64,000 bases of DNA from an uncultured Isosphaeraceae bacterium. Its GTDB lineage: Bacteria > Planctomycetota > Planctomycetia > Isosphaerales > Isosphaeraceae. A program made the translations under genes and the position numbers. This document shows positions 1-64,000 of this stretch, piece by piece. The notes under the pieces were generated by a model, which was not told the DNA's origin, did not search any database, and was given only the letters and a program-made list of their open reading frames with translations. Location: the NCBI GenBank assembly GCA_945957605.1, contig CAMFLR010000002.1, positions 544,197-608,196 on the forward strand. Reading direction: 5' to 3'. The stretch's first letter is position 1. Every line of letters starts with the position of its first letter.

Positions 1-1395
1 GCGATTCAGGCAGGCGCGGTCGGCCTGCTCGGGCTTGGGATGAACCACCTCACCGCCCTGCGCGCGGTCGCCGGACCGTCAAAACGACGGCCGACATCGG
101 TCATCTTCATCTTCCTTTCAGGCGGTCTCGGCCAGCTCGATAGCTTCGACATGAAGCCGCACGCCCCCGCCGATATTCGCGGCGAATTCGCACCGATTGC
201 CACAAGTGTCTCTGGGCTATCAGTCTGCGAGCACCTTCCTAAACTCGCCGCCCGAGCCCATTTATGGTCGCTGGTCCGCTCGCTCACGCACCCGTCGAAC
301 GATCACTCGGCCGGCCACCACATCATGCTCACCGGCCGGTCCGAGATCCCCACCGGCTTCAACCCCAACGCACCCCGTCCCAACGACGACCCGGCCATTG
401 TCGCCGTCGCCGGAGCTGTCTTGCGCGGACGCAACAACCTTCCGCCGGCCGTGGTGCTTCCCGAGCGTCTGGTCCATAACTCGGGCCGCATCATTCCGGG
501 TCAGTTTGCCGGACTGATGGGAGCCAAACGCGACCCCTGGTTCATCGAGGCCTCCCCCTTCGACCCGGCCGCCTACGGCGCATTCCCGCAGTTCGAGTTC
601 GACCACCAGGACCGTGCCCACAAAGCCAAGCGCGTCGCCTTCGAGGCCCCGAGCCTGAGCCTGCCGGAAGGGTTTGGCACCGATCGCCTCAAGCGACGGC
701 TCAACCTGCTCGAAATCGTCGACGCCCAGCGCAAGGCGTTCGACCAGCAAGCAGCGTTCGAGGAGCTTGATGCCCATCGTCAAGGTGCCGTCTCGCTTCT
801 GGTCGATCCTCGCGTGCGGCAGGCGGTCGACGTCGCCAGGTCCGATCCCAAGGCACTCGAACGCTACGGTAAGCACTCGTTCGGCTGGTCGCTCTTGATG
901 GCCCGCCGGCTGGTGAACGCGGGTGTTTCGCTGGTTCAGGTGAATCTTGGCAACAACGAAACGTGGGACACGCACGGCAACGCGTTCCCGCATCTCAAAA
1001 ACAACCTCTATCCGCCGACCGACCAGGCACTCGCCGCCTTGCTCGACGACCTGCACGAGTCGGGCGAGCTCGACTCAACGCTGATTGTCATGGCAGGTGA
1101 GTTCGGCCGCACCCCGCGCATCTCGCGTCTGCCGCAGTTCTACAAGCAACCCGGCCGCGATCACTGGGGCCGGGTTCAGTCGGTGTTTCTCGCTGGCGGC
1201 GGGATCAATGGCGGGCGCGTCATCGGTGCGACCGACGGCATCGGCGGCCACCCCGTTTCTGAACCTCAACGCCCGGAAAATCTGGCCGCGACGATCTACC
1301 ACGCCCTGGGAATTCCGCCGACAGCCGCCTGGGAAGACGACGTCGATCGCCCCCACTTCGTCTATCACGACGATCCCATTCCAGGACTTGTTTGA
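1..1395 (+). CDS. DUF1501 domain-containing protein (5' truncated by window edge)
   Basis: The reading frame is open from base 1. The residues before the first ATG at position 40 (AIQAGAVGLLGLG) look like the hydrophobic part of a Tat signal, so the true start lies upstream of the window. The body has the features of the DUF1501 family, which is abundant in planctomycetes and structurally related to alkaline phosphatase/sulfatase: an early FLSGGLGQLDSFD segment, a central HIMLTGR segment, and late ETWDTHGN and VMAGEFGRTPR motifs. Members are normally encoded next to DUF1549/DUF1553 cytochromes; that partner would lie upstream and is not visible. The biochemical role of the family is not established, but an exported hydrolase-like role is usually assumed. 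A strong terminator follows the stop codon. Confidence 0.9.
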   Translation, partial: AIQAGAVGLLGLGMNHLTALRAVAGPSKRRPTSVIFIFLSGGLGQLDSFDMKPHAPADIRGEFAPIATSVSGLSVCEHLPKLAARAHLWSLVRSLTHPSNDHSAGHHIMLTGRSEIPTGFNPNAPRPNDDPAIVAVAGAVLRGRNNLPPAVVLPERLVHNSGRIIPGQFAGLMGAKRDPWFIEASPFDPAAYGAFPQFEFDHQDRAHKAKRVAFEAPSLSLPEGFGTDRLKRRLNLLEIVDAQRKAFDQQAAFEELDAHRQGAVSLLVDPRVRQAVDVARSDPKALERYGKHSFGWSLLMARRLVNAGVSLVQVNLGNNETWDTHGNAFPHLKNNLYPPTDQALAALLDDLHESGELDSTLIVMAGEFGRTPRISRLPQFYKQPGRDHWGRVQSVFLAGGGINGGRVIGATDGIGGHPVSEPQRPENLAATIYHALGIPPTAAWEDDVDRPHFVYHDDPIPGLV

Positions 1396-1414
1396 CGGCC
1401 ATTCGTTGCATTAA

Positions 1415-1469
1415 CACGTCTGCAAGTTGTCAACTATTCACTTGCAGACGTGATGATCGATATTTTTTT
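1415..1469 (+). terminator. Rho-independent terminator after the DUF1501 gene
   Basis: A perfect 13-bp inverted repeat (arms 1415-1427 and 1440-1452, loop 12 nt) is followed on the plus strand by a run of seven T at 1463-1469. It starts about 20 nt after the DUF1501 stop and separates that gene from the convergent minus-strand gene ending at 1478. Confidence 0.8.
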
Positions 1470-1477
1470 ATGGACAA

Positions 1478-2143
1478 TCACCTGGCAACCGGTGGCGCGG
1501 GAAGGTCGGGTTTGATCTGCTGCTCGCTCGCGGGCTTGCTGATGTTCTTCACAATTGTCACCAGCGATTCGGAAGCTTCGAGGCGACGTTTCACCTGGGC
1601 CAGTTGAACCTGCGCTGCTTTGAGTTCTGCCTGTTTCACGCGGATTTTCGACTTTTGCATCACCCATTGAAGGTGCGCTGATTGTTCGGTTGCCCCTACG
1701 CTCTTGGCGTGAAGGTGAACTTGCTGCAACTCTTCTTGCAATTCGGCCGCAGCAGCCAGCTCAGCACGGCCGACCTCGAATTGCACCTCGAGCAATTCGA
1801 CTTCATCTCGCAGGTTGTCTCGCTTCGCCTCGATCTCGGCAACCAGCACGACGACGTCGGTTCGCGCGTTGTCGAGTTTTTGAGTACTGATCTCACCCGT
1901 CTTCGCGAACCGCTCGGCATACGCTCGCGACATCAACGCCGACTCGAGCTTGGCCAGCAGGATCCGCGACGAAGCAGGCAGGTCTTCCGTTCGAACCGGC
2001 ACGAGCGATTTTGGAGGCGTATCAGACGCCTGAGCCGGCTTCGCTTCCTCGCCCTGAGGCGCGGCCGCGACACCAAGATTGGCCGTGACGCCGACGACCA
2101 ATGTCGCGACAAAGCCGATGATCATGAGAGAAATCTTATTCAC
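1478..2143 (-). CDS. Exported coiled-coil protein, paralogue of the neighbouring sigma factor's tail
   Basis: A 221-residue protein of no named family. Residues 5-27 form a signal peptide or single membrane anchor ending in GVAAAP, followed by a Pro/Ala-rich stretch and then a long charged helical region (about 60-205) rich in Glu, Leu, Ala and Gln that should form a coiled coil. The whole chain aligns by eye with the C-terminal 240 residues of the sigma factor just upstream (2237-3715): both share an NxxSL...GLxATL-type hydrophobic segment, RDEVEL, LQWV, and LAQ(A/V)KRRL followed by a Lys-Pro-(D/G)-LPA tail. A tandem partial duplication is the simplest explanation. The start is a GTG preceded by GGGAG at 7-nt spacing. 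The gene lies 93 nt downstream of the sigma factor and is probably cotranscribed. Function unknown; an extracytoplasmic regulator or partner of the sigma factor tail is an inference. Confidence 0.75.
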   Translation of the reverse strand: MNKISLMIIGFVATLVVGVTANLGVAAAPQGEEAKPAQASDTPPKSLVPVRTEDLPASSRILLAKLESALMSRAYAERFAKTGEISTQKLDNARTDVVVLVAEIEAKRDNLRDEVELLEVQFEVGRAELAAAAELQEELQQVHLHAKSVGATEQSAHLQWVMQKSKIRVKQAELKAAQVQLAQVKRRLEASESLVTIVKNISKPASEQQIKPDLPAPPVAR

Positions 2144-2236
2144 AACGATACTCCCTGATAGAAAGAATCATCCCTAATAGATGTTACGCTGTTTGGACAA
2201 CGCGTTGTCGCGGCTACGCAATGACGCAAAGATAGT

Positions 2237-3715
2237 TCATTTTGCCGCAGGCGGAGGCGGAGCAGGCGCGATCGGCGATGCGGGCAAGCCCGGTTTGATC
2301 TCGACTGGCTTGTTCAGCCCATCCACGGTCTTCATCAGTTCCTCGTACGCGGTGAGCCGGCGCTTCGCCTGAGCCAGCTTGACCTTCGCCCCACTCACTT
2401 CAGCCGCTTTCACGGGAATGCGTGCCTTCGCGGCGACCCACTGCAAGCGCATGGCTCGCTCGACTTCGCCTTTCGTTTCATTCGCGGTTTGGCCGTAAGC
2501 CGTCTGCAATTGCCTTTCCAGTTCGACAGCAGATTCGAGTTCGGCGACGCGAATCTCCAAATCGGCGGTGACCAACTCGACTTCATCGCGCAAGCCATCG
2601 CGCAGTCCTTCGATTTCTCCGACGATCACCGCAACATCGGTTGCGACTTTTTGAACCTCCTGCGTACTCACAACATGCTGATTCGCCAGCCGCTCAGTCC
2701 AACCGCGGGCCAACAACGCCGCTTCAAGTCGCGCCTGCAAAGTGCGCGTCGATGGAAGTTGCGCGGGAACCGCTGACGAGGCCGCAGACCTCGCCGGGGG
2801 CGTTTCTGTTTGCTCGCTGGCGAACTCAATACCTTGCGGCCCGCCGTTCGTGGCCTTCAATTGCGGGCTCGCGGCAACACCCGGGTCAGCAGTTGCCACG
2901 ACGAAAAGCGTGGCGGCAAGTCCTACAGTGGCGAGCGAAAAGTTGTTCATCAGTGTAATCCTGGTGCTCATGTGAACGATGGCCGCACAAATCGCGCTCA
3001 GTGGCTCGCCAGACGCAGATGAAGCACGCACCGCGCTCGCGATGAGCGAGGCCGGAACTTCGAGCGCCGTGGGATCGAGCACGCGGGGAAGCACCACCGA
3101 AGGGGCAAGCTGTTTTTGCCGGAGACGAACTTCGAGCCGGGTCCGTGCCTGTGCAAGTCTGCTATGAACCGTACCGACAGGACATCCCAAACGTCCCGCC
3201 GTTTGTTCATGTGTCAGCCCCTCGAAGTAACACAGCATCACGGCGTCGCGCAGCTTCGCGGGAAGTCGCGAGACCTCCTCATGAACCACGCGAAATGTGT
3301 CGTCTCGCGTGGAATCGGGCTCATACGACTCATCCTCGATCGCAATGACTCGTTCCCTGCGCCTTCGTCGTCCTTCCGAACGCACGAGATACCGGCACGC
3401 CCGAAGCGCCACGCCGTGCAGCCACGACGCTAGCGAGTCCGCTCGACGAATCGCGCTGGCCCGCCGCGACAGGACGACAAACGTCGCCTGGAACGCGTCT
3501 TCCGAATCATGCGTATGACCCAGAATCTGACGGCAAACTCGCCAGACCATCGGCCCGTAGCGTTCCACGAGCGCAGCGAATGCCGACTCGGCCGCGCCTG
3601 GCGACCCTTGAATGAAACGGTCGAGCAACTGCCGATTTGTCAAACCGGTCAGAGTTCCCGATTCAAACAGGGATTCCAGGTCGTGATACAGGGCATTCGC
3701 GTTGGGACCAGACAC
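2237..3715 (-). CDS. ECF-type RNA polymerase sigma factor fused to a transmembrane coiled-coil tail
   Basis: A 492-residue protein. Residues 46-110 are a sigma region 2 (DSEDAFQATF, LASWLHGVA) and residues 145-195 a sigma region 4 with a helix-turn-helix (LTHEQTAGRLGCPVGTVHSR). This is the ECF class common in planctomycetes. Unlike an ordinary ECF factor of about 190 residues, it continues: a hydrophobic segment at about 258-282, a low-complexity linker, and an Ala/Glu/Leu-rich coiled coil at 325-465, ending in a Pro-rich tail. The topology implies a cytoplasmic DNA-binding half tethered to the membrane with the coiled coil outside the cytoplasm, so it may be held inactive until released or clustered; that is inference. 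The start is GTG with GGGGAG 6 nt upstream. No separate anti-sigma gene is adjacent; the fused tail may take that role. Confidence 0.88.
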   Translation of the reverse strand: MSGPNANALYHDLESLFESGTLTGLTNRQLLDRFIQGSPGAAESAFAALVERYGPMVWRVCRQILGHTHDSEDAFQATFVVLSRRASAIRRADSLASWLHGVALRACRYLVRSEGRRRRRERVIAIEDESYEPDSTRDDTFRVVHEEVSRLPAKLRDAVMLCYFEGLTHEQTAGRLGCPVGTVHSRLAQARTRLEVRLRQKQLAPSVVLPRVLDPTALEVPASLIASAVRASSASGEPLSAICAAIVHMSTRITLMNNFSLATVGLAATLFVVATADPGVAASPQLKATNGGPQGIEFASEQTETPPARSAASSAVPAQLPSTRTLQARLEAALLARGWTERLANQHVVSTQEVQKVATDVAVIVGEIEGLRDGLRDEVELVTADLEIRVAELESAVELERQLQTAYGQTANETKGEVERAMRLQWVAAKARIPVKAAEVSGAKVKLAQAKRRLTAYEELMKTVDGLNKPVEIKPGLPASPIAPAPPPPAAK

Positions 3716-3816
3716 GGTTCGCTCCCCTTCGGTTGAGCTCTTCCGTGGAGTAGTGGCCGTCGCCGATCGTTCCCATCACACTTTTTTCAGAAATGCGAAA
3801 ATCTTCCCTTAACAGC

Positions 3817-5586
3817 TTACTTGTGGTCGAGCTCGAATACCGGATCGAAGTTCTTGGGTGGCGTTTTCAGGCACGCGACAGCCAGCGCCGCCAGGTTCAG
3901 GCTCGGCTGGTCGTAATGCCCCGCATGCCCTGCGAGAATGGGATAAAGCTCCTGACACGCCTGGGGAAATTTCCCCTCTTCATAAAGTCCGAGGGCCAAC
4001 TCATACTTCTCAACCCTGCGCTGCATATCTTCGCCGGCGTTTGGCGGGATCAGTTCAAAAAGGTCAACAGCTCCGCCAATTCCCTTCACGCGCACCTTGC
4101 CGATCCGTCGATTCGACACCCGATCGCCAAGCTTCGCATGCGTCGACCCGGTGATCAAAATCGGCACTCCGAGCTGCTTGGTCGCCCCTTCAACCCGGCT
4201 CGCCAAATTCACAGCATGACCTAACGGCCCGTACTTGAACTTCTGTCGGCTGCCGGTGTTACCAACGAGCGCCATCCCCGTGTTGATGCCAATTCCCACA
4301 CCAAGACGGCCGTCGATCAGCCCGCGCCACGCGTCGTTGATCGCCGGCATTTCCCCCTGCATCGCAATCGCGGCTCTGCACGCGAGACAGGCGTGATCGG
4401 GCTGATCCTTGGGGGCATTCCACATCGCGAGCAAGCCGTCGCCGATGTAGTCGACCACCACACCTTGATGCTCGCGAATCCGTTCGGTCAGCCGGTCCAT
4501 GATGTCGCCGATCAGCCGACACGCCTCGCGCGGCGCGAGATTCTCTGACAAGCTCGAGAAGTTGCGAATGTCCGAAAACATGATCGTAACTTCCCGTTCC
4601 CGCCCTTCGAGCAACCCCGGGTCGCGCTCCAACTCGCTCGATAAATCCTTCGAAAAGAACTGCTCGAACTGAAGCCGACGGCGCGAGGCTTCCGCCTCGG
4701 TATCAACCCGGTGCCGACCCATCGAGACAATCGACGCAAGAATTTGCACACCTTGCGCTTCGAGCGGCCGGATCTCGCAGCTCGCCCGGGTTTGCGACCG
4801 CACTTTGGCGCCATAAATCGCGCCAATGACCTCGTTCGCCCGCTCGTCGATAATCGGCGAAGCCACGACAGCCGCAACCTCAGTCAGGCTTGCCGACGGC
4901 CGGTCGTTCCGCAGGTCGTCAAAATAGGTGCGGCGTTCGTCGAGCACGCGTTTGAGGATCGTTTTGCTGAACCCGGTCCCCTCGGTATTGTTCGCCGTGC
5001 AATGGGCGATCACGTCCCAGCTTTCACCGCGACGAACCAGCACATAACCGCAATCGAGCCCGACCAGATCAACAACCGCTCGCGCCGTCTGCGCATAGAA
5101 TTCCGGCGAACTTGCGGCCGCACGCTGAACGACAAGCAGTGTCTCAAACCAGCGGGCGAGCGTTTCGGCATTCGCCGCATCCCCAAGCGATGAAAGCACC
5201 TTGGGGGCGGAGCTTCCGGTACTCACCCCGACGACCGGCTGCTGGATCGTCCGAAGCGCCCCCGTTCCGCCAGCGGAAACCTCGGCCGCGCTAATATCAA
5301 TGAGCGTTTGGCCGATGGTGAGACGGAGCGGAAACGGCACCTCGCAGCTAGTGCCCGTTTCGAGCACCGTGCCGTCGGCCAGAATGATTCGGTTGGTCTT
5401 GCTCAGATTTTCAAGCTTGAGCCGTCCAGTTGGCAACTCGGTAACACGAAGCTGGCTGCGTGAGACGAACGGATCTTGCAGGATGCAAACGCTACCGCCG
5501 GGCTCAGGGTCGCGACCGAAAACCACGGGACCAGTGTAGAGGTCGTTCTTCGACTCCCACTTGTTCGAAGCGTACACCTGCAACAT
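3817..5586 (-). CDS. FHA-GAF-class III adenylate/guanylate cyclase
   Basis: A 589-residue cytoplasmic signalling enzyme. Residues 1-100 form an FHA phosphothreonine-binding domain (FGRDP, then VSRSQLRV and NLSKTNRI), residues about 135-300 a GAF sensor domain, and residues about 325-520 a class III nucleotide cyclase. The cyclase has both metal-binding aspartates (FSDIRNFSSL, DYIGDGLLAMW), a KFKYGPLG substrate-loop segment and the NLASR transition-state Asn/Arg pair, so it should be active; ATP versus GTP preference cannot be read with certainty. A GTG three codons upstream is possible, but the ATG at 5586 has GGGAGGT at about 7-nt spacing and is preferred. It lies 201 nt downstream of the CHAT gene on the same strand. 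The FHA domain suggests recruitment to a Thr-phosphorylated partner, for which the kinase at 10519-13836 is the obvious candidate. Confidence 0.92.
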   Translation of the reverse strand: MLQVYASNKWESKNDLYTGPVVFGRDPEPGGSVCILQDPFVSRSQLRVTELPTGRLKLENLSKTNRIILADGTVLETGTSCEVPFPLRLTIGQTLIDISAAEVSAGGTGALRTIQQPVVGVSTGSSAPKVLSSLGDAANAETLARWFETLLVVQRAAASSPEFYAQTARAVVDLVGLDCGYVLVRRGESWDVIAHCTANNTEGTGFSKTILKRVLDERRTYFDDLRNDRPSASLTEVAAVVASPIIDERANEVIGAIYGAKVRSQTRASCEIRPLEAQGVQILASIVSMGRHRVDTEAEASRRRLQFEQFFSKDLSSELERDPGLLEGREREVTIMFSDIRNFSSLSENLAPREACRLIGDIMDRLTERIREHQGVVVDYIGDGLLAMWNAPKDQPDHACLACRAAIAMQGEMPAINDAWRGLIDGRLGVGIGINTGMALVGNTGSRQKFKYGPLGHAVNLASRVEGATKQLGVPILITGSTHAKLGDRVSNRRIGKVRVKGIGGAVDLFELIPPNAGEDMQRRVEKYELALGLYEEGKFPQACQELYPILAGHAGHYDQPSLNLAALAVACLKTPPKNFDPVFELDHK

Positions 5587-5787
5587 CGACCCCACCTCCC
5601 GCCAGCCGCTTTGCTGCGTCGCAACCTTTGCAAGGTTCTATTATTAAGCATGCGGTAGGAGGTGACAACAGAGCGGATTCACCTCGGCGAATCAGTATCG
5701 ATTGATCCGAATTTGACGAAAGAGTCGATCCTGACACGAATCCCGATCGTGCGGATTGCAATCGTTCGTCTCCACGATATCGCCGCG

Positions 5788-8700
5788 TCAGCGACTGCGA
5801 GTCGGCGCTGGATCGCCAACCTGCACAAACGCGGCCCAGTAGAACGGATGCGCGTAAACCGTTCCCTTTTCACCTTTTGCAACGCCCTTGATCATGTCGA
5901 GCTGTGCCGCACGAACTGCTTTAGCCGCACCGATCGGCGATCCCTCACTCCACAGGTGGCGGTAAAACGCCGCCATGAACGGGACTGTTCCTTCGTCGCT
6001 GACCTTCCAAAGCGTGCTTACGACCGACGCCACTCCGGCGCGGTCTAACGCACCGACGAGGCCAATCACTCCCTGCCCGGCACGCAGTCGTCCCAAACCG
6101 CTTTCACATGCTGAAAGGACGACCAGTTCGGTGCCACGCAGGTCGAGCAAGCCGATTTCCTCGGCCGTTAGCATGTCGTCGCTGTGACTTGATTTCGGAC
6201 CAGCAAGCACAATCCCCGAGTCGAATTCCGCCGACGAACCGTGCGTTTTGAACAGCCCCTCACCTTTATCGGCCTGGAAGAATCCGTGCGTGGCCAGGTG
6301 AACGAAGCGACGGATTGGCAGCAAGTTCCGAAGGCGATCCGGCGTGGCTTCGGAACCGGAAATCTGATCAAGGTCTCCGCTCTTGTGCGACGTCCTGTAA
6401 CTTCGTGCGACTTCCGCCGCCTCGGCGATCGTGCCGCTGAGCTTGGGCCAGGTGGCAAAATCGATCCCGCCGACGATCACAGCTCCCTCACGCATCGTCA
6501 CCTTGCGTTCATGCCGTTCGACCAGCGACTGAGCACTCGTCACCGCCCCAAACGTGAGGTCTTCGACCCAGAACCGCCCGGGCGTTTTGCCTGGCAATGC
6601 ACCCATTGGCAAGTAATTGATCAGGTCGTCACCGGCAACGATAAGCGTGTGGATACCTTCAAGCTTGGGCAAAAGCGGATCGCGAACCATCGCCGCGAGC
6701 GTCTGGCCCGAGGTCTTGAGATCGCGTCGCCCTTCAATATCAGCCCGAAATGCCAGAATCGCGCTGTTGATCACCGGCGCAGATCCAGCAAGCTCAACTC
6801 GTTCGACCGGCCTATCAGGCCGGACCAGAAACCCAACGTAGCGAAAATCCTTGAGCACTTCGCCCGTATCGTCGACCTTAAATCGGCGGACTTCGATCAC
6901 ATCAAGGAGCGCCGAACCGGCCGGCAACGCCGCAGCCACTCGTGCGGGAGCGACTTCGACCGAGCCAACTCCTTGCGAGAACCTCGCACTCTTTCGAGCC
7001 AAGCTACGTTCCAGTTCCTCGATTTCCGACTCAAGTCGGCTCTGTTCGCCGCGCCCCATCCGAGCCTTGCCCGCCATCCGCGCGACCGAAGCCTCGCGAA
7101 GCGCGGCCAGTCGTAGCTCACGCTCACGCGCCAGGCTGCGAATCTCGGGCTCGTTCTCCAGCTCATCAACGCGCGGCGTTGCATGCCGCGCCATCACACC
7201 TTTCCACGCCAGCAACCGCTGATATTGCTCGGTCGGCGGCACGCCGAGATTGTTGACGAGCTCAAGATACGTATCGAGGACGCCCGGCCAAACGCTCGAC
7301 TCGGGATGAACGCGCAATTCCTGCACGACTGCCAGACGATCGCGCTCCGAAAGCGGCGAACGGAATGTCCTTATCAGCGACTTTTCCTGAAGCGCAAGCG
7401 CCTCGTTGATCGCCGCCAGCGCCTTTTCCTTCTGACCGCCCTTCGCCTGAACCCGCGCGACATAACTCAGCGTTTCCGCAACGCGAGGGTGGTCGTCCCC
7501 TCGCTCGCGAAACACATCGAGCGATGCCTTGAACAGCGCGTCAGCCTCCTCAGGCTTTTCCTGCGCTATCGCCAGCCATGCACGATTCACATCGGTTTCG
7601 GCGACGCGAAAATGCGTCGCGCCAAAGTTTGCGACCGCCAGCTTGCGTGCTTCTTCATACCGAGCAGCCGCATCATCCAGCTCGCCCGCCAGATAGCGAT
7701 TGAGGCCGACATTATTCAAACAAGCCATGATCAAAAACGCTCGCGGCGGTTTCATGCCTTGCGCAATCGCCAGTGCTTCCTTGTGCAGCCGAAGTGCTTC
7801 AGGGAGGTTATTGTTCGATTCGAGGCACTTCGCCAGGTTCGTCAAAATACTCGCACGCTGCGGATCGCCTTTGAGCGATGGGTCGGCGATTGAAAACGCA
7901 TTTGCGCCTCGAAGTATCGCCTCGGCCGAGTCGTAATCTCCCTGACGCAGTAGGAGCAGCCCGAGGTTATTGAGTGCGATCGCCTGTTGCGGCAACCGCG
8001 CCCGGTAGTAGCTGCGAAACGCGCGATCGTGGCAGTCGCGGGCCGTGGCGTAGTCTCCTTTTTCGGTGGCAACTAACCCGCGCAACGTCCAGTAATCGCC
8101 GATGGTAAGCGGCTGTTCCGCTTCCGCGCCACCGGTTTCAGCATCAAAGCGAGCCAGCGTCTTTTCAGCTTCGCTCGCCCGCTCGGCATCGTACTGAAAC
8201 TTTGCAACGAACAGATCGCCGAGCGCGGCGGTCGCGCGATCGGCCCCCGCCTTCTCTAGCTCGGCTCGAAAAACGCGAACCTCGTCAACCAACCCGGCCA
8301 TCGCCTTTGCATAATCGCCGCTAGCAAGAGTTTTCTGCGCATCGGCGACCATTTGTGACCACGCGAAAGCCGCGACAATCTGGCAGGCCGCGAGAGCTCG
8401 CGAGTCGACCGGATCCCCCAGACTCGCCGCGGCGACGAGGCATTGTGCCTGCGTCGCGCGTGCATCCGGCGCGCCACGAAGCACGCGCAACTGCGCTAGC
8501 GCGGTCAGCGCCTCGAGCCGCGGCCGGCGTAGCTCCGGTCGGCCTGGATCGATCTCCGAAACAACCTTCGCGAGCGTTGCCTCAGCCGCGTCGCGATGCC
8601 CTTCATGGAACTCGATTTGTGCCAACCGCATGAATACCGTCACGCGGTCGAGGTCGCCCGGCTTGAACAATTTTTCCGCATCGCCCCGCGCGATGTCGAT

Positions 8701-9222
8701 CGACTTCCGCGCAGCCGGCAGGTCATTCGCAGTCAACGCCGAGATGCACCGTGTCAATTCCAGTTGAAGTCCGACTCGACCCAATTCGGGATCATCCGTA
8801 GCGAGCGCCGTCTTCGCCAAGCTGACGGCGATTTCCGCCCACCTTTGCGCAGCTTTGGGATCGCTATTCTCGAGCGATGCCTGCCGCGCCTCGCTCGCCC
8901 ATTTGAGCGCGAGCTTGCCGTCTTTCTCTCGCGCCGCCTTGGTGTAACGAATGCGCGCAGCAACCACGGCCGCCCGCGTGCGACCTGGATCGCTGGGATG
9001 CAAAGCCTCGCGCGCCAGTGCATCGGCGGCAATCGCGCGTTCCAGCCCCTCATCAATCTTGCCGGCCTTCACGTCCTTGTCGGCCTGATCGAGCCTTTCG
9101 GTCACTGCAACCGTCGCTCGCTGCGTTTTTTCAACGATCCCAAGTGCAGAAGGACGCGACGCCACTGGGGCGTCGCTCAGAATCGCACTCAGCAAGACGG
9201 CCAGAAGCGTCGCTTGCGTCAT
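5788..9222 (-). CDS. Secreted TPR-CHAT caspase-like protease
   Basis: A 1144-residue protein. Residues 1-22 are a signal peptide (MTQATLLAVLLSAILSDAPVAS). Residues about 40-640 are helical tetratricopeptide-type repeats (for example ALNNLGLLLLRQGDYDSAEA). Residues about 800-1140 are a CHAT domain, with the catalytic His979 in HLATHGFF and Cys1039 in VVLSACESGLG, the dyad of clan CD caspase-like peptidases. CHAT proteases with TPRs act in prokaryotes as cleavage effectors controlled by partner binding; substrates are usually specific. The signal peptide places this one outside the cytoplasm, unlike the CRISPR-associated TPR-CHAT enzymes. It follows the TolB/CsgG-like gene by 24 nt on the same strand, so both are very probably one operon. 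What activates it is not visible. Confidence 0.92.
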   Translation of the reverse strand: MTQATLLAVLLSAILSDAPVASRPSALGIVEKTQRATVAVTERLDQADKDVKAGKIDEGLERAIAADALAREALHPSDPGRTRAAVVAARIRYTKAAREKDGKLALKWASEARQASLENSDPKAAQRWAEIAVSLAKTALATDDPELGRVGLQLELTRCISALTANDLPAARKSIDIARGDAEKLFKPGDLDRVTVFMRLAQIEFHEGHRDAAEATLAKVVSEIDPGRPELRRPRLEALTALAQLRVLRGAPDARATQAQCLVAAASLGDPVDSRALAACQIVAAFAWSQMVADAQKTLASGDYAKAMAGLVDEVRVFRAELEKAGADRATAALGDLFVAKFQYDAERASEAEKTLARFDAETGGAEAEQPLTIGDYWTLRGLVATEKGDYATARDCHDRAFRSYYRARLPQQAIALNNLGLLLLRQGDYDSAEAILRGANAFSIADPSLKGDPQRASILTNLAKCLESNNNLPEALRLHKEALAIAQGMKPPRAFLIMACLNNVGLNRYLAGELDDAAARYEEARKLAVANFGATHFRVAETDVNRAWLAIAQEKPEEADALFKASLDVFRERGDDHPRVAETLSYVARVQAKGGQKEKALAAINEALALQEKSLIRTFRSPLSERDRLAVVQELRVHPESSVWPGVLDTYLELVNNLGVPPTEQYQRLLAWKGVMARHATPRVDELENEPEIRSLARERELRLAALREASVARMAGKARMGRGEQSRLESEIEELERSLARKSARFSQGVGSVEVAPARVAAALPAGSALLDVIEVRRFKVDDTGEVLKDFRYVGFLVRPDRPVERVELAGSAPVINSAILAFRADIEGRRDLKTSGQTLAAMVRDPLLPKLEGIHTLIVAGDDLINYLPMGALPGKTPGRFWVEDLTFGAVTSAQSLVERHERKVTMREGAVIVGGIDFATWPKLSGTIAEAAEVARSYRTSHKSGDLDQISGSEATPDRLRNLLPIRRFVHLATHGFFQADKGEGLFKTHGSSAEFDSGIVLAGPKSSHSDDMLTAEEIGLLDLRGTELVVLSACESGLGRLRAGQGVIGLVGALDRAGVASVVSTLWKVSDEGTVPFMAAFYRHLWSEGSPIGAAKAVRAAQLDMIKGVAKGEKGTVYAHPFYWAAFVQVGDPAPTRSR

Positions 9223-9246
9223 CGCATTCAGCTCCAGGCTCGGCGA

Positions 9247-10386
9247 TCACTTCTTGGGTGCGGCCTGGAACAGTTGCGCGGCCGATGAATGCGGGTGAGC
9301 AAAAACAATCTGCGCGGCAAACTTACCCGCCTGGTCACTCGCCTTCGGCTTCGCGGCAAAATCCTTGGCGCCGTAATCGCCCGAGTACAGCCCCGTCAGC
9401 GACCAGAGCGCGTGCAAATTGCCCGGATCAAAGCTGAGAATCTTGAGATACTTTTCCGCGGCCTCGTCATATTTTCCGTCGTGGAACGTGAGATAGTCCC
9501 CTTCCAATTCCAGGCTGCTCAGCATGTCGACACGGCTCGGCTCATTCTTCCCCAGGGCCGATTCGAGGCAGTCCTTCAGTTCGGTCGACTTGTTGAGATT
9601 GAACAGGCAAGTCGCGCGAAGCATGTGCGCCGGGACATAATTGCGGTCCGCCCTGATCGCGGCCTTGGCATGCTCGAGCGCCTTGGTGTTCGCGGCAACA
9701 AAGGCATCGTCGGTGCTGTCCTTACCTAAAACCGAATCGAGCAGCGCAAACCCATCGTCCGCATGCACCCGCGCTTCAAATCTCTTCGTCGGGATCTTTT
9801 TGATCTCTTCAATCCGGTCGGCCGGCGGCGTCGTTTTCGCAGCGTCGAGCAGTTTGAGCAACGCCTCGTCGCCCAGCGAATAGATCTCCTCCTTCGCCCC
9901 TTTCAGCTCGACCGAACCAACCGCCTTGGCCTTGCCGTCCGCAACTGACCACATTGTAAGGTCGAGGGAAATGAAGGCGCCTTCCAGGCCAACCCGGCCG
10001 CCGATCACCGTGTTGACACCCAATTCCTGGGAGAGTTTGACCGAACGCAGATCATCCGTCTCGCTCGGTATCGCGGCTTTAGACGCCAGAATCTCGCTGC
10101 GATCCGCCACGAGATACACCGGCACATAACGCAGGTCCGCCAGCAAGGCGTCCATCATCCCCGTTCGTTGCGACATGATTTCACGGTCGCGAGTCATGGT
10201 GACAAACGGAAGCACGGCGATGCGTGTTCTCCCCGCAAACGCTTTCGCGTCAACCTGGCCTGCTTGCACCTGTGCCGGACCATCGTCGCCACCGCGAAGT
10301 TTGGTAACTGCTCGCGTCGCATCGCGCGCCTGCGTGGGCACAATCGCAACCGCCACGGCCGCTACCAAACTGAATACACTCGTCAT
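9247..10386 (-). CDS. Secreted TolB/CsgG-like TPR protein
   Basis: A 379-residue protein with an N-terminal signal peptide (about residues 1-20). Residues about 50-170 read RIAVLPFVTM..., DALLADLRYVPVYLVAD, and LGVNTVIGGRVGLEGAFISLDLTMWSV-type strands, the pattern of the alpha/beta fold shared by CsgG, FlgO and TolB-N-like domains, where an exported protein computes a signal or assembles at the envelope. The C-terminal third holds TPR-like helices (AAIRADRNYVPAHMLRATCLFNL, AEKYLKILSFDPGNLHALW). It sits between the kinase gene and the CHAT gene; the 24-nt spacing to CHAT suggests that the two products work together in the periplasm. GGAG lies 8 nt before the ATG, with a 6-bp hairpin just upstream of it. 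Domain assignment is by pattern only. Confidence 0.78.
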   Translation of the reverse strand: MTSVFSLVAAVAVAIVPTQARDATRAVTKLRGGDDGPAQVQAGQVDAKAFAGRTRIAVLPFVTMTRDREIMSQRTGMMDALLADLRYVPVYLVADRSEILASKAAIPSETDDLRSVKLSQELGVNTVIGGRVGLEGAFISLDLTMWSVADGKAKAVGSVELKGAKEEIYSLGDEALLKLLDAAKTTPPADRIEEIKKIPTKRFEARVHADDGFALLDSVLGKDSTDDAFVAANTKALEHAKAAIRADRNYVPAHMLRATCLFNLNKSTELKDCLESALGKNEPSRVDMLSSLELEGDYLTFHDGKYDEAAEKYLKILSFDPGNLHALWSLTGLYSGDYGAKDFAAKPKASDQAGKFAAQIVFAHPHSSAAQLFQAAPKK

Positions 10387-10518
10387 CGTCGCGTCTCCAC
10401 ACGGGGAACAACCGTGTTTTCCGGCGATATCACAACTGCCGAGACTAGCGTTGTCTCACCGGTTCTTCAAGCAACTACGCTTGCCGGATTTCCCTGTCAC
10501 GATGAATAAAATCCCTGT

Positions 10519-13500
10519 TTATTTCTTAATCGTTTTGAGGAACTCCTGAAACACCGGAGTCGCTCGAATCGGGTCGAGGTCGTGCTCGAATCCGGGATCC
10601 TTGGGATCGGCAATCGGCGCGACGAAATCCTTGTTAAGCGCCACCACCTCCTTGAGCAATCCCACCGCATTCTGGGCGAACTCCTGCTTCTTCGTCGCGT
10701 CGTTCGTCAACGTCGATGCCCGCGACCAGCAACAGGCACCATTGAACAAATAGGCAAAATCAATCGGCGTCATCCGGGGGAACTCGCGCAAGTCGGCAAG
10801 AGCAGGTTCAAGTTGCTTGTCATCAAGATAAGCAAGACAACGATAAAACAGCGACGCCCGCAACCGCCGGTCATTGTCACTGGCCTCACTATCATTCGCC
10901 GTCGCGCTACTCTTCTGCCGCGCTTTCTGTTCCTTGATCTGCCGGATCGTCTCACCATATGACTTCGCCGCCTCCTTCCACCGCTTCTGCAGGAACAACA
11001 GGTCGGCGATATGATAGGAACCAAGAATTGCGACGTCCTGATATGTTGGATCATTAGGATGAACGCGAGCGAGCACCTTGGCGTCGTAAATCGCCGCCCG
11101 TAGCATCGCCTCGGCAAAATCCATGTCCGACTCGGCGAGCGAGCGGGCGAGATTGATGCGTGCCTGCACCAGGCCGTTCATGTGCTTCGGCACCGTTTTC
11201 AAATAAACGAGCGTTTCATAACGCTCGACCGACCGCCCATATTCCTTCTCAGCCTCCTTCGCCATTTCACGCGCAGAGAGCGAATTGCCCAAGCTGTTCA
11301 CGCTGGCCGAAAGCTGGTAGAGGTACTCTGGCACATCGGCCGCCTCGCTCACGAGCACTTCCAGATCCGCAATCGCCGCGCGACACGTTTTTTCGTATTC
11401 CAGACGCTTGCTCGCCGCCTCGTCGACCTTGTTTTGCTCGGTGAGGCGCGTCACGAGTACTTCGATCAGAGTCGCCAGATTGTTGAGCCCCCGCGCGCGA
11501 TTCGCTCGGTAAGTTCGCACCGCTGCCTTGGTCGCCGCGGTTGGTGACTTCGAGTTCGTCTCCTCGGCGTCGCTCACCAGGTGATCATAGTCCTTGAGCG
11601 CATCTTTATACGTCTTCTCTGCCTCATCGAGCTTGTTCAGTTCTTGCAAAACCATCGCATAACCAATTTCAGCCTCCCCTTTGCGGTCGAGTAACTCGGG
11701 ATTGTGGGGATGCTGCTTGATCATCTCGTCGAAGTGAGCCATCGCCTCGCGGTAGGGCGTGAGCGCGTCTTCATTCTTTCCCGCATGATTGAGTACGCGC
11801 CCTTGCATCGCAAGGCTATACGCACGCCAGATCGCCGGCGTTAGCGACAGCGGATAATTCTTCGCCAGCGACTCGAACACAGTTTCCGCCGCCTTGCACG
11901 ACTCAACCGCGGCGACGGTTTCATCGAGCAGATTGTGCACTTCAGCAAGCTGCAAATGCGCCTGGCCCGACTTGAGCACGAGCGCAGGATCACTACTCCG
12001 CTCGGCCGCGAACCCTTGATACGCCGCCGAAGCCTTGTCGAGAATTCGCCGCTGAATTCCTTCCGCGCCCGGAACATCCTTCAAGTCGTTGCTCACGCCT
12101 GCGAGCAGAGTGTCGGCAAAGCTGCGAGCCTGCTCGTAGCGGCCCTCCGCCTCCTTGCGCGCAATCGCTTCGGCACTTTGCGCCCCCTTGATCATGATCG
12201 ACGCGACGATCGACACGCACGTCACAATCACAAGCGCGGCCGCCGCAGCCTGCGTCCATGTTTTGTGCCGCCGCGCCCAGCGTGAAAGGCGTTCGAGCGG
12301 CGGCTCGCGATACGCCGAAACCGGCTCGTCGTTCATGTACCGCTGGACGTCGAGTGCCAGGTCACCCGCCTTGAGATAGCGCAATTCCGGCTGCTTCGAC
12401 ATCGCCTTGGCACAAATCGCCTCGAGCGCTGCCGGAACCGATGGAGCAAGCTGCCGAACAAGCGGCGACTCCTTGTTCACGATCTCGTCGAGCAATTCCG
12501 TAAGACTCTCTCCCCGGTGCGGCGACTGCCCAGTGAGGATTTCAAATAGAATCGCCCCAAGACCATAGATATCCGAATGCGTCCCCAGCGAGCCGAACTT
12601 CGCGTCGACCTGCTCGGGTGCCATGTAGGCCGGCGTTCCTTCAAGCCCACCGCGACCCGCGTCACACTGTGCCGCCGTTTCGCTGAGCCGGATGCAGGCC
12701 TCGGTCGAATCTTTGTGAATCTCAACCAATTTGGCGAGGCCCCAGTCGATCAAATAGACCTCGCCGTAATCTCCCAGCACCACATTTTCCGGCTTCAAAT
12801 CGCGGTGAATAACCCCACGAGAATGAGCATATCCAAGCGCATAGCAAACACCATAAAACCGCCCCAGCAACCGGGCAAATTCCAGCCGCTCGGCCCGATG
12901 CTCTTTCCGCGCCTGGTGATAGTCTGCAATCGCGTTGGAAAGCGTTTTCCCACGCACGAATCGCATCGTATAAAACGGCTGACCATCCTCGGCCCGATGC
13001 GCCAGCTCGTACACCGGCACGATGTTCGGGTGTTCGAGCTGCCCTGTCACCTCAGCTTCAAGCACGAAACGCCGCGACTTCGACTCCGATCGCGCAATTC
13101 GCGGCTGAATCTCCTTGAGCGCAACCTCACGATTGAGGTCGTTATCGCGGGCCATCCAAACCCGCCCGAGGCCGCCTTCGCCGATCACCTTGATGAACGT
13201 GTAACGCGCAGGATTTCGCGGATCGACTCGCGGCAGATTCGGGCTCGGCTGCCCCGCCGCCGACATTCCCCCCGCCGAAGCTGCGGAATCCCCAATCGAA
13301 AGCGTCTCCGCCAGTGGCGTGCTCGTGCGCGATTTTTCGTCGTGAATCGTCTCCGCCAGTTTCGGTCGGTTGGATTGCAGCGTCGCGTTGGGATCAACCA
13401 TGGTCTTCGGAGGCGAGTCGCTCGTCGGTTGATCGACCTGTAACGTCGCATCCGAGTCACGTGGCGGCGCCGGGGGAACAGCGTTGGGCAATTCGAGCGT

Positions 13501-13836
13501 GACGTTCGATTTTTGACCAGGAGCCATTGTCGATTCGGCTTCGGTCAGCGGCATTCTGGGATTGGGGATACCGAATGTATCCTTCACCGTCGTGGCCCGC
13601 TGGCTTCGTGCAGGTCGAATGGCCGACGTTCGCACCGACGAAATCCCGTGCGCCACCCCTTCGTCGAGCACTTCGCGCGTTCGAGCGTCGATCAAACCTT
13701 TGCGGACCAACAGTTCGGCAATCGATTCCCCCGGACTTTGCGCCAGTTCGCGGCAGGCCAACGAGTAATCTTCCAGGCTCAAATACCCTTCGCGCACCGC
13801 GAACAGCCCAAACAGGAGGTCACGCTCGATATCCAT
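10519..13836 (-). CDS. Transmembrane Ser/Thr protein kinase with extracytoplasmic TPRs
   Basis: A 1105-residue receptor-like kinase. Residues 1-65 form a small helical domain, 66-210 a Thr/Pro-rich linker, 212-500 a Hanks-type kinase, 528-550 a membrane segment (AAAAALVIVTCVSIV), and 560-1090 TPR-like helices outside the cytoplasm. Key kinase elements are present: glycine loop GEGGLG at 219-224, Lys241, HRDLKPEN at 344-351, DWG at 364-366 in place of DFG, and TPAYMAPE at 401-408. The linker repeats short Thr motifs (ATLQ at 130 and 151, AETI at 161, AETL at 176), plausible autophosphorylation sites. It is the first gene of the minus-strand block and is 132 nt upstream of the TolB-like gene. 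Its TPR sensor faces the same compartment as the CHAT and TolB-like proteins, which supports a shared envelope-stress pathway (inference). Confidence 0.93.
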   Translation of the reverse strand: MDIERDLLFGLFAVREGYLSLEDYSLACRELAQSPGESIAELLVRKGLIDARTREVLDEGVAHGISSVRTSAIRPARSQRATTVKDTFGIPNPRMPLTEAESTMAPGQKSNVTLELPNAVPPAPPRDSDATLQVDQPTSDSPPKTMVDPNATLQSNRPKLAETIHDEKSRTSTPLAETLSIGDSAASAGGMSAAGQPSPNLPRVDPRNPARYTFIKVIGEGGLGRVWMARDNDLNREVALKEIQPRIARSESKSRRFVLEAEVTGQLEHPNIVPVYELAHRAEDGQPFYTMRFVRGKTLSNAIADYHQARKEHRAERLEFARLLGRFYGVCYALGYAHSRGVIHRDLKPENVVLGDYGEVYLIDWGLAKLVEIHKDSTEACIRLSETAAQCDAGRGGLEGTPAYMAPEQVDAKFGSLGTHSDIYGLGAILFEILTGQSPHRGESLTELLDEIVNKESPLVRQLAPSVPAALEAICAKAMSKQPELRYLKAGDLALDVQRYMNDEPVSAYREPPLERLSRWARRHKTWTQAAAAALVIVTCVSIVASIMIKGAQSAEAIARKEAEGRYEQARSFADTLLAGVSNDLKDVPGAEGIQRRILDKASAAYQGFAAERSSDPALVLKSGQAHLQLAEVHNLLDETVAAVESCKAAETVFESLAKNYPLSLTPAIWRAYSLAMQGRVLNHAGKNEDALTPYREAMAHFDEMIKQHPHNPELLDRKGEAEIGYAMVLQELNKLDEAEKTYKDALKDYDHLVSDAEETNSKSPTAATKAAVRTYRANRARGLNNLATLIEVLVTRLTEQNKVDEAASKRLEYEKTCRAAIADLEVLVSEAADVPEYLYQLSASVNSLGNSLSAREMAKEAEKEYGRSVERYETLVYLKTVPKHMNGLVQARINLARSLAESDMDFAEAMLRAAIYDAKVLARVHPNDPTYQDVAILGSYHIADLLFLQKRWKEAAKSYGETIRQIKEQKARQKSSATANDSEASDNDRRLRASLFYRCLAYLDDKQLEPALADLREFPRMTPIDFAYLFNGACCWSRASTLTNDATKKQEFAQNAVGLLKEVVALNKDFVAPIADPKDPGFEHDLDPIRATPVFQEFLKTIKK

Positions 13837-14237
13837 CAGATCCGCCTTGCCGAGAGAAACTCCCGCGCAGTAGGGAACATCTTGCCTTACGGTCGAAGCA
13901 AACTAGGTGGGCAAAATAGCGGGAGAAAAGAGACCTCGCGCAAGAGCAACTACGCTCACGGGCGACGGGCCTACCCATGAATTTACCCAAAAACAGCCCT
14001 TCCCGTCGACTTTTTCGCAGTTTCTGAACGCGGTTTTGCGCTTTTTCTGACAAACGTCATCGCGTGTAAACCCGCCACTGTTGCATTTCCGCAAGACGGG
14101 GCCCGGGTTATGGCCGCCCAGCCCCTTCAATCGGCCGAACCTGACCGTTATGCTAACGGCTTCGCGAGTTCCCCCAACGCGCCGCATTGCGACCAGCCGC
14201 AGTTTCGCCAACCCGCGCTCAACGGACAACCAAACCG
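13837..14237. other. Divergent intergenic region, no gene
   Basis: About 400 bases between the start of the minus-strand kinase gene and the plus-strand multihaem cytochrome gene, so it must carry both promoters. I see no convincing coding frame: the longest open frame (minus strand, 13903-14229) resembles no family and opposes both neighbours' leaders. One small palindrome, 6-bp arms with a 3-nt gap, lies at 14145-14159, about 80 bases before the cytochrome start. Confidence 0.6.
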
Positions 14238-17021
14238 ATGACGGATCCGAGCCGGCGCATCCCCCGCGCTGTATTCGCTAGCATTTGCATCGCCCTGATT
14301 GCATTTCAAGCGGCCCTCGCGGCCGACCGGCATCCCATTGTCGCCGGTTTCGAACGCTTCGGCGCCTCGCAAAAAGCCGACCCCACTGCCCCCGGTCTGC
14401 TCCTCATCGGCGAACTCGGCTGCACCACCTGCCATGGTGTTTCGAGCACGATCGAATCCCAAATCAACCGCAAACACGCCCCTCTGCTCGAATCGGCCGG
14501 CGCACGCCTTCGCCCCGACTTCGTTCGCGCCTTCCTCGCCGATCCCCAAACCGTCAAGCCCGGCACCACCATGCCGCATGTGCTACACGGCCTGAACGAT
14601 TCCGCCAAGAAGGAAACGATCGAAGCGCTGACACATTACGTTCTCAGCAACGGCACGCTCCCCGAAGCTCGGCCAAGCCGCAAGAGCATCACCGCCGGCG
14701 AAGCACTCTTCAACCAGATCGGCTGCACGGTCTGCCACGGCAAGAGTGATGGTAAACCGCTTGCTACTTCCATTCCGCTCCCCGACCTCGGTGCGAAATA
14801 TTCGATCCCCAGCCTCGCCGAATTCCTTGCCAATCCCCACCGTGTACGCCCCTCGGGCCGAATGCCTTCGTTGAATTTGACTGCACAAGAAGCACAAGTC
14901 ATCGCCCATTATTTGCTCAAGGACTTGCGCGTAAATGTTCGCCCGAATATGAGGTATGAATACTTCGAAGGCGACTGGCAGAAAGTTCCCGACTTCAGCA
15001 AGTTGAAGCCCAAAGCCAGCGGCATTTGCGAAGGTCTCGACCTCGCGCGGGCCGAGCGGGCCAATAGCTTCGCGATGAGATACTCCGGCTTCCTCCGCAT
15101 CGAAAAAGCCGGCCAGTACCGCTTCTTTTTGCACAGCGACGACGGTGCCAGGCTACTCATCGACGACAAGCTCGTTGTCGACAACGACGGCATTCACCCC
15201 CCGCAAGAAAATCGCGGAGTCGTCGGCCTGGCACGAGGCGCGCACAAGCTGACGATTGAGTATTTCGACGGCGGTGGCCAGGTCGAACTCGAAGCCGACA
15301 TCCAAGGCCCCGGATTCTCGATCGGCAATACCATTCGACTCCGCCAAGACGTTTCCAGCTTCGTCACCCTCACCGAGCAGGAGGCAACGCCGCCCCCGCC
15401 AGGAGCAAGCACGGCCGGCTCCGCTCGTTTCACCGCCGATTCAGCACTCGTCGACAAGGGAAAAACGCTCTTCGTACAACACGGCTGCTCGTCGTGCCAT
15501 CAACCGAACCCGGCCGGAAAATCAGTCGTCGCCAAGCCGCTCGCTGCATTGGGCGACTCAGCCTCAGGCTGCCTCGCATCAGCTCCACCGGCGAGTTCTC
15601 CGATGTACTCCCTCAACACCGCGCAACAAACCGCCATTCGCGAATCGCTCAAATCGGCTGGCTCGTTTGAATCGAAGCGTCCCACACCCGCGCAGACCAT
15701 CGCACGCACGATGACGGCCCTGAACTGCTACGCCTGTCACGAGCGCGGTCAGGTGGGCGGCGTCGAGTCTGAGCGCAATGCCTGGTTCACGACCACGCAA
15801 AAGGAAATGGGCGACGAAGGCCGCATCCCACCGCGGCTCGACGGCGTAACGGCCAAACTTAAGCCCACCTATTTGCGACAAGCTCTTGCGCAAGGCTTGA
15901 AAGATCGCCCTTATATGCTGACACGAATGCCACGTTTCGGCGCCCCTGCAACCACGGCGCTTGCCGACGCGTTCGACACCGAACCAAAGCTCGGCCCGAT
16001 TCCTGCAATCACGTTTGATGACACGCCCAAACGCGTGAAATCGGCGGGACGACAACTCGTCGGCAGCGACGCCTTAAGCTGCATCAAGTGCCATACGTTC
16101 CGCAACAGCGAAGCGGAAGGAATTCAAGCCATCGACATGACGCTGATGACGAAACGCTTGAACCGCGAATGGTTCCATCGTTACGTCATCAACCCGCCCG
16201 AATTCCGCCCCGGCACACGCATGCCAACCGCATGGCCCAACGGCCAAACGATCGTGCCAAACATCCTGGGCGGCGACACCGCAAAGCAAATCGAAGCTGT
16301 TTGGCTCTATCTCTCTGACGGCTCAAGCGCGATGATTCCGGCGGGAATTGGCCGCCAGCCTCTGCCGCTGTTCGCGATCAAGGAAGCGGTGATCTACCGC
16401 AACTTCATCGAAGGAGCAGGCACGCGAGCAATCGGCGTCGGCTATCCCGAACGAGCCAATCTCGCGTTCGACGCCAACGGCATTCGCTACGCCCTGCTCT
16501 GGCAAGGCGGATTCATGGATGCCTCGCGACACTGGAGCGGCCGCGGCGAAGGCTTCCAGCCGCCCATGGGCGACAACGTCATTGCCTTGCCCGACGGCCC
16601 CGCATTCGCCTCGCTTTCGAGCCCTTCAAACCCCTGGCCGACACTCAAAGCCAAAGAGCTGGGTTACATCTTCCGGGGCTATCGCGTGACGCCCGACCAG
16701 CGGCCGACTTTCCTCTATGAGTTCGGCGAAACCCGCGTCGAGGACCAGCCCGTACCGGTTGCCACGAGCAAAACGCCAAGCTTCAAACGGGTCATCACTC
16801 TTAGCTCCGATCATCCCAGCGACACACTGTACTTCCGCGCTGCGTTGGGTGAAACGATCAAGCCGACGCCGAACGGATTCCTCGTGAACGGCGAGTGGCG
16901 TGTATCATTCGACGGCGAATTGAAGCCGATCGTCCGCAACTCCGCCGGCAAAACCGAGTTGATCGTACCCGTCAAATTCAACGGCAAAACAGCGACGATC
17001 GTCGAACACATTGAATGGTAA
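14238..17021 (+). CDS. Secreted pentahaem cytochrome c with a PA14 domain
   Basis: About 927 residues from the ATG at 14238, chosen because it starts the signal peptide ([20 protein letters not shown]); a further ATG 17 codons upstream gives a poor leader. Five CXXCH haem sites appear in order: CTTCH (62-66), CTVCH, CSSCH, CYACH and CIKCH. Between the second and third lies a PA14 carbohydrate-binding-type domain (about 235-380: [39 protein letters not shown]). The C-terminal 250 residues are beta-rich and lack haem motifs. The protein should act in the periplasm in electron transfer linked to sugar or polymer oxidation; that substrate link rests only on the PA14 domain and on the downstream beta-propeller gene, whose frame starts essentially at this stop codon. 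Confidence 0.88.
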
Positions 17022-17032
17022 GGATCGCCACG

Positions 17033-18499
17033 ATGCGTGTTGGAATTCTGACTCTGTTCGCGGCGATCCTCGCGACGGCCGCATTCGCCGCCGACGCCCC
17101 CACGCCAACCGAAGCCGACTATTACAAGATCACCGACTTGCCGATTCCCGCCGGCGTCGTGCTCGAAGTCGGTGCGCTCGAAATGCTTCCCGGCGACGTT
17201 CTCGCCGCCTCCAGCCGCCGCGGCGAGATCTATCTCGTCGACAAGCCGTTTTCATCGAACCCCAGGGATTTCGTCTTCACGAAATTCGCCGGCGGCCTGC
17301 ACGAAGTGCTCGGCCTCGTCTATCGCGACGGCTGGCTCTATGCCACCCAGCGTGGCGAGTTGACGCGACTCAAAGACACCAACAACGACCGCCGCGCCGA
17401 TCTCTTTGAAACCGTCGCCGACGGCTGGGAAATCAATGGCGACTATCATGAATACGCGTTTGGATCACGCTTCGATCGCGACGGCAATCTCTGGGTCGCC
17501 CTGTGCCTGACCGGCTCATTCAGCAGCGAAAACAAGTTCCGTGGCTGGGCCCTGCGCATCACGCCCGAAGGCAAAGTTCTTCCCACAACCTCCGGCCTCC
17601 GCTCACCTGGCGGCCTGGGAATGAACGCCGCCGGCGACATGTTCTACACCGAAAACCAGGGACCGTGGAACGGCGCCTGCTCGCTCAAGCACCTTGCACC
17701 GGGCCAGTTCGTCGGCCATCCCGCCGGTCTGAAGTGGTACGACGACGCGAAACTTCCCGGCAAGAAGCCTGAAACTCCCAAAAGCGGCAGCCGCGTGGCG
17801 ATCGAGGCCAAACGCATCCCCGAACTCGTCCCGCCCGCCGTTTACTTCCCCTACCCGCAAATGGGACAGTCGGCCAGCGGTATCGTCTGCGACACAACCA
17901 ACGGCAAATTCGGCCCATTCGCTGGCCAGATGTTCGTAAGCGATCAGGCCGCCAGCACCGTGATGCGTGTCGTGCTCGAAAAGGTGAAGGGCCGCTACCA
18001 GGGCGCATGTATTCCCTTCCGCCAGGGGTTTTCCTCAGGCAACCTCGCGATGTTGCTGACGCTCGACGGCTCGCTTTTCATCGGCGGCACGAATCGCGGC
18101 TGGGGCTCGCGCGGCGGTAAAGGGTATTCGCTCGAACGCCTCAACTGGACGGGCAAGATCCCCTTCGAAGTGCAGACCATGTCCGCTCGCCATGACGGCT
18201 TCGACCTGACTTTCACGAAACCGATCGACAAGAAGACAGTCGAAGATCTCAAATCTTACAAGATGCGAACATTCACCTACATCTATCAGGAATCGTACGG
18301 CAGCCCTGAGGTCGATGAGACGACGCCGGTGATCGAATCGGCAGTTATTGCAGCCGACTCCAAGAGCGTGCGGCTCAAGGTAAAAGGACTGCAAGAAGGG
18401 CACATTCACGAGTTGCACATGGCTGGTATTCGCTCGAGCGACGGCCTTCCGCTCTTGCACGACGCGGCCTACTACACGATGAATCTCATTCCCGACTGA
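17033..18499 (+). CDS. Secreted beta-propeller protein, PQQ-type sugar dehydrogenase-like
   Basis: A 488-residue protein. The ATG at 17033 is preferred because TAAGGA lies 8 nt upstream and the signal peptide ([20 protein letters not shown]) begins there; an ATG at 17015 overlaps the preceding stop. Repeated blade-like segments ([37 protein letters not shown], quoted here only by its core [11 protein letters not shown]; also [29 protein letters not shown]) match the soluble glucose/sorbosone dehydrogenase-like propellers found beside planctomycete cytochromes. The C-terminal 110 residues form a beta-domain with [14 protein letters not shown] and [16 protein letters not shown]. It presumably donates electrons to the adjacent multihaem cytochrome. 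Whether it binds PQQ or is catalytic cannot be judged by eye. Confidence 0.8.
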
Positions 18500-18541
18500 C
18501 CTGGTCGCTTTCCCGCGCTTGCGCGAGAAATGGCGGAACGC

Positions 18542-19423
18542 ATGAACGTCCGCATCTATCTCACCATCGGCTCGCTCCTCATCGTTCCGCATTTCGCTCG
18601 AGCGCAAGAGGCAAAGCCCGAAGTTCTGGGCTTTCGCGTTACGGTCGACGGCAACATCAAGCTCACGAACGACGCCGGCGGCAAGTCAAACCGCCGGACG
18701 ATCGCCGAGGTCGATTACCGAAACGCCCGCACGAAAGATGGTGTCGATGTCGGTGTCGATCGCTTCGGCTTTCGCGTTTTGAACGGCAACCAGGAAATCG
18801 ACCAGCTCGAAGTCTCGCGCACCCGGCTCACTTCGCGGCGCATCGACCGACCGCTCGACGTCACTCGGTCCGCGGCCGGCCCTGGGCTTCTGGCCGTTTT
18901 CGAGCAATTCGACCCACCGCTGCTTTCAATCAAGCTTGATTCATCCGGTGGCGAAACCTCGCGGAAAACGAAAGACGAACTCGGTCCACTCCTCGGCGCG
19001 CGAATGGTCGATCTCACGCGACTTTTCCACCCCAGATTCCCCGCAGAAGAATCGAAGTGGGAAGCACCGATTGTCCTACCATTCGGCCGCGGCCAGCACG
19101 GCACCGGCGCCTTGCGCTACGCCAAAAAGGGAGAGCCCGACAAAGATGGCAAAATCACCGTCGATGTGACCGGCTTTCTCAAGGTGACCGGCACACATGA
19201 CGTCGCCGAAATCAAGCGAGGCGAATACAAGGTCGCCGGCACGCAAGTTTACGACCCGAAGTTACGCGAATGGGTGAGCGGCAAGCTAACCGTCGCCGTC
19301 GGCTGGGATGCCCAGCTGCCTAACGGCATGACCATTCACGGCGACGGCCCAGCCACATACACCCTCACCCGTCGCGAAGGCTCGGCAAAAACCAAGGGAT
19401 CGGCTCGAAAATCCAACAAGTAA
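18542..19423 (+). CDS. Secreted protein of unknown function
   Basis: 293 residues from the ATG at 18542; an in-frame ATG four codons upstream (18530) is an alternative. The N-terminus is a clear signal peptide (IYLTIGSLLIVPHFARAQ), and the mature part is rich in beta-strand patterns (VLGFRVTVDGNIKL, LTVAVGWDAQLPNGMTIHGDG) and ends in a Lys/Ser-rich tail. I recognise no family. It follows the beta-propeller gene by about 40 nt and precedes the MFS gene by 10 nt, all on the plus strand, so it probably belongs to the same transcription unit as the cytochrome and propeller. Confidence 0.65.
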   Translation: MNVRIYLTIGSLLIVPHFARAQEAKPEVLGFRVTVDGNIKLTNDAGGKSNRRTIAEVDYRNARTKDGVDVGVDRFGFRVLNGNQEIDQLEVSRTRLTSRRIDRPLDVTRSAAGPGLLAVFEQFDPPLLSIKLDSSGGETSRKTKDELGPLLGARMVDLTRLFHPRFPAEESKWEAPIVLPFGRGQHGTGALRYAKKGEPDKDGKITVDVTGFLKVTGTHDVAEIKRGEYKVAGTQVYDPKLREWVSGKLTVAVGWDAQLPNGMTIHGDGPATYTLTRREGSAKTKGSARKSNK

Positions 19424-19433
19424 TTTTACAATC

Positions 19434-20708
19434 ATGTCAGAAACCCTCGCACCAGAAGAACATACTGGCTTGTTCTCGGAAGTTACCGGTGCGCAGTGGC
19501 TCATTCTGCTCGCCGCCTCCGCGGGCTGGGTGTTCGACATCTACGAATCGCAACTCTTCACGATCTTCAAGACCCCCGCGCTCAACGAACTGCTTAACAA
19601 AAACGCCGCGGCCGTCCAGTGGCACGGCAACGTCGCGAACGCGGTGTTTTTGCTTGGCGGAGCCATCGGCGGACTCGGCTTCGGCATCCTCGCCGATCGT
19701 CTGGGACGCGTCCGTGTAATGACCTGGACGATCCTCGTGTACTCGCTCTTCTCCGCACTGACCTATTTCGTGCAATCCGTCACCCAACTCGAGATTTTGC
19801 GGTTCTTCGTCGCACTGGGGACCGGCGGCGAATGGGCGGTTGCCGCGTCGCTCGTCGCCGAAACATTCCCCACCCGCCTCCGCTCATTCGCGTCGGGAAC
19901 GTTTCACGCGTCGAGCGTGCTAGGCGCGGGAATCGCGGCAATCACCGGTTGGATCTTCACCGACCCGTCGTCATGGCGTCAGGGATTCTTGATCGGAATC
20001 CTGCCCGCGCTGCTCGTCGTCTGGATTCGACTCGGCGTGCGAGAACCGGCGCATTCTCAAACTGCTACTGCGAGGCCTTCGGGCAGTCTCTTTGAGCTCT
20101 TGGACAACCCACGCTGGCGACCGCGCGCCCTGCTGGGATTGGCTCTCGCCTCGGTAGGACTGGGAACCTACTGGGGCATCTTCACCTGGGCGCCGGAACT
20201 GATCGCCGAACTGCTCGGCCCATCGGCTTCCCCCGCTCAAAAACAGGCCGCTGGCAGTCGCGCATTCCTGCTGATGAATTTTACTGGCGGCCTACTCGGC
20301 TTGCTGTCATTCGCGCCGATTGCCCATCGGTTCGGGCGTAAGTTCACGTTCGTCTGCTATCAAATTGGTGCTTTGATCTTTGTCCCCGTCGCGTTCTTGC
20401 TGGCCCAAACCGAAGCCCAAGCGCTCGTCAGCCTTCCGCTGCTCGCGTTCTTCGTCGTCGGCATGCACGCGGGATATGCCATCTATCTCCCCGAACTGTT
20501 CCCCACGCGGCTGCGCGCCACCGGTACAAGCTTCTGCTTCAACGTCGGCCGGTCGATGGTGGCCGTTCTCCTCATCATTCGCGGCTACCTTGGTGCAGTC
20601 CTCGGACTGAGGCTCGCCGTGGTGGCGATGGCGAGCCTCTTCGCCGTTGGGTTGATCGTCATTTGCTTCCTGCCCGAAACTCGCGGCCAGGAGCTTCCCG
20701 AAGATTGA
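19434..20708 (+). CDS. MFS transporter
   Basis: A 424-residue major facilitator with about 12 hydrophobic segments. The loop 2-3 signature is present (GILADRLGRVRVMTW), and the second half carries the equivalent APIAHRFGRKFTFV. The segment GTGGEWAVAASLVAETFPTRLR resembles the sugar/metabolite (SP/MHS-like) subgroup. The substrate is not deducible. It starts 10 nt after the secreted unknown gene with no obvious Shine-Dalgarno sequence, suggesting translational coupling, and ends one base before the convergent DUF1080 gene. Ethanolamine import for the nearby eutBC genes is conceivable but unsupported by sequence. Confidence 0.9.
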   Translation: MSETLAPEEHTGLFSEVTGAQWLILLAASAGWVFDIYESQLFTIFKTPALNELLNKNAAAVQWHGNVANAVFLLGGAIGGLGFGILADRLGRVRVMTWTILVYSLFSALTYFVQSVTQLEILRFFVALGTGGEWAVAASLVAETFPTRLRSFASGTFHASSVLGAGIAAITGWIFTDPSSWRQGFLIGILPALLVVWIRLGVREPAHSQTATARPSGSLFELLDNPRWRPRALLGLALASVGLGTYWGIFTWAPELIAELLGPSASPAQKQAAGSRAFLLMNFTGGLLGLLSFAPIAHRFGRKFTFVCYQIGALIFVPVAFLLAQTEAQALVSLPLLAFFVVGMHAGYAIYLPELFPTRLRATGTSFCFNVGRSMVAVLLIIRGYLGAVLGLRLAVVAMASLFAVGLIVICFLPETRGQELPED

Positions 20709-20709
20709 A

Positions 20710-21303
20710 TCAAGGCATTTCCTTGATCCTGATGTGCCGGTATTCAACCACATTCGTTTCCGACTGCAGCCCAATCGGCCCATCCGTCGGAAGCTCAAGC
20801 GCGGCCTCGAGCACTTCGCCGTTGCAAGTGGCGATAGCCTTGTTTCCCTTCACGGTCACCTCGATCGAGTTCCAGTCGAACTCCTTGTAATTCTTGAGCG
20901 TCTTGTAGGGACCGACGCGAGGATAATCGCGAATTTGAAGCTGATGCTTGAACACGTGATCGCGCAAGTGCAAGCCGCTGTTGCAGTCTTTTGACGCCTT
21001 GAAATCAAACCGCAGCACAAAATCCTTGCCGAAGCTAGCGGTCGTGTCGATCTCGCTGTTCTTCGCCCCAGCGCCAGATTGATTCGCCCCCTTGATATAA
21101 ATCGTCCCGTCCTTCGCGGCGAACCGGCCGTCATCACTCGCGGTTTTTCCTTCGAGCGACTCCTTGCCATACTTCCAGCCGCTCAGGTCCTTGCCGTTGA
21201 ACAGGCTTTTGAAGCCCGGCTCGGGTGTGAAATCATCAGCCGCGAACGCTGTACCGGCGGCAATCAATAAGCTCGCCAAGATCAAAGCCGCAATTGTGCG
21301 CAT
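20710..21303 (-). CDS. DUF1080 (3-keto-disaccharide hydrolase-type) secreted protein
   Basis: 197 residues: a signal peptide (residues 1-21, IAALILASLLIAAGTAFA), then a concanavalin-like lectin fold typical of DUF1080: GFKSLFNGKDLSGW at the N-terminus, FVLRFDFKASKDCNSGLHLRD in the middle, and GPIGLQSETNVVEYRHIRIK at the end. This family is greatly expanded in planctomycetes and some members hydrolyse 3-keto-glycosides. The NSGLHLR core is intact. GGGAG lies 8 nt before the ATG. It is divergent from eutB and converges with the MFS gene. Confidence 0.92.
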   Translation of the reverse strand: MRTIAALILASLLIAAGTAFAADDFTPEPGFKSLFNGKDLSGWKYGKESLEGKTASDDGRFAAKDGTIYIKGANQSGAGAKNSEIDTTASFGKDFVLRFDFKASKDCNSGLHLRDHVFKHQLQIRDYPRVGPYKTLKNYKEFDWNSIEVTVKGNKAIATCNGEVLEAALELPTDGPIGLQSETNVVEYRHIRIKEMP

Positions 21304-21455
21304 GGGTGGTTCTCCCTGTGGTGATCGCTAGGAAAGTCGCTCGCATGGTAATGGTCGCACAACGGTCTCGCCAGCCAGTCGTTTTCACTTTAATCGAGTC
21401 ATTGTGCGCGATAATCTGGAATGCGGATCCAGTCGTTGCCGTCGGAACTCGCGTC

Positions 21456-22862
21456 ATGATCCTCGCCGCCGTCGTTCGCTCGGAACGCTTTGTTTTCGCC
21501 GACCTGCGCGAAGTCCTTGCCAAGGCGAACGAGGAGAAATCGGGCGATCAACTCGCGGGAGTCGCTGCGCGTTCAGCGCGAGAGCGCGTCGCCGCCAAAC
21601 GAGTGCTGGCCGATCTTTCCCTCGCAGAAATCGTCGCGCATCCGCTCATCGACGACGAAGTCACACGCCTGATCCTCGACACGCACAATCGCGCCGCATT
21701 CGCCGAAATCGCCTCGCTCACGGTCGGCCAGTTCCGCGAATTCATCCTCGACGACGCAACCAACGATCACGCTCTTGAATCGATCGCCACGGCGATCACG
21801 CCCGAGATTGCTGCAAGCGTCGCCAAGTTGATGAGCAACAAAGATCTCATCATCGCCGCGAGCAAAATCCGCAAGATCACGCGATGTCGCAACACGATGG
21901 GCGAGCGCGGTGTGCTCGGCATTCGTACTCAACCAAACCACCCCAGCGACGATCCAACCGGCATCCTCATCTCCACAATCGACGGCCTGCTCTACGGCTG
22001 CGGCGATGCCCTCATCGGCGTCAATCCCGCGAACGATTCGGCCGACAGCGCTGCGGCCGTTTTGAATACCCTCACAAGACTCACGAACGCCTGGCAAATC
22101 CCCACACAAACGTGCTGTCTTGCTCATATCACTACTCAGCTCAAGGCGATGGAACGCGGAGCGCCGATCGACCTGCTTTTTCAATCGGTCGCCGGAACCG
22201 AGGCCGCGAATGCCAGCTTCGGCATCAATTTGAACTTGCTCGCTGAAGGCCGCCAGCGCGTGCTCGAACATCACGCCACTCGCGATTGCAGTTGGCGCGG
22301 CGAACAGGTGACGTACTACGAAACTGGCCAAGGGTCCGCACTCTCGGCCGAGGCGCATCATGGTGTCGACCAACTCACACTCGAAGCGCGGGCGCATGCA
22401 GTCGCGCGAGCTTTCGATCCCTTCCTGGTCAACAGCGTCGTCGGCTTCATCGGCCCCGAATATCTTTTCGACGAGCGTCAAATCATCCGTGCGGGGCTTG
22501 AAGATCACTTCGTGGGCAAACTACTCGGCCTACCGATGGGTTGCGACGTCTGCTATACGAATCATGCCCACGCCGATCAGAATTCGTGCGACAACCTCAT
22601 GGTCTTGCTCGCCTCTAGCGGGTGCAACTTCTTCATGGGCGTCCCCGGTTCAGACGACGTGATGCTCAACTATCAGTCGACAAGTTATCACGATGCATTG
22701 GCAATTCGCCGCTTGCTCGGCTTGCGTCCTGCTCCGGAATTTCGCGTTTGGCTCGAAGAAAACGGTCTGTTTCAAGATGGTCGACCAGTTCACGGCGATT
22801 CTCTCCATCGCAACTTGCTCATGGAACGAGCCCAACACCTGATCGCTCATTCACTTGAGTGA
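21456..22862 (+). CDS. eutB: Ethanolamine ammonia-lyase large subunit
   Basis: About 468 residues from the ATG at 21456, chosen because the next residues (ILAAVVRSERFVFADLREVLAKANEEKSG, core FADLREVLAKANEEKSGD) align end to end with the known EutB N-terminus; the frame stays open upstream but does not look coding, and no good ribosome site is visible. Diagnostic stretches are conserved: GDALIGVNP, IPTQTCCLAHITTQ, YFETGQGSALSA-like YYETGQGSALSA, DPFLVNSVVGFIGPEYL, RQIIRAGLEDHF, CYTNHAHADQN. The enzyme, with EutC and adenosylcobalamin, converts ethanolamine to acetaldehyde and ammonia in the cytoplasm. eutC follows by 22 nt. No microcompartment shell gene, eutA reactivase or acetaldehyde dehydrogenase is nearby. 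Confidence 0.96.
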   Translation: MILAAVVRSERFVFADLREVLAKANEEKSGDQLAGVAARSARERVAAKRVLADLSLAEIVAHPLIDDEVTRLILDTHNRAAFAEIASLTVGQFREFILDDATNDHALESIATAITPEIAASVAKLMSNKDLIIAASKIRKITRCRNTMGERGVLGIRTQPNHPSDDPTGILISTIDGLLYGCGDALIGVNPANDSADSAAAVLNTLTRLTNAWQIPTQTCCLAHITTQLKAMERGAPIDLLFQSVAGTEAANASFGINLNLLAEGRQRVLEHHATRDCSWRGEQVTYYETGQGSALSAEAHHGVDQLTLEARAHAVARAFDPFLVNSVVGFIGPEYLFDERQIIRAGLEDHFVGKLLGLPMGCDVCYTNHAHADQNSCDNLMVLLASSGCNFFMGVPGSDDVMLNYQSTSYHDALAIRRLLGLRPAPEFRVWLEENGLFQDGRPVHGDSLHRNLLMERAQHLIAHSLE

Positions 22863-22884
22863 TCGATCGAGAGGATCGTAATCC

Positions 22885-23637
22885 ATGGACAATTCACCGG
22901 TTCTACAATCGTTAATCGCCGCCTTTCAATCCCGAACGCCAGCTCGTGTTCTGCTCGGACGCTCTGGCGGCGCCTATCGCACCGAAACAAGTCTGGCACT
23001 TCGCGAAGATCATGCTGCCGCCATCGACGCCGTGCATGTCGAAATCGATCTCGTGCGCGATTTCGGACCTGAGACAGTCGATCACTGGGATCTCTTCGAA
23101 ACCAGCACTCAGGCCAAATCGAAAGAAGAATACCTCGCTCGTCCCGACCTGGGCCGTTCGCTCAGTACAGACTCGCGCGAGTTGATCACGCAGCTTTGTC
23201 CTCGACGCTGCGACATACAAGTCGTCATCGGCGACGGCCTTTCCGTTGCGGCCGTTCGCATCCAGGTTCCAGCCCTCCTTCCATTAATCCATCACGCGTG
23301 CGAGGCGAACAGCTGGCGATTCGGCCGTCCGTTCGTCGTGCGGCATTGTCGTGTCGGCGTGATGAACGACGTGGGAGAATTGCTCGACCCAGCGGTCGTC
23401 GTGCTTCTTATCGGCGAACGACCAGGACTCGCGACCGCCGAAAGCCTTTCCGCCTATCTCGCCTACCGCCCGCGCGCCGGCCACACCGACGCACAGCGCA
23501 ACCTCGTCTCCAACATCCACGCCCGCGGCAAATCATCCGAGGAAGCGGTGGCTATCATCGTGAGCTATGCCCTAGCGATGCATCGGCAAGGCTTGAGCGG
23601 TGTCGAGCTGACCTCTGGCCAGCCATCGCTTGGGTAA
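22885..23637 (+). CDS. eutC: Ethanolamine ammonia-lyase small subunit
   Basis: 250 residues, somewhat shorter than enterobacterial EutC. Conserved elements include ARVLLGRSGGAYRT near the N-terminus, LREDHAAAIDAV, CDIQVVIGDGLSVAAV, FVVRHCRVGVMNDVGE and the C-terminal RPRAGHTDAQRNLVSNIHARG, all characteristic of the subunit that helps bind adenosylcobalamin. GAGAGGA lies about 9 nt before the ATG. It is the second gene of the eutBC operon, and a small unknown gene follows after 5 nt. Confidence 0.95.
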   Translation: MDNSPVLQSLIAAFQSRTPARVLLGRSGGAYRTETSLALREDHAAAIDAVHVEIDLVRDFGPETVDHWDLFETSTQAKSKEEYLARPDLGRSLSTDSRELITQLCPRRCDIQVVIGDGLSVAAVRIQVPALLPLIHHACEANSWRFGRPFVVRHCRVGVMNDVGELLDPAVVVLLIGERPGLATAESLSAYLAYRPRAGHTDAQRNLVSNIHARGKSSEEAVAIIVSYALAMHRQGLSGVELTSGQPSLG

Positions 23638-23642
23638 CGTCC

Positions 23643-23984
23643 ATGCGCGAACGAGCAATTATCTCCCCAGGTTTCACAAATCCGAACATGAGCAAGCCCA
23701 ACATCGACCATGTTCTTAACGTGTTCCCAAAGCTTCAAAAGGCGAATGTAAGAGTCAAATTGCACGAACACGATCAGCCGACGGATTGGAGCAAATGGCT
23801 GATTGCCCCAGTGGAAGGATACCTTGAGCTAGAAAACTGTGGGCCGCTGCCAGTGAAGGACGTCGAGTGGTTAGAGACCGAATTCCTGCCAACCTCCCCG
23901 ACGAGCGAGCCTCGGAATAGCTCTCGTTCTGCTCTCATCAATCGCATAAAGATGATCCGCATCGCGTTACATTCCTTTGTTTAA
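23643..23984 (+). CDS. Small protein of unknown function
   Basis: A 113-residue frame starting 5 nt after eutC; an internal ATG at 23688 would give 98 residues, and neither start has a clear Shine-Dalgarno sequence. The central part (WSKWLIAPVEGYLELENCGPLPVKDVEWLE) reads like a real folded protein; its core motifs are WLIAPVEGYLEL and VKDVEWLE. I do not recognise the family. Codon choice is more AT-tolerant than in the neighbours. Its last 18 bases overlap the convergent DUF1349-like gene. Confidence 0.55.
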   Translation: MRERAIISPGFTNPNMSKPNIDHVLNVFPKLQKANVRVKLHEHDQPTDWSKWLIAPVEGYLELENCGPLPVKDVEWLETEFLPTSPTSEPRNSSRSALINRIKMIRIALHSFV

Positions 23985-24638
23985 CGTGTAAACACGATAT
24001 TCGCTAAACTCGGCATTGAACGGTTTTGCCGAAGTCGAAATCGCCGCGACGCCAATTTTTGTCACGTCTGGCATCGTCAAATCGACGGGCGGAAATCCGA
24101 CCCAAAACACGCCATCATGGCTGAACGATGCATACAACTTCGTTCCACGGCGCTCGAATCGAAGTTCAACTGCCCTGTTCTCAAGCCGAAGCGTATTGCT
24201 GCTCACCTGCTTGCCTGCAACAAACACTTCAAAATTCGCATAAGTGACAAACTGTCCCTCGCTAATCAAGCCGGCCCGTTCCAGGCGAACGAAGTGATCG
24301 TCGTCGCCCCAAAGCAGCAAGCCCGCTCCCAAATAGGGCAACGCGTTCGGGTTGCTCGGCGGGTCGCTCGGCTGCACGTTGCCGCTCGCCTTCACGGTCG
24401 CGATGAAGTCGCCACGCACAGGGCTCAAAACCCGCGGTGCGTTCAGCTTCGCGAGTGTTGTGGTCAAATTGTGCTCGGTATTGGGAATAGCAATCGTTAG
24501 CGCATCTCCCTTTTGCTCGAACCTGCAATCCTTGTCGGAATCAACGGCGATACCCCACCCCTTCAAAGCCGGTTCCCCCGCTCCAAGGCAAGCAACCACC
24601 AGCAAGCCCAGCACAAATCGCCTTGTTTTCGCGACCAT
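23967..24638 (-). CDS. Secreted DUF1349-like concanavalin-fold protein
   Basis: 223 residues with a signal peptide (MVAKTRRFVLGLLVVACLGAG). The mature domain has the order of strands seen in DUF1349/beta-sandwich proteins: FIATVKASGNVQP, GAGLLLWGDDDHFVRLERAG, VELRFERRGTKLYASFSHDGVFW, and a final KPFNAEFSEYRVY. Such proteins bind or hydrolyse glycans outside the cytoplasm; no catalytic residue can be assigned. It converges with the small unknown gene, overlapping it by 18 bp. Confidence 0.78.
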   Translation of the reverse strand: MVAKTRRFVLGLLVVACLGAGEPALKGWGIAVDSDKDCRFEQKGDALTIAIPNTEHNLTTTLAKLNAPRVLSPVRGDFIATVKASGNVQPSDPPSNPNALPYLGAGLLLWGDDDHFVRLERAGLISEGQFVTYANFEVFVAGKQVSSNTLRLENRAVELRFERRGTKLYASFSHDGVFWVGFPPVDLTMPDVTKIGVAAISTSAKPFNAEFSEYRVYTLNKGM

Positions 24639-24875
24639 GCGATAACCCCTTGTTCGCCCTTCCTTACCTAGCCACGCCGATCAGAGTACCACGCCAGAAG
24701 CGCAGGATCGTCCTGAAATCTTGCCCATATCGTAGAGGGCAATACCATTAGATTTCGTACATACGCTCATTGCTCTCAGTCTTCTCATCCAACAAAAAAT
24801 CTCCTCCGAGGTTGACGCCAGCACAACCAGCTTGTAAATTACCAATCGGTTATAGAACCAAAAGGCAATACACCA

Positions 24876-25217
24876 ATGATGACCGCGAGCCTCGATGCCA
24901 CGTTCTCCGCGCTATCCGACCCCACCCGTCGGGCGATCCTTGCTCGTTTGGCTGAGGGTGAGGCGACGGTGAATGAGTTGGTTGCTCCCTTCAAGCTGAG
25001 TCAGCCGGCGATTTCCAAGCACCTCAAAGTGCTCGAAAAAGCCGGCCTGATCAGCCGCGGAAAAGACGCACAAAAGCGGCCGTGCCGGATCATGGCCCAG
25101 CCGCTCGCCGAGGCGAATGAATGGCTCGAAGGCTACCGGAAAATCTGGGAAGCCAACTTCGAGCGCCTCGACGCCCTACTCGACGAATTGAAGGCCCAGA
25201 AGAAATCCAAACCCTGA
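24876..25217 (+). CDS. ArsR-family transcriptional regulator
   Basis: 113 residues, a typical length. A winged helix-turn-helix spans residues 6-85: ALSDPTRRAILARLAEGEATVNELVAPF with core DPTRRAILARL, recognition helix LSQPAISKHLKVLEKAGLI, and wing GKDAQKRPCRI. It lacks the CVC metal site of arsenic-sensing ArsR and belongs to the subgroup usually paired with an SRPBCC/AHSA1 gene, which indeed follows after 10 nt. Two tandem ATGs (24876 and 24879) are possible starts. Probably represses its own operon (inference). Confidence 0.93.
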   Translation: MMTASLDATFSALSDPTRRAILARLAEGEATVNELVAPFKLSQPAISKHLKVLEKAGLISRGKDAQKRPCRIMAQPLAEANEWLEGYRKIWEANFERLDALLDELKAQKKSKP

Positions 25218-25227
25218 GGAAATTGCG

Positions 25228-25716
25228 ATGAAAAACGTGCTGAAGGTGTCGGCCGTTGGCGACCGCGAAATCGTCGTTACCCGCGATTTCAATGCGCCCA
25301 GAACGCTCGTCTGGGAGACGATGTCAAAGCCCGAATACCTCACGCGCTGGTTGCTTGGTCCGCCGGGCTGGGAGTTCACGAAGTGCGAGGACGATCAGTG
25401 CGTCGGCGGCCGTTTTCGCTGGGAATGGCGCGGGCCTGATGGCATGGAAATGGCGATGACCGGCGTCTACCGCGAAATCGTCCCACCCGAACGCTGTGTT
25501 CGTACCGAGAGTTTTGAAAGTGGCTGCGTCCCCCAAATGGGCGAGCAACTGGCCACGCTCGAACTCATCGATCGCGGTGAAAAAACCTCGCTCAAACTCA
25601 CGGTGCTGTACCCGTCAAGGGAAGCACGCGACGGCGCATTCGCAAGCGGCATGGAGCGGGGAATGTCCGCCAGCTACGATCGTCTCGACGACATTATTAC
25701 AGGCGTGGCTGTTTGA
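25228..25716 (+). CDS. SRPBCC/AHSA1-like domain protein
   Basis: 162 residues with the activator-of-Hsp90-ATPase-1-like (AHSA1/SRPBCC) pattern: REIVVTRDFNAPRTLVWETMSKPEYLTRWL at the N-terminus (core FNAPRTLVWE), GGRFRWEWRGPDG, GVYREIVPPERCVRTE, and a C-terminal GMERGMSASYDRLDDI helix. This fold makes a hydrophobic cavity for small ligands. TGAGGAAATT gives a ribosome site before the ATG. The ArsR partner upstream suggests ligand-related regulation. Ligand unknown. Confidence 0.93.
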   Translation: MKNVLKVSAVGDREIVVTRDFNAPRTLVWETMSKPEYLTRWLLGPPGWEFTKCEDDQCVGGRFRWEWRGPDGMEMAMTGVYREIVPPERCVRTESFESGCVPQMGEQLATLELIDRGEKTSLKLTVLYPSREARDGAFASGMERGMSASYDRLDDIITGVAV

Positions 25717-25764
25717 CACGAAATCTGCCGGCTCAGAATCTCTTTTCCTCTCAGGAGAATTATC

Positions 25765-26232
25765 GTGCTCGAAACGCCTGTGATCACCGAGACTGCCGAC
25801 CAGTTGACGGCGTGCATTTCGATCATCGTGCCGCGAAATGAAATCATGTCGGCGATGGGACCGGCCATTCACGAGGTCTTCGCCACCCTCGCAGCACAAG
25901 GGATTGCGCCCACCGGCCCGTGGCTCACCTATCATCGCCGTCGACCGACCGACACGTTCGACCTCGATGTATCGGTCCCCATCGCCACGCCCGTAACGGC
26001 ATCGGGTCGCGTCAAACCAGGGAAACTCTCGGCAACCAAGGTGGCGCGGGCTGTTTATCAGGGGAATTACGACGGACTCGGCGGAGGCTGGGGCGAATTC
26101 TGCGATTGGATCGACAAAAACGGTCTCAAGCCTCGCGAGGATTTGTGGGAATGCTATCTCGTCGGACCGGAGACGACTTCCGATCCGTCGGCCTGGCGCA
26201 CGGAACTGAATCGGCCGCTGGCCGATCAATAG
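25765..26232 (+). CDS. GyrI-like small-molecule-binding protein
   Basis: 155 residues of the GyrI-like/SOUL-type effector-binding fold: TADQLTACISIIVPRNEIMSAMG near the start, APTGPWLTYHRR, FDLDVSVPIATPV, and a late ATKVARAVYQGNYDGLGGGWGEF, in the usual order of this family. The start is GTG at 25765, supported by AGGAGA 6 nt upstream; no ATG gives a full domain. Third gene of the ArsR/SRPBCC set, ended by the hairpin at 26241. Likely binds a xenobiotic or metabolite. Confidence 0.88.
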   Translation: MLETPVITETADQLTACISIIVPRNEIMSAMGPAIHEVFATLAAQGIAPTGPWLTYHRRRPTDTFDLDVSVPIATPVTASGRVKPGKLSATKVARAVYQGNYDGLGGGWGEFCDWIDKNGLKPREDLWECYLVGPETTSDPSAWRTELNRPLADQ

Positions 26233-26240
26233 TTCACCAA

Positions 26241-26276
26241 GCCGGAGTTTCATCGCGAAACTCCGGCATTTTCTTC
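26241..26276 (+). terminator. Rho-independent terminator of the ArsR/SRPBCC/GyrI operon
   Basis: A perfect 11-bp stem (26241-26251 with 26257-26267) with a 5-nt loop, followed by ATTTTCTTC, begins 8 nt after the stop of the GyrI-like gene. Confidence 0.85.
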
Positions 26277-26454
26277 GCCCTTACCATTGCTTTGATTGCC
26301 AATCTCCCCATCATAAATTCATGCCATTTGTTCATGAAAAAACCGCCATTTCGGGCGGGAAATGGTCGTGCCTGAATCGGCCCTTCGTGCTAAAATCCAA
26401 CAGTTGTCACAACTCGTTCCACGGCCCTTTTCAGCCCAACGAGGAGTTCGTTTG

Positions 26455-27693
26455 ATGTCGCACGAAGTTTCGACCGGAACCGATCGTCGCACGTTCCTGC
26501 AAGCCGGCGCGCTTGCAACCGCCGCGGCGCTCGCCACCGGTGGCAAATCGGTTAGCGCGCAAGACAAAGCCGCCGTTCTTCCCAAACGCAAACTGGGCAA
26601 GACCGGCGTCGAGATGACCATGCTCGAAATGGGCACCGGCGCGCTTCGCGACAAGGCCGTGCTCGAGCGCATGCTCAAGCTCTCCTTCGCAGCCGGCGTC
26701 CGAACCTACGACACCGCCAAGATGTACGGCACCGAGCCCGGCTTCAAGGCCTGGTTTGAAGCCGATCCGGCCGTCCGCAAGCAAATCACGCTTGTCACCA
26801 AGGACAATCCCAAGAAGCCGAAGGAAATGATCGACCAGCTCGACAAGCGCCTGGCCGCGCTTGGCGTCGATCACGTCGACTTCTTCTTCATCCACGGCAT
26901 GGGTGACGATCACTCGCTCGACGACGCACTCAACTTCGTCGAAGGCGGGGAACTGAAGGAAACCGCCGAGGCGATCCGCAAGTCGGGTAAGGCCAAGTTC
27001 ATTGGCTACAGCACCCACCACGCTAAGCGCGCTGAGATTATGCAGGCCACAGCCCGTGGCGGCGCGATCGACGCCATCATGCTGATGTACACCCCCTGGC
27101 TCGAGAAGGACGATCCGCTCAACAAGGCGATCGACGCTTGCTACGAGAAGGGCATCGGCCTGATTTCGATGAAGCAGGTCGCCGGTAACTTCCCGGCCAA
27201 GCCGAAGTTCAACGTGCTTGAAGAAGTTGTCCGTCGCGCTCCGATGCTCAAGGAAAAGAACCTGACACCGTATCAGGGTCTGCTCCACGCCATCTGGACC
27301 GATGAGCGCATCAGCGGGTCGTGCGTGTCGATCAAGAACACCGACCAGCTTCGCGACAACGCCGACGCCGCCCGCCGTTACGAGCCGCTCAAGACGGCCG
27401 ACCTGCAGCAGCTTCGCGAAGCGGTGCTCGCCTTCGGCCCCACGCTGTGCGCGGGTTGCGACGGCCGCTGCTCAGACGCCGCCGGTACCAAGGCCGAGCT
27501 AGGCAACCTCACCCGCTTCCTCACCTACCACGAGCACCACGGCATTCGTGGCGAAGCCCGCCGCCAGTACGGCATGCTTTCGCCCGAAGCCCGCGACTGG
27601 TCGGGTGCCGACCTCGAAGCGGCTCGCGAAGCCTGCCCGAACAAGCTCGACTTCGCCAAGCTCCTCCCCGAATGCGACCGTCACCTTGCGTGA
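26455..27693 (+). CDS. Tat-exported aldo/keto reductase
   Basis: 412 residues from the ATG at 26455, which has GAGGAG 8 nt upstream and opens directly into a Tat signal (DRRTFLQAGALATAAALATG). An AKR barrel follows: KLGKTGVEMTMLEMGTGALRD, catalytic Asp/Tyr in YDTAKMYG, Lys in LVTKDNPKK and His in FFFIHGMGDD, so the tetrad is complete. Near the C-terminus is a Cys cluster, LCAGCDGRC, with two further cysteines nearer the end; related AKRs carry a ferredoxin-type 4Fe-4S motif here, but this spacing is not the canonical one. As a periplasmic enzyme it could not use cytoplasmic NADPH directly, so a tightly bound cofactor or loss of redox activity is possible. It is its own transcription unit with a strong terminator. 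Confidence 0.92.
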   Translation: MSHEVSTGTDRRTFLQAGALATAAALATGGKSVSAQDKAAVLPKRKLGKTGVEMTMLEMGTGALRDKAVLERMLKLSFAAGVRTYDTAKMYGTEPGFKAWFEADPAVRKQITLVTKDNPKKPKEMIDQLDKRLAALGVDHVDFFFIHGMGDDHSLDDALNFVEGGELKETAEAIRKSGKAKFIGYSTHHAKRAEIMQATARGGAIDAIMLMYTPWLEKDDPLNKAIDACYEKGIGLISMKQVAGNFPAKPKFNVLEEVVRRAPMLKEKNLTPYQGLLHAIWTDERISGSCVSIKNTDQLRDNADAARRYEPLKTADLQQLREAVLAFGPTLCAGCDGRCSDAAGTKAELGNLTRFLTYHEHHGIRGEARRQYGMLSPEARDWSGADLEAAREACPNKLDFAKLLPECDRHLA

Positions 27694-27730
27694 CGCTTGC
27701 CCTTCGTGGTGAGTATTGATCGAAGCCACG

Positions 27731-27769
27731 GGCCGGGCGCGAAACCTGCTTTCGCGTCCGGCCGTTTTT
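27731..27769 (+). terminator. Rho-independent terminator after the aldo/keto reductase
   Basis: Arms 27731-27744 and 27750-27763 pair over 14 bp with a single G-T wobble, with a 5-nt loop, followed by GTTTTT. It lies about 40 nt after the stop codon. Confidence 0.9.
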
Positions 27770-27816
27770 GAACGCCCGCCCGCACTCCTCCCTCCATCTT
27801 CCAAGAGCCGCTCGCA

Positions 27817-30732
27817 ATGCCCCGTCTGCTCTGCCCAATATTGCTGTTGCTGGTCGGTTGCGCACTCACTGTGCAAGCCGCCGGCCCACCCACACTAGAA
27901 TCTCGTTTCGAACAGACTGTTAAGCCGTTTCTCGCCAAACACTGCACCTCGTGCCACGGCCTTTACAAGCAAGAAAGCAAACTCAATCTCAGCACTTATT
28001 CGTCCGTTAAATCCATTATTAATGCTTACACAGCATGGCAAGACATTCTCGAACGTGTTGAAGCCGAAGAAATGCCGCCCGCGAAGGCGCGTACCCAGCC
28101 GAGCGATGACGAACGCGCCGCCGTCATCGCCTGGATCAAGGAACTGTTCGATCGCGAAGCAACCCGCAATGTCGGCGATCCCGGAACCGTTCTAGCCCGC
28201 CGCCTGAGCAATCCCGAATACGACAATACGATTCGCGACCTGACCGGCATCGACCTTCGTCCGACGCGCGAGTTCCCCGTCGACCCTGCGAACGAGGCCG
28301 GCTTCGCCAACTCGGGCGAGTCGCTGACAATGTCGCCCGCGCTCTTGAAGAAATACCTCGAAGCGGCGCGCAAAGTTGCAGATCACGCCGTTTTGAAGCC
28401 CAATGGCGCAATCGACTTCGCCCCGCATCTTGCCGTTACCGACACCGACCGCGACAAATACTGCGTCCAACGCATCATCAATTTTTACAATTCACATAAT
28501 GTCGAATTTTCGACCTACTTCCTCACGCTTCTCGAATCCGAAAATGCCGACGGCAGCCTCTCGACAAATAAACTCGCCGATATCGCCAAAGCACGCGGCC
28601 TGAGCGCTCGATACCTCGACACGCTGGGCAATCTGCTCTATAACCCGGGTTCTCACCTCGGACCGCTCGACGACCTCCGAACTCGCTGGAAATCGCGCCC
28701 GAAATTCGCTCGTGACGACGCCTCCGTGAAATCATGGTGCGACAGTCTCCAGCGCGAGCTAGTTGCCCAACGCAAGTCTCTCACTCCCACGATTGCGAAT
28801 CTCAACGTCAAAGGAATGTCAAAGGGCAGTCAACCGCTCGTGATCTGGCGAAACGAGCAGCTCGCGACCTCGCACCAACTTCCGCCCGACGAAAACAAGC
28901 TCGACGAATTGCTCAAAAAGCTGCCCGACGGCACCTCCCGCGACGCCCTCAAACACGACGTCGCCCTCTTTTGCGAACTCATCCCCGACGCCTTTGTCAT
29001 CAGCGACCGCGGCCCCTACTTTGACCCGAAAGCTGCAAACAAGGGACGTCCGCTCACCGCCGGCTTCCACCTGATGCAAGGCTACTCGCGCGACGATGCA
29101 ACTTTGCGCAAGCTCGTTCTTACCGACGCCGAAATCCAACAATTGAACGCACTCTGGGATGAGCTTTACTTCATCACGAATGTACTCGAGCGTCAGTACA
29201 AAGACTTCATCTTCTTCGAACGCGCCGAGCCGCCCCGATTCGCGTTTGGCGCCGAATTCGACTTCGCGCGATCCGAAAACAAAGACGCAACTTCCGAGGC
29301 CACCATTCGTCGCTTGCAGTCGGTTTACCTGGCGAAGGTGAAAAAGAACGGCGCGTCGGAAATGGCCGTGCGAGCGGTTGATGACTTCTTCAATTCGATG
29401 GCAACCAATATCGCCGACGTCCGCAAAAAGCGCTCAGACGTCGAACCCGCCCACGTTCAAGCTTTGCACGCATTCGCTGCCAGGGCCTATCGCCGGCCGC
29501 TCACGCCCGGCGAGCATGCCGAGATTGACGCTTTCTACAAGTCTCTGAGAACCGACGACGGCCTAAGACACGAAGACGCCATTCGCGATTCGATCGCCAG
29601 CGTGTTGATGTCGCCCAACTTCATGTACCGAGTCGTTTCCTCACGACCAGGCGAAGCAATTCAACCGCTCTCATCCCACGATCTCGCCAGCCGCCTCAGC
29701 TACTTTCTCTGGTCGAGCGCTCCGGATGAAACGATGCTGACACTCGCTGGTCAGAACAAATTGCAATCACCCGACGTCTTGCGAGCGCAAACGCAACGCA
29801 TGCTCCGCGATCCCAAATCTCGTGCCCTGGCGGAAGAGTTCTTTGCCACCTGGCTCGACATAAGACGATTCGAAGAGCACAACGCCGTCGATCGTGGTCG
29901 CTTTCCTCAGTTCACGAACGAGCTTCGTGCCGCGATGTATGAAGAACCCATTCGTTTCTTCCTCGACGCGACCGCCCACAATCGCCCGATCCGCGACTTC
30001 CTCTTCGCCACCGACACATTCGTCAATCCCACGCTCGCGAAGCACTACGGCATCTCCATTCCCGCGGGCACCAGACCAGACACATGGACACACATCACGG
30101 ATGCCGACAAGTATGGTCGCGGCGGATTGCTGCCCATGGCCGTCTTCCTCACCGCGAACTCGCCAGGCCTGCGCACCAGTCCCGTAAAACGCGGCTACTG
30201 GGTGGTGAAACGAGTGCTCGGCACGCCGATTCCTCCGCCGCCGGCGCAGGTTCCCGAACTACCTAAAGATGAAGCGTCGAGCGGCGATCTCACGCTTGCA
30301 CAACTTCTCGTACGTCACCGCGAAGTCAAGGCGTGCGCTTCGTGTCATCAGAAGTTCGACTCGGTCGGATTGGTGTTTGAAGGATATGGCCCAGTCGGCG
30401 AGCGAAGAACGCGCGACCTTGGCGGTCGCGCCGTCGACCCGCGTGCCACCATGCCCGACGGTTCCGATCGCACCGATTTCGCCGGCCTGAAAGAGTATCT
30501 CAGCGAAAGCCGTTCACGCGATTTCGCCGATACGTTCCTGCGACGTCTGCTCGCCTACGCTCTCGGTCGATCCCTGATTCTGAGCGACGAACCGACGATC
30601 AAGGAAATGCACAGTCGACTGGGTCCAAACGGTTATCGCCTGGTCGACATCATTGAATTCATTGTCACGAGCAAGCAATTCCAGAACGCGCGCGGCGCCG
30701 AACCGCTCGCAAACGCGGAGAGCCGCCCATGA
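27817..30732 (+). CDS. Planctomycete cytochrome C/DUF1592-family protein (DUF1587-1595-1592-1588-1585)
   Basis: 971 residues with a signal peptide (LLCPILLLLVGCALTVQAA, possibly a lipoprotein through the GC). Domains in order: PSCyt1 haem domain with CTSCH at about 43; DUF1587 at about 128-190 (ARRLSNPEYDNTIRDLTGID); a long insert to about 540; DUF1595 (FAARAYRRPLTPGE); DUF1592 (LASRLSYFLWSSAPDE); DUF1588 (TSPVKRGYWVVKRVLGTPIP) containing a second CXXCH (CASCHQKFDSVGL); and DUF1585 (FLRRLLAYALGRSL). This is the standard exported partner of DUF1552 proteins. It overlaps its DUF1552 partner by 4 nt. Enzymatic role unknown; redox breakdown of polysaccharide is often suspected. Confidence 0.93.
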   Translation: MPRLLCPILLLLVGCALTVQAAGPPTLESRFEQTVKPFLAKHCTSCHGLYKQESKLNLSTYSSVKSIINAYTAWQDILERVEAEEMPPAKARTQPSDDERAAVIAWIKELFDREATRNVGDPGTVLARRLSNPEYDNTIRDLTGIDLRPTREFPVDPANEAGFANSGESLTMSPALLKKYLEAARKVADHAVLKPNGAIDFAPHLAVTDTDRDKYCVQRIINFYNSHNVEFSTYFLTLLESENADGSLSTNKLADIAKARGLSARYLDTLGNLLYNPGSHLGPLDDLRTRWKSRPKFARDDASVKSWCDSLQRELVAQRKSLTPTIANLNVKGMSKGSQPLVIWRNEQLATSHQLPPDENKLDELLKKLPDGTSRDALKHDVALFCELIPDAFVISDRGPYFDPKAANKGRPLTAGFHLMQGYSRDDATLRKLVLTDAEIQQLNALWDELYFITNVLERQYKDFIFFERAEPPRFAFGAEFDFARSENKDATSEATIRRLQSVYLAKVKKNGASEMAVRAVDDFFNSMATNIADVRKKRSDVEPAHVQALHAFAARAYRRPLTPGEHAEIDAFYKSLRTDDGLRHEDAIRDSIASVLMSPNFMYRVVSSRPGEAIQPLSSHDLASRLSYFLWSSAPDETMLTLAGQNKLQSPDVLRAQTQRMLRDPKSRALAEEFFATWLDIRRFEEHNAVDRGRFPQFTNELRAAMYEEPIRFFLDATAHNRPIRDFLFATDTFVNPTLAKHYGISIPAGTRPDTWTHITDADKYGRGGLLPMAVFLTANSPGLRTSPVKRGYWVVKRVLGTPIPPPPAQVPELPKDEASSGDLTLAQLLVRHREVKACASCHQKFDSVGLVFEGYGPVGERRTRDLGGRAVDPRATMPDGSDRTDFAGLKEYLSESRSRDFADTFLRRLLAYALGRSLILSDEPTIKEMHSRLGPNGYRLVDIIEFIVTSKQFQNARGAEPLANAESRP

Positions 30733-32048
30733 ACCAGCGCACGAATCCGATCACACGGCGGACTGTTCTGCAAGGCGCGGGCGTAATTATCGGCTTGCCC
30801 TGGATGGAAGCAATGACGGCCCGCGCCGGCGAACCCACGAACTCGTCGCCGCAACGCTTCGCCGCACTCTTCATGGGCAACGGCATCAGCCCGAAGCACT
30901 GGTGGGCGAAGGGCTCGGGCGCATCGATGGAACTGAGCAAAAGCCTCGAGCCGCTCGCGCCTTTTCGTGCGAAGCTGAACGTCGTCGGCGGCCTTTACAA
31001 CAAGCAGGCCACAGGCGTTGGCATTCATCCCGGCATGACCGGCAACATGCTCTCGGGTGCCCCGCTGCAAAAGGGTGCATCGCTCCGCGGCGGCGTGAGC
31101 ATGGATCAGGTGCTGGCGACTCATCTCGGCGAAGCAACTCCCCAGCCCAGCCTCGTTCTCGGGTGCGAACAACCGATCACCGGCTATCACGAATCCAACT
31201 TCTCGATGGCCTACAGCTCGCACATTTCCTGGCAGAACGCGAACTCACCGGTGCCGATGGAGGTTTACCCTTCACTCGCGTTCGATAGCCTGTTCGAGAA
31301 CCAAGGGAACAAGCGCACAAAGAGCATTCTCGACCGCGTGAAATCACACGCCGGCGCGATGAGTAAACAGATCAGCACGGACGACGCACGCAAACTTGAT
31401 GAATATCTCACGAGCGTGCGCGAAGTGGAAAAACGCGTTGAAAAGATGCGCGCGGGTGAAGACAAAGCGAAGTCGAACGCCAGCGACAAGAGTGCTCCGC
31501 TCGCCACGCTCAAGCGGCCCGACAACGGCCTGCCCGAAGACATTCGCGAGCACATGAAGCTGATGTGCGACATCGTCGCGCTCGGTTTTCAGATGGACAA
31601 AACTCGCGTCGCCACGCTGCTGCTTTGTCGCGATCTTTCCGGCCTGTTTTATCCCTTCCTGGATGTTCGCACCGCACACCATCCCGCATCGCACGACGAC
31701 ACGTCCGAAGGCTACCAGCGCGTGACGCACTATTATGTGAGTCAGCTCGCCTACCTTGCAGGCCGGCTCGACGCGATGAAGGAAGCGAATGACAAAACGG
31801 TGCTCGACAACACCTGCCTGATGTTCGTATCGAACATGTGGTCGGGCAGCCGGCACGATAATTCGCACGTGCCGCTCTTGCTCGTCGGCGGCCTGGGTGG
31901 AACACTCGAAACCGGCCGCGTGCTCGACTATCGCACAAAAGGCGACGACAACCGCCGCCTTTGCTCACTTTATCTTTCACTCATGGATCGCATGAATGTG
32001 AAGCTGCCAGAATTCGGCGATGCAAAATCCCGCCTCGCCGTTATCTGA
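30729..32048 (+). CDS. DUF1552 protein, partner of the upstream DUF1592 gene
   Basis: 439 residues. A Tat-like signal (TRRTVLQGAGVIIGLPWMEA) leads into the DUF1552 fold: RFAALFMGNGISPKHWWAKG, FRAKLNVVGGLYNK, GGVSMDQVLA, YSSHISWQNANSPVP, LMCDIVALGFQMDKTRVATLLL and DNTCLMFVSNMWSGSRHDN. The ATG overlaps the preceding stop as ATGA, so translation is coupled. The family is distantly related to DUF1501/alkaline phosphatase-like proteins. It converges with the deiodinase-like gene, one base apart. Confidence 0.93.
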   Translation: MNQRTNPITRRTVLQGAGVIIGLPWMEAMTARAGEPTNSSPQRFAALFMGNGISPKHWWAKGSGASMELSKSLEPLAPFRAKLNVVGGLYNKQATGVGIHPGMTGNMLSGAPLQKGASLRGGVSMDQVLATHLGEATPQPSLVLGCEQPITGYHESNFSMAYSSHISWQNANSPVPMEVYPSLAFDSLFENQGNKRTKSILDRVKSHAGAMSKQISTDDARKLDEYLTSVREVEKRVEKMRAGEDKAKSNASDKSAPLATLKRPDNGLPEDIREHMKLMCDIVALGFQMDKTRVATLLLCRDLSGLFYPFLDVRTAHHPASHDDTSEGYQRVTHYYVSQLAYLAGRLDAMKEANDKTVLDNTCLMFVSNMWSGSRHDNSHVPLLLVGGLGGTLETGRVLDYRTKGDDNRRLCSLYLSLMDRMNVKLPEFGDAKSRLAVI

Positions 32049-32049
32049 T

Positions 32050-33168
32050 TCACTTCTTCTGCAGCATCATAATCAGCGACTGTTCGAGTTCGGCCGGCTT
32101 GAAGCCGAACGGTCCGCGTCCGGATTTGAATGCAACTTTCCCGTCGCTATCGATCAGATACATCCGGCTCGGCATGCCGCTGTAGCAAGCGCCAACCGCG
32201 TCGTCCATGGTGTCGACCAGTACCGGGAAATCAAAGCCAAGCCGACTCACGCAAGTCTTCGCGACACCAACTCGCTCGGCATACGTCTTCGGCTGCGAGA
32301 GCGTCACGCCCACGCGGTCGTTGCTCTCCATTTGCCAGCCGTCGGTTGGATGTGCCTCACGCACGTAAACCATCACAAACGTCGCGCGGTCCTCGTACAT
32401 CGCGTGCAACTTCTCGACATTCCCCGCCTGCATGCGAAAAGGTCCGCAGGTGAAGTTTCCGAAAATCAAGACAACCGGCTTCGGCCCAATTAGCTTGGAA
32501 AGCGAAATATCTTCCTTGCCGTCGAACGTTTTGAGCGAAAACCGAGGCGCCTTGTCGCCAACGTTCGGGCCCGGCTGAAGCGAACCGATTTCCTGGCGAA
32601 ACAGCCCCTTGATCAGCGTCTCTTTCGACGGTCCCGTCTGAATCGCCAAGCTACCCGTTCGCCCGCCAGGCTGAGGAAAACCGGCCTGAAGGTCGCTCAG
32701 TGAAAGGTAACCGGTTTTGCCGGCATCCATCCGCCCGAACAGTGCGTCGAATTCCTCTTTCGTCACCTTGCCATCGCCGTCCGCATCGGCGCGATTGAAG
32801 AACATCGCACCCGGACTCATCGTTAAAGCGTGCGCACTGAAGTCGAAATCGGACCATCCTAGAACGCCGTTGTGGTCGCGATCGAGCCTCGCAAAATCGA
32901 CGTCGGAACTCGGAAATTCGGATCGCTCGATCTCACCGTTTTTGTTGGCGTCGTATCGCTTGAGCGTGCTCGGCCAATTGTATTTGTTCTGACTCACGGC
33001 CGTGCGAAACCAGCCATCATTCGGGCCGAGATGGCTACCGCGCAGAATATCCCAGTACATTTCCTGCCACTCAGGCCGTTCCTGTGCTTGGGCCTTGCCG
33101 CCAGCGATCGTCAAGAACGAAACGATGCCCGCGACGAGGATCAACTGCCGAGAAACGTGACGAATCAT
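32050..33168 (-). CDS. Secreted EF-hand protein fused to a deiodinase-like thioredoxin fold
   Basis: 372 residues. Signal peptide 1-28, then EF-hand-type loops at 73-84 (DANKNGEIERSE), 96-107 (DRDHNGVLGWSD), 128-139 (DADGDGKVTKEE, fully canonical) and a weak one at 148-159. Residues 200-370 form a thioredoxin-like domain that matches iodothyronine deiodinases (PF00837-type): FGNFTCGPF at 236-244, YVREAHPTDGWQM at 268-280, and VLVDTMDDAVGACYSGMPSRMYLI at about 316-339, here quoted by its core VLVDTMD and PSRMYLI. The position of the vertebrate selenocysteine is Cys241 (TGC), and the neighbouring cysteine of deiodinases is Phe. A periplasmic, calcium-responsive redox or dehalogenase-like enzyme is an inference; peroxiredoxin-like activity is the more cautious reading. 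Confidence 0.85.
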   Translation of the reverse strand: MIRHVSRQLILVAGIVSFLTIAGGKAQAQERPEWQEMYWDILRGSHLGPNDGWFRTAVSQNKYNWPSTLKRYDANKNGEIERSEFPSSDVDFARLDRDHNGVLGWSDFDFSAHALTMSPGAMFFNRADADGDGKVTKEEFDALFGRMDAGKTGYLSLSDLQAGFPQPGGRTGSLAIQTGPSKETLIKGLFRQEIGSLQPGPNVGDKAPRFSLKTFDGKEDISLSKLIGPKPVVLIFGNFTCGPFRMQAGNVEKLHAMYEDRATFVMVYVREAHPTDGWQMESNDRVGVTLSQPKTYAERVGVAKTCVSRLGFDFPVLVDTMDDAVGACYSGMPSRMYLIDSDGKVAFKSGRGPFGFKPAELEQSLIMMLQKK

Positions 33169-33273
33169 GGTTCAATCCAGCGTTCTCTACGAAGGTTAAA
33201 TCGCTTCCGATGCCGTCCGCTATTATCGGTCGAAGCGACGATCTACGCCAGAGTTCGCAGCGGCTCGATCCGA

Positions 33274-33993
33274 TCATCCACCGGCGCGAAATTCAGGTAC
33301 CGCAAGACATCCAGGACAACGAATCGACACGCCTGTATTCCAGAATTGCAGCCCGCGATTAAACGCCAGTAAGCCGGTGATGAAAACAAAAACAGCCGCG
33401 ACCTGAAAAACGCGTTGCCTTGTTGCGTGCGAGACAAACGACCCACCCGCACCCGTCGCCACCATCGCCGGAATCGTCCCCAGCCCAAACGCGAGCATAA
33501 CCAGCCAGCCGTTCAACACGTTCGCTGTGCTCGTCGCCAGTGCGAGATACCCATAAACCAGCCCGCACGGGAGCAATCCATTGAGCACTCCCGCGAGAAA
33601 CACCATTTGCCGCTGAGGAGATTTCAAGAACGGTCCAACGAACGAACCCATCAGACACGCGTGGTGCGTTTCTCCTCGCCAAACGCGCGGCAAAATGCCA
33701 AGCGTGAGCAGCCCCTGCGTCATCAGCAGCACGCCCGCGACGATCGACAGCACCGCCTGTGCATTCACGAAAAAACTCGCGCGACGCGCGAACCAGAATC
33801 CGCCGAATCCAGCGACAGCACCAAGAAATCCGTATGTGAAAACACGCCCAAACGCATAAAGTAATTGTCGTGTGAGATTCTGCGAAATCGATTTCGACCC
33901 TACGCCGATCGTGACGACGAACCCGCCGCACATGCCCACGCAGTGCGCAGATGCGAGCAAGCCTCCGAGCGCGATCAGCGGCAAGTCGCTCAT
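33274..33993 (-). CDS. DsbD_2/TauE-like membrane protein of the cbb3 operon
   Basis: 239 residues, about six membrane segments. It opens with GGLLASAHCVGMCGGF and has a second half with LNGLLPCGLVYGYLALA; the GMCGG and LPCGL cysteines are the hallmarks of the DsbD_2 (UreH/TauE-like) proteins that accompany cbb3 oxidase assembly genes and copper ATPases. A role in delivering reductant or copper for cytochrome and CuB maturation is likely. The ATG overlaps the ATPase stop by 4 nt. Last gene of the oxidase operon. Confidence 0.88.
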   Translation of the reverse strand: MSDLPLIALGGLLASAHCVGMCGGFVVTIGVGSKSISQNLTRQLLYAFGRVFTYGFLGAVAGFGGFWFARRASFFVNAQAVLSIVAGVLLMTQGLLTLGILPRVWRGETHHACLMGSFVGPFLKSPQRQMVFLAGVLNGLLPCGLVYGYLALATSTANVLNGWLVMLAFGLGTIPAMVATGAGGSFVSHATRQRVFQVAAVFVFITGLLAFNRGLQFWNTGVSIRCPGCLAVPEFRAGG

Positions 33994-36155
33994 GCAACAG
34001 CCTTCATTTCTAAACGTTGTCGGCGATCGGTCGTATCGTGGCTGAGCAACCGCAGCGAATTCGCGATCACAAACATGCTGCTAATCACCATAACAAACGC
34101 CGCAATCGAAGGACTCAATCGGCCAAACGCTGCCAGGCCCACGCCAACCGCGTTATATCCAAACGCCCACAACAAATTATAGCGGATCATTCGCACCGTT
34201 CGGCGCGCCAACTTGATCGACCACGGAATGCGCCGCAAATCGTCGCCGAGCAGGCAAACTGCCGCCGAGTCGCGCGAAAGATCGGTGCCACATCCCAGCG
34301 CGACGCCGACGTCACTCGCCGCCAGTGCGGGTGCGTCGTTAACTCCATCGCCCACCATGGCTACAGCACCAAATCGCTTACGGATTGCAGCGATCTCGTC
34401 AACCTTGTCCTCAGGCAATAGAGCCGCCTTCACGAACACTCCAAGCTCGACACCAAGCACCTTGCCTCGCGCCTTGTGATCGCCAGTGAGAACCTCGACA
34501 TCAAGACCGAGCAATCGACATTCCTCGATCGCATCGTGCGTCTCGGAACGGATTTGTTCTTCGAAAACGAAGATCGCGTCGACCCGATTATTCGAACCAA
34601 GAAATGCCACCGACGACCCAGCCTTTTCAATCTGATCCGCCCTTCGAAGAAGGGATCCATCCATCGACAGCCCCTTCTCATCCATCAACCGGCGATTGCC
34701 AAGATAGTGAACCACTTCGCTGTCTTCGAACGACGCGGCCAACCCTCGCCCCGCAAGAGTGCGCACCTCGATAGGACGTTGGGTTGTCGTCAAATCGCTC
34801 TCAATGGCATCGAGCATTGCTCGCGAGAGAATATGAGTCGAAGCTTTGACCATGCTCGCAGCAATTGCAAGCGTGGCTTCGTCGTCTGCAGAGTTGGCAA
34901 ATACAATTCCCGTCACACTTGCTTCGCCGGTAGTCAATGTTCCGGTCTTGTCGAAACAAATCGCGCGAATCGCGGCCAGGCGTTCGAGCGCCTCGCCACT
35001 TCGAAAAATCACGCCCGACTCAGCCGCGCGTGCAAGCGCCGACCAGACCGCGAGTGGTGTCGCTAATCCCAGTGCGCAAGGGCAAGCGATCAGCACGACG
35101 GCCAGCGATTGCAAAATTCCGCGTTCGAGACCTGCATTCGTCGTTTGAATCACGAACGTCAGCACGGCGATCAAGCCAACGACAGGTACGAACCAGTTCG
35201 ACACCTTATCCGCGAGTTTCTCGTAACGCCCCTTTGCCTTTCGCGCGTCGCGCACCAGCGAAATCAGGCGTTCGAGCGTTGCCGAAGTGCCAGTTGCGGT
35301 CGATTCGATGAGCAAATCGCCATCGAGATTCAACGAGCCCGCAAGCACGTTGTCGCCGTGTTGACGGAGTACGGGTTGGCTCTCGCCCGTGAAAAACTGC
35401 TCGTCGACGTAAGCCAAACCGCGAACAATTCGGCCGTCAACTGGCACACGTTCACCAGCGAGCGACCGAACAAAATCCCCCTTCACGACTTCAGCCGCGG
35501 GCACGATCGCTTCTTCGCCGTCGCACACCTTACGCACGGTTTCTGGCATCAACCGCGCAAGACGATCGAGCGCATCACCCGCTTTGATTTTTCCGGTCGC
35601 CTCGAGCCAGCGCCCGAGCGTGACCATCACGAGTACGACGCAACCGACCTCAAAATAAATCGCACCCGTTCCGCGCATCACCGAAATTGTCGAATAGACA
35701 AACGACGCGATCACGCCCGCCGCGAGAATGAGATCTGTGGAATAAGCGCCACGTTTCGCTGCTTCGAGCGCGTTGAAGAGCAACGGCCGCCCAAGAAGCA
35801 GCAGCACAGGCGCCGAGAAGAACAGGCTGGCGACGCGAAAGAAACCGGCGAACGACTGCGTGAGCGCGTCGGTTTCGGTCACCTCGTAAACTTCGGTCGA
35901 CCAAAGCGCCATGGTGAAGGCCATGACGTTCATCGAAAAGAAGATCGCCAGCCCAAGCTGCGTGAGCGTTTTGCGGGCGACGTTGGGCTCGTCGCCGTCG
36001 TGAGCGACTGTCGCGGCGAATCGGCAGCCGAAGCAGCAGTATTCGGGCTCATCGGCAACGTCGCGCCTTCGACTATGCGCGGGCAATTGCAAACCGCAGC
36101 GGGCGCACAGCCTCAGGTTGGAATCAACAATCACTTCATCAATAATCGTGCTCAC
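33990..36155 (-). CDS. ccoI: Copper-transporting P1B-type ATPase (CcoI-like)
   Basis: 721 residues. The N-terminus has a Cys-rich metal-binding region (CARCGLQLP, then YCCFGCRFA), then about eight membrane helices. P-type motifs are complete: TGES in the actuator (FFTGESQPV), CPC in the membrane (IACPCALGLATP), phosphorylation motif DKTGTLTTGE, and hinge VGDGVNDAPALAASD. CPC ATPases of this type in oxidase operons (CcoI/FixI) move copper for insertion into CcoN. The start overlaps the preceding small gene as ATGA. Length and motifs are typical. Confidence 0.94.
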   Translation of the reverse strand: MSTIIDEVIVDSNLRLCARCGLQLPAHSRRRDVADEPEYCCFGCRFAATVAHDGDEPNVARKTLTQLGLAIFFSMNVMAFTMALWSTEVYEVTETDALTQSFAGFFRVASLFFSAPVLLLLGRPLLFNALEAAKRGAYSTDLILAAGVIASFVYSTISVMRGTGAIYFEVGCVVLVMVTLGRWLEATGKIKAGDALDRLARLMPETVRKVCDGEEAIVPAAEVVKGDFVRSLAGERVPVDGRIVRGLAYVDEQFFTGESQPVLRQHGDNVLAGSLNLDGDLLIESTATGTSATLERLISLVRDARKAKGRYEKLADKVSNWFVPVVGLIAVLTFVIQTTNAGLERGILQSLAVVLIACPCALGLATPLAVWSALARAAESGVIFRSGEALERLAAIRAICFDKTGTLTTGEASVTGIVFANSADDEATLAIAASMVKASTHILSRAMLDAIESDLTTTQRPIEVRTLAGRGLAASFEDSEVVHYLGNRRLMDEKGLSMDGSLLRRADQIEKAGSSVAFLGSNNRVDAIFVFEEQIRSETHDAIEECRLLGLDVEVLTGDHKARGKVLGVELGVFVKAALLPEDKVDEIAAIRKRFGAVAMVGDGVNDAPALAASDVGVALGCGTDLSRDSAAVCLLGDDLRRIPWSIKLARRTVRMIRYNLLWAFGYNAVGVGLAAFGRLSPSIAAFVMVISSMFVIANSLRLLSHDTTDRRQRLEMKAVA

Positions 36156-36328
36156 GGCGGGGTCAATAGCTCCGCATCAAGGGCGGGAAGTACGCCCGTC
36201 ACCACGTACCAGGCCGCGTAGCACCAGAAGATGATCCAGAGCAGCCGCAGGAACCAGGGGATCGCGTGACCGACGTAGCTGTGATACGTCCCTTCCTGAA
36301 CGGGTGTCGTTTGTTCGGGCGCAGGCAT
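36152..36328 (-). CDS. 58-residue membrane protein resembling the CcoP N-terminal segment
   Basis: Start ATG at 36328 is supported by GAGGAG with 8-nt spacing (a TTG two codons earlier is less likely). The chain is a short soluble head, then VGHAIPWFLRLLWIIFWCYAAWYVV, whose aromatic core is FLRLLWIIFWCYAAWYV. CcoP/FixP proteins begin with a similar arrangement (a hydrophilic head, Pro-Trp, one membrane helix) before two haem c domains; here the protein stops after the helix. It lies between the ccoS-like gene and ccoI, overlapping ccoI by 4 nt. I read it as a free-standing CcoP anchor; a CcoQ-like subunit is the alternative. Confidence 0.68.
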   Translation of the reverse strand: MPAPEQTTPVQEGTYHSYVGHAIPWFLRLLWIIFWCYAAWYVVTGVLPALDAELLTPP

Positions 36329-36358
36329 GTTCAAGTCTCCTCGAGATCTGGGCTGTTA

Positions 36359-36685
36359 TCAGATTCGTTCGTCGTCGAGCATTCGCTCGGTCTCGAGGAA
36401 CGACCGCTTGGGATCTTCGATATCACTGAACATGCCGTTCAGAATCGCCCAGCAAAATAGGAAGAAAAAACCCAAGCTCGCGAGCAGATAATTAACGACC
36501 GGCGTGATCGCGAACACTCCGTCAGCATCGCCTTGCGCCAGCGAGATCAACTCCGCCAGCTTCTTGCCGAAGGCAAGGCAACTCGGGACCAGGATGACCA
36601 CGGCGAGAATCACGGTCGACCAGCGCGACTTACGGCGTAACGGCCGCTGAATCGGCGACTCGCCAGCAGAAGAGTTCGACATCAT
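36359..36685 (-). CDS. ccoS: CcoS-like cbb3 oxidase maturation protein with an N-terminal extension
   Basis: 108 residues. The C-terminal part (YLLASLGFFFLFCWAILNGMFSDIEDPKR, core WAILNGMFSDIEDPKR) matches CcoS proteins, which end in one membrane helix followed by a (S/N)GxFxDxExP motif and help cofactor insertion into cbb3 oxidase. Ordinary CcoS is about 50-70 residues; this one carries an additional N-terminal helix (STVILAVVILVPSCLAF) and a periplasmic or cytoplasmic loop. The ATG at 36685 overlaps the ccoO stop as ATGA; a longer frame reading back inside ccoO is rejected. Confidence 0.78.
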   Translation of the reverse strand: MMSNSSAGESPIQRPLRRKSRWSTVILAVVILVPSCLAFGKKLAELISLAQGDADGVFAITPVVNYLLASLGFFFLFCWAILNGMFSDIEDPKRSFLETERMLDDERI

Positions 36686-37386
36686 CGCCGCACCTCCGCC
36701 TTCAGCTTCAATACGAGATTTTCCTGGTAGTCCTGATAATACGGATAGCTCTCGAGCCAAGATCCCAGCCATTGAACGTACGTCATCAGCGCCAGGCCCT
36801 TTTTGTTCGGCTTGTCGGGCGAGCCGTCGAACAACCAGGGGTATTCCGGCATCACCGAACCGGTCGATAGAGTCACTGGCTTGAAGAAGTGAACCGCGTG
36901 CCAGTCGTTCGAGTGACGCCCGCCTTCGCGAATCAGATCGGGACCAACGCGACGCGTGCCGAACAGCACCGGGCGCTGCAACTCATTTTGATATTCGTCA
37001 CTCTTGGAAACCGGACCGAAGCGTTTGTCTTCGTTGGAAACCGGCCGAATGAACTGGCTATGGCAGTGCCAGCAACCTTCGGCCACGTACACGTCACGTC
37101 CTTTCCGCAGCGCGTCGGCACAAGCGCGATTGAGCCACTTTTCGCGCTCGTTCCCTTCTTCCGGCGGGATCTCGCCGAAAGCCGCGCGAAACGCTTCGGG
37201 CCAGCGCCTGGCCAGGTCTTCAAACTGATAGCGCAGGTTGCCGTTTACGGTGACAAGCTGCTCGGCGGTTTTCTCGGGGAGTTTCTTGTACATGAGCGCG
37301 GGGACAACGGCGTTCGACACGAACGCCAGGCCGAAAAACACTAATCCCGCGATGAACAATACCCCCGACTTTTTCTCGAGAATCAT
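36682..37386 (-). CDS. ccoO: cbb3-type cytochrome c oxidase subunit II (monohaem)
   Basis: 234 residues from the ATG at 37386, which has GGAG 7 nt upstream; the longer frame (start 37428) would run into ccoN. An N-terminal membrane anchor (GVLFIAGLVFFGLAFVSNAV) precedes a single haem c site, EGCWHCHSQF, the standard CcoO motif, with VGPDLIREGGRHSNDWH and VMPEYPWLF, which supplies the axial Met. It accepts electrons for CcoN. It follows ccoN by 25 nt. Confidence 0.95.
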   Translation of the reverse strand: MILEKKSGVLFIAGLVFFGLAFVSNAVVPALMYKKLPEKTAEQLVTVNGNLRYQFEDLARRWPEAFRAAFGEIPPEEGNEREKWLNRACADALRKGRDVYVAEGCWHCHSQFIRPVSNEDKRFGPVSKSDEYQNELQRPVLFGTRRVGPDLIREGGRHSNDWHAVHFFKPVTLSTGSVMPEYPWLFDGSPDKPNKKGLALMTYVQWLGSWLESYPYYQDYQENLVLKLKAEVRR

Positions 37387-37411
37387 TGGCGTGCTCCGCT
37401 TCAGGGGTGGT

Positions 37412-38794
37412 TCAAACGTTCGCGGCAACGTGACTAAGTTTGCGAGACTTCGCCCACGTCAGACCGATGTTAGTGAGGAACACCAAGAGGCCCGAGAACA
37501 TGAGCAGCCCCGCCACAAGCCGGACCGCCCAGAACGGAATCGACAGTTCGATCGACACTTCCCACGGCAGAAGCTGAGCCCAGCTATAGCCCTGGAATGG
37601 CCCCGCGACGATGAGGTCGGCCGACATCAGCGTGATGCCTACGAGCGAGAGCCAGTAATGCCACGACAGCATTTTTTGGCTCGCCCACTCGGTTTTCAGC
37701 AGGCGTGGGAAGAGATACGTCATCACCCCCAGCAGCCAGAAGCTGAAGACGCCGAACATCACCATGTGCGCGTGACCGACGACCCAGTCGGTGAAATGGA
37801 TCAGCGCCTGGAATGTGAGCGTTGTCTGGAATGAGCACTGCAAACAAGTGAGAAAGTAAAAAACCATGCCGCTATAGAACCAGCGGATCGGCATGTTGGT
37901 AACGAGCGCTGACATCGAGCCTTTAAGTGTCGCGAAGAAATTGATGAGCACGGTCGTCACCACCAGCTCGACGGCGATCGTCGCCACGATGGCTGCGTAT
38001 TGCAGGAACATCGGAATCGGCGTGTAGAGGAAGTGGTGGATTCCGTTGAGCGGGTAAAAGAACGCGAGCCCCCAGAAGCCGACGAGCGAAAGGCCGTGGC
38101 TCCAGATCGGCTTCTTGAGCATGATCGGCACGAAGTAGTACATCAGCCCCCAACCCAGCGGGGTGACGAACAGGCCGACGAGGTCGTGAATAAACAACCC
38201 GCCCACGGCACCCGCCGCCGTGCCGGTGACGAAATACTGCGGCATGAAGTTCCCCATCGCATAGGTGAGGAACGTCCAGACAAACGCGGCCATGAAGTAC
38301 CAGAGCGTGACGTACATCGGCCCCGTCAGCCTGCTGATCGGCGCCATGAAATTGACGGCGACGAGCAACAGTCCCGCGAGCGCCAGCGGGTCGATCCACA
38401 CAGGCGTTTCGCCCCACTCGAGCGCCTGCGCCTGACCAAGCATGATGCCGATCGCCGTCGACAGCACGACAACCTGCCAGGCCGCGAAAATGAACCACGA
38501 CAGCCGCTTGCTAAGCACTGTTCGGAGTGTCAGCCGCGGCACCGCCCAGTGCAGCGCACCAAGAAACGCATTGGCCAGAAATCCGTAGGCCACAACGTTC
38601 GTGTGGATCATTCTCCAGCGCCCGGGCGAGAGCAGCTCAACTCCCGGAAATGGAAAATGCCGGATGAGCTGGAGCGCCATCAAGAACCCGCCGAGCATCG
38701 ACACAAACAGGTATCCCAGCGCGGCCAGGAAGAAGCTGATCACCAGCTTCTCGTCGACCAGTTCCTCATGCTGAGGCAGTTCGTTTGGGGACAT
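37412..38794 (-). CDS. ccoN: cbb3-type cytochrome c oxidase subunit I
   Basis: 460 residues, 12 or so membrane helices, close to the usual length. Haem and copper ligands are visible: MIHTNVVAYGF (low-spin haem His), IHDLVGLFVTP (CuB His), FFYPLNGIHHFLYTP (the cross-linked Tyr and two CuB His), and VGHAHMVMFG (haem b3/b His pair). The Tyr-to-His-His spacing is that of the C-type haem-copper oxidases, not of aa3 enzymes. It reduces oxygen with high affinity and pumps protons. ccoO follows. Confidence 0.96.
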   Translation of the reverse strand: MSPNELPQHEELVDEKLVISFFLAALGYLFVSMLGGFLMALQLIRHFPFPGVELLSPGRWRMIHTNVVAYGFLANAFLGALHWAVPRLTLRTVLSKRLSWFIFAAWQVVVLSTAIGIMLGQAQALEWGETPVWIDPLALAGLLLVAVNFMAPISRLTGPMYVTLWYFMAAFVWTFLTYAMGNFMPQYFVTGTAAGAVGGLFIHDLVGLFVTPLGWGLMYYFVPIMLKKPIWSHGLSLVGFWGLAFFYPLNGIHHFLYTPIPMFLQYAAIVATIAVELVVTTVLINFFATLKGSMSALVTNMPIRWFYSGMVFYFLTCLQCSFQTTLTFQALIHFTDWVVGHAHMVMFGVFSFWLLGVMTYLFPRLLKTEWASQKMLSWHYWLSLVGITLMSADLIVAGPFQGYSWAQLLPWEVSIELSIPFWAVRLVAGLLMFSGLLVFLTNIGLTWAKSRKLSHVAANV

Positions 38795-38839
38795 GATTCC
38801 CTCAGAATATAAGGCGAAATCTGAACGTGTACCCTTGCG

Positions 38840-39481
38840 TTACGCAGGTTGATTTGCGGGCGTCGGCCGGAAGAACGGATAGAGAATCGCGATCGTCCAG
38901 CCGAAAACCACATGCGTCGCGGCCGCAACCCACCACGGAAGCAGCGAGCCGTCAACGATCCAGCTCCCCTTGAAAAGCAAGGGCTGCAACCAGGCCAAAA
39001 CGCCGTAGAAGTTGATCCCCCAGATCGCCAGCGAAAGCAGCGTGGCAACCACGAGGCGATTGAAAATGTTCGTGCGTGCCGCGGCTCGCGAAAGCGTCAT
39101 CGCGATCGGAATTCCCAGCAGCATCCCGGTGCCGATATAGAGGCAGCACCCGAGCGCGAGAATCAGCCCGTCGCTCACGGCATAACCGCCGCCGTTACCT
39201 TGGGAAATCTCGAGTGCTCGCTCCCCGAGGGGAAAAGTCAGGTAGATGCGAATCAGCTCGAGCGGCGGCTTGCCGGCGATCACCGAGCCAATCACGTTGA
39301 ACAGCAAGCTCGCCATCGCGCCGACGATTCCCAGCATCGCACCGACGGTGATGTGGTAGAACGGATAGTCGCGCGACACGACCTCACTCGGCACGATTGT
39401 TTCGCGCTCGACCTCGGTCTCCAGCTCGTTCATGCGGTTGCGAAGTGCTTCGAGCTCGTCGCGCTTCGAGGCAGTTTCCAT
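38840..39481 (-). CDS. Unknown membrane protein in the cbb3 operon
   Basis: 213 residues from the ATG at 39481, preceded by AAAGGGG; an upstream ATG at 39511 has no ribosome site. A charged helical head (ELEALRNRMNELETEVERET) leads to about five membrane segments: HITVGAMLGIVGAMASLLF, LALGCCLYIGTGMLLGIPI, LVVATLLSLAIWGINFYGVL, and WWVAAATHVVFGWTIAILYPF. I recognise no family and no cofactor ligand set. It lies between the dihaem lipoprotein gene and ccoN on the same strand, so it may be an additional subunit or an assembly factor. Confidence 0.8.
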   Translation of the reverse strand: METASKRDELEALRNRMNELETEVERETIVPSEVVSRDYPFYHITVGAMLGIVGAMASLLFNVIGSVIAGKPPLELIRIYLTFPLGERALEISQGNGGGYAVSDGLILALGCCLYIGTGMLLGIPIAMTLSRAAARTNIFNRLVVATLLSLAIWGINFYGVLAWLQPLLFKGSWIVDGSLLPWWVAAATHVVFGWTIAILYPFFRPTPANQPA

Positions 39482-39531
39482 GGGAAAGTCCCCTTTCTCG
39501 CTCTGAAACATCAGCGTGTCGAAACGACGAC

Positions 39532-40608
39532 TTACTCGCTCTTCGCTCCCGAAGAACCGGCTTCGGCAGATGCGGCAGCTTCCTTTTCTTTCACCTCAAC
39601 GCCAGGCAGCGGCTTGAGCATTCCGGCATCGGGAATCGAACCCTTGCGGCGCGTGTTCGACATGTCGAGCACGTGCGCCACGATCTTCCAGATCGTTTCG
39701 GGACTCTTCTGGAAATTGCCGTGGAACGAAGGCATCGGCGTGCCGTTGATTCCCGCGTCGATGTGCCGATATATGTCGAGCGGCTCCGTGCCGCCGCGCA
39801 ACATGCCAGAGGTCAAATCAGCCGCCTTGGTGGGATTGCCCCATGCATCAACGCCCACGTTGCCAGCCGTTTGGCCGCGACCGTCGTCACCATGGCACTT
39901 GATGCAGTCAAAATCTCTGAATGCCTTGCGACCCTCAACGATGTGGTCGACCGTGAAATTCGGCATCGGCGTCGCGGGATAGACGATCTTGTTTGAGGCG
40001 TCGTTCCAGCCTGCGACGATCCGGTTGATCATCTCGGGCACCTCCTTCTGGTCGATGCTTTCGTTGAACTCCGCCGAGTCGGCCAGCTGATTCTCCAGCT
40101 CGCCTCGCATCGAAAGTGCGATCACATAATCAACCACCGCCTCGACATCGGGCGTCGACATGAGGTGAAACGAAGGCATTGACGTTCCCGCAATACCGCG
40201 GCGCACCGTGCGAATCAGGTCTGCCCGCAACGGTTTCATGCCGTACGACGTCGACGTGAACTTGAATACGCCGGGGCGGTAGTCGCGCGGGCGAGGCAAC
40301 AGGTAAGCCGCGGCTGGACCGTTTCCATCGCCCGAAAAACCGTGGCACGCCATGCAGTTGCGCGTGTATAGATCGGCGCCGCGTTTGAAGTAGCCTTTGA
40401 CGAAATCAGAGCGTCCCAGGATTCGCAACTCGCCGGCTTTGCCGCACTTGTTGTCGAGCGTTTTGGTGATTTCGGGCTGATATTTGGCGAGTTTTTCCGT
40501 CACTCGCTTGCTCGAAACAAATGTGCCAGACGTCTCCTGGCGACAACCCATCGCAGTGGTTGCGAGTGCGGCCAAACAGATCGCAAACAGGCTTCGTTGC
40601 TGAACCAT
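39532..40608 (-). CDS. Dihaem cytochrome c lipoprotein of the cbb3 operon
   Basis: 358 residues from the ATG at 40608, with GGAGAG 6 nt upstream. The signal ends in TTAMGC, a lipobox-like site that would anchor the mature protein to a membrane. Two haem c sites follow, CMACH (GFSGDGNGPAAAYLL just after) and CIKCH (GDDGRGQTAG just after), each with an appropriate later MPSFH segment that can provide the axial Met. This is what the two haem domains of CcoP look like, but without the CcoP membrane helix. First gene of the oxidase operon. It probably passes electrons to CcoO. Confidence 0.9.
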   Translation of the reverse strand: MVQQRSLFAICLAALATTAMGCRQETSGTFVSSKRVTEKLAKYQPEITKTLDNKCGKAGELRILGRSDFVKGYFKRGADLYTRNCMACHGFSGDGNGPAAAYLLPRPRDYRPGVFKFTSTSYGMKPLRADLIRTVRRGIAGTSMPSFHLMSTPDVEAVVDYVIALSMRGELENQLADSAEFNESIDQKEVPEMINRIVAGWNDASNKIVYPATPMPNFTVDHIVEGRKAFRDFDCIKCHGDDGRGQTAGNVGVDAWGNPTKAADLTSGMLRGGTEPLDIYRHIDAGINGTPMPSFHGNFQKSPETIWKIVAHVLDMSNTRRKGSIPDAGMLKPLPGVEVKEKEAAASAEAGSSGAKSE

Positions 40609-40877
40609 CGTGCTCTCTCCAGAGGAGTTGACGAGCGCAGCGCGTGGAACGATCGCCACGGCTGAGCGCCGCGTCAAACCAATCGACTCCTCTCCTCGAC
40701 TCGCAAGCCATCCCTTGTCGGATCGGCACTTGCCGACCCGAATGACGACGCGTCACGCCCGCATTCCATGAAGCGAGGCGTGGACGTTCACTCCATGCGC
40801 TTCCCTCGCCAATGCAGCCGATCTTGAGATCGATGGCGTGGCGCGTCAGGAAGAGCCAGAAGACTCAACGAACAATT

Positions 40878-40901
40878 CGTGTCGCCAGTGTCGGCGACAC
40901 G
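40878..40901. repeat. Perfect 9-bp inverted repeat upstream of the cbb3 operon
   Basis: CGTGTCGCC and GGCGACACG (40878-40886, 40893-40901) separated by 6 nt (AGTGTC), about 270 bases upstream of the first oxidase gene. No T-run follows on either strand, so it is not a terminator. It may be an operator for an unknown regulator. Confidence 0.5.
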
Positions 40902-41124
40902 TCAGTCAGCCCTCGCGGGACTTTCGACTAGCCCATCATGGCCGATTGTTATTTATGCGCCAGCCTCGCCCGCTGTCGCAAGACCAGCCGGAAATAACAT
41001 TGATTTCGAAAAAAACAGAAATCTCATACACAACGAATCCGACGGCCGTTTCAACGAAACCTCTTAAATCTCCGAGTGGCCGTCGGTCATTGACACAAGC
41101 TCAACTCGACCGGGATCAAAAGAA

Positions 41125-41167
41125 AAACGCGAGGAACCACCACAAAATGGGCGGGCTCCTCGCGTTT
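41125..41167 (-). terminator. Rho-independent terminator of the DUF1592-DUF1552-esterase operon
   Basis: An 11-bp perfect inverted repeat (41125-41135 and 41157-41167). Read on the minus strand it starts just after the esterase stop and is followed by TTTTTCTTTT, so it ends transcription coming from 46170. Confidence 0.85.
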
Positions 41168-41183
41168 CTTCTTGATGATTCGC

Positions 41184-42164
41184 TCAGGGTTTCTCGGACT
41201 CTTTAGGCACGAGCAGCGTGCGGTTGCTCGCGTCCTTGGGATCATCGGTGCGGGGGTAATCGCGCCAGAGCCAGCGAAGCATTTCGGGCATGATCGCTCC
41301 GCCGTGCTTACTGTTGTGGGCACCAATGCCCCAGCAGAAATTCACGTCGTAACCCTTTTCCGTGAGCGCTGCGAGCATCTTGATATTCTGCGCGTGCCAG
41401 TCCCAGTTCGGGTCGTACGCTCCCCCGCGCCTTACGCCACGGTTATCGTTCACGCCGTCTTGCAAATAGACGCGAATCGGCTTGCGTTCAGCCTTGCGCA
41501 CGAGGTCGGGATAAACATGCCCACCCATGATATTCGTGAAGCTTCCAATTGTGCTGATGACCTTGCGAAACTGATCGGGGCGGTGCCACGCGACGTTGAA
41601 CGCGCAAATTGCGCCCGAGCTCGCACCAGCGATCGCACGGTCTTCGGGTAGCTTCGAGATGTTGTACTGTTTGTTGATCACCGGTAACAGTTCATCAACG
41701 ATTAGACGCGAATACTTGTCATCAAGTGCGTTGTATTCGACGCGACGGTTGGTTGTGCCATCGCCCCAGTCGGCATCGGTCGCTTCTTTCTGATCGGGGC
41801 GATGGCCGGGGTTGACGAACACGGCGATCGTCACCGGCATTTCGCGGCGATGGATCAGATTGTCGAAAACAAAAGGAATGCGGAAGTTCCCCTTGAGGCC
41901 GACAAACGCGTGCCCATCGCAGAATATCATCAGGCTCGCGGGCTTGCTCGCGTCGTACTGCGCGGGAACGTAAATCCAGTAGTCGCGCGTCGTGTTGGGA
42001 TAGACCTCGCTCTTGAGCGCGGTGGGACCAATGATCTTCCCTTTGGGCACGCCTTCGTGCGACTCGGAATCGGGCCCGAGCTGATAAAAATCATCCGGAC
42101 CCGCGGCGCGAATGGTCGATGCAGAGAGAGTCATGCATAGCATGAAGGCGAGAATCGATCGCAT
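41184..42164 (-). CDS. Secreted esterase of the enterochelin esterase/esterase D type
   Basis: 326 residues: signal peptide (SILAFMLCMTLSASTIRA), then an alpha/beta hydrolase. The nucleophile elbow is GASSGA (AIAGASSGAICAFN), the acid is probably in YLQDGVND and the catalytic His in GIGAHNSKHGG. ETTRDYWIYVP-like TTRDYWIYVPAQY precedes MIFCDGHAF, where the oxyanion hole lies. Feruloyl or siderophore ester hydrolysis is typical of the family; the substrate is unknown. Third gene after DUF1592 and DUF1552, 76 nt downstream of the latter. Confidence 0.9.
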   Translation of the reverse strand: MRSILAFMLCMTLSASTIRAAGPDDFYQLGPDSESHEGVPKGKIIGPTALKSEVYPNTTRDYWIYVPAQYDASKPASLMIFCDGHAFVGLKGNFRIPFVFDNLIHRREMPVTIAVFVNPGHRPDQKEATDADWGDGTTNRRVEYNALDDKYSRLIVDELLPVINKQYNISKLPEDRAIAGASSGAICAFNVAWHRPDQFRKVISTIGSFTNIMGGHVYPDLVRKAERKPIRVYLQDGVNDNRGVRRGGAYDPNWDWHAQNIKMLAALTEKGYDVNFCWGIGAHNSKHGGAIMPEMLRWLWRDYPRTDDPKDASNRTLLVPKESEKP

Positions 42165-42240
42165 GGAGAGTTGCTCTCAATTGAATCGGAACGGCTTCTG
42201 TTTTTCGGAATTGCTTATTTCTTCATCTAACTCAACGGCA

Positions 42241-43602
42241 TCAAACGTTCGTGAGGCGGCCGTCGGAATCGCCGAATCGGTCTTCGCCGCGAATGCCCAT
42301 GCGGTCGAGCATGCTCAGGTACAGGTTCGTCATCGGCTTCGAGCCGTGACGAATGTACCGGCCGGTGCGCAGAGTTCCTCCTCCTGCGCCAGCGAGCACG
42401 ACCGGAAGATTATCGTGCGTATGACGGTTAGCGTCGGCATTGCCGCTGCCGTAGACGATCATCGAATTATGCAAGATCGACTTGCCGTCGGCATCCTTCG
42501 TCGCGTTTAGTTTCTCGAGGAACTTGCCGAACTGCCGGGCGTACCACTGGTCGATATCCGCAACTTTGTCGATCCAGTCTTGCCGGTTCTGGTGATGCGT
42601 CAGGTCGTGATGTCCTTCCGAGATACCGATATGATCGAATGAGCGATTGCTGCCGTCGTGCGCAAGCATCATGGACGCGACGCGAGTGGAATCGGTCTGG
42701 AACGCGAGAATCATGAGATCAAACATGAGCTGGATGTATTCGGCATAATCGCCGGGAACACCATTCGGTGTGGCGACGGCGGGATCATCGGGCGCACGCA
42801 TACGCTCGGCCTTTTCGATGCGCGCTTCGAGCTCACGCACCCCGCCGAGGTACTGGTCGAGCTTCTTACCGTCTTCGCTGCTCAGCCGCCTCTTCATCGC
42901 CTTGGCGTCATCAAGCGCGAAGTCGAGAATCGACTTCTGCTCCTGCCGCCGCCGGTCCATATTCGCCTTGCGCTGGCCCGGCGCACCTTCGCCAAACAAG
43001 CGTTCAAACGCGAGTCGCGGATTTGACTCACTAGGAATCGGCGTCGTGGACGAACTCCACGACAGATTGTATTGATATGCACAAGAATAACCCGAATCGC
43101 ACGCGCCCGACTTCCGGCCTGAATCAGTCACCAGCTCGAACGAAGGGAACCGCGTGAGGTGGCCAACATGCCGCGCGATGATCTGGTCGATCGACACGCC
43201 AGCCCGGATGTTCGTCGCGCTTTTGTTTAGTCGGACACCGGTAAGAAACGTACCGTTTCCTCGCGCGTGGTCGCCAGCGCCGTCGGGCCCGGGATCGGCC
43301 GTTTTGTGGTTCAAACCGCCGAGCACCTGCACCATGTTTTTGACCGGTTCGAGCGGTTGCAGAGTGCGTTTGAAGGTGAACTGCGAATCCGCTCCCTCTG
43401 GCCACCAAACCTTGGGAATGGCACCGTTAGGAAAGTAAATGAAGGCTGTGCGCAACGGCGCACCACTGGCGGTGGCTGCGAGCGCGGGCGCTCCCTCAGC
43501 AGCCTTGGCCAAGCCTAACGACGCAAATCCGGGCAGAGCGATGGCTGCGCCCATGCCGCGAAGAAAATGCCGACGAGACGAGTTCACACCAGGCTCGCTC
43601 AT
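42241..43602 (-). CDS. DUF1552 protein (second copy in window)
   Basis: 453 residues with a clear Tat signal (SSRRHFLRGMGAAIALPGFASL). Family motifs: AFIYFPNGAIPKVWWPEG, NMVQVLGGLNHKTADPG, GVSIDQIIARHVG, YSCAYQYNLSWSS, LMFDLMILAFQTDSTRVASMML, and NSMIVYGSGNADANRHTHDN. AGGA lies 7 nt before the ATG. It follows the DUF1592 gene by 9 nt, in the same order as the pair at 27817-32048, but the two DUF1552 proteins are quite diverged. Confidence 0.93.
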   Translation of the reverse strand: MSEPGVNSSRRHFLRGMGAAIALPGFASLGLAKAAEGAPALAATASGAPLRTAFIYFPNGAIPKVWWPEGADSQFTFKRTLQPLEPVKNMVQVLGGLNHKTADPGPDGAGDHARGNGTFLTGVRLNKSATNIRAGVSIDQIIARHVGHLTRFPSFELVTDSGRKSGACDSGYSCAYQYNLSWSSSTTPIPSESNPRLAFERLFGEGAPGQRKANMDRRRQEQKSILDFALDDAKAMKRRLSSEDGKKLDQYLGGVRELEARIEKAERMRAPDDPAVATPNGVPGDYAEYIQLMFDLMILAFQTDSTRVASMMLAHDGSNRSFDHIGISEGHHDLTHHQNRQDWIDKVADIDQWYARQFGKFLEKLNATKDADGKSILHNSMIVYGSGNADANRHTHDNLPVVLAGAGGGTLRTGRYIRHGSKPMTNLYLSMLDRMGIRGEDRFGDSDGRLTNV

Positions 43603-43611
43603 ATTCGTTTC

Positions 43612-46170
43612 CTATCGGTTGAGCGCAGCCGCGGGGGCCGTGCTGGGTTGAAGGTCGTTCGCGGCGGAGGCCTTGCTGGCCCCTCTCATCCTCTGAAACG
43701 GCACCGATTCGACGACGCCTGCAACTAACGCCGACGCCTTGCCCCCATCGCGCTCAATCCGCGCGACGATCGCGTCGACCGTTTCCACATCGGTCGCCTC
43801 GAGCCCGCGTCCCAGGGCGTAAGTGAGCATTTTCTCGGTCAAGCACTGATAGAATTCGCGACGATGCTGGGTTACCAGCACGCGCTTCAAGTCTTGCACA
43901 TTTTGGAACGGTTCGCCGGTGATCAGTTTTCCCGAGGCGTCGACAGCCGTCGTTCGCTCCTTCTCGCGAAACCGCCCGAGCGCGTTGAAATTCTCGAGCG
44001 CTAGACCAAGCGGATCCATTCGTGCGTGGCACGACGCACACAAGGGCTGGTCGCGATGCAAAACCATTTGCTCGCGCACGGTCAACGGCTTCCCGCCTCC
44101 TTTTCGCCCTGCCTCTTCCAGTGACGGGATGTTCGGCGGCGGCGGTGCGGGAGGCGAGCCGAGGATGTTGTCGAGAATGTAGAGCCCGCGTTTCACAGGC
44201 GAAGTTCGATCCGGATTCGACGTCACCGCGAGCACGGTTGCCTGCGTGAGAATCCCTCCGCGCGGGCTCCCCTTGGGCAGTTCGACCTTCCTCATCCGGT
44301 CGCCCGTCACACCCTCGATGCCATAATGCCGCGCGAGGCGTTCGTTAAGGAACGTGTAGTTGCAGTCGAGCACTTCGAGCAGGCTGCGATCCTCACGAAC
44401 AATGTGCTCGACGAGCATTTCGGTCTCGCGTCGCATCGCCAAACGGAGGTCGCCCGTAAGCTCAAATTCGCGGAAGCGGCGAAAGTTCCTTGGAAATGCG
44501 GCGCGAGCTTCTTGCAGTTCCTTCTTTTCAGCCGCAGTCAATTCTTCGGCCGGTTTGCGAGCCAACTCGCGGAACCTCGTTCGCCGACGTTCGGCCTCAG
44601 GGTCGGGCGGCTCGTCACGCAAAATCACCGCAGGCGCATTGATGATGACGCTATCGATGTCACGGGCCTGCAGCCACTGGCCGACGAAGTTACGGAAGAA
44701 TTCACCCGATCGGCCGTCCGCCAGCATCCGCGCCATTTGCGGCTTCAAATTCGCGCGAAGTTTTCCTTCGCTCGCAAGCCGGAACAGCTCATCGTCTGGC
44801 ATCGACGACCAGAGGAAATACGACAGCCGCGACGCGAGCGCAAACTCGTCGACTTCAGGGAAACGCTCGCTCGAACGCGATTGAGGTTCTTCTCGAAACA
44901 GAAATCGCGGCGACGTCAGCACCGCAGTCATCGCCTGCGCGACTCCCGCCTCGAATGTCTGCCCCGAGCGAGACGAGATCGATTCCGCAAGCACAACCAG
45001 GCGATTCGTTGTCGCCTCATCAACCGGCCGTCGAAACGCCTTCGTCGCAAACTTGCCGAGAATCTCCCGCGCATATGCTCTGCGTTCGGCCGGCCCCTCC
45101 GGAACATCGCGCGGAAAGAACCGCTCATACCCGGCTGGACGAACCCAGAATTTGGGATCGGCCGGCCCGTGCAGCGAAACTGACTGAATGCGAATGACCA
45201 GCGAGCGAGCTTGCTTCTCATTCGGCGTCAACGGTTCAACTTCGATCGCTACCGGGTGCGGGCCGGCCTTCCAATCCTGGTTGAACTCGAAGTGAAACGG
45301 CGTCCCCTCTTCACGGGCAAATTCCTTCCGCAGCAGTTCCTTGCCATCCGCCTTCAGCACAACCCGGCAGCGGTTGTAATCATTCACACCATCGACGAAC
45401 CGCTCATTCGCGGAGAGATCAAACGCGAGCTTGTACGTGCCATCGCGATCGACCTGCATGTTTGCCGTGGCCGCCGACTTTTCGTAGTACGACAGTGCGG
45501 GGCCGCCGAATCGGCCATTTGGAGGCGGAGTCGCGGTATTGCCGACAATCTTGAAGCTCGATCCGGGCAGGTCCTTGCGAGGCATCACGCGCGGAACGGT
45601 CGGCACGACTTTGCCGATCACGGTCGACGCCGCGGCGAGATAGCGTTCGAGCAAAAGGGGCGACATGGTGAGGACATCACCGTTGTTATCGAAGCCGTGG
45701 CCCGTATCGTCGGCCGGGAACTCGGAATTCGTGTCGTAGTCGACACCGATCAAGTCGCGAATCGTGTTGCGGTATTCAACTCGGTTCAACCGGCGCACGG
45801 TCACGCGTCCAGGGTCGATTTCGCGAGGATCGATCGCAAACGCGGTGGATTTGATCCAGTCGTCGAGCACCTTTTTCTCGGTGGCGGTTGGCTGTGGTTT
45901 GGCATGCGGCGGCATGATGCCGGCACGCACGTTTTTCAAGACGCCCCACCAAAGTTCGCGCTGGGCGGACGCGTCACCGGCGTTCAAGCCATCGAGCGAG
46001 ACGCCCCCCTTCTTGGCCCCGTTGCCGTGGCAGCCAAAGCAATATTGCTCCAGGATCGGCTGAATCTTCTCTTCGAATGGCGGAGCGGCCAGGCTGCTCG
46101 TCGCGTGCGCGACAAACACCAGCACCAGCGCGACACGAAGCGACCCCAAACGGGGGAATCGTTGTACCAT
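43612..46170 (-). CDS. Planctomycete cytochrome C/DUF1592-family protein (second copy in window)
   Basis: 852 residues with a signal peptide (LRVALVLVFVAHATSSLAA). Domain order: PSCyt1 haem domain with CFGCH at about 44-48 and the distal MPPHAKPQP; DUF1587 (VRRLNRVEYRNTIRDLIGVD); a beta-rich carbohydrate-binding-like insert (about 230-330, YKLAFDLSANERFVDG); DUF1595 (KFATKAFRRPVDEAT); DUF1592 (LASRLSYFLWSSMPDDE); DUF1588 (TSPVKRGLYILDNILG, with CASCHARMDPLGLAL); DUF1585 (MLTYALGRGLEATDVE). Same architecture as the 27817 gene except for the insert, which differs. First gene of its operon. Confidence 0.93.
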   Translation of the reverse strand: MVQRFPRLGSLRVALVLVFVAHATSSLAAPPFEEKIQPILEQYCFGCHGNGAKKGGVSLDGLNAGDASAQRELWWGVLKNVRAGIMPPHAKPQPTATEKKVLDDWIKSTAFAIDPREIDPGRVTVRRLNRVEYRNTIRDLIGVDYDTNSEFPADDTGHGFDNNGDVLTMSPLLLERYLAAASTVIGKVVPTVPRVMPRKDLPGSSFKIVGNTATPPPNGRFGGPALSYYEKSAATANMQVDRDGTYKLAFDLSANERFVDGVNDYNRCRVVLKADGKELLRKEFAREEGTPFHFEFNQDWKAGPHPVAIEVEPLTPNEKQARSLVIRIQSVSLHGPADPKFWVRPAGYERFFPRDVPEGPAERRAYAREILGKFATKAFRRPVDEATTNRLVVLAESISSRSGQTFEAGVAQAMTAVLTSPRFLFREEPQSRSSERFPEVDEFALASRLSYFLWSSMPDDELFRLASEGKLRANLKPQMARMLADGRSGEFFRNFVGQWLQARDIDSVIINAPAVILRDEPPDPEAERRRTRFRELARKPAEELTAAEKKELQEARAAFPRNFRRFREFELTGDLRLAMRRETEMLVEHIVREDRSLLEVLDCNYTFLNERLARHYGIEGVTGDRMRKVELPKGSPRGGILTQATVLAVTSNPDRTSPVKRGLYILDNILGSPPAPPPPNIPSLEEAGRKGGGKPLTVREQMVLHRDQPLCASCHARMDPLGLALENFNALGRFREKERTTAVDASGKLITGEPFQNVQDLKRVLVTQHRREFYQCLTEKMLTYALGRGLEATDVETVDAIVARIERDGGKASALVAGVVESVPFQRMRGASKASAANDLQPSTAPAAALNR

Positions 46171-46371
46171 GTGCGTACAAACCCAAAACGGGGCTCAGGC
46201 GTGGCAGATCGGACGGCGTGAGAGGGAAGCTGCATCATACGAGATGTGCACGCTTCCCCGCCATGGATTCCTGGGTTTCTCAGGAAGCGAAAGGGTCGGC
46301 GCGACGCCTCGGAATTGGTTCAATGCGATTTGCCACCAAAACGACAGGTTTTTACAAGGCCGCGTGAATTC

Positions 46372-47214
46372 ATGGATCCACTCGTTGGGCGGCAGATCGC
46401 CTTCAACGCGACCAGCCGAGAGCACTGGGAAGCGTTCGGCGAGCACCGCCGACACCTCACGGAAGTTCTCTTGCAAGGGGCAAAGGCGGGCCAGTCGCGC
46501 TTGTGCGTGCTTGGTGCCGGCAATGCGAACGACCTTGAGCTCCCTGCGTTACTCGCCGCACACGGCGAGGTGCACCTCGTCGATATCGACGCCGATTCAC
46601 TCGCCCTCGGCGCATCCCGACAGGGTGTTGCCGAACATCGCGGGTTGCGGCTGCACAGCGGAGTCGATGTGACGGCGGCGCTTGGCTCAATTTCAGGCTG
46701 GACGCCCCTGTCACACCTTCAATCCGCTGACTTTCGTTTTCTGAGTGAAATGCCAGCTAGCCGAGTCACTCCAAAGTTGCCGGGCCGGTTTGATTGCGTC
46801 GCCTCGACATGCCTACTCAGCCAGATCTGGGAAACCGCCGCTCATGCGCTAGGCCGCTCTCATCGGCAACTCGCTGAAGTTGATGCCGCGCTTGTGATTG
46901 GCCACCTGCGGTTGATGGCTCAGCTTGTCATCTCTGGAGGCAACGCGATTCTTGTGAGCGAAGTTGTTTCGTCCGACACGTTGCCGCAGTTGGCAGAGAT
47001 GTCATCAGACGAGATCGAGAGTCTGTTGCCGAAGCTGAGACGTGAAGGAAATCATTTCCGTGGGGCCCATCCGCAGCAGTTGCTCGCAGTGCTCCGATCC
47101 GACGCGCATCTAGGGCCAAGGTTGATCGAGTCGAGCGCGCTTGCGCCCTGGCGTTGGCGATTGCACAACCGTTCGTACCTGGTGAACGCGATGACTTTTA
47201 GGCTCCGAACGTGA
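46372..47214 (+). CDS. Methyltransferase-like protein, substrate unknown
   Basis: 280 residues from the ATG at 46372; upstream in-frame sequence is leader-like and overlaps the divergent gene's promoter. The only clear motif is a Rossmann-type SAM-binding segment: RLCVLGAGNANDLELPALLA followed by VHLVDIDADSLALG, where Asp ends strand 2. Later parts (DCVASTCLLSQIWETA, AALVIGHLRLMAQLVISGGNAILVSEVVSS) fit a class I methyltransferase fold. The usual acceptor-site motif is not recognisable. Divergent from the DUF1592 gene and just upstream of the sulfatase. Confidence 0.7.
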   Translation: MDPLVGRQIAFNATSREHWEAFGEHRRHLTEVLLQGAKAGQSRLCVLGAGNANDLELPALLAAHGEVHLVDIDADSLALGASRQGVAEHRGLRLHSGVDVTAALGSISGWTPLSHLQSADFRFLSEMPASRVTPKLPGRFDCVASTCLLSQIWETAAHALGRSHRQLAEVDAALVIGHLRLMAQLVISGGNAILVSEVVSSDTLPQLAEMSSDEIESLLPKLRREGNHFRGAHPQQLLAVLRSDAHLGPRLIESSALAPWRWRLHNRSYLVNAMTFRLRT

Positions 47215-47307
47215 AATGTAAGGATTACGGTGGGGCAGATCGGCGAAGCGTCTGCTAATCTGGCGAGGTCGGCTTCGATTCACCTCAAGATTGACTGTGA
47301 CGCAAAC

Positions 47308-48765
47308 ATGACTCTTAACAGCATTCGCTCGCAAACCCTCAGAGCGATTTTCACCCTGCTCGCGATCACGCTCGGCAGCACGCCGGTTACTGCCGCCGAG
47401 GCCACGAAGCCGAATATCATCGTCATTCTCATCGATGACATGGGCTGGGGCGATTTTTCCTGCTTCGGCAACAAGGCCGTGAAAACTACGAACGTCGATC
47501 GGCTCGCGAGCGAGGGGATTAGCTTCTCGCAATTCTATGTCGGTGCGCCAATCTGCTCACCTTCGCGCGTTGCGCTCACGACTGGCCAGTTCCCACAACG
47601 CTGGAAAATCACCTCGTTTCTCAACAATCGCGCCGAGAACGAAAAACGCGGCATGGCCCAGTGGCTCGATCCCAAAGCGCCAACCCTGGCTCGCTCGCTC
47701 AAGCAAGCTGGCTACGCGACAGGCCACTTCGGCAAATGGCACATGGGTGGTCAGCGCGATGTTGGCGAAGCACCGTTGATTCAGTCTTATGGATTCGACG
47801 AATCGTTGACCAACTTTGAAGGGCTTGGGCCTCGACTTTTGCCCCTCTGCGACGCGCAGGACGGCAAGCCGCCCCGGCAATACGCGCTGGGTTCCGATAA
47901 CCTCGGTCACGGGCCGATCATCTGGCAAGACCGCTCGGTGATCACGTCGACATATACCTCGTCCGCAATCGCCTTCATCAAAAAGGCGAAGACCGATCGC
48001 CGACCATTTTTCGTCAACCTCTGGCCCGACGACGTTCATTCCCCGTTCTTTCCGCCCGAAGGAAAACGCGGTGATAATGCAAAGCGAACACTCTATCACA
48101 GCGTACTGAAAACTATGGACGAGCAATTGGGAGTACTTCTTGATTTCATTCGCAAGGACGAGGCTCTGCGAAACAACACTCTCATTGTCCTCTGTTCCGA
48201 CAACGGCCCCGAACCGGGGGCGGGATCGGCCGGTCCCTTCCGCGGTGCAAAAGGGACGCTCTATGAAGGGGGCGTGCGCTCGCCGCTCATCGTTTGGGGG
48301 CCGGGATTAGTTGATACTTCAAAGGCGGGAAGCCGCAATGAAACGTCCGTCATTTCAGCGCTCGACATGCCGCCAAGTCTGCTGGCTCTCACAGGCGTTA
48401 AGCCCGCGGCGGATCTCGCATTCGATGGCGAAGATGTACTCGATGCGCTTCTCGGAAAATCCGATCGTTCGCGGCAAAAACCGATCGTCTGGCGTCGTCC
48501 GCCCGACCGCAAGAAAATGGGCGGACCTGCCGCCCGCCCCCTGCCCGACCTGGCGATTCGCGACGGCGACTGGAAACTGCTCTGCAACTACGATGGATCC
48601 AATCCCGAGCTTTACAACCTCGCGAATGACCGCAGCGAAAAGACAAATGTTGCCGATCGAAATCCCGAAGTCGTCGCGCGGCTCACTTCAGCCGTAACGA
48701 CATGGCACAAGTCGATGCCGCTCGACAACGGTGCGACGTATCAAGCCGCCGATGCGGCGAAATGA
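47308..48765 (+). CDS. Secreted sulfatase
   Basis: 485 residues from the ATG at 47308, which begins a signal peptide (SIRSQTLRAIFTLLAITLGS); a GTG at 47230 in the same frame is less likely. The formylglycine motif is CSPSR (Cys83, PICSPSRVALTTG), and metal ligands appear in NIIVILIDDMGWGDF, GHFGKWHMGG and CSDNGPEPG. It is a Cys-type sulfatase needing a formylglycine-generating enzyme, which is not in this window. Planctomycetes carry many sulfatases for algal or host glycans. Converges with the amidohydrolase gene. Confidence 0.95.
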   Translation: MTLNSIRSQTLRAIFTLLAITLGSTPVTAAEATKPNIIVILIDDMGWGDFSCFGNKAVKTTNVDRLASEGISFSQFYVGAPICSPSRVALTTGQFPQRWKITSFLNNRAENEKRGMAQWLDPKAPTLARSLKQAGYATGHFGKWHMGGQRDVGEAPLIQSYGFDESLTNFEGLGPRLLPLCDAQDGKPPRQYALGSDNLGHGPIIWQDRSVITSTYTSSAIAFIKKAKTDRRPFFVNLWPDDVHSPFFPPEGKRGDNAKRTLYHSVLKTMDEQLGVLLDFIRKDEALRNNTLIVLCSDNGPEPGAGSAGPFRGAKGTLYEGGVRSPLIVWGPGLVDTSKAGSRNETSVISALDMPPSLLALTGVKPAADLAFDGEDVLDALLGKSDRSRQKPIVWRRPPDRKKMGGPAARPLPDLAIRDGDWKLLCNYDGSNPELYNLANDRSEKTNVADRNPEVVARLTSAVTTWHKSMPLDNGATYQAADAAK

Positions 48766-48777
48766 TCGGCGCCCGTT

Positions 48778-50052
48778 TCAAGGCTGCTTGTACAACGTGC
48801 CGCCCTTCATCACGAGTTTCACCTTGCGAAGCGCGCCGATCTCTTGCGTCGGATCACCTTCGACCGCGATGAGATCGGCGAGAAGCCCGGCCTTCACTGC
48901 ACCAACTTTTTCTTGCAGGTGGAGGGCCTTCGCGGCGACGCTTGTGGCCGATTGGAGGGCTTGGGCCGGCGTCATCCCGAAATCGACGAGCAATTCGATT
49001 TCACGAGCGCCGGTTCCATGCGCAAAAACACCAATATCACTGCCGTTGATGATGGTGACGCCCGATTCAAGCGCGGCTTTGAAACTCGCCCGCTTCGCCA
49101 TCATGCGATTTGCCGCTTTGCCTGTTGCGGGATCACCACCGAAATAGCGCTGATACGCCTCCACGGCCGCCAGCGTCGGGCAAAAACCGACCTTGCGCTC
49201 TGCCATCAGCTTGAACACCTCGGCATCGCCCGCATCGCCATGCTCGATGGTTTCGACACCCGCAAGCGCGGCTCTGCGCATCCCTTCCTTCGACTGCGAA
49301 TGAGCCACCACGGGAACGCCCGCGTCCCGGGCGGTCGCGACGATCAATTGCAACTCTTCGAGCGAAAACGCCGGCTTCGCGCCAGGCGTTGGGCCGTGCG
49401 GCGTATCGGCGTAGACCTTGATCCAGTCGGCACCCGCGCGAATCTGTTCGCGCACGACTGTACAAAGATCTTGACCGTCGGCCTCTTGTGCTCCTTGCGG
49501 AATTCGGTGCTCGGGTGCAAATTCACTCGGCGCATAGCTGCCGGTGGCAACAATCGCCTTCGTCGTCACCAGCATGCGAGGGCCAGGAATGATCCCTTTC
49601 TCAATGGCCGATTTGATCCCCACATCCGCAAAACCTGCTCCTTCGGTGCCCAGGTCGCGCATTGTCGTGAAGCCGCTCAGCAGGTTGGCACGCGCGTGGT
49701 TCGTCGCACGGCAAATCCGCTCGGCCAGCGGTTCCTTCAGCACCTGATCGTCCCATTTCGCTTCATCGTAGGGATGCAGCAGCAGGTGTGAATGAGCATC
49801 GATCAGTCCCGGCATGAGGGTTGTGCCAGGCAGTTCGATCACCTTCGCGTCGGTCGGCGGTTTCACGTCGCCCAATGTGCCTACGGCCGCAATCTTTTCA
49901 CTATTTACGAGCACGACCCATGCCGTATGCGGTGTTGCTGTTATGCCGTCGAATACGCGGTCGGGTTTGAGGAGGATGAATTTCTCGGCCCCCTTGGCCG
50001 TGTCGAAACCGAAAAACGCGACGAATAGAATTGCGAAGATTTGGCGCATCAT
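48778..50052 (-). CDS. Exported amidohydrolase
   Basis: About 424 residues. The start is one of two tandem ATGs (50052/50049), preceded by GGAG, at the head of a signal peptide (RQIFAILFVAFFGFDTAKG); the longer frame from 50109 adds a charged leader. Metal-dependent amidohydrolase motifs are complete: GLIDAHSHLL, the carbamylated Lys in WIKVYAD, VVAHSQS and IEHGD histidines, and the final Asp in NGSDIGV. The order and the VGAVKAGLLADLIAVEGDP tail resemble imidazolonepropionase/prolidase-like amidohydrolases. It could cleave dipeptides or cyclic amides in the periplasm. Confidence 0.93.
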   Translation of the reverse strand: MMRQIFAILFVAFFGFDTAKGAEKFILLKPDRVFDGITATPHTAWVVLVNSEKIAAVGTLGDVKPPTDAKVIELPGTTLMPGLIDAHSHLLLHPYDEAKWDDQVLKEPLAERICRATNHARANLLSGFTTMRDLGTEGAGFADVGIKSAIEKGIIPGPRMLVTTKAIVATGSYAPSEFAPEHRIPQGAQEADGQDLCTVVREQIRAGADWIKVYADTPHGPTPGAKPAFSLEELQLIVATARDAGVPVVAHSQSKEGMRRAALAGVETIEHGDAGDAEVFKLMAERKVGFCPTLAAVEAYQRYFGGDPATGKAANRMMAKRASFKAALESGVTIINGSDIGVFAHGTGAREIELLVDFGMTPAQALQSATSVAAKALHLQEKVGAVKAGLLADLIAVEGDPTQEIGALRKVKLVMKGGTLYKQP

Positions 50053-50282
50053 GAATCTCCGACGTACGCGAGCGAATTGGTTCATCAACTTGTTTCGCAT
50101 GTCAGCCAATTGGCTCGATCATTCTAGCCTAACGGCGAATCAATTCACTCTGTGCGGAATACATCTTCGGGTGCCTTCGAGTGATGAGATTTCGGAATGA
50201 AGGTAACGAGAATCTCGCCGGCTCGCGTCCCTTGGAGATGCGTCTTCACCCTTTCGGCATCGATCGCTGGTGGGAGGAAGCC

Positions 50283-51890
50283 ATGCCGCTCCGGCGCGTT
50301 TCGATCGCAATTGCGGCTCTTTGGGCGAGCTACATCGCCGCGGCCGCGCTATCAAATTTGCTTCCTCATCAAGCGCGTGCGTTTGGCTCACTGGCGTTGA
50401 TCGCGTTGTTTTCGATGATCGCCGCGGCGTTCATTCGGATGCCTTCGCTCAAGATGATCGCCAGCGTTTTCGCGTCAACGGTGCTGGCCCTGATCGTCAT
50501 ATGGTGCTGGCGGCGATTGGGAGATCCCACCGCGGCGCTGGGACCAATTCCGTCGTCTCTCGAACTGCTGGCGTTCGCGGTACTCGGCGTTATCACCGTT
50601 GGATCGGCCGCTATCACAAGCTTGGTCTTCCCGTCGACCGGCCGTGCGCATCGCGTTCGTTGGATCGTCTTCGGCGCGATGAGCGCATCACTGATTACTG
50701 TTTGTGCGCTCGCATCGCGATGGACTGATCGAGCGAGTTCTCCCGCGGCCCTGATGCAACGCGTGGTGATGCTCGAACAATCGGCGAATCTCACAAATTG
50801 GGGCGAGCGGCAGGAACTGAGCACGGCGCTGGCGATCCTTGGCTGTCAGCGCGAAGCACGCGAAATTCCGCTTGGTCCCGATGCCGTAGGCAGTACGCTT
50901 TGCGAACCGCCAGCCGCAGTTGATTCCCCTTCATCGATCACTGCCCTGCCCTGGCGGGATGCGATAACCAAGATTGCCGCCGAGCATCGTTTGGTGCTGA
51001 TCATGGAAGCACACACGATCAGCGAACATCGCGCGTGGATCGACCAAACGCTCCCGACATTTCGTACGGCGGGCTTCACTCACTACTTCGCCGAAGCGAT
51101 TGCCGAACCGGGATCACAATTGAAGGCGCGAGGATTTCCGACGGCGAAAACCGGCGTTTACACCTTCGATCCCCGGTTCGGAAATCTCATCCGCACGGCA
51201 ATCAAGCTTGACTTTGAAATCGGCGGCTATGACGCGTTTGAAAACGATTTCAACGGTCGCGAGGAACGGCAGGCCACCAATCTTGCCGCTCAGTTCGCAG
51301 GCCGGCCGAATGCCAAAATGGTCGTCCACGCCGGGCATGGGCACATCTTCAAACATGAAGTTCGTAACGTGGGCCGCTATATGGCCGCACGTCTCTGGCA
51401 AAAAACCGGCATCGAACCATTTACTATCTGGCAGTTCTCCAATGAGTTGCCCAATGACGTCTACCGCAATTTGGTCCGCCAAGTTGGCCCCATCACCGAA
51501 CCTGTTTTATTGATCCCTCCACCGCCTCAACTGGCCGAGGCGCTCTTCCCTGAATCGACGGTTCAACCGGCGGTCGATGCGATTGTGGTGCATCCTCCGA
51601 GCATCGGCCGCGAGCCGGCAGATCGGCGCGGAGCGTTTGCGAATGGACTCACACAGATTCGCAGCGTCTGGCTCGGTCAAGAGTGGCCGGTCGTCATCTC
51701 CGCGATGACCGACGGTGAGCCTGACACCGCAATTCCGCTCGATCAGATCATGCTGCGTCCCGGCGAGACTGAGTTCGAGCTGTGGATCTCGCAACCGAAA
51801 TACAAACTTCGCGCGTGGTCGCTCAAAGGACCGCTCAAGATCGACGTCGACAACAGGTCGACGTCACTTCAAATCAAGACACGTCCATAA
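50283..51890 (+). CDS. Membrane protein with an EreA/ChaN-like domain
   Basis: 535 residues from the ATG at 50283, chosen for the strong GGGAGGAAGCC upstream; earlier in-frame ATGs lack this. Residues 5-160 have four or five membrane segments (SIAIAALWASYIAAAAL, GSLALIALFSMIAAAF, SVFASTVLALIVIWCW, LAFAVLGVITVGSAAITSL). After that comes a soluble region where LVLIMEAHTISEHRAWIDQTL, GFTHYFAEAI and MVVHAGHGHIFKHE follow the E-x-H, Glu and late Gly-x-His pattern of the EreA/ChaN/TIKI clan (erythromycin esterase-like and haem-binding proteins). The C-terminal 150 residues are beta-rich. The fold assignment is by motif only; its function is unknown. Confidence 0.72.
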   Translation: MPLRRVSIAIAALWASYIAAAALSNLLPHQARAFGSLALIALFSMIAAAFIRMPSLKMIASVFASTVLALIVIWCWRRLGDPTAALGPIPSSLELLAFAVLGVITVGSAAITSLVFPSTGRAHRVRWIVFGAMSASLITVCALASRWTDRASSPAALMQRVVMLEQSANLTNWGERQELSTALAILGCQREAREIPLGPDAVGSTLCEPPAAVDSPSSITALPWRDAITKIAAEHRLVLIMEAHTISEHRAWIDQTLPTFRTAGFTHYFAEAIAEPGSQLKARGFPTAKTGVYTFDPRFGNLIRTAIKLDFEIGGYDAFENDFNGREERQATNLAAQFAGRPNAKMVVHAGHGHIFKHEVRNVGRYMAARLWQKTGIEPFTIWQFSNELPNDVYRNLVRQVGPITEPVLLIPPPPQLAEALFPESTVQPAVDAIVVHPPSIGREPADRRGAFANGLTQIRSVWLGQEWPVVISAMTDGEPDTAIPLDQIMLRPGETEFELWISQPKYKLRAWSLKGPLKIDVDNRSTSLQIKTRP

Positions 51891-52085
51891 TCTAGAAGTG
51901 ATGGTCGCGTGCACCCCATCCTAACTCCGAAATACACTGAACATTAGCTCAATATCCGTTTGGATCGGATCGGTCCCGGTCGCCTTCGTTCGCCTTGTCA
52001 ATCGAAGGGGCATTCCGTTAATATGACGGCACTCGGATCGACTTCTCCCATGAAGCACCGCCGCGAGGCATCACCCGAGTACCAT

Positions 52086-52169
52086 GACATCGAGGGGCGC
52101 TGCGACGGTACGCATCGGCGTTCCTGCCAGGCTCGATGAGGTGGAATATTATCGTTGCAACGGCGCCCG
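52086..52169 (+). promoter_or_regulatory. S-adenosylhomocysteine (SAH) riboswitch
   Basis: The leader of ahcY contains the core of the SAH riboswitch. P1 is 52088-52094 (CATCGAG) paired with 52132-52138 (CTCGATG); the conserved core GAGGGGCGCTGC (52092-52103) and CCAGGCTCG (52127-52135) are in place; the pseudoknot pairs GGGCGC (52095-52100) with GCGCCC (52163-52168), which follows AACG as in the known class. Compared with the usual GAGCGC/GCGCTC, both strands changed together, a compensatory pair. SAH binding should switch ahcY on, since AhcY removes SAH. Confidence 0.92.
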
Positions 52170-52183
52170 TTCATCGTTTTTTT
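52159..52183 (+). terminator. Competing hairpin and T-run inside the SAH riboswitch expression platform
   Basis: AACGG-CGC-CCGTT (52159-52171) can form a 5-bp hairpin followed 5 nt later by seven T (52177-52183). It uses the same bases as the 3' strand of the riboswitch pseudoknot, so the two structures exclude each other. A weak terminator relieved by SAH would fit an ON switch. The short stem makes this uncertain. Confidence 0.4.
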
Positions 52184-52190
52184 GGAGACC

Positions 52191-53621
52191 ATGAACGTGT
52201 CTACCGCTGCGCCTAAAGCTGCCCCAGCTTCCCACGATTACCATGTCGCCGACATCGGCCTTGCCGGTTGGGGCCGTCGCGAGATCGCGATCGCCGAAAC
52301 CGAAATGCCGGGCCTGATGGCCATTCGCGAGGAGTATGCCGCGAGCCAGCCCCTCAAGGGTGCGCGCATCACTGGCTCGCTGCACATGACGATCCAGACG
52401 GCCGTCCTCATCGAGACGCTCAAGGCCCTTGGCGCTGAAGTGCGCTGGGCTTCGTGCAATATCTTCTCGACGCAGGACCATGCCGCCGCCGCCATCGCCG
52501 CTGCCGGTATTCCGGTCTTCGCCTACAAGGGCGAGTCGCTCACGGAATATTGGGATTACACCCACCGGATCTTCGAGTGGGCCGACGGCGGCAGCTCGAA
52601 CATGATTCTCGACGACGGCGGCGACGCCACCTTGCTGCTCCACCTCGGCGCCCGCGCTGAGGCCGATATCAAGGTGCTCGACAAGCCCGGCAGCGAAGAA
52701 GAGCGCATTCTCTTCGCGTCGATCAAGGCCCGCATCGCCTCGCAACCCGGCTGGTACGCCAAGAATCTGGCCGCCATCAAGGGTGTGACCGAAGAAACGA
52801 CCACCGGGGTTCACCGCCTCTATCAGATGCACAAGCGCGGCGAACTGAAGTTCCCCGCCATCAACGTGAACGACTCGGTCACGAAGTCGAAGTTCGACAA
52901 CCTGTACGGTTGCCGCGAGTCGCTCGTCGACGGCATCAAGCGTGCCACCGACGTGATGATCGCCGGCAAGATCGCCGTTGTCGCTGGCTATGGCGACGTC
53001 GGCAAGGGTTCGGCCCAGGCCCTTCGCGCCCTCTCGGCCCAGGTCTGGATCACCGAAATCGACCCCATCTGCGCCCTTCAGGCTGCGATGGAAGGTTACC
53101 GCGTTGTGACCATGGAATACGCCGCCGACAAGGCCGACATCTTCGTGACGACCACCGGTAACTTCCGGGTCATCACTCATGATCACATGAAGAAGATGAA
53201 GGATCAGGCGATCGTCTGCAACATTGGTCACTTCGACAACGAAATCGACGTTGCGTCGCTCGAAGATTACCGCTGGGAAGAGATCAAGCCCCAGGTCGAT
53301 CACGTCATCTTCCCCGATGGCAAGCGGATCATCCTGCTCGCCAAGGGTCGTCTCGTGAACCTCGGCTGCGGCACCGGCCACCCGTCGTACGTCATGAGTT
53401 CGTCGTTCGCCAACCAGACGCTCGCCCAGATCGAGCTCTGGCGCAACCACGACAAGTACGCCCTCGGCGTTTACGTTCTGCCCAAGAAGCTCGACGAGCA
53501 CGTCGCTCGCCTGCAGCTTAAGAAGCTGAACGTGCAGTTGAGCGAACTTACCGACGAACAGGCCGCCTACATCCACGTTCCCAAGGAAGGCCCGTACAAG
53601 TCGGACCACTACCGCTATTGA
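52191..53621 (+). CDS. ahcY: S-adenosylhomocysteine hydrolase
   Basis: 476 residues from the ATG at 52191, with GGAG just upstream; a TTG twelve codons earlier lies inside the riboswitch and is rejected. It splits SAH to adenosine and homocysteine, using bound NAD. Family motifs are complete: [13 protein letters not shown] with substrate-binding residues, [23 protein letters not shown], the NAD-binding [35 protein letters not shown], and the C-terminal [10 protein letters not shown] that closes the active site of a neighbouring subunit. The length matches bacterial AhcY. The SAH riboswitch in its leader ties expression to its own substrate. Confidence 0.97.
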
Positions 53622-53633
53622 TTCGAACGCGAT

Positions 53634-53664
53634 CGGCGGCAGAGAGCACAACTCTCTGCCGCCG
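53634..53664 (+). terminator. Terminator-like hairpin after ahcY
   Basis: A perfect 13-bp stem (53634-53646 with 53652-53664) and a 5-nt loop, 12 nt after the ahcY stop. No T-run follows, so it may act as a 3' mRNA stabiliser or a weak terminator. Confidence 0.6.
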
Positions 53665-53797
53665 GTGGCTACAATTCATACTGTTTATTGGTCTGCAGAT
53701 CGACAACGGATCGGATTTAATTAAACAAGTCAATAAATTAGAAATAATAGAAACAGGATCGTCTCCAAGCTCAACGCACCTGCAAAGAGGGGATCAT

Positions 53798-54205
53798 ATG
53801 GCAAAAAGCGATCCCAACGCGAAACAGCAGTCCAAACGGACACTGAATAAATCGACACCGGCCACTGATAACGCCGAGAGTGAATCCGCCGTTCTTGCGG
53901 CAATTGCTGCGCTGTCTGAATCCGATCGCATGCTTGCCGAAAAGGTGCACGCGATCGTCAAAGCCAATGCTCCGAGTCTCACGCCGAAACTCTGGTATGG
54001 AATGCCTGGTTACGCGAAAGACGGCAAGGTCGTTTGCTTCTTGCAGTGCGCGGAGAAGTTCAAAACGAGGTACGCGACATTCGGCTTCCAACAGGAGGCC
54101 AATCTCGACGACGGGGAAATCTGGCCGACCGCGTTTGCGATCAAGGAATGGGGCGATTCCGTCGAGACGAAGATCGCTGAGCTTGTGAAAAAAGCGGTGA
54201 ATTAA
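53798..54205 (+). CDS. DUF1801-like small protein
   Basis: 135 residues from the ATG at 53798, with AGAGGGG upstream. The N-terminal 30 residues are Lys/Ser/Thr-rich and disordered-looking. The rest has the YdhG/DUF1801 pattern: ALSESDRMLAEKVHAIVKANAPSL (helix), then the conserved KLWYGMPGYAKDGKVVCFLQ hairpin, and a late FAIKEWGDSVETKIAELVKKAV helix. Family members bind small ligands or act in iron homeostasis in Bacillus; here the function is open. The stretch before it (53665-53797) is AT-rich and probably holds its promoter. Confidence 0.8.
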   Translation: MAKSDPNAKQQSKRTLNKSTPATDNAESESAVLAAIAALSESDRMLAEKVHAIVKANAPSLTPKLWYGMPGYAKDGKVVCFLQCAEKFKTRYATFGFQQEANLDDGEIWPTAFAIKEWGDSVETKIAELVKKAVN

Positions 54206-54492
54206 GGGCTGATACCCGCCTCTCCAGAGCCGTTCGGTCAACCAGGCTAATTCTCCGTTATTGGCTTCCGTGAGTGTGCGCGATTTTCGCAAGCTCAAGG
54301 ACAGGCGAAAGCGCGCACATTTTTGAATTCAAGCTTCGCTCAGCTACGACGACCACCAAATATGTCCGCTCGGTTCAACTCAGCCATCGTCGCCTGACGA
54401 TGACGCCGATGCTCCGACAATCCTACTTTCTTCAGCCCTTCTTCCCAGCTTTTATTCGAGAAGAAGCGACTGAAAAAATACTGCGTGTCAGC

Positions 54493-55464
54493 TCAGATAA
54501 CCACGACCAACTTGCCATTGGCCTGGTTGGCATCCATCACACGATGCGCCTCACGGATCTCCTCGAATCGAAACACGCGGGCCGGCTTCGCATGATATCG
54601 CCCCACTGCGATATCGGCGGCGATCGCTTGCAGCGGAACGTCCGAGACCGGGAAGCCAGGGGTCCCGAATACGAAGCTGCCGAAGAAGGTCAAATAGACA
54701 CCGCTTGCCATTTGAAGCAACGGGTTGAAGTCGGCAATTGGCGCGAGACCCCCTAGCCAACCCGCCAAACAGGCTCGACCGCCGCGGCGCAGCATATTGA
54801 GCGAGTCGAGAATCGTACTGTTCCCGACGAGGTCGAGTACTGCGTCGAGTTTTTTGGCCTCGCCGATGCGCTTCGAGAGATCTGGCCCTTCAATTTCAAC
54901 CCGGCTCGCTCCCAGCGATTCAAGCAATGCGAATCGCTCTTTGCTGCGAGTCGTCGCGATCACCTTCGCCCCAGCGCTCACAGCCATATTGACCGCAGCC
55001 TGGCCCAACGACGATGTCGCGCCGCGAATCACCAAAGTCTGGCCACTGACGATTTCCAGGTTGCGGAACAGACAGGTCCACGCCGTGGCGTAAGTCTCGG
55101 GAATCGCGGCCAGCTCGGCCCACGACAGGTCCGACTCGATCGCCGCAATGTTGGTCACCGGAGCGCTGGTGAATTCGGCATAGCTGCCGTTGATCGTTCG
55201 GCCCAGGCCGCCCATCAAGGCCGCCACCTTGGTTCCCACGGCAAATTCGCCGCCAGGACACGACTTCACCAGACCCACACACTCGATTCCGCTCACATCC
55301 GCAATCTCTGCCCATTCCCCCTTGCGCATATGCGTTTCGGCATGGTTGAGGCCAAACGCCTTGATCTCGATCACCGCGTGACCCGCTTTCGGCTCCGGCT
55401 CCGGGATTTCGCGGATTTCCAGCACGTCCGGCCCACCGAACTGACTCCTGAGAATCGCTCGCAT
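54493..55464 (-). CDS. MDR-superfamily quinone oxidoreductase/alcohol dehydrogenase-like protein
   Basis: 323 residues from the ATG at 55464 with AGGAGG 7 nt upstream; an upstream start at 55500 would lie within the operator. Typical medium-chain reductase order: ILRSQFGGPDVLEIREIPEPEP, KAFGLNHAETHMRKGE, GIECVGLVKSC, a nucleotide-binding TLVIRGATSSLGQAAVNMAVSAGAKVIATT and LDLVGNS. It lacks the Cys/His zinc ligands of alcohol dehydrogenases, so a NADPH quinone reductase (QOR) role is likely. Divergent from the CGNR gene with a shared palindrome between. Confidence 0.92.
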   Translation of the reverse strand: MRAILRSQFGGPDVLEIREIPEPEPKAGHAVIEIKAFGLNHAETHMRKGEWAEIADVSGIECVGLVKSCPGGEFAVGTKVAALMGGLGRTINGSYAEFTSAPVTNIAAIESDLSWAELAAIPETYATAWTCLFRNLEIVSGQTLVIRGATSSLGQAAVNMAVSAGAKVIATTRSKERFALLESLGASRVEIEGPDLSKRIGEAKKLDAVLDLVGNSTILDSLNMLRRGGRACLAGWLGGLAPIADFNPLLQMASGVYLTFFGSFVFGTPGFPVSDVPLQAIAADIAVGRYHAKPARVFRFEEIREAHRVMDANQANGKLVVVI

Positions 55465-55482
55465 GGTTTTTCCTCCTGATTG

Positions 55483-55530
55483 ATAACCGCTAAATCTCAT
55501 TATTAGCGGTTATAGCCAAAGAGTAACCGC
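55483..55530. promoter_or_regulatory. Palindromic operator between oxidoreductase and CGNR regulator genes
   Basis: ATAACCGCTAA (55483-55493) and TTAGCGGTTAT (55503-55513) form a perfect 11-bp inverted repeat with a 9-nt spacer, and a third partial copy GTAACCGC sits at 55523-55530 in direct orientation to the first arm. It lies 18 nt before the oxidoreductase start and about 75 nt before the CGNR gene start, where an autoregulated repressor would bind. Confidence 0.75.
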
Positions 55531-55587
55531 CTTGCAAACCTTTTTCCGGGTACAATTGGGTAAAACCGCCCACGAGACAATTCTTCG

Positions 55588-56202
55588 ATGCCTGAGCGAA
55601 TTTCCCCTCTCTTCATTGGCGATCACCTGGCGCTCGACTTCCTGAACACCGTTGCGACGCCCAAGGGTGTTCCAGTGGAATGGCTCGAGAACGGTCAGGA
55701 TCTCATCGATTGGTTGAGACAGGCGAATTTGATTCCGGAAGAGATTTCGGCCCGATATCAGCAGTCAAAGGATCTGCCGACGCTGGATGTGATTGCAGGA
55801 CGTGCCCGGGTCTTCCGAGCCTGGCTGCGCGAGTTCGTCACCATGCGCATGGGAAAGCCGCTTACCGAGCAGTCTGCCACCACCCTGCAACCGCTGAACG
55901 AACTGCTCGCCAAGGACACCAGCTACGCGACGATCGAGTCAACCACCGTTGAGACAGGATTACGGCTGCGAAGAGTCAGGCGCTGGGAGAGCCCTGAAGA
56001 ACTCTTGCAACCCATTGCCGATGTGGCGGCGGATTTGATTTGCACTGTGGATTTCCGCATGATTCGCGCGTGCGAGGGGCAAGTCTGCTCGCTCCTGTTT
56101 CTGGACCGGACCAAGGCCCACGGGCGCCGATGGTGCAGCATGTCGGTGTGCGGCAACCGTGCCAAGGCCAACGCTTTTCGCAATCGGCAAAAGAGCGACT
56201 GA
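55588..56202 (+). CDS. CGNR zinc-finger regulator (ABATE domain)
   Basis: 204 residues. The N-terminal ABATE (stress-induced) domain starts FIGDHLALDFLNTV; the C-terminal zinc finger is CEGQVCSLLFLDRTK...RRWCSMSVCGNRAKA, with two Cys pairs (CEGQVC and CSMSVC) and the name-giving CGNR. This family regulates transcription of neighbouring oxidoreductase genes. The divergent quinone-reductase gene and the shared palindrome support this. ATG at 55588; ribosome site weak. Confidence 0.93.
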   Translation: MPERISPLFIGDHLALDFLNTVATPKGVPVEWLENGQDLIDWLRQANLIPEEISARYQQSKDLPTLDVIAGRARVFRAWLREFVTMRMGKPLTEQSATTLQPLNELLAKDTSYATIESTTVETGLRLRRVRRWESPEELLQPIADVAADLICTVDFRMIRACEGQVCSLLFLDRTKAHGRRWCSMSVCGNRAKANAFRNRQKSD

Positions 56203-56568
56203 TCTCTGACGTTCAAAACAGGTGCGCAAGGCTAAGATCCGCGTCCCAATCCCGCCGCGACGATTGTGGGTGGCAAGAGATAGAAAAAGCCAAGCACCCC
56301 AGTCGTTTCAGCTTTTATCGACAATAGCCGCCAAGCTTGGCATTCAAGCAGCGATAGATTACTTCCTGACCACAAATTTGATATGTGCCTTTATTACTGA
56401 GACCCAACGCTTTTGTTTTAAGCACTTTAGATTCGATGCTTTTTTTGATCGATGGAGTACGGCGAACTTATGTGTTGCTTGCTCGCGTGATATCGGAGTG
56501 TTATTCTTCACAGATCAATTCACTCCTATTCGATATTACAACAAGCTATACAGCCGGAGAAATCGACC
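56203..56568 (+). other. AT-rich intergenic leader of the giant exported protein
   Basis: About 365 bases with markedly lower GC than the coding flanks. No coding frame looks convincing. It probably holds the promoter and 5' leader of the 1575-residue gene. No strong hairpin is seen after the CGNR gene. Confidence 0.6.
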
Positions 56569-59500
56569 GTGTCGATCACCCCCCCTCGTTCGCGCCGTGG
56601 TCGCAAGTCTCCTTCGCGCATTGTTCTCGAGCGGCTTGAAGCACGCGAATTGCTAACTGGGTTCGTCGTGACGAACACGAATGACTCAGGTGCAGGTTCG
56701 CTCCGTCAAGCGATCATCGACGCCACCAACGCGCTCGCGCCGAACGTGATCACATTTGCGATCTCCGGCAGTGGCAAGCACACGATTTCGCCGCAATCCG
56801 CATTGCCTACCATAACGAACGCGCTGACGATCGACGGCACGTCGCAGCCGGGCTATTCGTCGACGCCGGTTATCGACCTCGATGGAACGAGCGCAGGTAG
56901 CGTCGATGGAATCGCAGTGACGGCGAGCAACTGCGTCATCAAGGGACTGGCGATCTCTAACTTTAACCAGTATGGAATCGACCTTATTTCCGGGAATTCC
57001 AACTGGGTGGAAGGAAATTTCGTCGGTACTGACTTCACGGGTTCGGTGAAGGCTGGAAACGCAGGTGGAGGAGTTGAGATCCAAAACTCCTCGTTTAACA
57101 CGATTGGCGGATTGACCACGGCGGCGAGGAATATCATTTCGGGGAACGGCGGACGAGGTGTTGCGTTCAACCTGTTCGCCCATTCTCAGTCGAACGTGGT
57201 TGAAGGAAATTACATCGGTGTCGATGTGAGCGGAGAGCAAGCGCTAGCAAATAGCAGCGGTGGCATTGATATACCAACAGGGAGCTACACCACGATTGGA
57301 GGAACCGTACCGGCCGCGCGAAATGTGATCTCCGGAAATGGAGGAAGTGGAATTGGGTTCTTCGGAAACGGCGCGAGCGGCACGACGATCGAAGGTAACT
57401 ACATTGGAACCGATGCCAAGGGTACTGCTCCGATCGGCAACAACGGCCGCGCCATCGACATGTTTGGCCCGACTCAGATTACCATCCTGAACAATGTGCT
57501 CTCAGGTAATAGTTCGGCTGGCCTGAACATGGCGTCCAATTACTGTCTGGTGCAGGGAAACTTCATTGGCACCGACTTTACCGGAACGAAACCAATCCCC
57601 AACCAGGCGGGAATCACCGATAACTTCAGTGCGCTCAACGACACGATCGGCGGCACAGCGGCCGGCCAAGGGAATATCATCGCCTTCAATCAACAACAGG
57701 GCATTACGTTCGACAACTCGTGCCAGGGGATCGAGATGTTGGGCAACTCGATCTTCTCGAACGGTGGACTCGGCATCGACATGGGAGGCAATGGCGCTGT
57801 CGTCCTGAACACCCCCGGCGGCCCACACACGGGAGCAAACCTGCTCCAGAACTTCCCGGTGATCACGTCGGTAACGCCAGGCTCGGCTCCCATTATCACC
57901 GGCACGCTGAACAGCACCCCCAACGCGAGCTTCCGTATCGAGTTCTTCTCGAACCCCGTCAAGGACAAGTCGGGATACGGCCAGGGGCAAACCTATGTTG
58001 GTTTCACAAATGTAAATACCGACAGCAACGGTAACGCCACCTTCACGTTCACAGGTTCGACGAACATTCCTATTGGATCATTCGTGTCGTCGACGGCGAC
58101 TGACTCGGCCGGCAATACGTCGGAATTCTCGGGCGATTATGTGCAGACGCCGGTCGCCGCTGGGACCGTGCAGTTCTCGTCGATTGGCTATGCGACCGCA
58201 CAGTCCGGAGGTTACGCGACGATTGCCGTCACACGTACGAACGGATCGTCGGGATTCGCGAGTGTGAATTATTCCACGAGCGCGGGAACTGCAATTCCGA
58301 ACGTCGATTACACCGACGTATCGGGAACCGCCATGTTCGGTGATGGATCGAATGCGACGCAGTACTTCGTCATACCGATTCTGCCCAACTTCGTTGTTGG
58401 GCCAGACAAGACGATCAACGTGCAGTTGAGTTCGCCCAGCGGAGTTTCGCTCGGCACGACGACGGCAGCCGTGGTCACGCTCCTGAACGTCAACGCCGCA
58501 GGCTTCACCGTCACACCCACGAGCGGACTGGCAACTAGCCAAACCGGCACGTCCACCTCGTTCAAGGTGCGTCTCAATTCTCAGCCCACTGCGCCCGTCG
58601 TGCTCAACCTCAGCTCGTCGAACACAAGCCAGGGGCAGGTCAATGTTTCATCGTTGACATTTGACTCGACGAACTGGAATCAGTCGCAGACGGTGACCGT
58701 GACGGGCGTCGACAATCACGTCGACGGTGGAAACGTCAACTACACGGTCGACTTCGCACCCGCGACGAGTGCCGATTCGACTTACAACGGCATGACCGCT
58801 CCTAGCGTTCACCTGACTAATCTCGACAATAACCATTTCGGCACGGTCGTCACGCCGATCTCGGGGCTTGTCACGTCCGCACTTGGTGCCAGTTCAACCT
58901 TCACCGTGCGACTTACCTCTCAGCCGCTGGCGAACGTTGTGATTCCCGTGCAATCGTCCGACACGACCCAGGGCTTGCCCAACGTCAATTCCTTGACGTT
59001 TACCCCAGCCAACTGGAACACTCCGCAAACGGTGACGGTTACTGGCGTCATCAACGCGTCGGCGATTCCTACGCGCACCTATGCGATTAACCTTGGCCCT
59101 GCGACGAGCACCGACACGAATTATCAGGGGCTAACGCTCAGCAGTGTCGGGGTGACCAACACGAACAATAATACGGTCGGCATCAACGTCACGCCGACCG
59201 CTGGCCTGGTTACGTCTGACCTGGGCGGTTCAAGCGCGTTCTCTGTTTCGCTCAACTCGAAGCCATTGGCGACGGTCACCATCGCTCTTTCGTCCAGCAA
59301 CCCCGCGCTGGGAACCCCTGGGGTCGGCTCGCTCATCTTCACGCCCGCAAACTGGAACGTCCCACAAAGCGTGAGTGTCGTCGGCACACGAAGCGCGGTC
59401 GCAACCGGCAATCAGACGTATAACATCATCCTAGCGCCGGCAGTTAGCAGCGATACATCGTATAACTCGCTCGATGCATCGGATGTCGGCGTGACGAACC

Positions 59501-61296
59501 TCGACTTCAACACCGTTGGCGTCGACGTGTCACCAACGAGCGGCCTCGTTACCTCAACACTCGGCGGCTCGACTTCATTCAGCGTCCGCCTGAAATCGCA
59601 GCCCACTGCCAACGTGACAATCAGCCTGACCTCGAGCCAGCCGAACCTGGGGACGATCAATGTCTCCAGCCTTGTGTTCACGCCGCTCAACTGGAACATC
59701 GCCCAGGCCGTGAACGTCCTCGGCGTTGTCACCAGTGCGGTTGAAGGGAACCAGTCTTACAGCATCAACACAGCCGCATGCGTGAGCACCGACCCGAACT
59801 ATTCCAACCTCCCGGTCGCCGATGTATCGGTGAATAATGTCGATACCAACCAGCCTGGTATCAACGTCTCGACGCTCGGCAATCTCGTGACATCCGGAAG
59901 CGGCAGCCAGACTGCCTTTGCGGTGAGCTTGAAGTCGCAGCCGGCCGCGAACGTGAGTTTCACGCTCTCGTCGGGAAATACGTCGGAAGGCACGATCGAC
60001 AAAACGAGCCTCACGTTTACCCCTGCGAACTGGGACCAGTTGCAAAAGGTGACGATCACGGGCGCCGATGACTTCATTGCCGAAGGCACCGTGACATACG
60101 CGATCATCTTGAGCAAGGGAACGTCGACCGACCCCGTTTACAGCGGACTGCAGCCGCCTAACGTCCTGGTTTCAAACGTGAATGGCCACGTCGCTGGCGT
60201 TAGCCTCTCGGCCACGAGCGGGTTGGTGACGACCGATGCTGGTGGAACCGCGACATTTACCGTTGTGCTCACATCGAAACCTGTTTCGAGCGTTTCGATT
60301 CCCTTGTCGTCGAACAACACGAACGAAGGAGTCGTCAGTCCTTCCGTTTTGACCTTCAGCAGCGCGAACTGGAACGTACCGCAAACCGTTACAGTCACGG
60401 GCGTGAGCAGCGTCATTGATAAGGGCGACGTGGCTTACAAGATTAATCTCGGAAAGTTGACCAGCGGCGATTCGCAGTACAGCGGTCTCACGGTGCCAAG
60501 CGTGAGTCTTGTGAATATCAACACACACCACGCAGGAATCAAGGTCGCGCCGACTTCGGCCTTGCAGACGACCAGCGGCGGCGGAACTGCGACGTTCACC
60601 GTGCAACTGAATTCGCAACCGCTCGCGCCGGTAACCATCAACCTTGCTTCGTCGAACCCCAACGAAGGCGTAGCGAGCACGTCGATCCTTGCGTTCGACG
60701 CATCGAACTGGAACATTCCTCAGACGATCACCGTCACCGGCTCGAACCAGAACACCAACGACGGGCCGATTGGCTACGCTGTGACGTTCTCCGCCGCCAA
60801 GAGTAGCGACGCGAAGTATCAAGGCATTGTCCCAGCAGCCGTCGCGCTCACGAATATTGATACTCAACCGATCACGAAGGTGGTGTCGATTCAGCTTGCG
60901 CACGTTACCGTGAAAAAAGCGACAAGCACAAATATCGTGATCAGTTTCAGCGATGCACTCAATCCCACAACCCCCGGCCTATCGAATTACCGCCTCGCCG
61001 CGGCTGGGCGTGACAAGATATTCGGAACGAAGGACGACGTTTACGTCTTCTTCAAGCAAGCGATTTACGACTCCGTTGCCCACACGGTCACACTCGTGCC
61101 CAAGACGGCGCTGAATCTTTCGACCGCGCGCCAATTCACGATCTATGCGTCCGGCGTGCTCGACGCTCGCAATCACCAGATCAACGGCGGCCAAAATGTT
61201 GTGGCGATGGTGACGAAGAACGGCATCACGCTGGAGAACCCTGCCGCTATCGTTCAGAAATCGTCGATCGCCGCCAAACTGGCCCGACGAAAGTAA
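56569..61296 (+). CDS. Giant exported repeat protein with beta-helix, Calx-beta-like and 113-residue repeats
   Basis: 1575 residues; GTG start with GGAG about 10 nt upstream. The N-terminus has the Arg-rich leader and LERLEARELLTG motif seen on large exported planctomycete proteins. Residues about 28-440 form a parallel beta-helix with repeated NxISGNGGxGI and EGNYIGTD-type turns. Residues about 525-640 resemble a Calx-beta domain (FASVNYSTSAGTAIPNVDYT). Residues 645-1435 are seven 113-residue repeats, each with a TSGLVTS start, a FTVRLNSQP core, a NWNxPQTVTVTG block and a VTNxD end. The C-terminal 140 residues are a separate beta-domain ending in a basic tail, KLARRK. No cysteine-rich or catalytic motif is seen, so an adhesin or surface-layer role is likely. 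Confidence 0.88.
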   Translation: MSITPPRSRRGRKSPSRIVLERLEARELLTGFVVTNTNDSGAGSLRQAIIDATNALAPNVITFAISGSGKHTISPQSALPTITNALTIDGTSQPGYSSTPVIDLDGTSAGSVDGIAVTASNCVIKGLAISNFNQYGIDLISGNSNWVEGNFVGTDFTGSVKAGNAGGGVEIQNSSFNTIGGLTTAARNIISGNGGRGVAFNLFAHSQSNVVEGNYIGVDVSGEQALANSSGGIDIPTGSYTTIGGTVPAARNVISGNGGSGIGFFGNGASGTTIEGNYIGTDAKGTAPIGNNGRAIDMFGPTQITILNNVLSGNSSAGLNMASNYCLVQGNFIGTDFTGTKPIPNQAGITDNFSALNDTIGGTAAGQGNIIAFNQQQGITFDNSCQGIEMLGNSIFSNGGLGIDMGGNGAVVLNTPGGPHTGANLLQNFPVITSVTPGSAPIITGTLNSTPNASFRIEFFSNPVKDKSGYGQGQTYVGFTNVNTDSNGNATFTFTGSTNIPIGSFVSSTATDSAGNTSEFSGDYVQTPVAAGTVQFSSIGYATAQSGGYATIAVTRTNGSSGFASVNYSTSAGTAIPNVDYTDVSGTAMFGDGSNATQYFVIPILPNFVVGPDKTINVQLSSPSGVSLGTTTAAVVTLLNVNAAGFTVTPTSGLATSQTGTSTSFKVRLNSQPTAPVVLNLSSSNTSQGQVNVSSLTFDSTNWNQSQTVTVTGVDNHVDGGNVNYTVDFAPATSADSTYNGMTAPSVHLTNLDNNHFGTVVTPISGLVTSALGASSTFTVRLTSQPLANVVIPVQSSDTTQGLPNVNSLTFTPANWNTPQTVTVTGVINASAIPTRTYAINLGPATSTDTNYQGLTLSSVGVTNTNNNTVGINVTPTAGLVTSDLGGSSAFSVSLNSKPLATVTIALSSSNPALGTPGVGSLIFTPANWNVPQSVSVVGTRSAVATGNQTYNIILAPAVSSDTSYNSLDASDVGVTNLDFNTVGVDVSPTSGLVTSTLGGSTSFSVRLKSQPTANVTISLTSSQPNLGTINVSSLVFTPLNWNIAQAVNVLGVVTSAVEGNQSYSINTAACVSTDPNYSNLPVADVSVNNVDTNQPGINVSTLGNLVTSGSGSQTAFAVSLKSQPAANVSFTLSSGNTSEGTIDKTSLTFTPANWDQLQKVTITGADDFIAEGTVTYAIILSKGTSTDPVYSGLQPPNVLVSNVNGHVAGVSLSATSGLVTTDAGGTATFTVVLTSKPVSSVSIPLSSNNTNEGVVSPSVLTFSSANWNVPQTVTVTGVSSVIDKGDVAYKINLGKLTSGDSQYSGLTVPSVSLVNINTHHAGIKVAPTSALQTTSGGGTATFTVQLNSQPLAPVTINLASSNPNEGVASTSILAFDASNWNIPQTITVTGSNQNTNDGPIGYAVTFSAAKSSDAKYQGIVPAAVALTNIDTQPITKVVSIQLAHVTVKKATSTNIVISFSDALNPTTPGLSNYRLAAAGRDKIFGTKDDVYVFFKQAIYDSVAHTVTLVPKTALNLSTARQFTIYASGVLDARNHQINGGQNVVAMVTKNGITLENPAAIVQKSSIAAKLARRK
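58501..60873 (+). repeat. Seven in-frame repeats of 339 bp inside the giant gene
   Basis: Repeat starts (Gly codon) fall at 58501, 58840, 59179, 59518, 59857, 60196 and 60535, exactly 339 bp apart. The DNA has diverged, so the repeats are recognised in protein, mostly by NWN-PQTVTVTG and by S(Q/K)P after the FTV strand. Confidence 0.9.
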
Positions 61297-61306
61297 GCGT
61301 TTGAAG

Positions 61307-61372
61307 AAGGGGGCGGCGGCCATGTCATGAAGCGATCTGACGGATCGCACTGGCAGGCAACCGCCCTTTTTT
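61307..61372 (+). terminator. Terminator after the giant exported protein
   Basis: Outer arms GGGGGCGG near 61309 and CCGCCC at 61361-61366 enclose an inner hairpin (GCGATC/GATCGC), followed by TTTTTT. It lies just after the stop and just before the convergent Tat-protein gene end. Confidence 0.65.
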
Positions 61373-61374
61373 AT

Positions 61375-62325
61375 TCAGCGAGGACGCCCCGTTTCAGGAA
61401 AGAATCCGCCGCCGGCGTGTCGAATTGCGACGTCGCCCAGCAAGTCTCGCCACATCCTGTAGGGATCGCCAAACACATCCTGGCCAAGTTCGCGATCGGC
61501 GAGTGCTGCAGCGATTTGCGTGATGCCTGCTGGAATTGTGAACGCACTCTCGAGGTAGAGAAGCCGCGTGCCAACCGCATCTCGGCCCATCACCGACATT
61601 GCCGCCGCAATCTCAACACTATCGCGACGCGCAAAGCCAACCCCGCAAACGCCGAAGATGCATGTTTTCCATTCGTTGGGATGCTCGTCGGCAAAGGCCT
61701 GCAGATTCTTCGCGATCGACTGATACGTCGCCTCGCCAGCCACGTCGAGCACCTTGTCGAGGCTGGGCATGACCGACTTGAGGGTCGCGCGGAATTCGTT
61801 GGGGTCGTTTGGCTTTCCCTTGCCCCAGCCGGCCGCCATCGTTTGAAGAGCGGTGAGCACGGTTTTGATGTGAGGCGCGATTTCGGCCGGAAGGTCGCGC
61901 GTGTCCTTGAGAGAATCCTCCAGAGCTGCCGCCAACGCAGCAGCGTTTTTACGAACGGCGTCCGGCGTTTTGCCTCGTTGCCGACGCGCCCCGACCGCCT
62001 GAGTGGCAATCACGCCGTGCATCAGGCCTTTGATGTGCGCGATCAACGGCGGCGCTGGATAAACCTTGGTCACGCGGCCGAACGCAATACAAGAAATCTC
62101 GCCCGTACCGATCAAAGTAAGTGCGGCAAGCGGGTTGGCCTCGCCGAGTTCCTGGCGGTTGATTCCATACCACTCACGGTATTGGAGATTTCGCTTGGCC
62201 ACAGGGTCGATCGGCGCGTTATCTGGATTCGGAGCAATCATTGCGGCACCTTCTGATGGAACCATCATCACAGCGGCGACCGATCCCGCCGCACGTACGA
62301 AGTCTCGACGATTAGGATACAACAT
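61375..62325 (-). CDS. Tat-exported protein of unknown function
   Basis: 316 residues. A Tat signal (NRRDFVRAAGSVAAVMMVP) is followed by a helical, Ala-rich body. Distinct stretches are REWYGINRQELGEANPLAALTLIGTGEISC, quoted by its core WYGINRQELGEANP, and WKTCIFGVCGVGFARRDSVE, and the protein ends GGGFFPETGRPR. I recognise no family. CIFGVCGVGF has a CX4C pair that could bind a metal or form a disulfide. Convergent with the giant protein gene, from which it is separated by a terminator. Confidence 0.72.
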   Translation of the reverse strand: MLYPNRRDFVRAAGSVAAVMMVPSEGAAMIAPNPDNAPIDPVAKRNLQYREWYGINRQELGEANPLAALTLIGTGEISCIAFGRVTKVYPAPPLIAHIKGLMHGVIATQAVGARRQRGKTPDAVRKNAAALAAALEDSLKDTRDLPAEIAPHIKTVLTALQTMAAGWGKGKPNDPNEFRATLKSVMPSLDKVLDVAGEATYQSIAKNLQAFADEHPNEWKTCIFGVCGVGFARRDSVEIAAAMSVMGRDAVGTRLLYLESAFTIPAGITQIAAALADRELGQDVFGDPYRMWRDLLGDVAIRHAGGGFFPETGRPR

Positions 62326-62678
62326 TGGATCATTCCTGGATTCGACGTGAATCTAGCCAGCAGCGGTCGAGCGTTGTCGAATTCTGCAATTCGACGGCGA
62401 TTATCGTGCGCTGGGACACAATGTCCAGCATGTCGTACGAGAGATTCGGCCAACGATTATCTAATCCAGATTCGATACGATTGATTACTTCCTAGCGGCA
62501 CGATTGACAAAGCCCGCTGATTTCCGCTCTCTGCTCATGTTTTTCTTTGAATTGAAAGCTGTGAACTCAAAACTCGACCGACTTTACGGTCTTGACGCCA
62601 GGTAGTCGTTACTCGCGATGATAGAGAATGTAAGCAGGCCACCGCGAGACTGTGGCGAGCGACCGGAGCATCTGAACG
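62326..62678. other. Divergent intergenic region, no gene
   Basis: About 350 bases between the starts of the minus-strand Tat-protein gene and the plus-strand kinase gene. I see no coding frame and no strong hairpin; it should contain both promoters. Confidence 0.55.
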
Positions 62679-64000
62679 ATGGACGATAGTTTGGCGCGAG
62701 TATTGAATCATCGTTGTGTGCTGGCGCTGTCGCTGGCCGCAGGGCTTGTGATTGTCAACGAAGCGCTCGTGCAGCCCTCGCTCGTCCGGCTGATGACTGA
62801 TGCCCCGTTGATCAACGTCGCCGGACGCCAACGTATGCTCAGCCAGCGACTGGCAAAAACGGCGCTGGCGATCGAACGCGAAATTGCGAGCGGCGCAAAG
62901 CCCGACGTGAATGAGCTTGGATCGGTACTCACTGTTTGGTCGAACTCCCAGGATCGGCTCGCATCCGGTTCGAATAGCGAAGATGTTCGATCGGCCTTTA
63001 CGTCATTGGACCCAACGTTTCGGCGCGTGCAAACGGCCGCACGCTCGCTGTACGCCGACGCAGGTCAGCCGACGCCCGATCACACCACCATTCGCCGAGA
63101 CGTCGGAATTATCCTCGCGAACGAGTCGCAATTTCTGCAGGGGATGGAACGAATCGTCGGGCTTTATGAACTTGAAGCAAGATCGCGAATAGACAACTTG
63201 CGGAATATCAGCCTGGTGGTAACGGGTCTGATCATGGTTGCCCTTTTCGCCATCTGGCGGTCGATTTTGCGGCCGGCTGTCGGGCTGATTCGTCGCCAGG
63301 TTGATGAATTGCGTCGAACTCGTGAAGCTCTTGAAGTACGGGTGATCGAACGTACGGGGCAACTCGAAGAAGCAAAAACGCGCCATCTCAGGCTCGTGGA
63401 ACAACTGGGACATGCCGACCGTACAACCATGATTGGCGAGATGGCATCGAGTCTGGCGCATGAACTCAATCAACCCCTGGGCGCGATTGCGAACTACGCT
63501 GAAGGGTGTTTGATCACTCTCAAATCGCCAACTCCCGCACTTGACGAAATTCGCAAAGCGCTCGAGCGTTTACTCGAGGCCACGCTTCGCGCAGGGAGGA
63601 TCATCGGCCAGGTGCGAAGGTTCGTCACGCGGCATGGTCCCAACCGCGAATGGTTCGACCCAAACCAGACGATGGCGGAGGTCGAAGAGATCCTCAAACT
63701 CGAGGCGAATCGCGATGGGATTGCAGTCTTAATTGAACCGGCACCGGGATTGCCTTGTTTGTGGGGAGACTCGACGCAGGTGCAGCAGGTACTCATCAAC
63801 CTGGTGCGTAACGCGATCGACTCCTTGCGATCGTCGCAAGTTCCAACTCCCAAAGTCGTTATGAGGACAAATCAACCCTCCGACGACTGTGTGATGTTCG
63901 AGGTGGAGGACAATGGAGCGGGCATTAAACCCGACGATTTGACCCGAGTTTTTGACGCGTATTACAGCACGCGTGCCGAAGGCATGGGCATGGGGCTGGC
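62679..64000 (+). CDS. Sensor histidine kinase with a PilJ/NarX-like sensor (3' truncated by window edge)
   Basis: About 440 residues visible, open to the last base. The start ATG at 62679 has GGAG 11 nt upstream. Two membrane segments (about 13-30 and 176-193) flank a periplasmic sensor that opens with INVAGRQRMLSQRLAKTAL, the motif of NarX/PilJ-type N-terminal domains. After a coiled-coil (TREALEVRVIERTGQLEEAK) comes the HisKA domain with His261 in SSLAHELNQPLGAIANYAEG, then the ATP-binding N box (QVLINLVRNAIDSL) and G1 box (EVEDNGAGI). The window ends inside the G2 region (GMGMGL). Response regulator not seen. Confidence 0.92.
   Translation, partial: MDDSLARVLNHRCVLALSLAAGLVIVNEALVQPSLVRLMTDAPLINVAGRQRMLSQRLAKTALAIEREIASGAKPDVNELGSVLTVWSNSQDRLASGSNSEDVRSAFTSLDPTFRRVQTAARSLYADAGQPTPDHTTIRRDVGIILANESQFLQGMERIVGLYELEARSRIDNLRNISLVVTGLIMVALFAIWRSILRPAVGLIRRQVDELRRTREALEVRVIERTGQLEEAKTRHLRLVEQLGHADRTTMIGEMASSLAHELNQPLGAIANYAEGCLITLKSPTPALDEIRKALERLLEATLRAGRIIGQVRRFVTRHGPNREWFDPNQTMAEVEEILKLEANRDGIAVLIEPAPGLPCLWGDSTQVQQVLINLVRNAIDSLRSSQVPTPKVVMRTNQPSDDCVMFEVEDNGAGIKPDDLTRVFDAYYSTRAEGMGMGL

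Follow-up and report, generated by a model that had tools for sequence, protein, structure and literature searches.

We found that the gene at 32050-33168 on the minus strand of the window (the whole 64,000-nucleotide stretch of DNA that was analysed) belongs to a catalogued planctomycete family in which EF-hands are fused to a deiodinase-like domain; in this gene, cysteine replaces selenocysteine. New here are the history of selenocysteine-to-cysteine replacement in this family, a universal second cysteine, and pairing with an AhpD-like protein in a matched Cys or Sec state. We propose that the encoded protein is an exported, calcium-binding two-cysteine peroxiredoxin-like thiol enzyme, recycled in its relatives by the AhpD-like protein and with peroxide as its likeliest substrate, a reading to which we assign a probability of about 0.55. 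Bacterial deiodinase-like proteins have posed a functional question since their discovery in 2005; the AhpD/sestrin-like pairing, the coupled Sec/Cys state and the second conserved cysteine make it a question that can be assayed with two purified proteins, and the same three features bear on the relation of animal deiodinases to peroxiredoxin-like ancestors.

The open reading frame is unbroken from ATG to stop, and its features are as follows.

32050-33168, minus strand: EF-hand and deiodinase-like protein, Cys form of NF038285, 372 aa

33085-33168, minus strand: putative export signal (residues 1-28), with a charged start, a hydrophobic core and AQA ahead of residue 29

32917-32952, minus strand: EF-hand loop 1, DANKNGEIERSE (residues 73-84), canonical in the window protein

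32848-32883, minus strand: EF-hand loop 2, DRDHNGVLGWSD (residues 96-107), D96 and D107 in 80/80 members

32752-32787, minus strand: EF-hand loop 3, DADGDGKVTKEE (residues 128-139), E139 in 77/80 members

32692-32727, minus strand: degenerate fourth EF-hand-like loop, DAGKTGYLSLSD (residues 148-159)

32062-32595, minus strand: deiodinase-like domain of thioredoxin/peroxiredoxin fold (residues ~192-369), from profile and fold comparison

32446-32448, minus strand: Cys241, opposite Sec170 of mouse Dio3 in the alignment; 50 bacterial relatives have an in-frame TGA here

32251-32253, minus strand: Cys306, candidate resolving cysteine; a Cys lies within residues 300-312 in 101/101 bacterial members

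A hydrophobic stretch is found at the N-terminus of the window protein and of 73 of 79 family members, and the protein is likely exported or periplasmic, judging from the N-terminus alone. The EF-hand loops lie within residues 29 to ~165. Two copies of the fusion gene are present in the genome, the window copy and a paralog on contig 15.

The sequence-only reading of this gene had recognized a deiodinase-like domain, and this identity is borne out. In a Pfam profile search, residues 202-365 matched PF00837 (T4_deiodinase) with 94.7 bits (E 7e-27; gathering cut-off 27 bits), as against 34.8 bits for AhpC-TSA and 26.5 bits for Redoxin. The best PDB sequence matches, 4tr3 and 9h48, are deiodinase catalytic core, and the motifs that had suggested the family (FGNFTCGPF, EAHPTDGW and VLVDTM) are all present. 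An AF2 model of the window protein (built from 72 sequences; mean pLDDT 93.9) was closest among solved structures to mouse Dio2 (Z 17.8, 2.3 A over 167 residues), with Dio3 at Z 17.2; the peroxiredoxins AhpE and Bcp (Z 14.5) and ResA-type proteins (Z ~14) came after the deiodinases. HMM scores and structure comparison thus rule out peroxiredoxin instead of deiodinase homology, the outcome that the sequence-only reading had named as its own refutation, and placement of the domain in the deiodinase homologous family, above peroxiredoxins, is upheld by HMM score and predicted structure. The deiodinase catalytic core is itself of the peroxiredoxin type (PMC11592359).

Given the PF00837 score and Dio2 and Dio3 as the closest structures, the observation of an EF-hand/deiodinase fusion stands. 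A calcium-responsive periplasmic protein of this kind had been said to be unusual; the fusion is not, because it is catalogued in NCBIfam, was published in 2021 and is common across the class. The NCBIfam model NF038285 ('deiodinase family protein', deiodinase_rel) matched residues 28-371 with 496.2 bits (curated cut-off 250 bits) at model positions 4-346 of 347, a match that spans the full length, including the EF-hand part. Bacterial deiodinase-like proteins in Sec and Cys forms were reported in 2005 (PMC1088965), and a deiodinase-like selenoprotein fused to EF-hands was published in 2021 (Fig. 2B in PMC9402790). Fusions of the NF038285 type scored above cut-off in 125 of the 397 genomes sampled from the class, and named relatives with a family member include Paludisphaera, Tautonia, Zavarzinella, Aquisphaera and Rhodopirellula. 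Several further proteins of the window genome have EF-hand domains, so the fusion is less odd for this lineage than it appears.

Four Pfam EF-hand models scored above cut-off in the window protein (EF-hand_6, 44.3 bits; EF-hand_1, 43.4; EF-hand_7, 42.0; EF-hand_5, 38.5). Loops 73-84, 96-107 and 128-139 fit the consensus, in agreement with the earlier count of three good loops ahead of the domain, and each has calcium ligands at positions 1, 3, 5 and 12. Among 80 relatives, loop 2 is canonical in 71, loop 3 in 65 and loop 1 in 31. Conservation of loops 2 and 3 extends to both Sec and Cys members, so these two loops are older than the replacement of Sec by Cys.

Cys241 aligns with Sec170 of Dio3, confirming its assignment to the selenocysteine position, and its codon is TGC. 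Most relatives across the wider phylum have one in-frame TGA, which was at the Cys241 codon in 50 of 50 relatives examined. In a midpoint-rooted tree of 101 domains, 50 Cys forms make up one clade nested within the Sec forms; this clade includes the window protein and its paralog, and the tree has one further change only (L117). We take the ancestral residue at the Cys241 position to have been selenocysteine. A possible 7-bp hairpin starts 13 nt 3' of the first TGA base in 29 Sec fusion genes, with GUU, GUC or GGC as its loop; all seven pairs form in 24 of the 29, and one pair alternates between G-C (15) and A-U (14). This hairpin fits the bacterial SECIS, which has a small apical loop containing G (PMC1088965). 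Six or more pairs form in none of 51 Cys genes, and three of seven form in the window gene. The Sec genes thus appear to carry a SECIS-like hairpin that every Cys gene appears to have lost. Of 51 Cys forms, 49 have Asn (GNFTC) where GSxTU has Ser. SelB was absent above cut-off from the window's own genome (95% complete) and from a second genome of the genus, and no tRNA-Sec reached gathering score in the former; of eight genomes tested that do have a Sec copy of the deiodinase-like gene, seven had SelB above cut-off and the eighth (G718) had fragments. Selenocysteine in the window gene is ruled out by the TGC codon, the missing SECIS-like hairpin, and the lack of SelB and tRNA-Sec over cut-off. 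Several EF-hand fusion genes (L061, L063, L099 and L134) have another type of deiodinase-like Sec gene, with the motif GCLTUPPF, within ~3 kb and in the same orientation.

The active site retains much of the deiodinase arrangement. Thr169, Tyr197, Glu200, His202 and Arg275 of Dio3 correspond to Thr240, Tyr268, Glu271, His273 and Arg351 of the window protein, and each of the five varies in no more than one of the 80 fusion members. The deiodinase proton relay consists of Ser, Thr, Tyr, Glu, His and His (PMC11592359), and in the window protein Thr, Tyr, Glu and the first His are kept and two residues are replaced: Ser167 of Dio3 is Asn238, and the relay His219 is Pro293, a Pro found in 78 of 80 fusion members. 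The catalytic selenocysteine of a functional iodothyronine deiodinase is also lacking. The proximal and distal cysteines of animal deiodinases (Cys168 and Cys239) are absent; Phe239 stands in place of the former, just as had been noted from the sequence, and in DIO1 the proximal Cys is required for re-reduction by glutathione (PMC9141512). A second Cys is found at 306/307 in 80/80 fusion members and in 21/21 stand-alone relatives. Cys241 and this helix Cys (306, or within 300-312) are the only universal cysteines among the 101 bacterial members. Cys306, which lies in the helix after the D-loop, may be a resolving cysteine as in Tpx. When Cys306 was compared with Cys95 of E. coli Tpx at residue level, the hhalign alignment did not hold beyond the N-terminal region; the basis for the Tpx parallel is fold position and distance to the next strand. 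Judged as a two-cysteine peroxiredoxin, the protein has the second universal Cys, but PF00837 outscores the Pfam peroxiredoxin models by a wide margin and the motif reads FTCGPF.

In nine examined relatives, the fusion chain runs on into a helical part of ~430 aa, which other relatives encode in a separate gene next door. We compared 64 distinct fusion genes whose flanks reach 1.2 kb or more. In 38 of them this double AhpD-like partner is either part of the chain or encoded no more than 3 kb away, always on the same strand, and AhpD-like proteins occur at few places per genome. The remaining 26 of 64 fusion genes have no AhpD-like partner nearby, which counts against an AhpD-linked redox role, as does the lack of such a partner for the window copy anywhere in the 64-kb window. 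An AhpC/AhpD-type pair is a feature of those 38 family genes and of the contig-15 copy, which has its partner directly upstream, and not of the window copy. The partner's active site is CNYCMGHCE, or CFYUMGHCE in Sec forms. A CxxU partner accompanied Sec deiodinase-like genes in 9 of 9 resolved cases and a CxxC partner accompanied Cys genes in 22 of 25, a coupling with a Fisher p of 4e-6 when kinship is ignored.

Pfam and NCBIfam models recognize the partner weakly (CMD; YciW-related selenoprotein; peroxidase-related), and a PDB sequence search with it gave no match. Human Sestrin2 aligned with the full length of its AF2 model (pLDDT 93.2) at Z 25.6, covering 295 residues, and single AhpD-type proteins, peroxidases among them, matched at Z ~17. 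Double-AhpD proteins with the sestrin architecture have been described from bacteria before, and M. tuberculosis AhpD participates in reducing the peroxiredoxin AhpC (PMC11429811). We found no description of a link between deiodinase-like and AhpD-like (CMD) proteins, or between Bmp8 and deiodinase, in the literature searched, nor of the AhpD-like partner in the available parts of PMC1088965, PMC2398784 and PMC9402790. In Sec-form relatives the gene for the partner has an in-frame TGA of its own (CFYUMGHCE and variants), which makes the partner a second candidate selenoprotein, with candidate or mixed cases at L072, L128, L130, L133, L140, L147, L148, L150 and L151; in G437 and G718 a Cys-form deiodinase-like protein is paired with a CxxU partner. 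Upstream of the fusion gene, several genomes encode more distant double CMD-like proteins that score ~40-65 bits and lack the CxxCMGH motif (L040, L042, L044-L046, L058, L064 and L065). Two other recurrent neighbours of the deiodinase-like/AhpD-like genes are a prepilin-type gene resembling DUF1559 and a small gene of lipoprotein-like type (L065, L066 and L075).

The AhpD-like gene partners of relatives suggest a peroxide/thiol redox enzyme and not a deiodinase. Together with Pro at His219 and the missing animal resolving Cys, they leave a deiodinase function unsupported; of the earlier description as deiodinase-like, the family homology holds and the function does not. We infer that Cys241 would react with an oxidized substrate, most likely a peroxide, and itself become oxidized, after which Cys306 would resolve it by forming a disulfide within the protein, the mechanism of atypical two-cysteine peroxiredoxins. 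The double AhpD-like partner, next door or in the same chain, would recycle the oxidized form or work with it in most relatives; the window copy would have to depend on the partner encoded at the contig-15 locus or on some other reductant. EF loops 2 and 3, joined by loop 1 in the window protein, would bind calcium, which probably stabilizes or positions the domain outside the cytoplasm. More broadly, the deiodinase-like and double AhpD-like proteins may form a two-component, calcium-binding extracytoplasmic redox system of Planctomycetota, with both sites Sec in one branch and both Cys in the window genome's branch, acting on peroxides or organohalides; we put this forward tentatively, at slightly under even odds.

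The surroundings of the window gene raise another possibility. Directly upstream, 33274-40677 (minus strand) has the appearance of a cbb3-type oxidase and assembly cluster, with genes for a DsbD_2 protein, a P-type ATPase, cytochrome c and oxidase subunits, and the window gene follows the DsbD_2-type membrane protein gene by ~105 bp on the same strand. The protein might thus be a thiol-disulfide oxidoreductase of the ResA/TlpA kind that serves haem-copper oxidase or cytochrome assembly, and ResA and DsbE-type proteins do rank after the deiodinases among the structural matches. However, its active site is CGPF rather than CxxC, and no cbb3-like neighbourhood surrounds the paralog or the relatives inspected, whereas the AhpD-like partner recurs; we consider this role unlikely. 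Two gene pairs, each made up of a planctomycete cytochrome gene (DUF1592 group) and a DUF1552-like gene, lie elsewhere in the window, at 27817-32048 (plus strand) and 42241-46170 (minus strand); the former runs opposite to the window gene and stops 1 bp from its tail.

A true reductive dehalogenase, in which Cys241 takes the halogen from an organohalide and the relatives' AhpD-like partner is a second dehalogenase or the reductant, would account for the near-invariance in the fused family of the five residues shared with Dio3, and the partner model resembles the AhpD-fold debrominase Bmp8 (6ohi/6ohj, Z 17). Bmp8 is, however, one among several AhpD-fold matches with equal score, a counterpart of Arg351 is missing from most stand-alone relatives, no halogen-related gene was recognized near the window gene, and the relay His, the Ser (Asn in the Cys clade) and both animal cysteines are gone. 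Most substrate-site residues are kept, so this reading retains a small probability. Of the genome's two copies, only the one on contig 15 has the partner, so the window copy could instead be a spare that, lacking a partner, is drifting into another role or into calcium binding without catalysis; its family-invariant active-site residues, both universal cysteines and EF loops 1-3 are nevertheless all intact, and it scores 496 bits against the family model, which makes drift improbable.

Among known systems, the window gene is a member of NF038285 with no essential difference, and the title of that model names no function. It shares the domain and the EF-hand fusion with the bacterial deiodinase-like selenoproteins described in PMC1088965, PMC2398784 and PMC9402790, and differs from them in being a Cys form, without a SECIS, in a genome without SelB. 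With animal Dio1-3 it has in common the catalytic-core fold, the D-loop insertion with EAHPxDGW and the active-site Thr, Tyr, Glu, His and Arg; unlike them, it has Cys in place of Sec, Pro at the relay His219, no proximal or distal Cys, an extra helix Cys306, and EF-hands and a signal-like N-terminus where those enzymes have the membrane anchor. Calredoxin is calcium-dependent. It too combines EF-hands with a thioredoxin-fold domain (PDB 5e37, a weak sequence match of the window protein), but that domain is a thioredoxin and the one here is deiodinase-type. The pairing seen in relatives resembles AhpC/AhpD and sestrin redox systems, in that a peroxiredoxin-type domain goes with a double AhpD-like protein of sestrin architecture. 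In contrast to those systems, the window copy has no nearby partner, EF-hands are present, the peroxiredoxin-type part belongs to the deiodinase family, and both partners have Sec forms.
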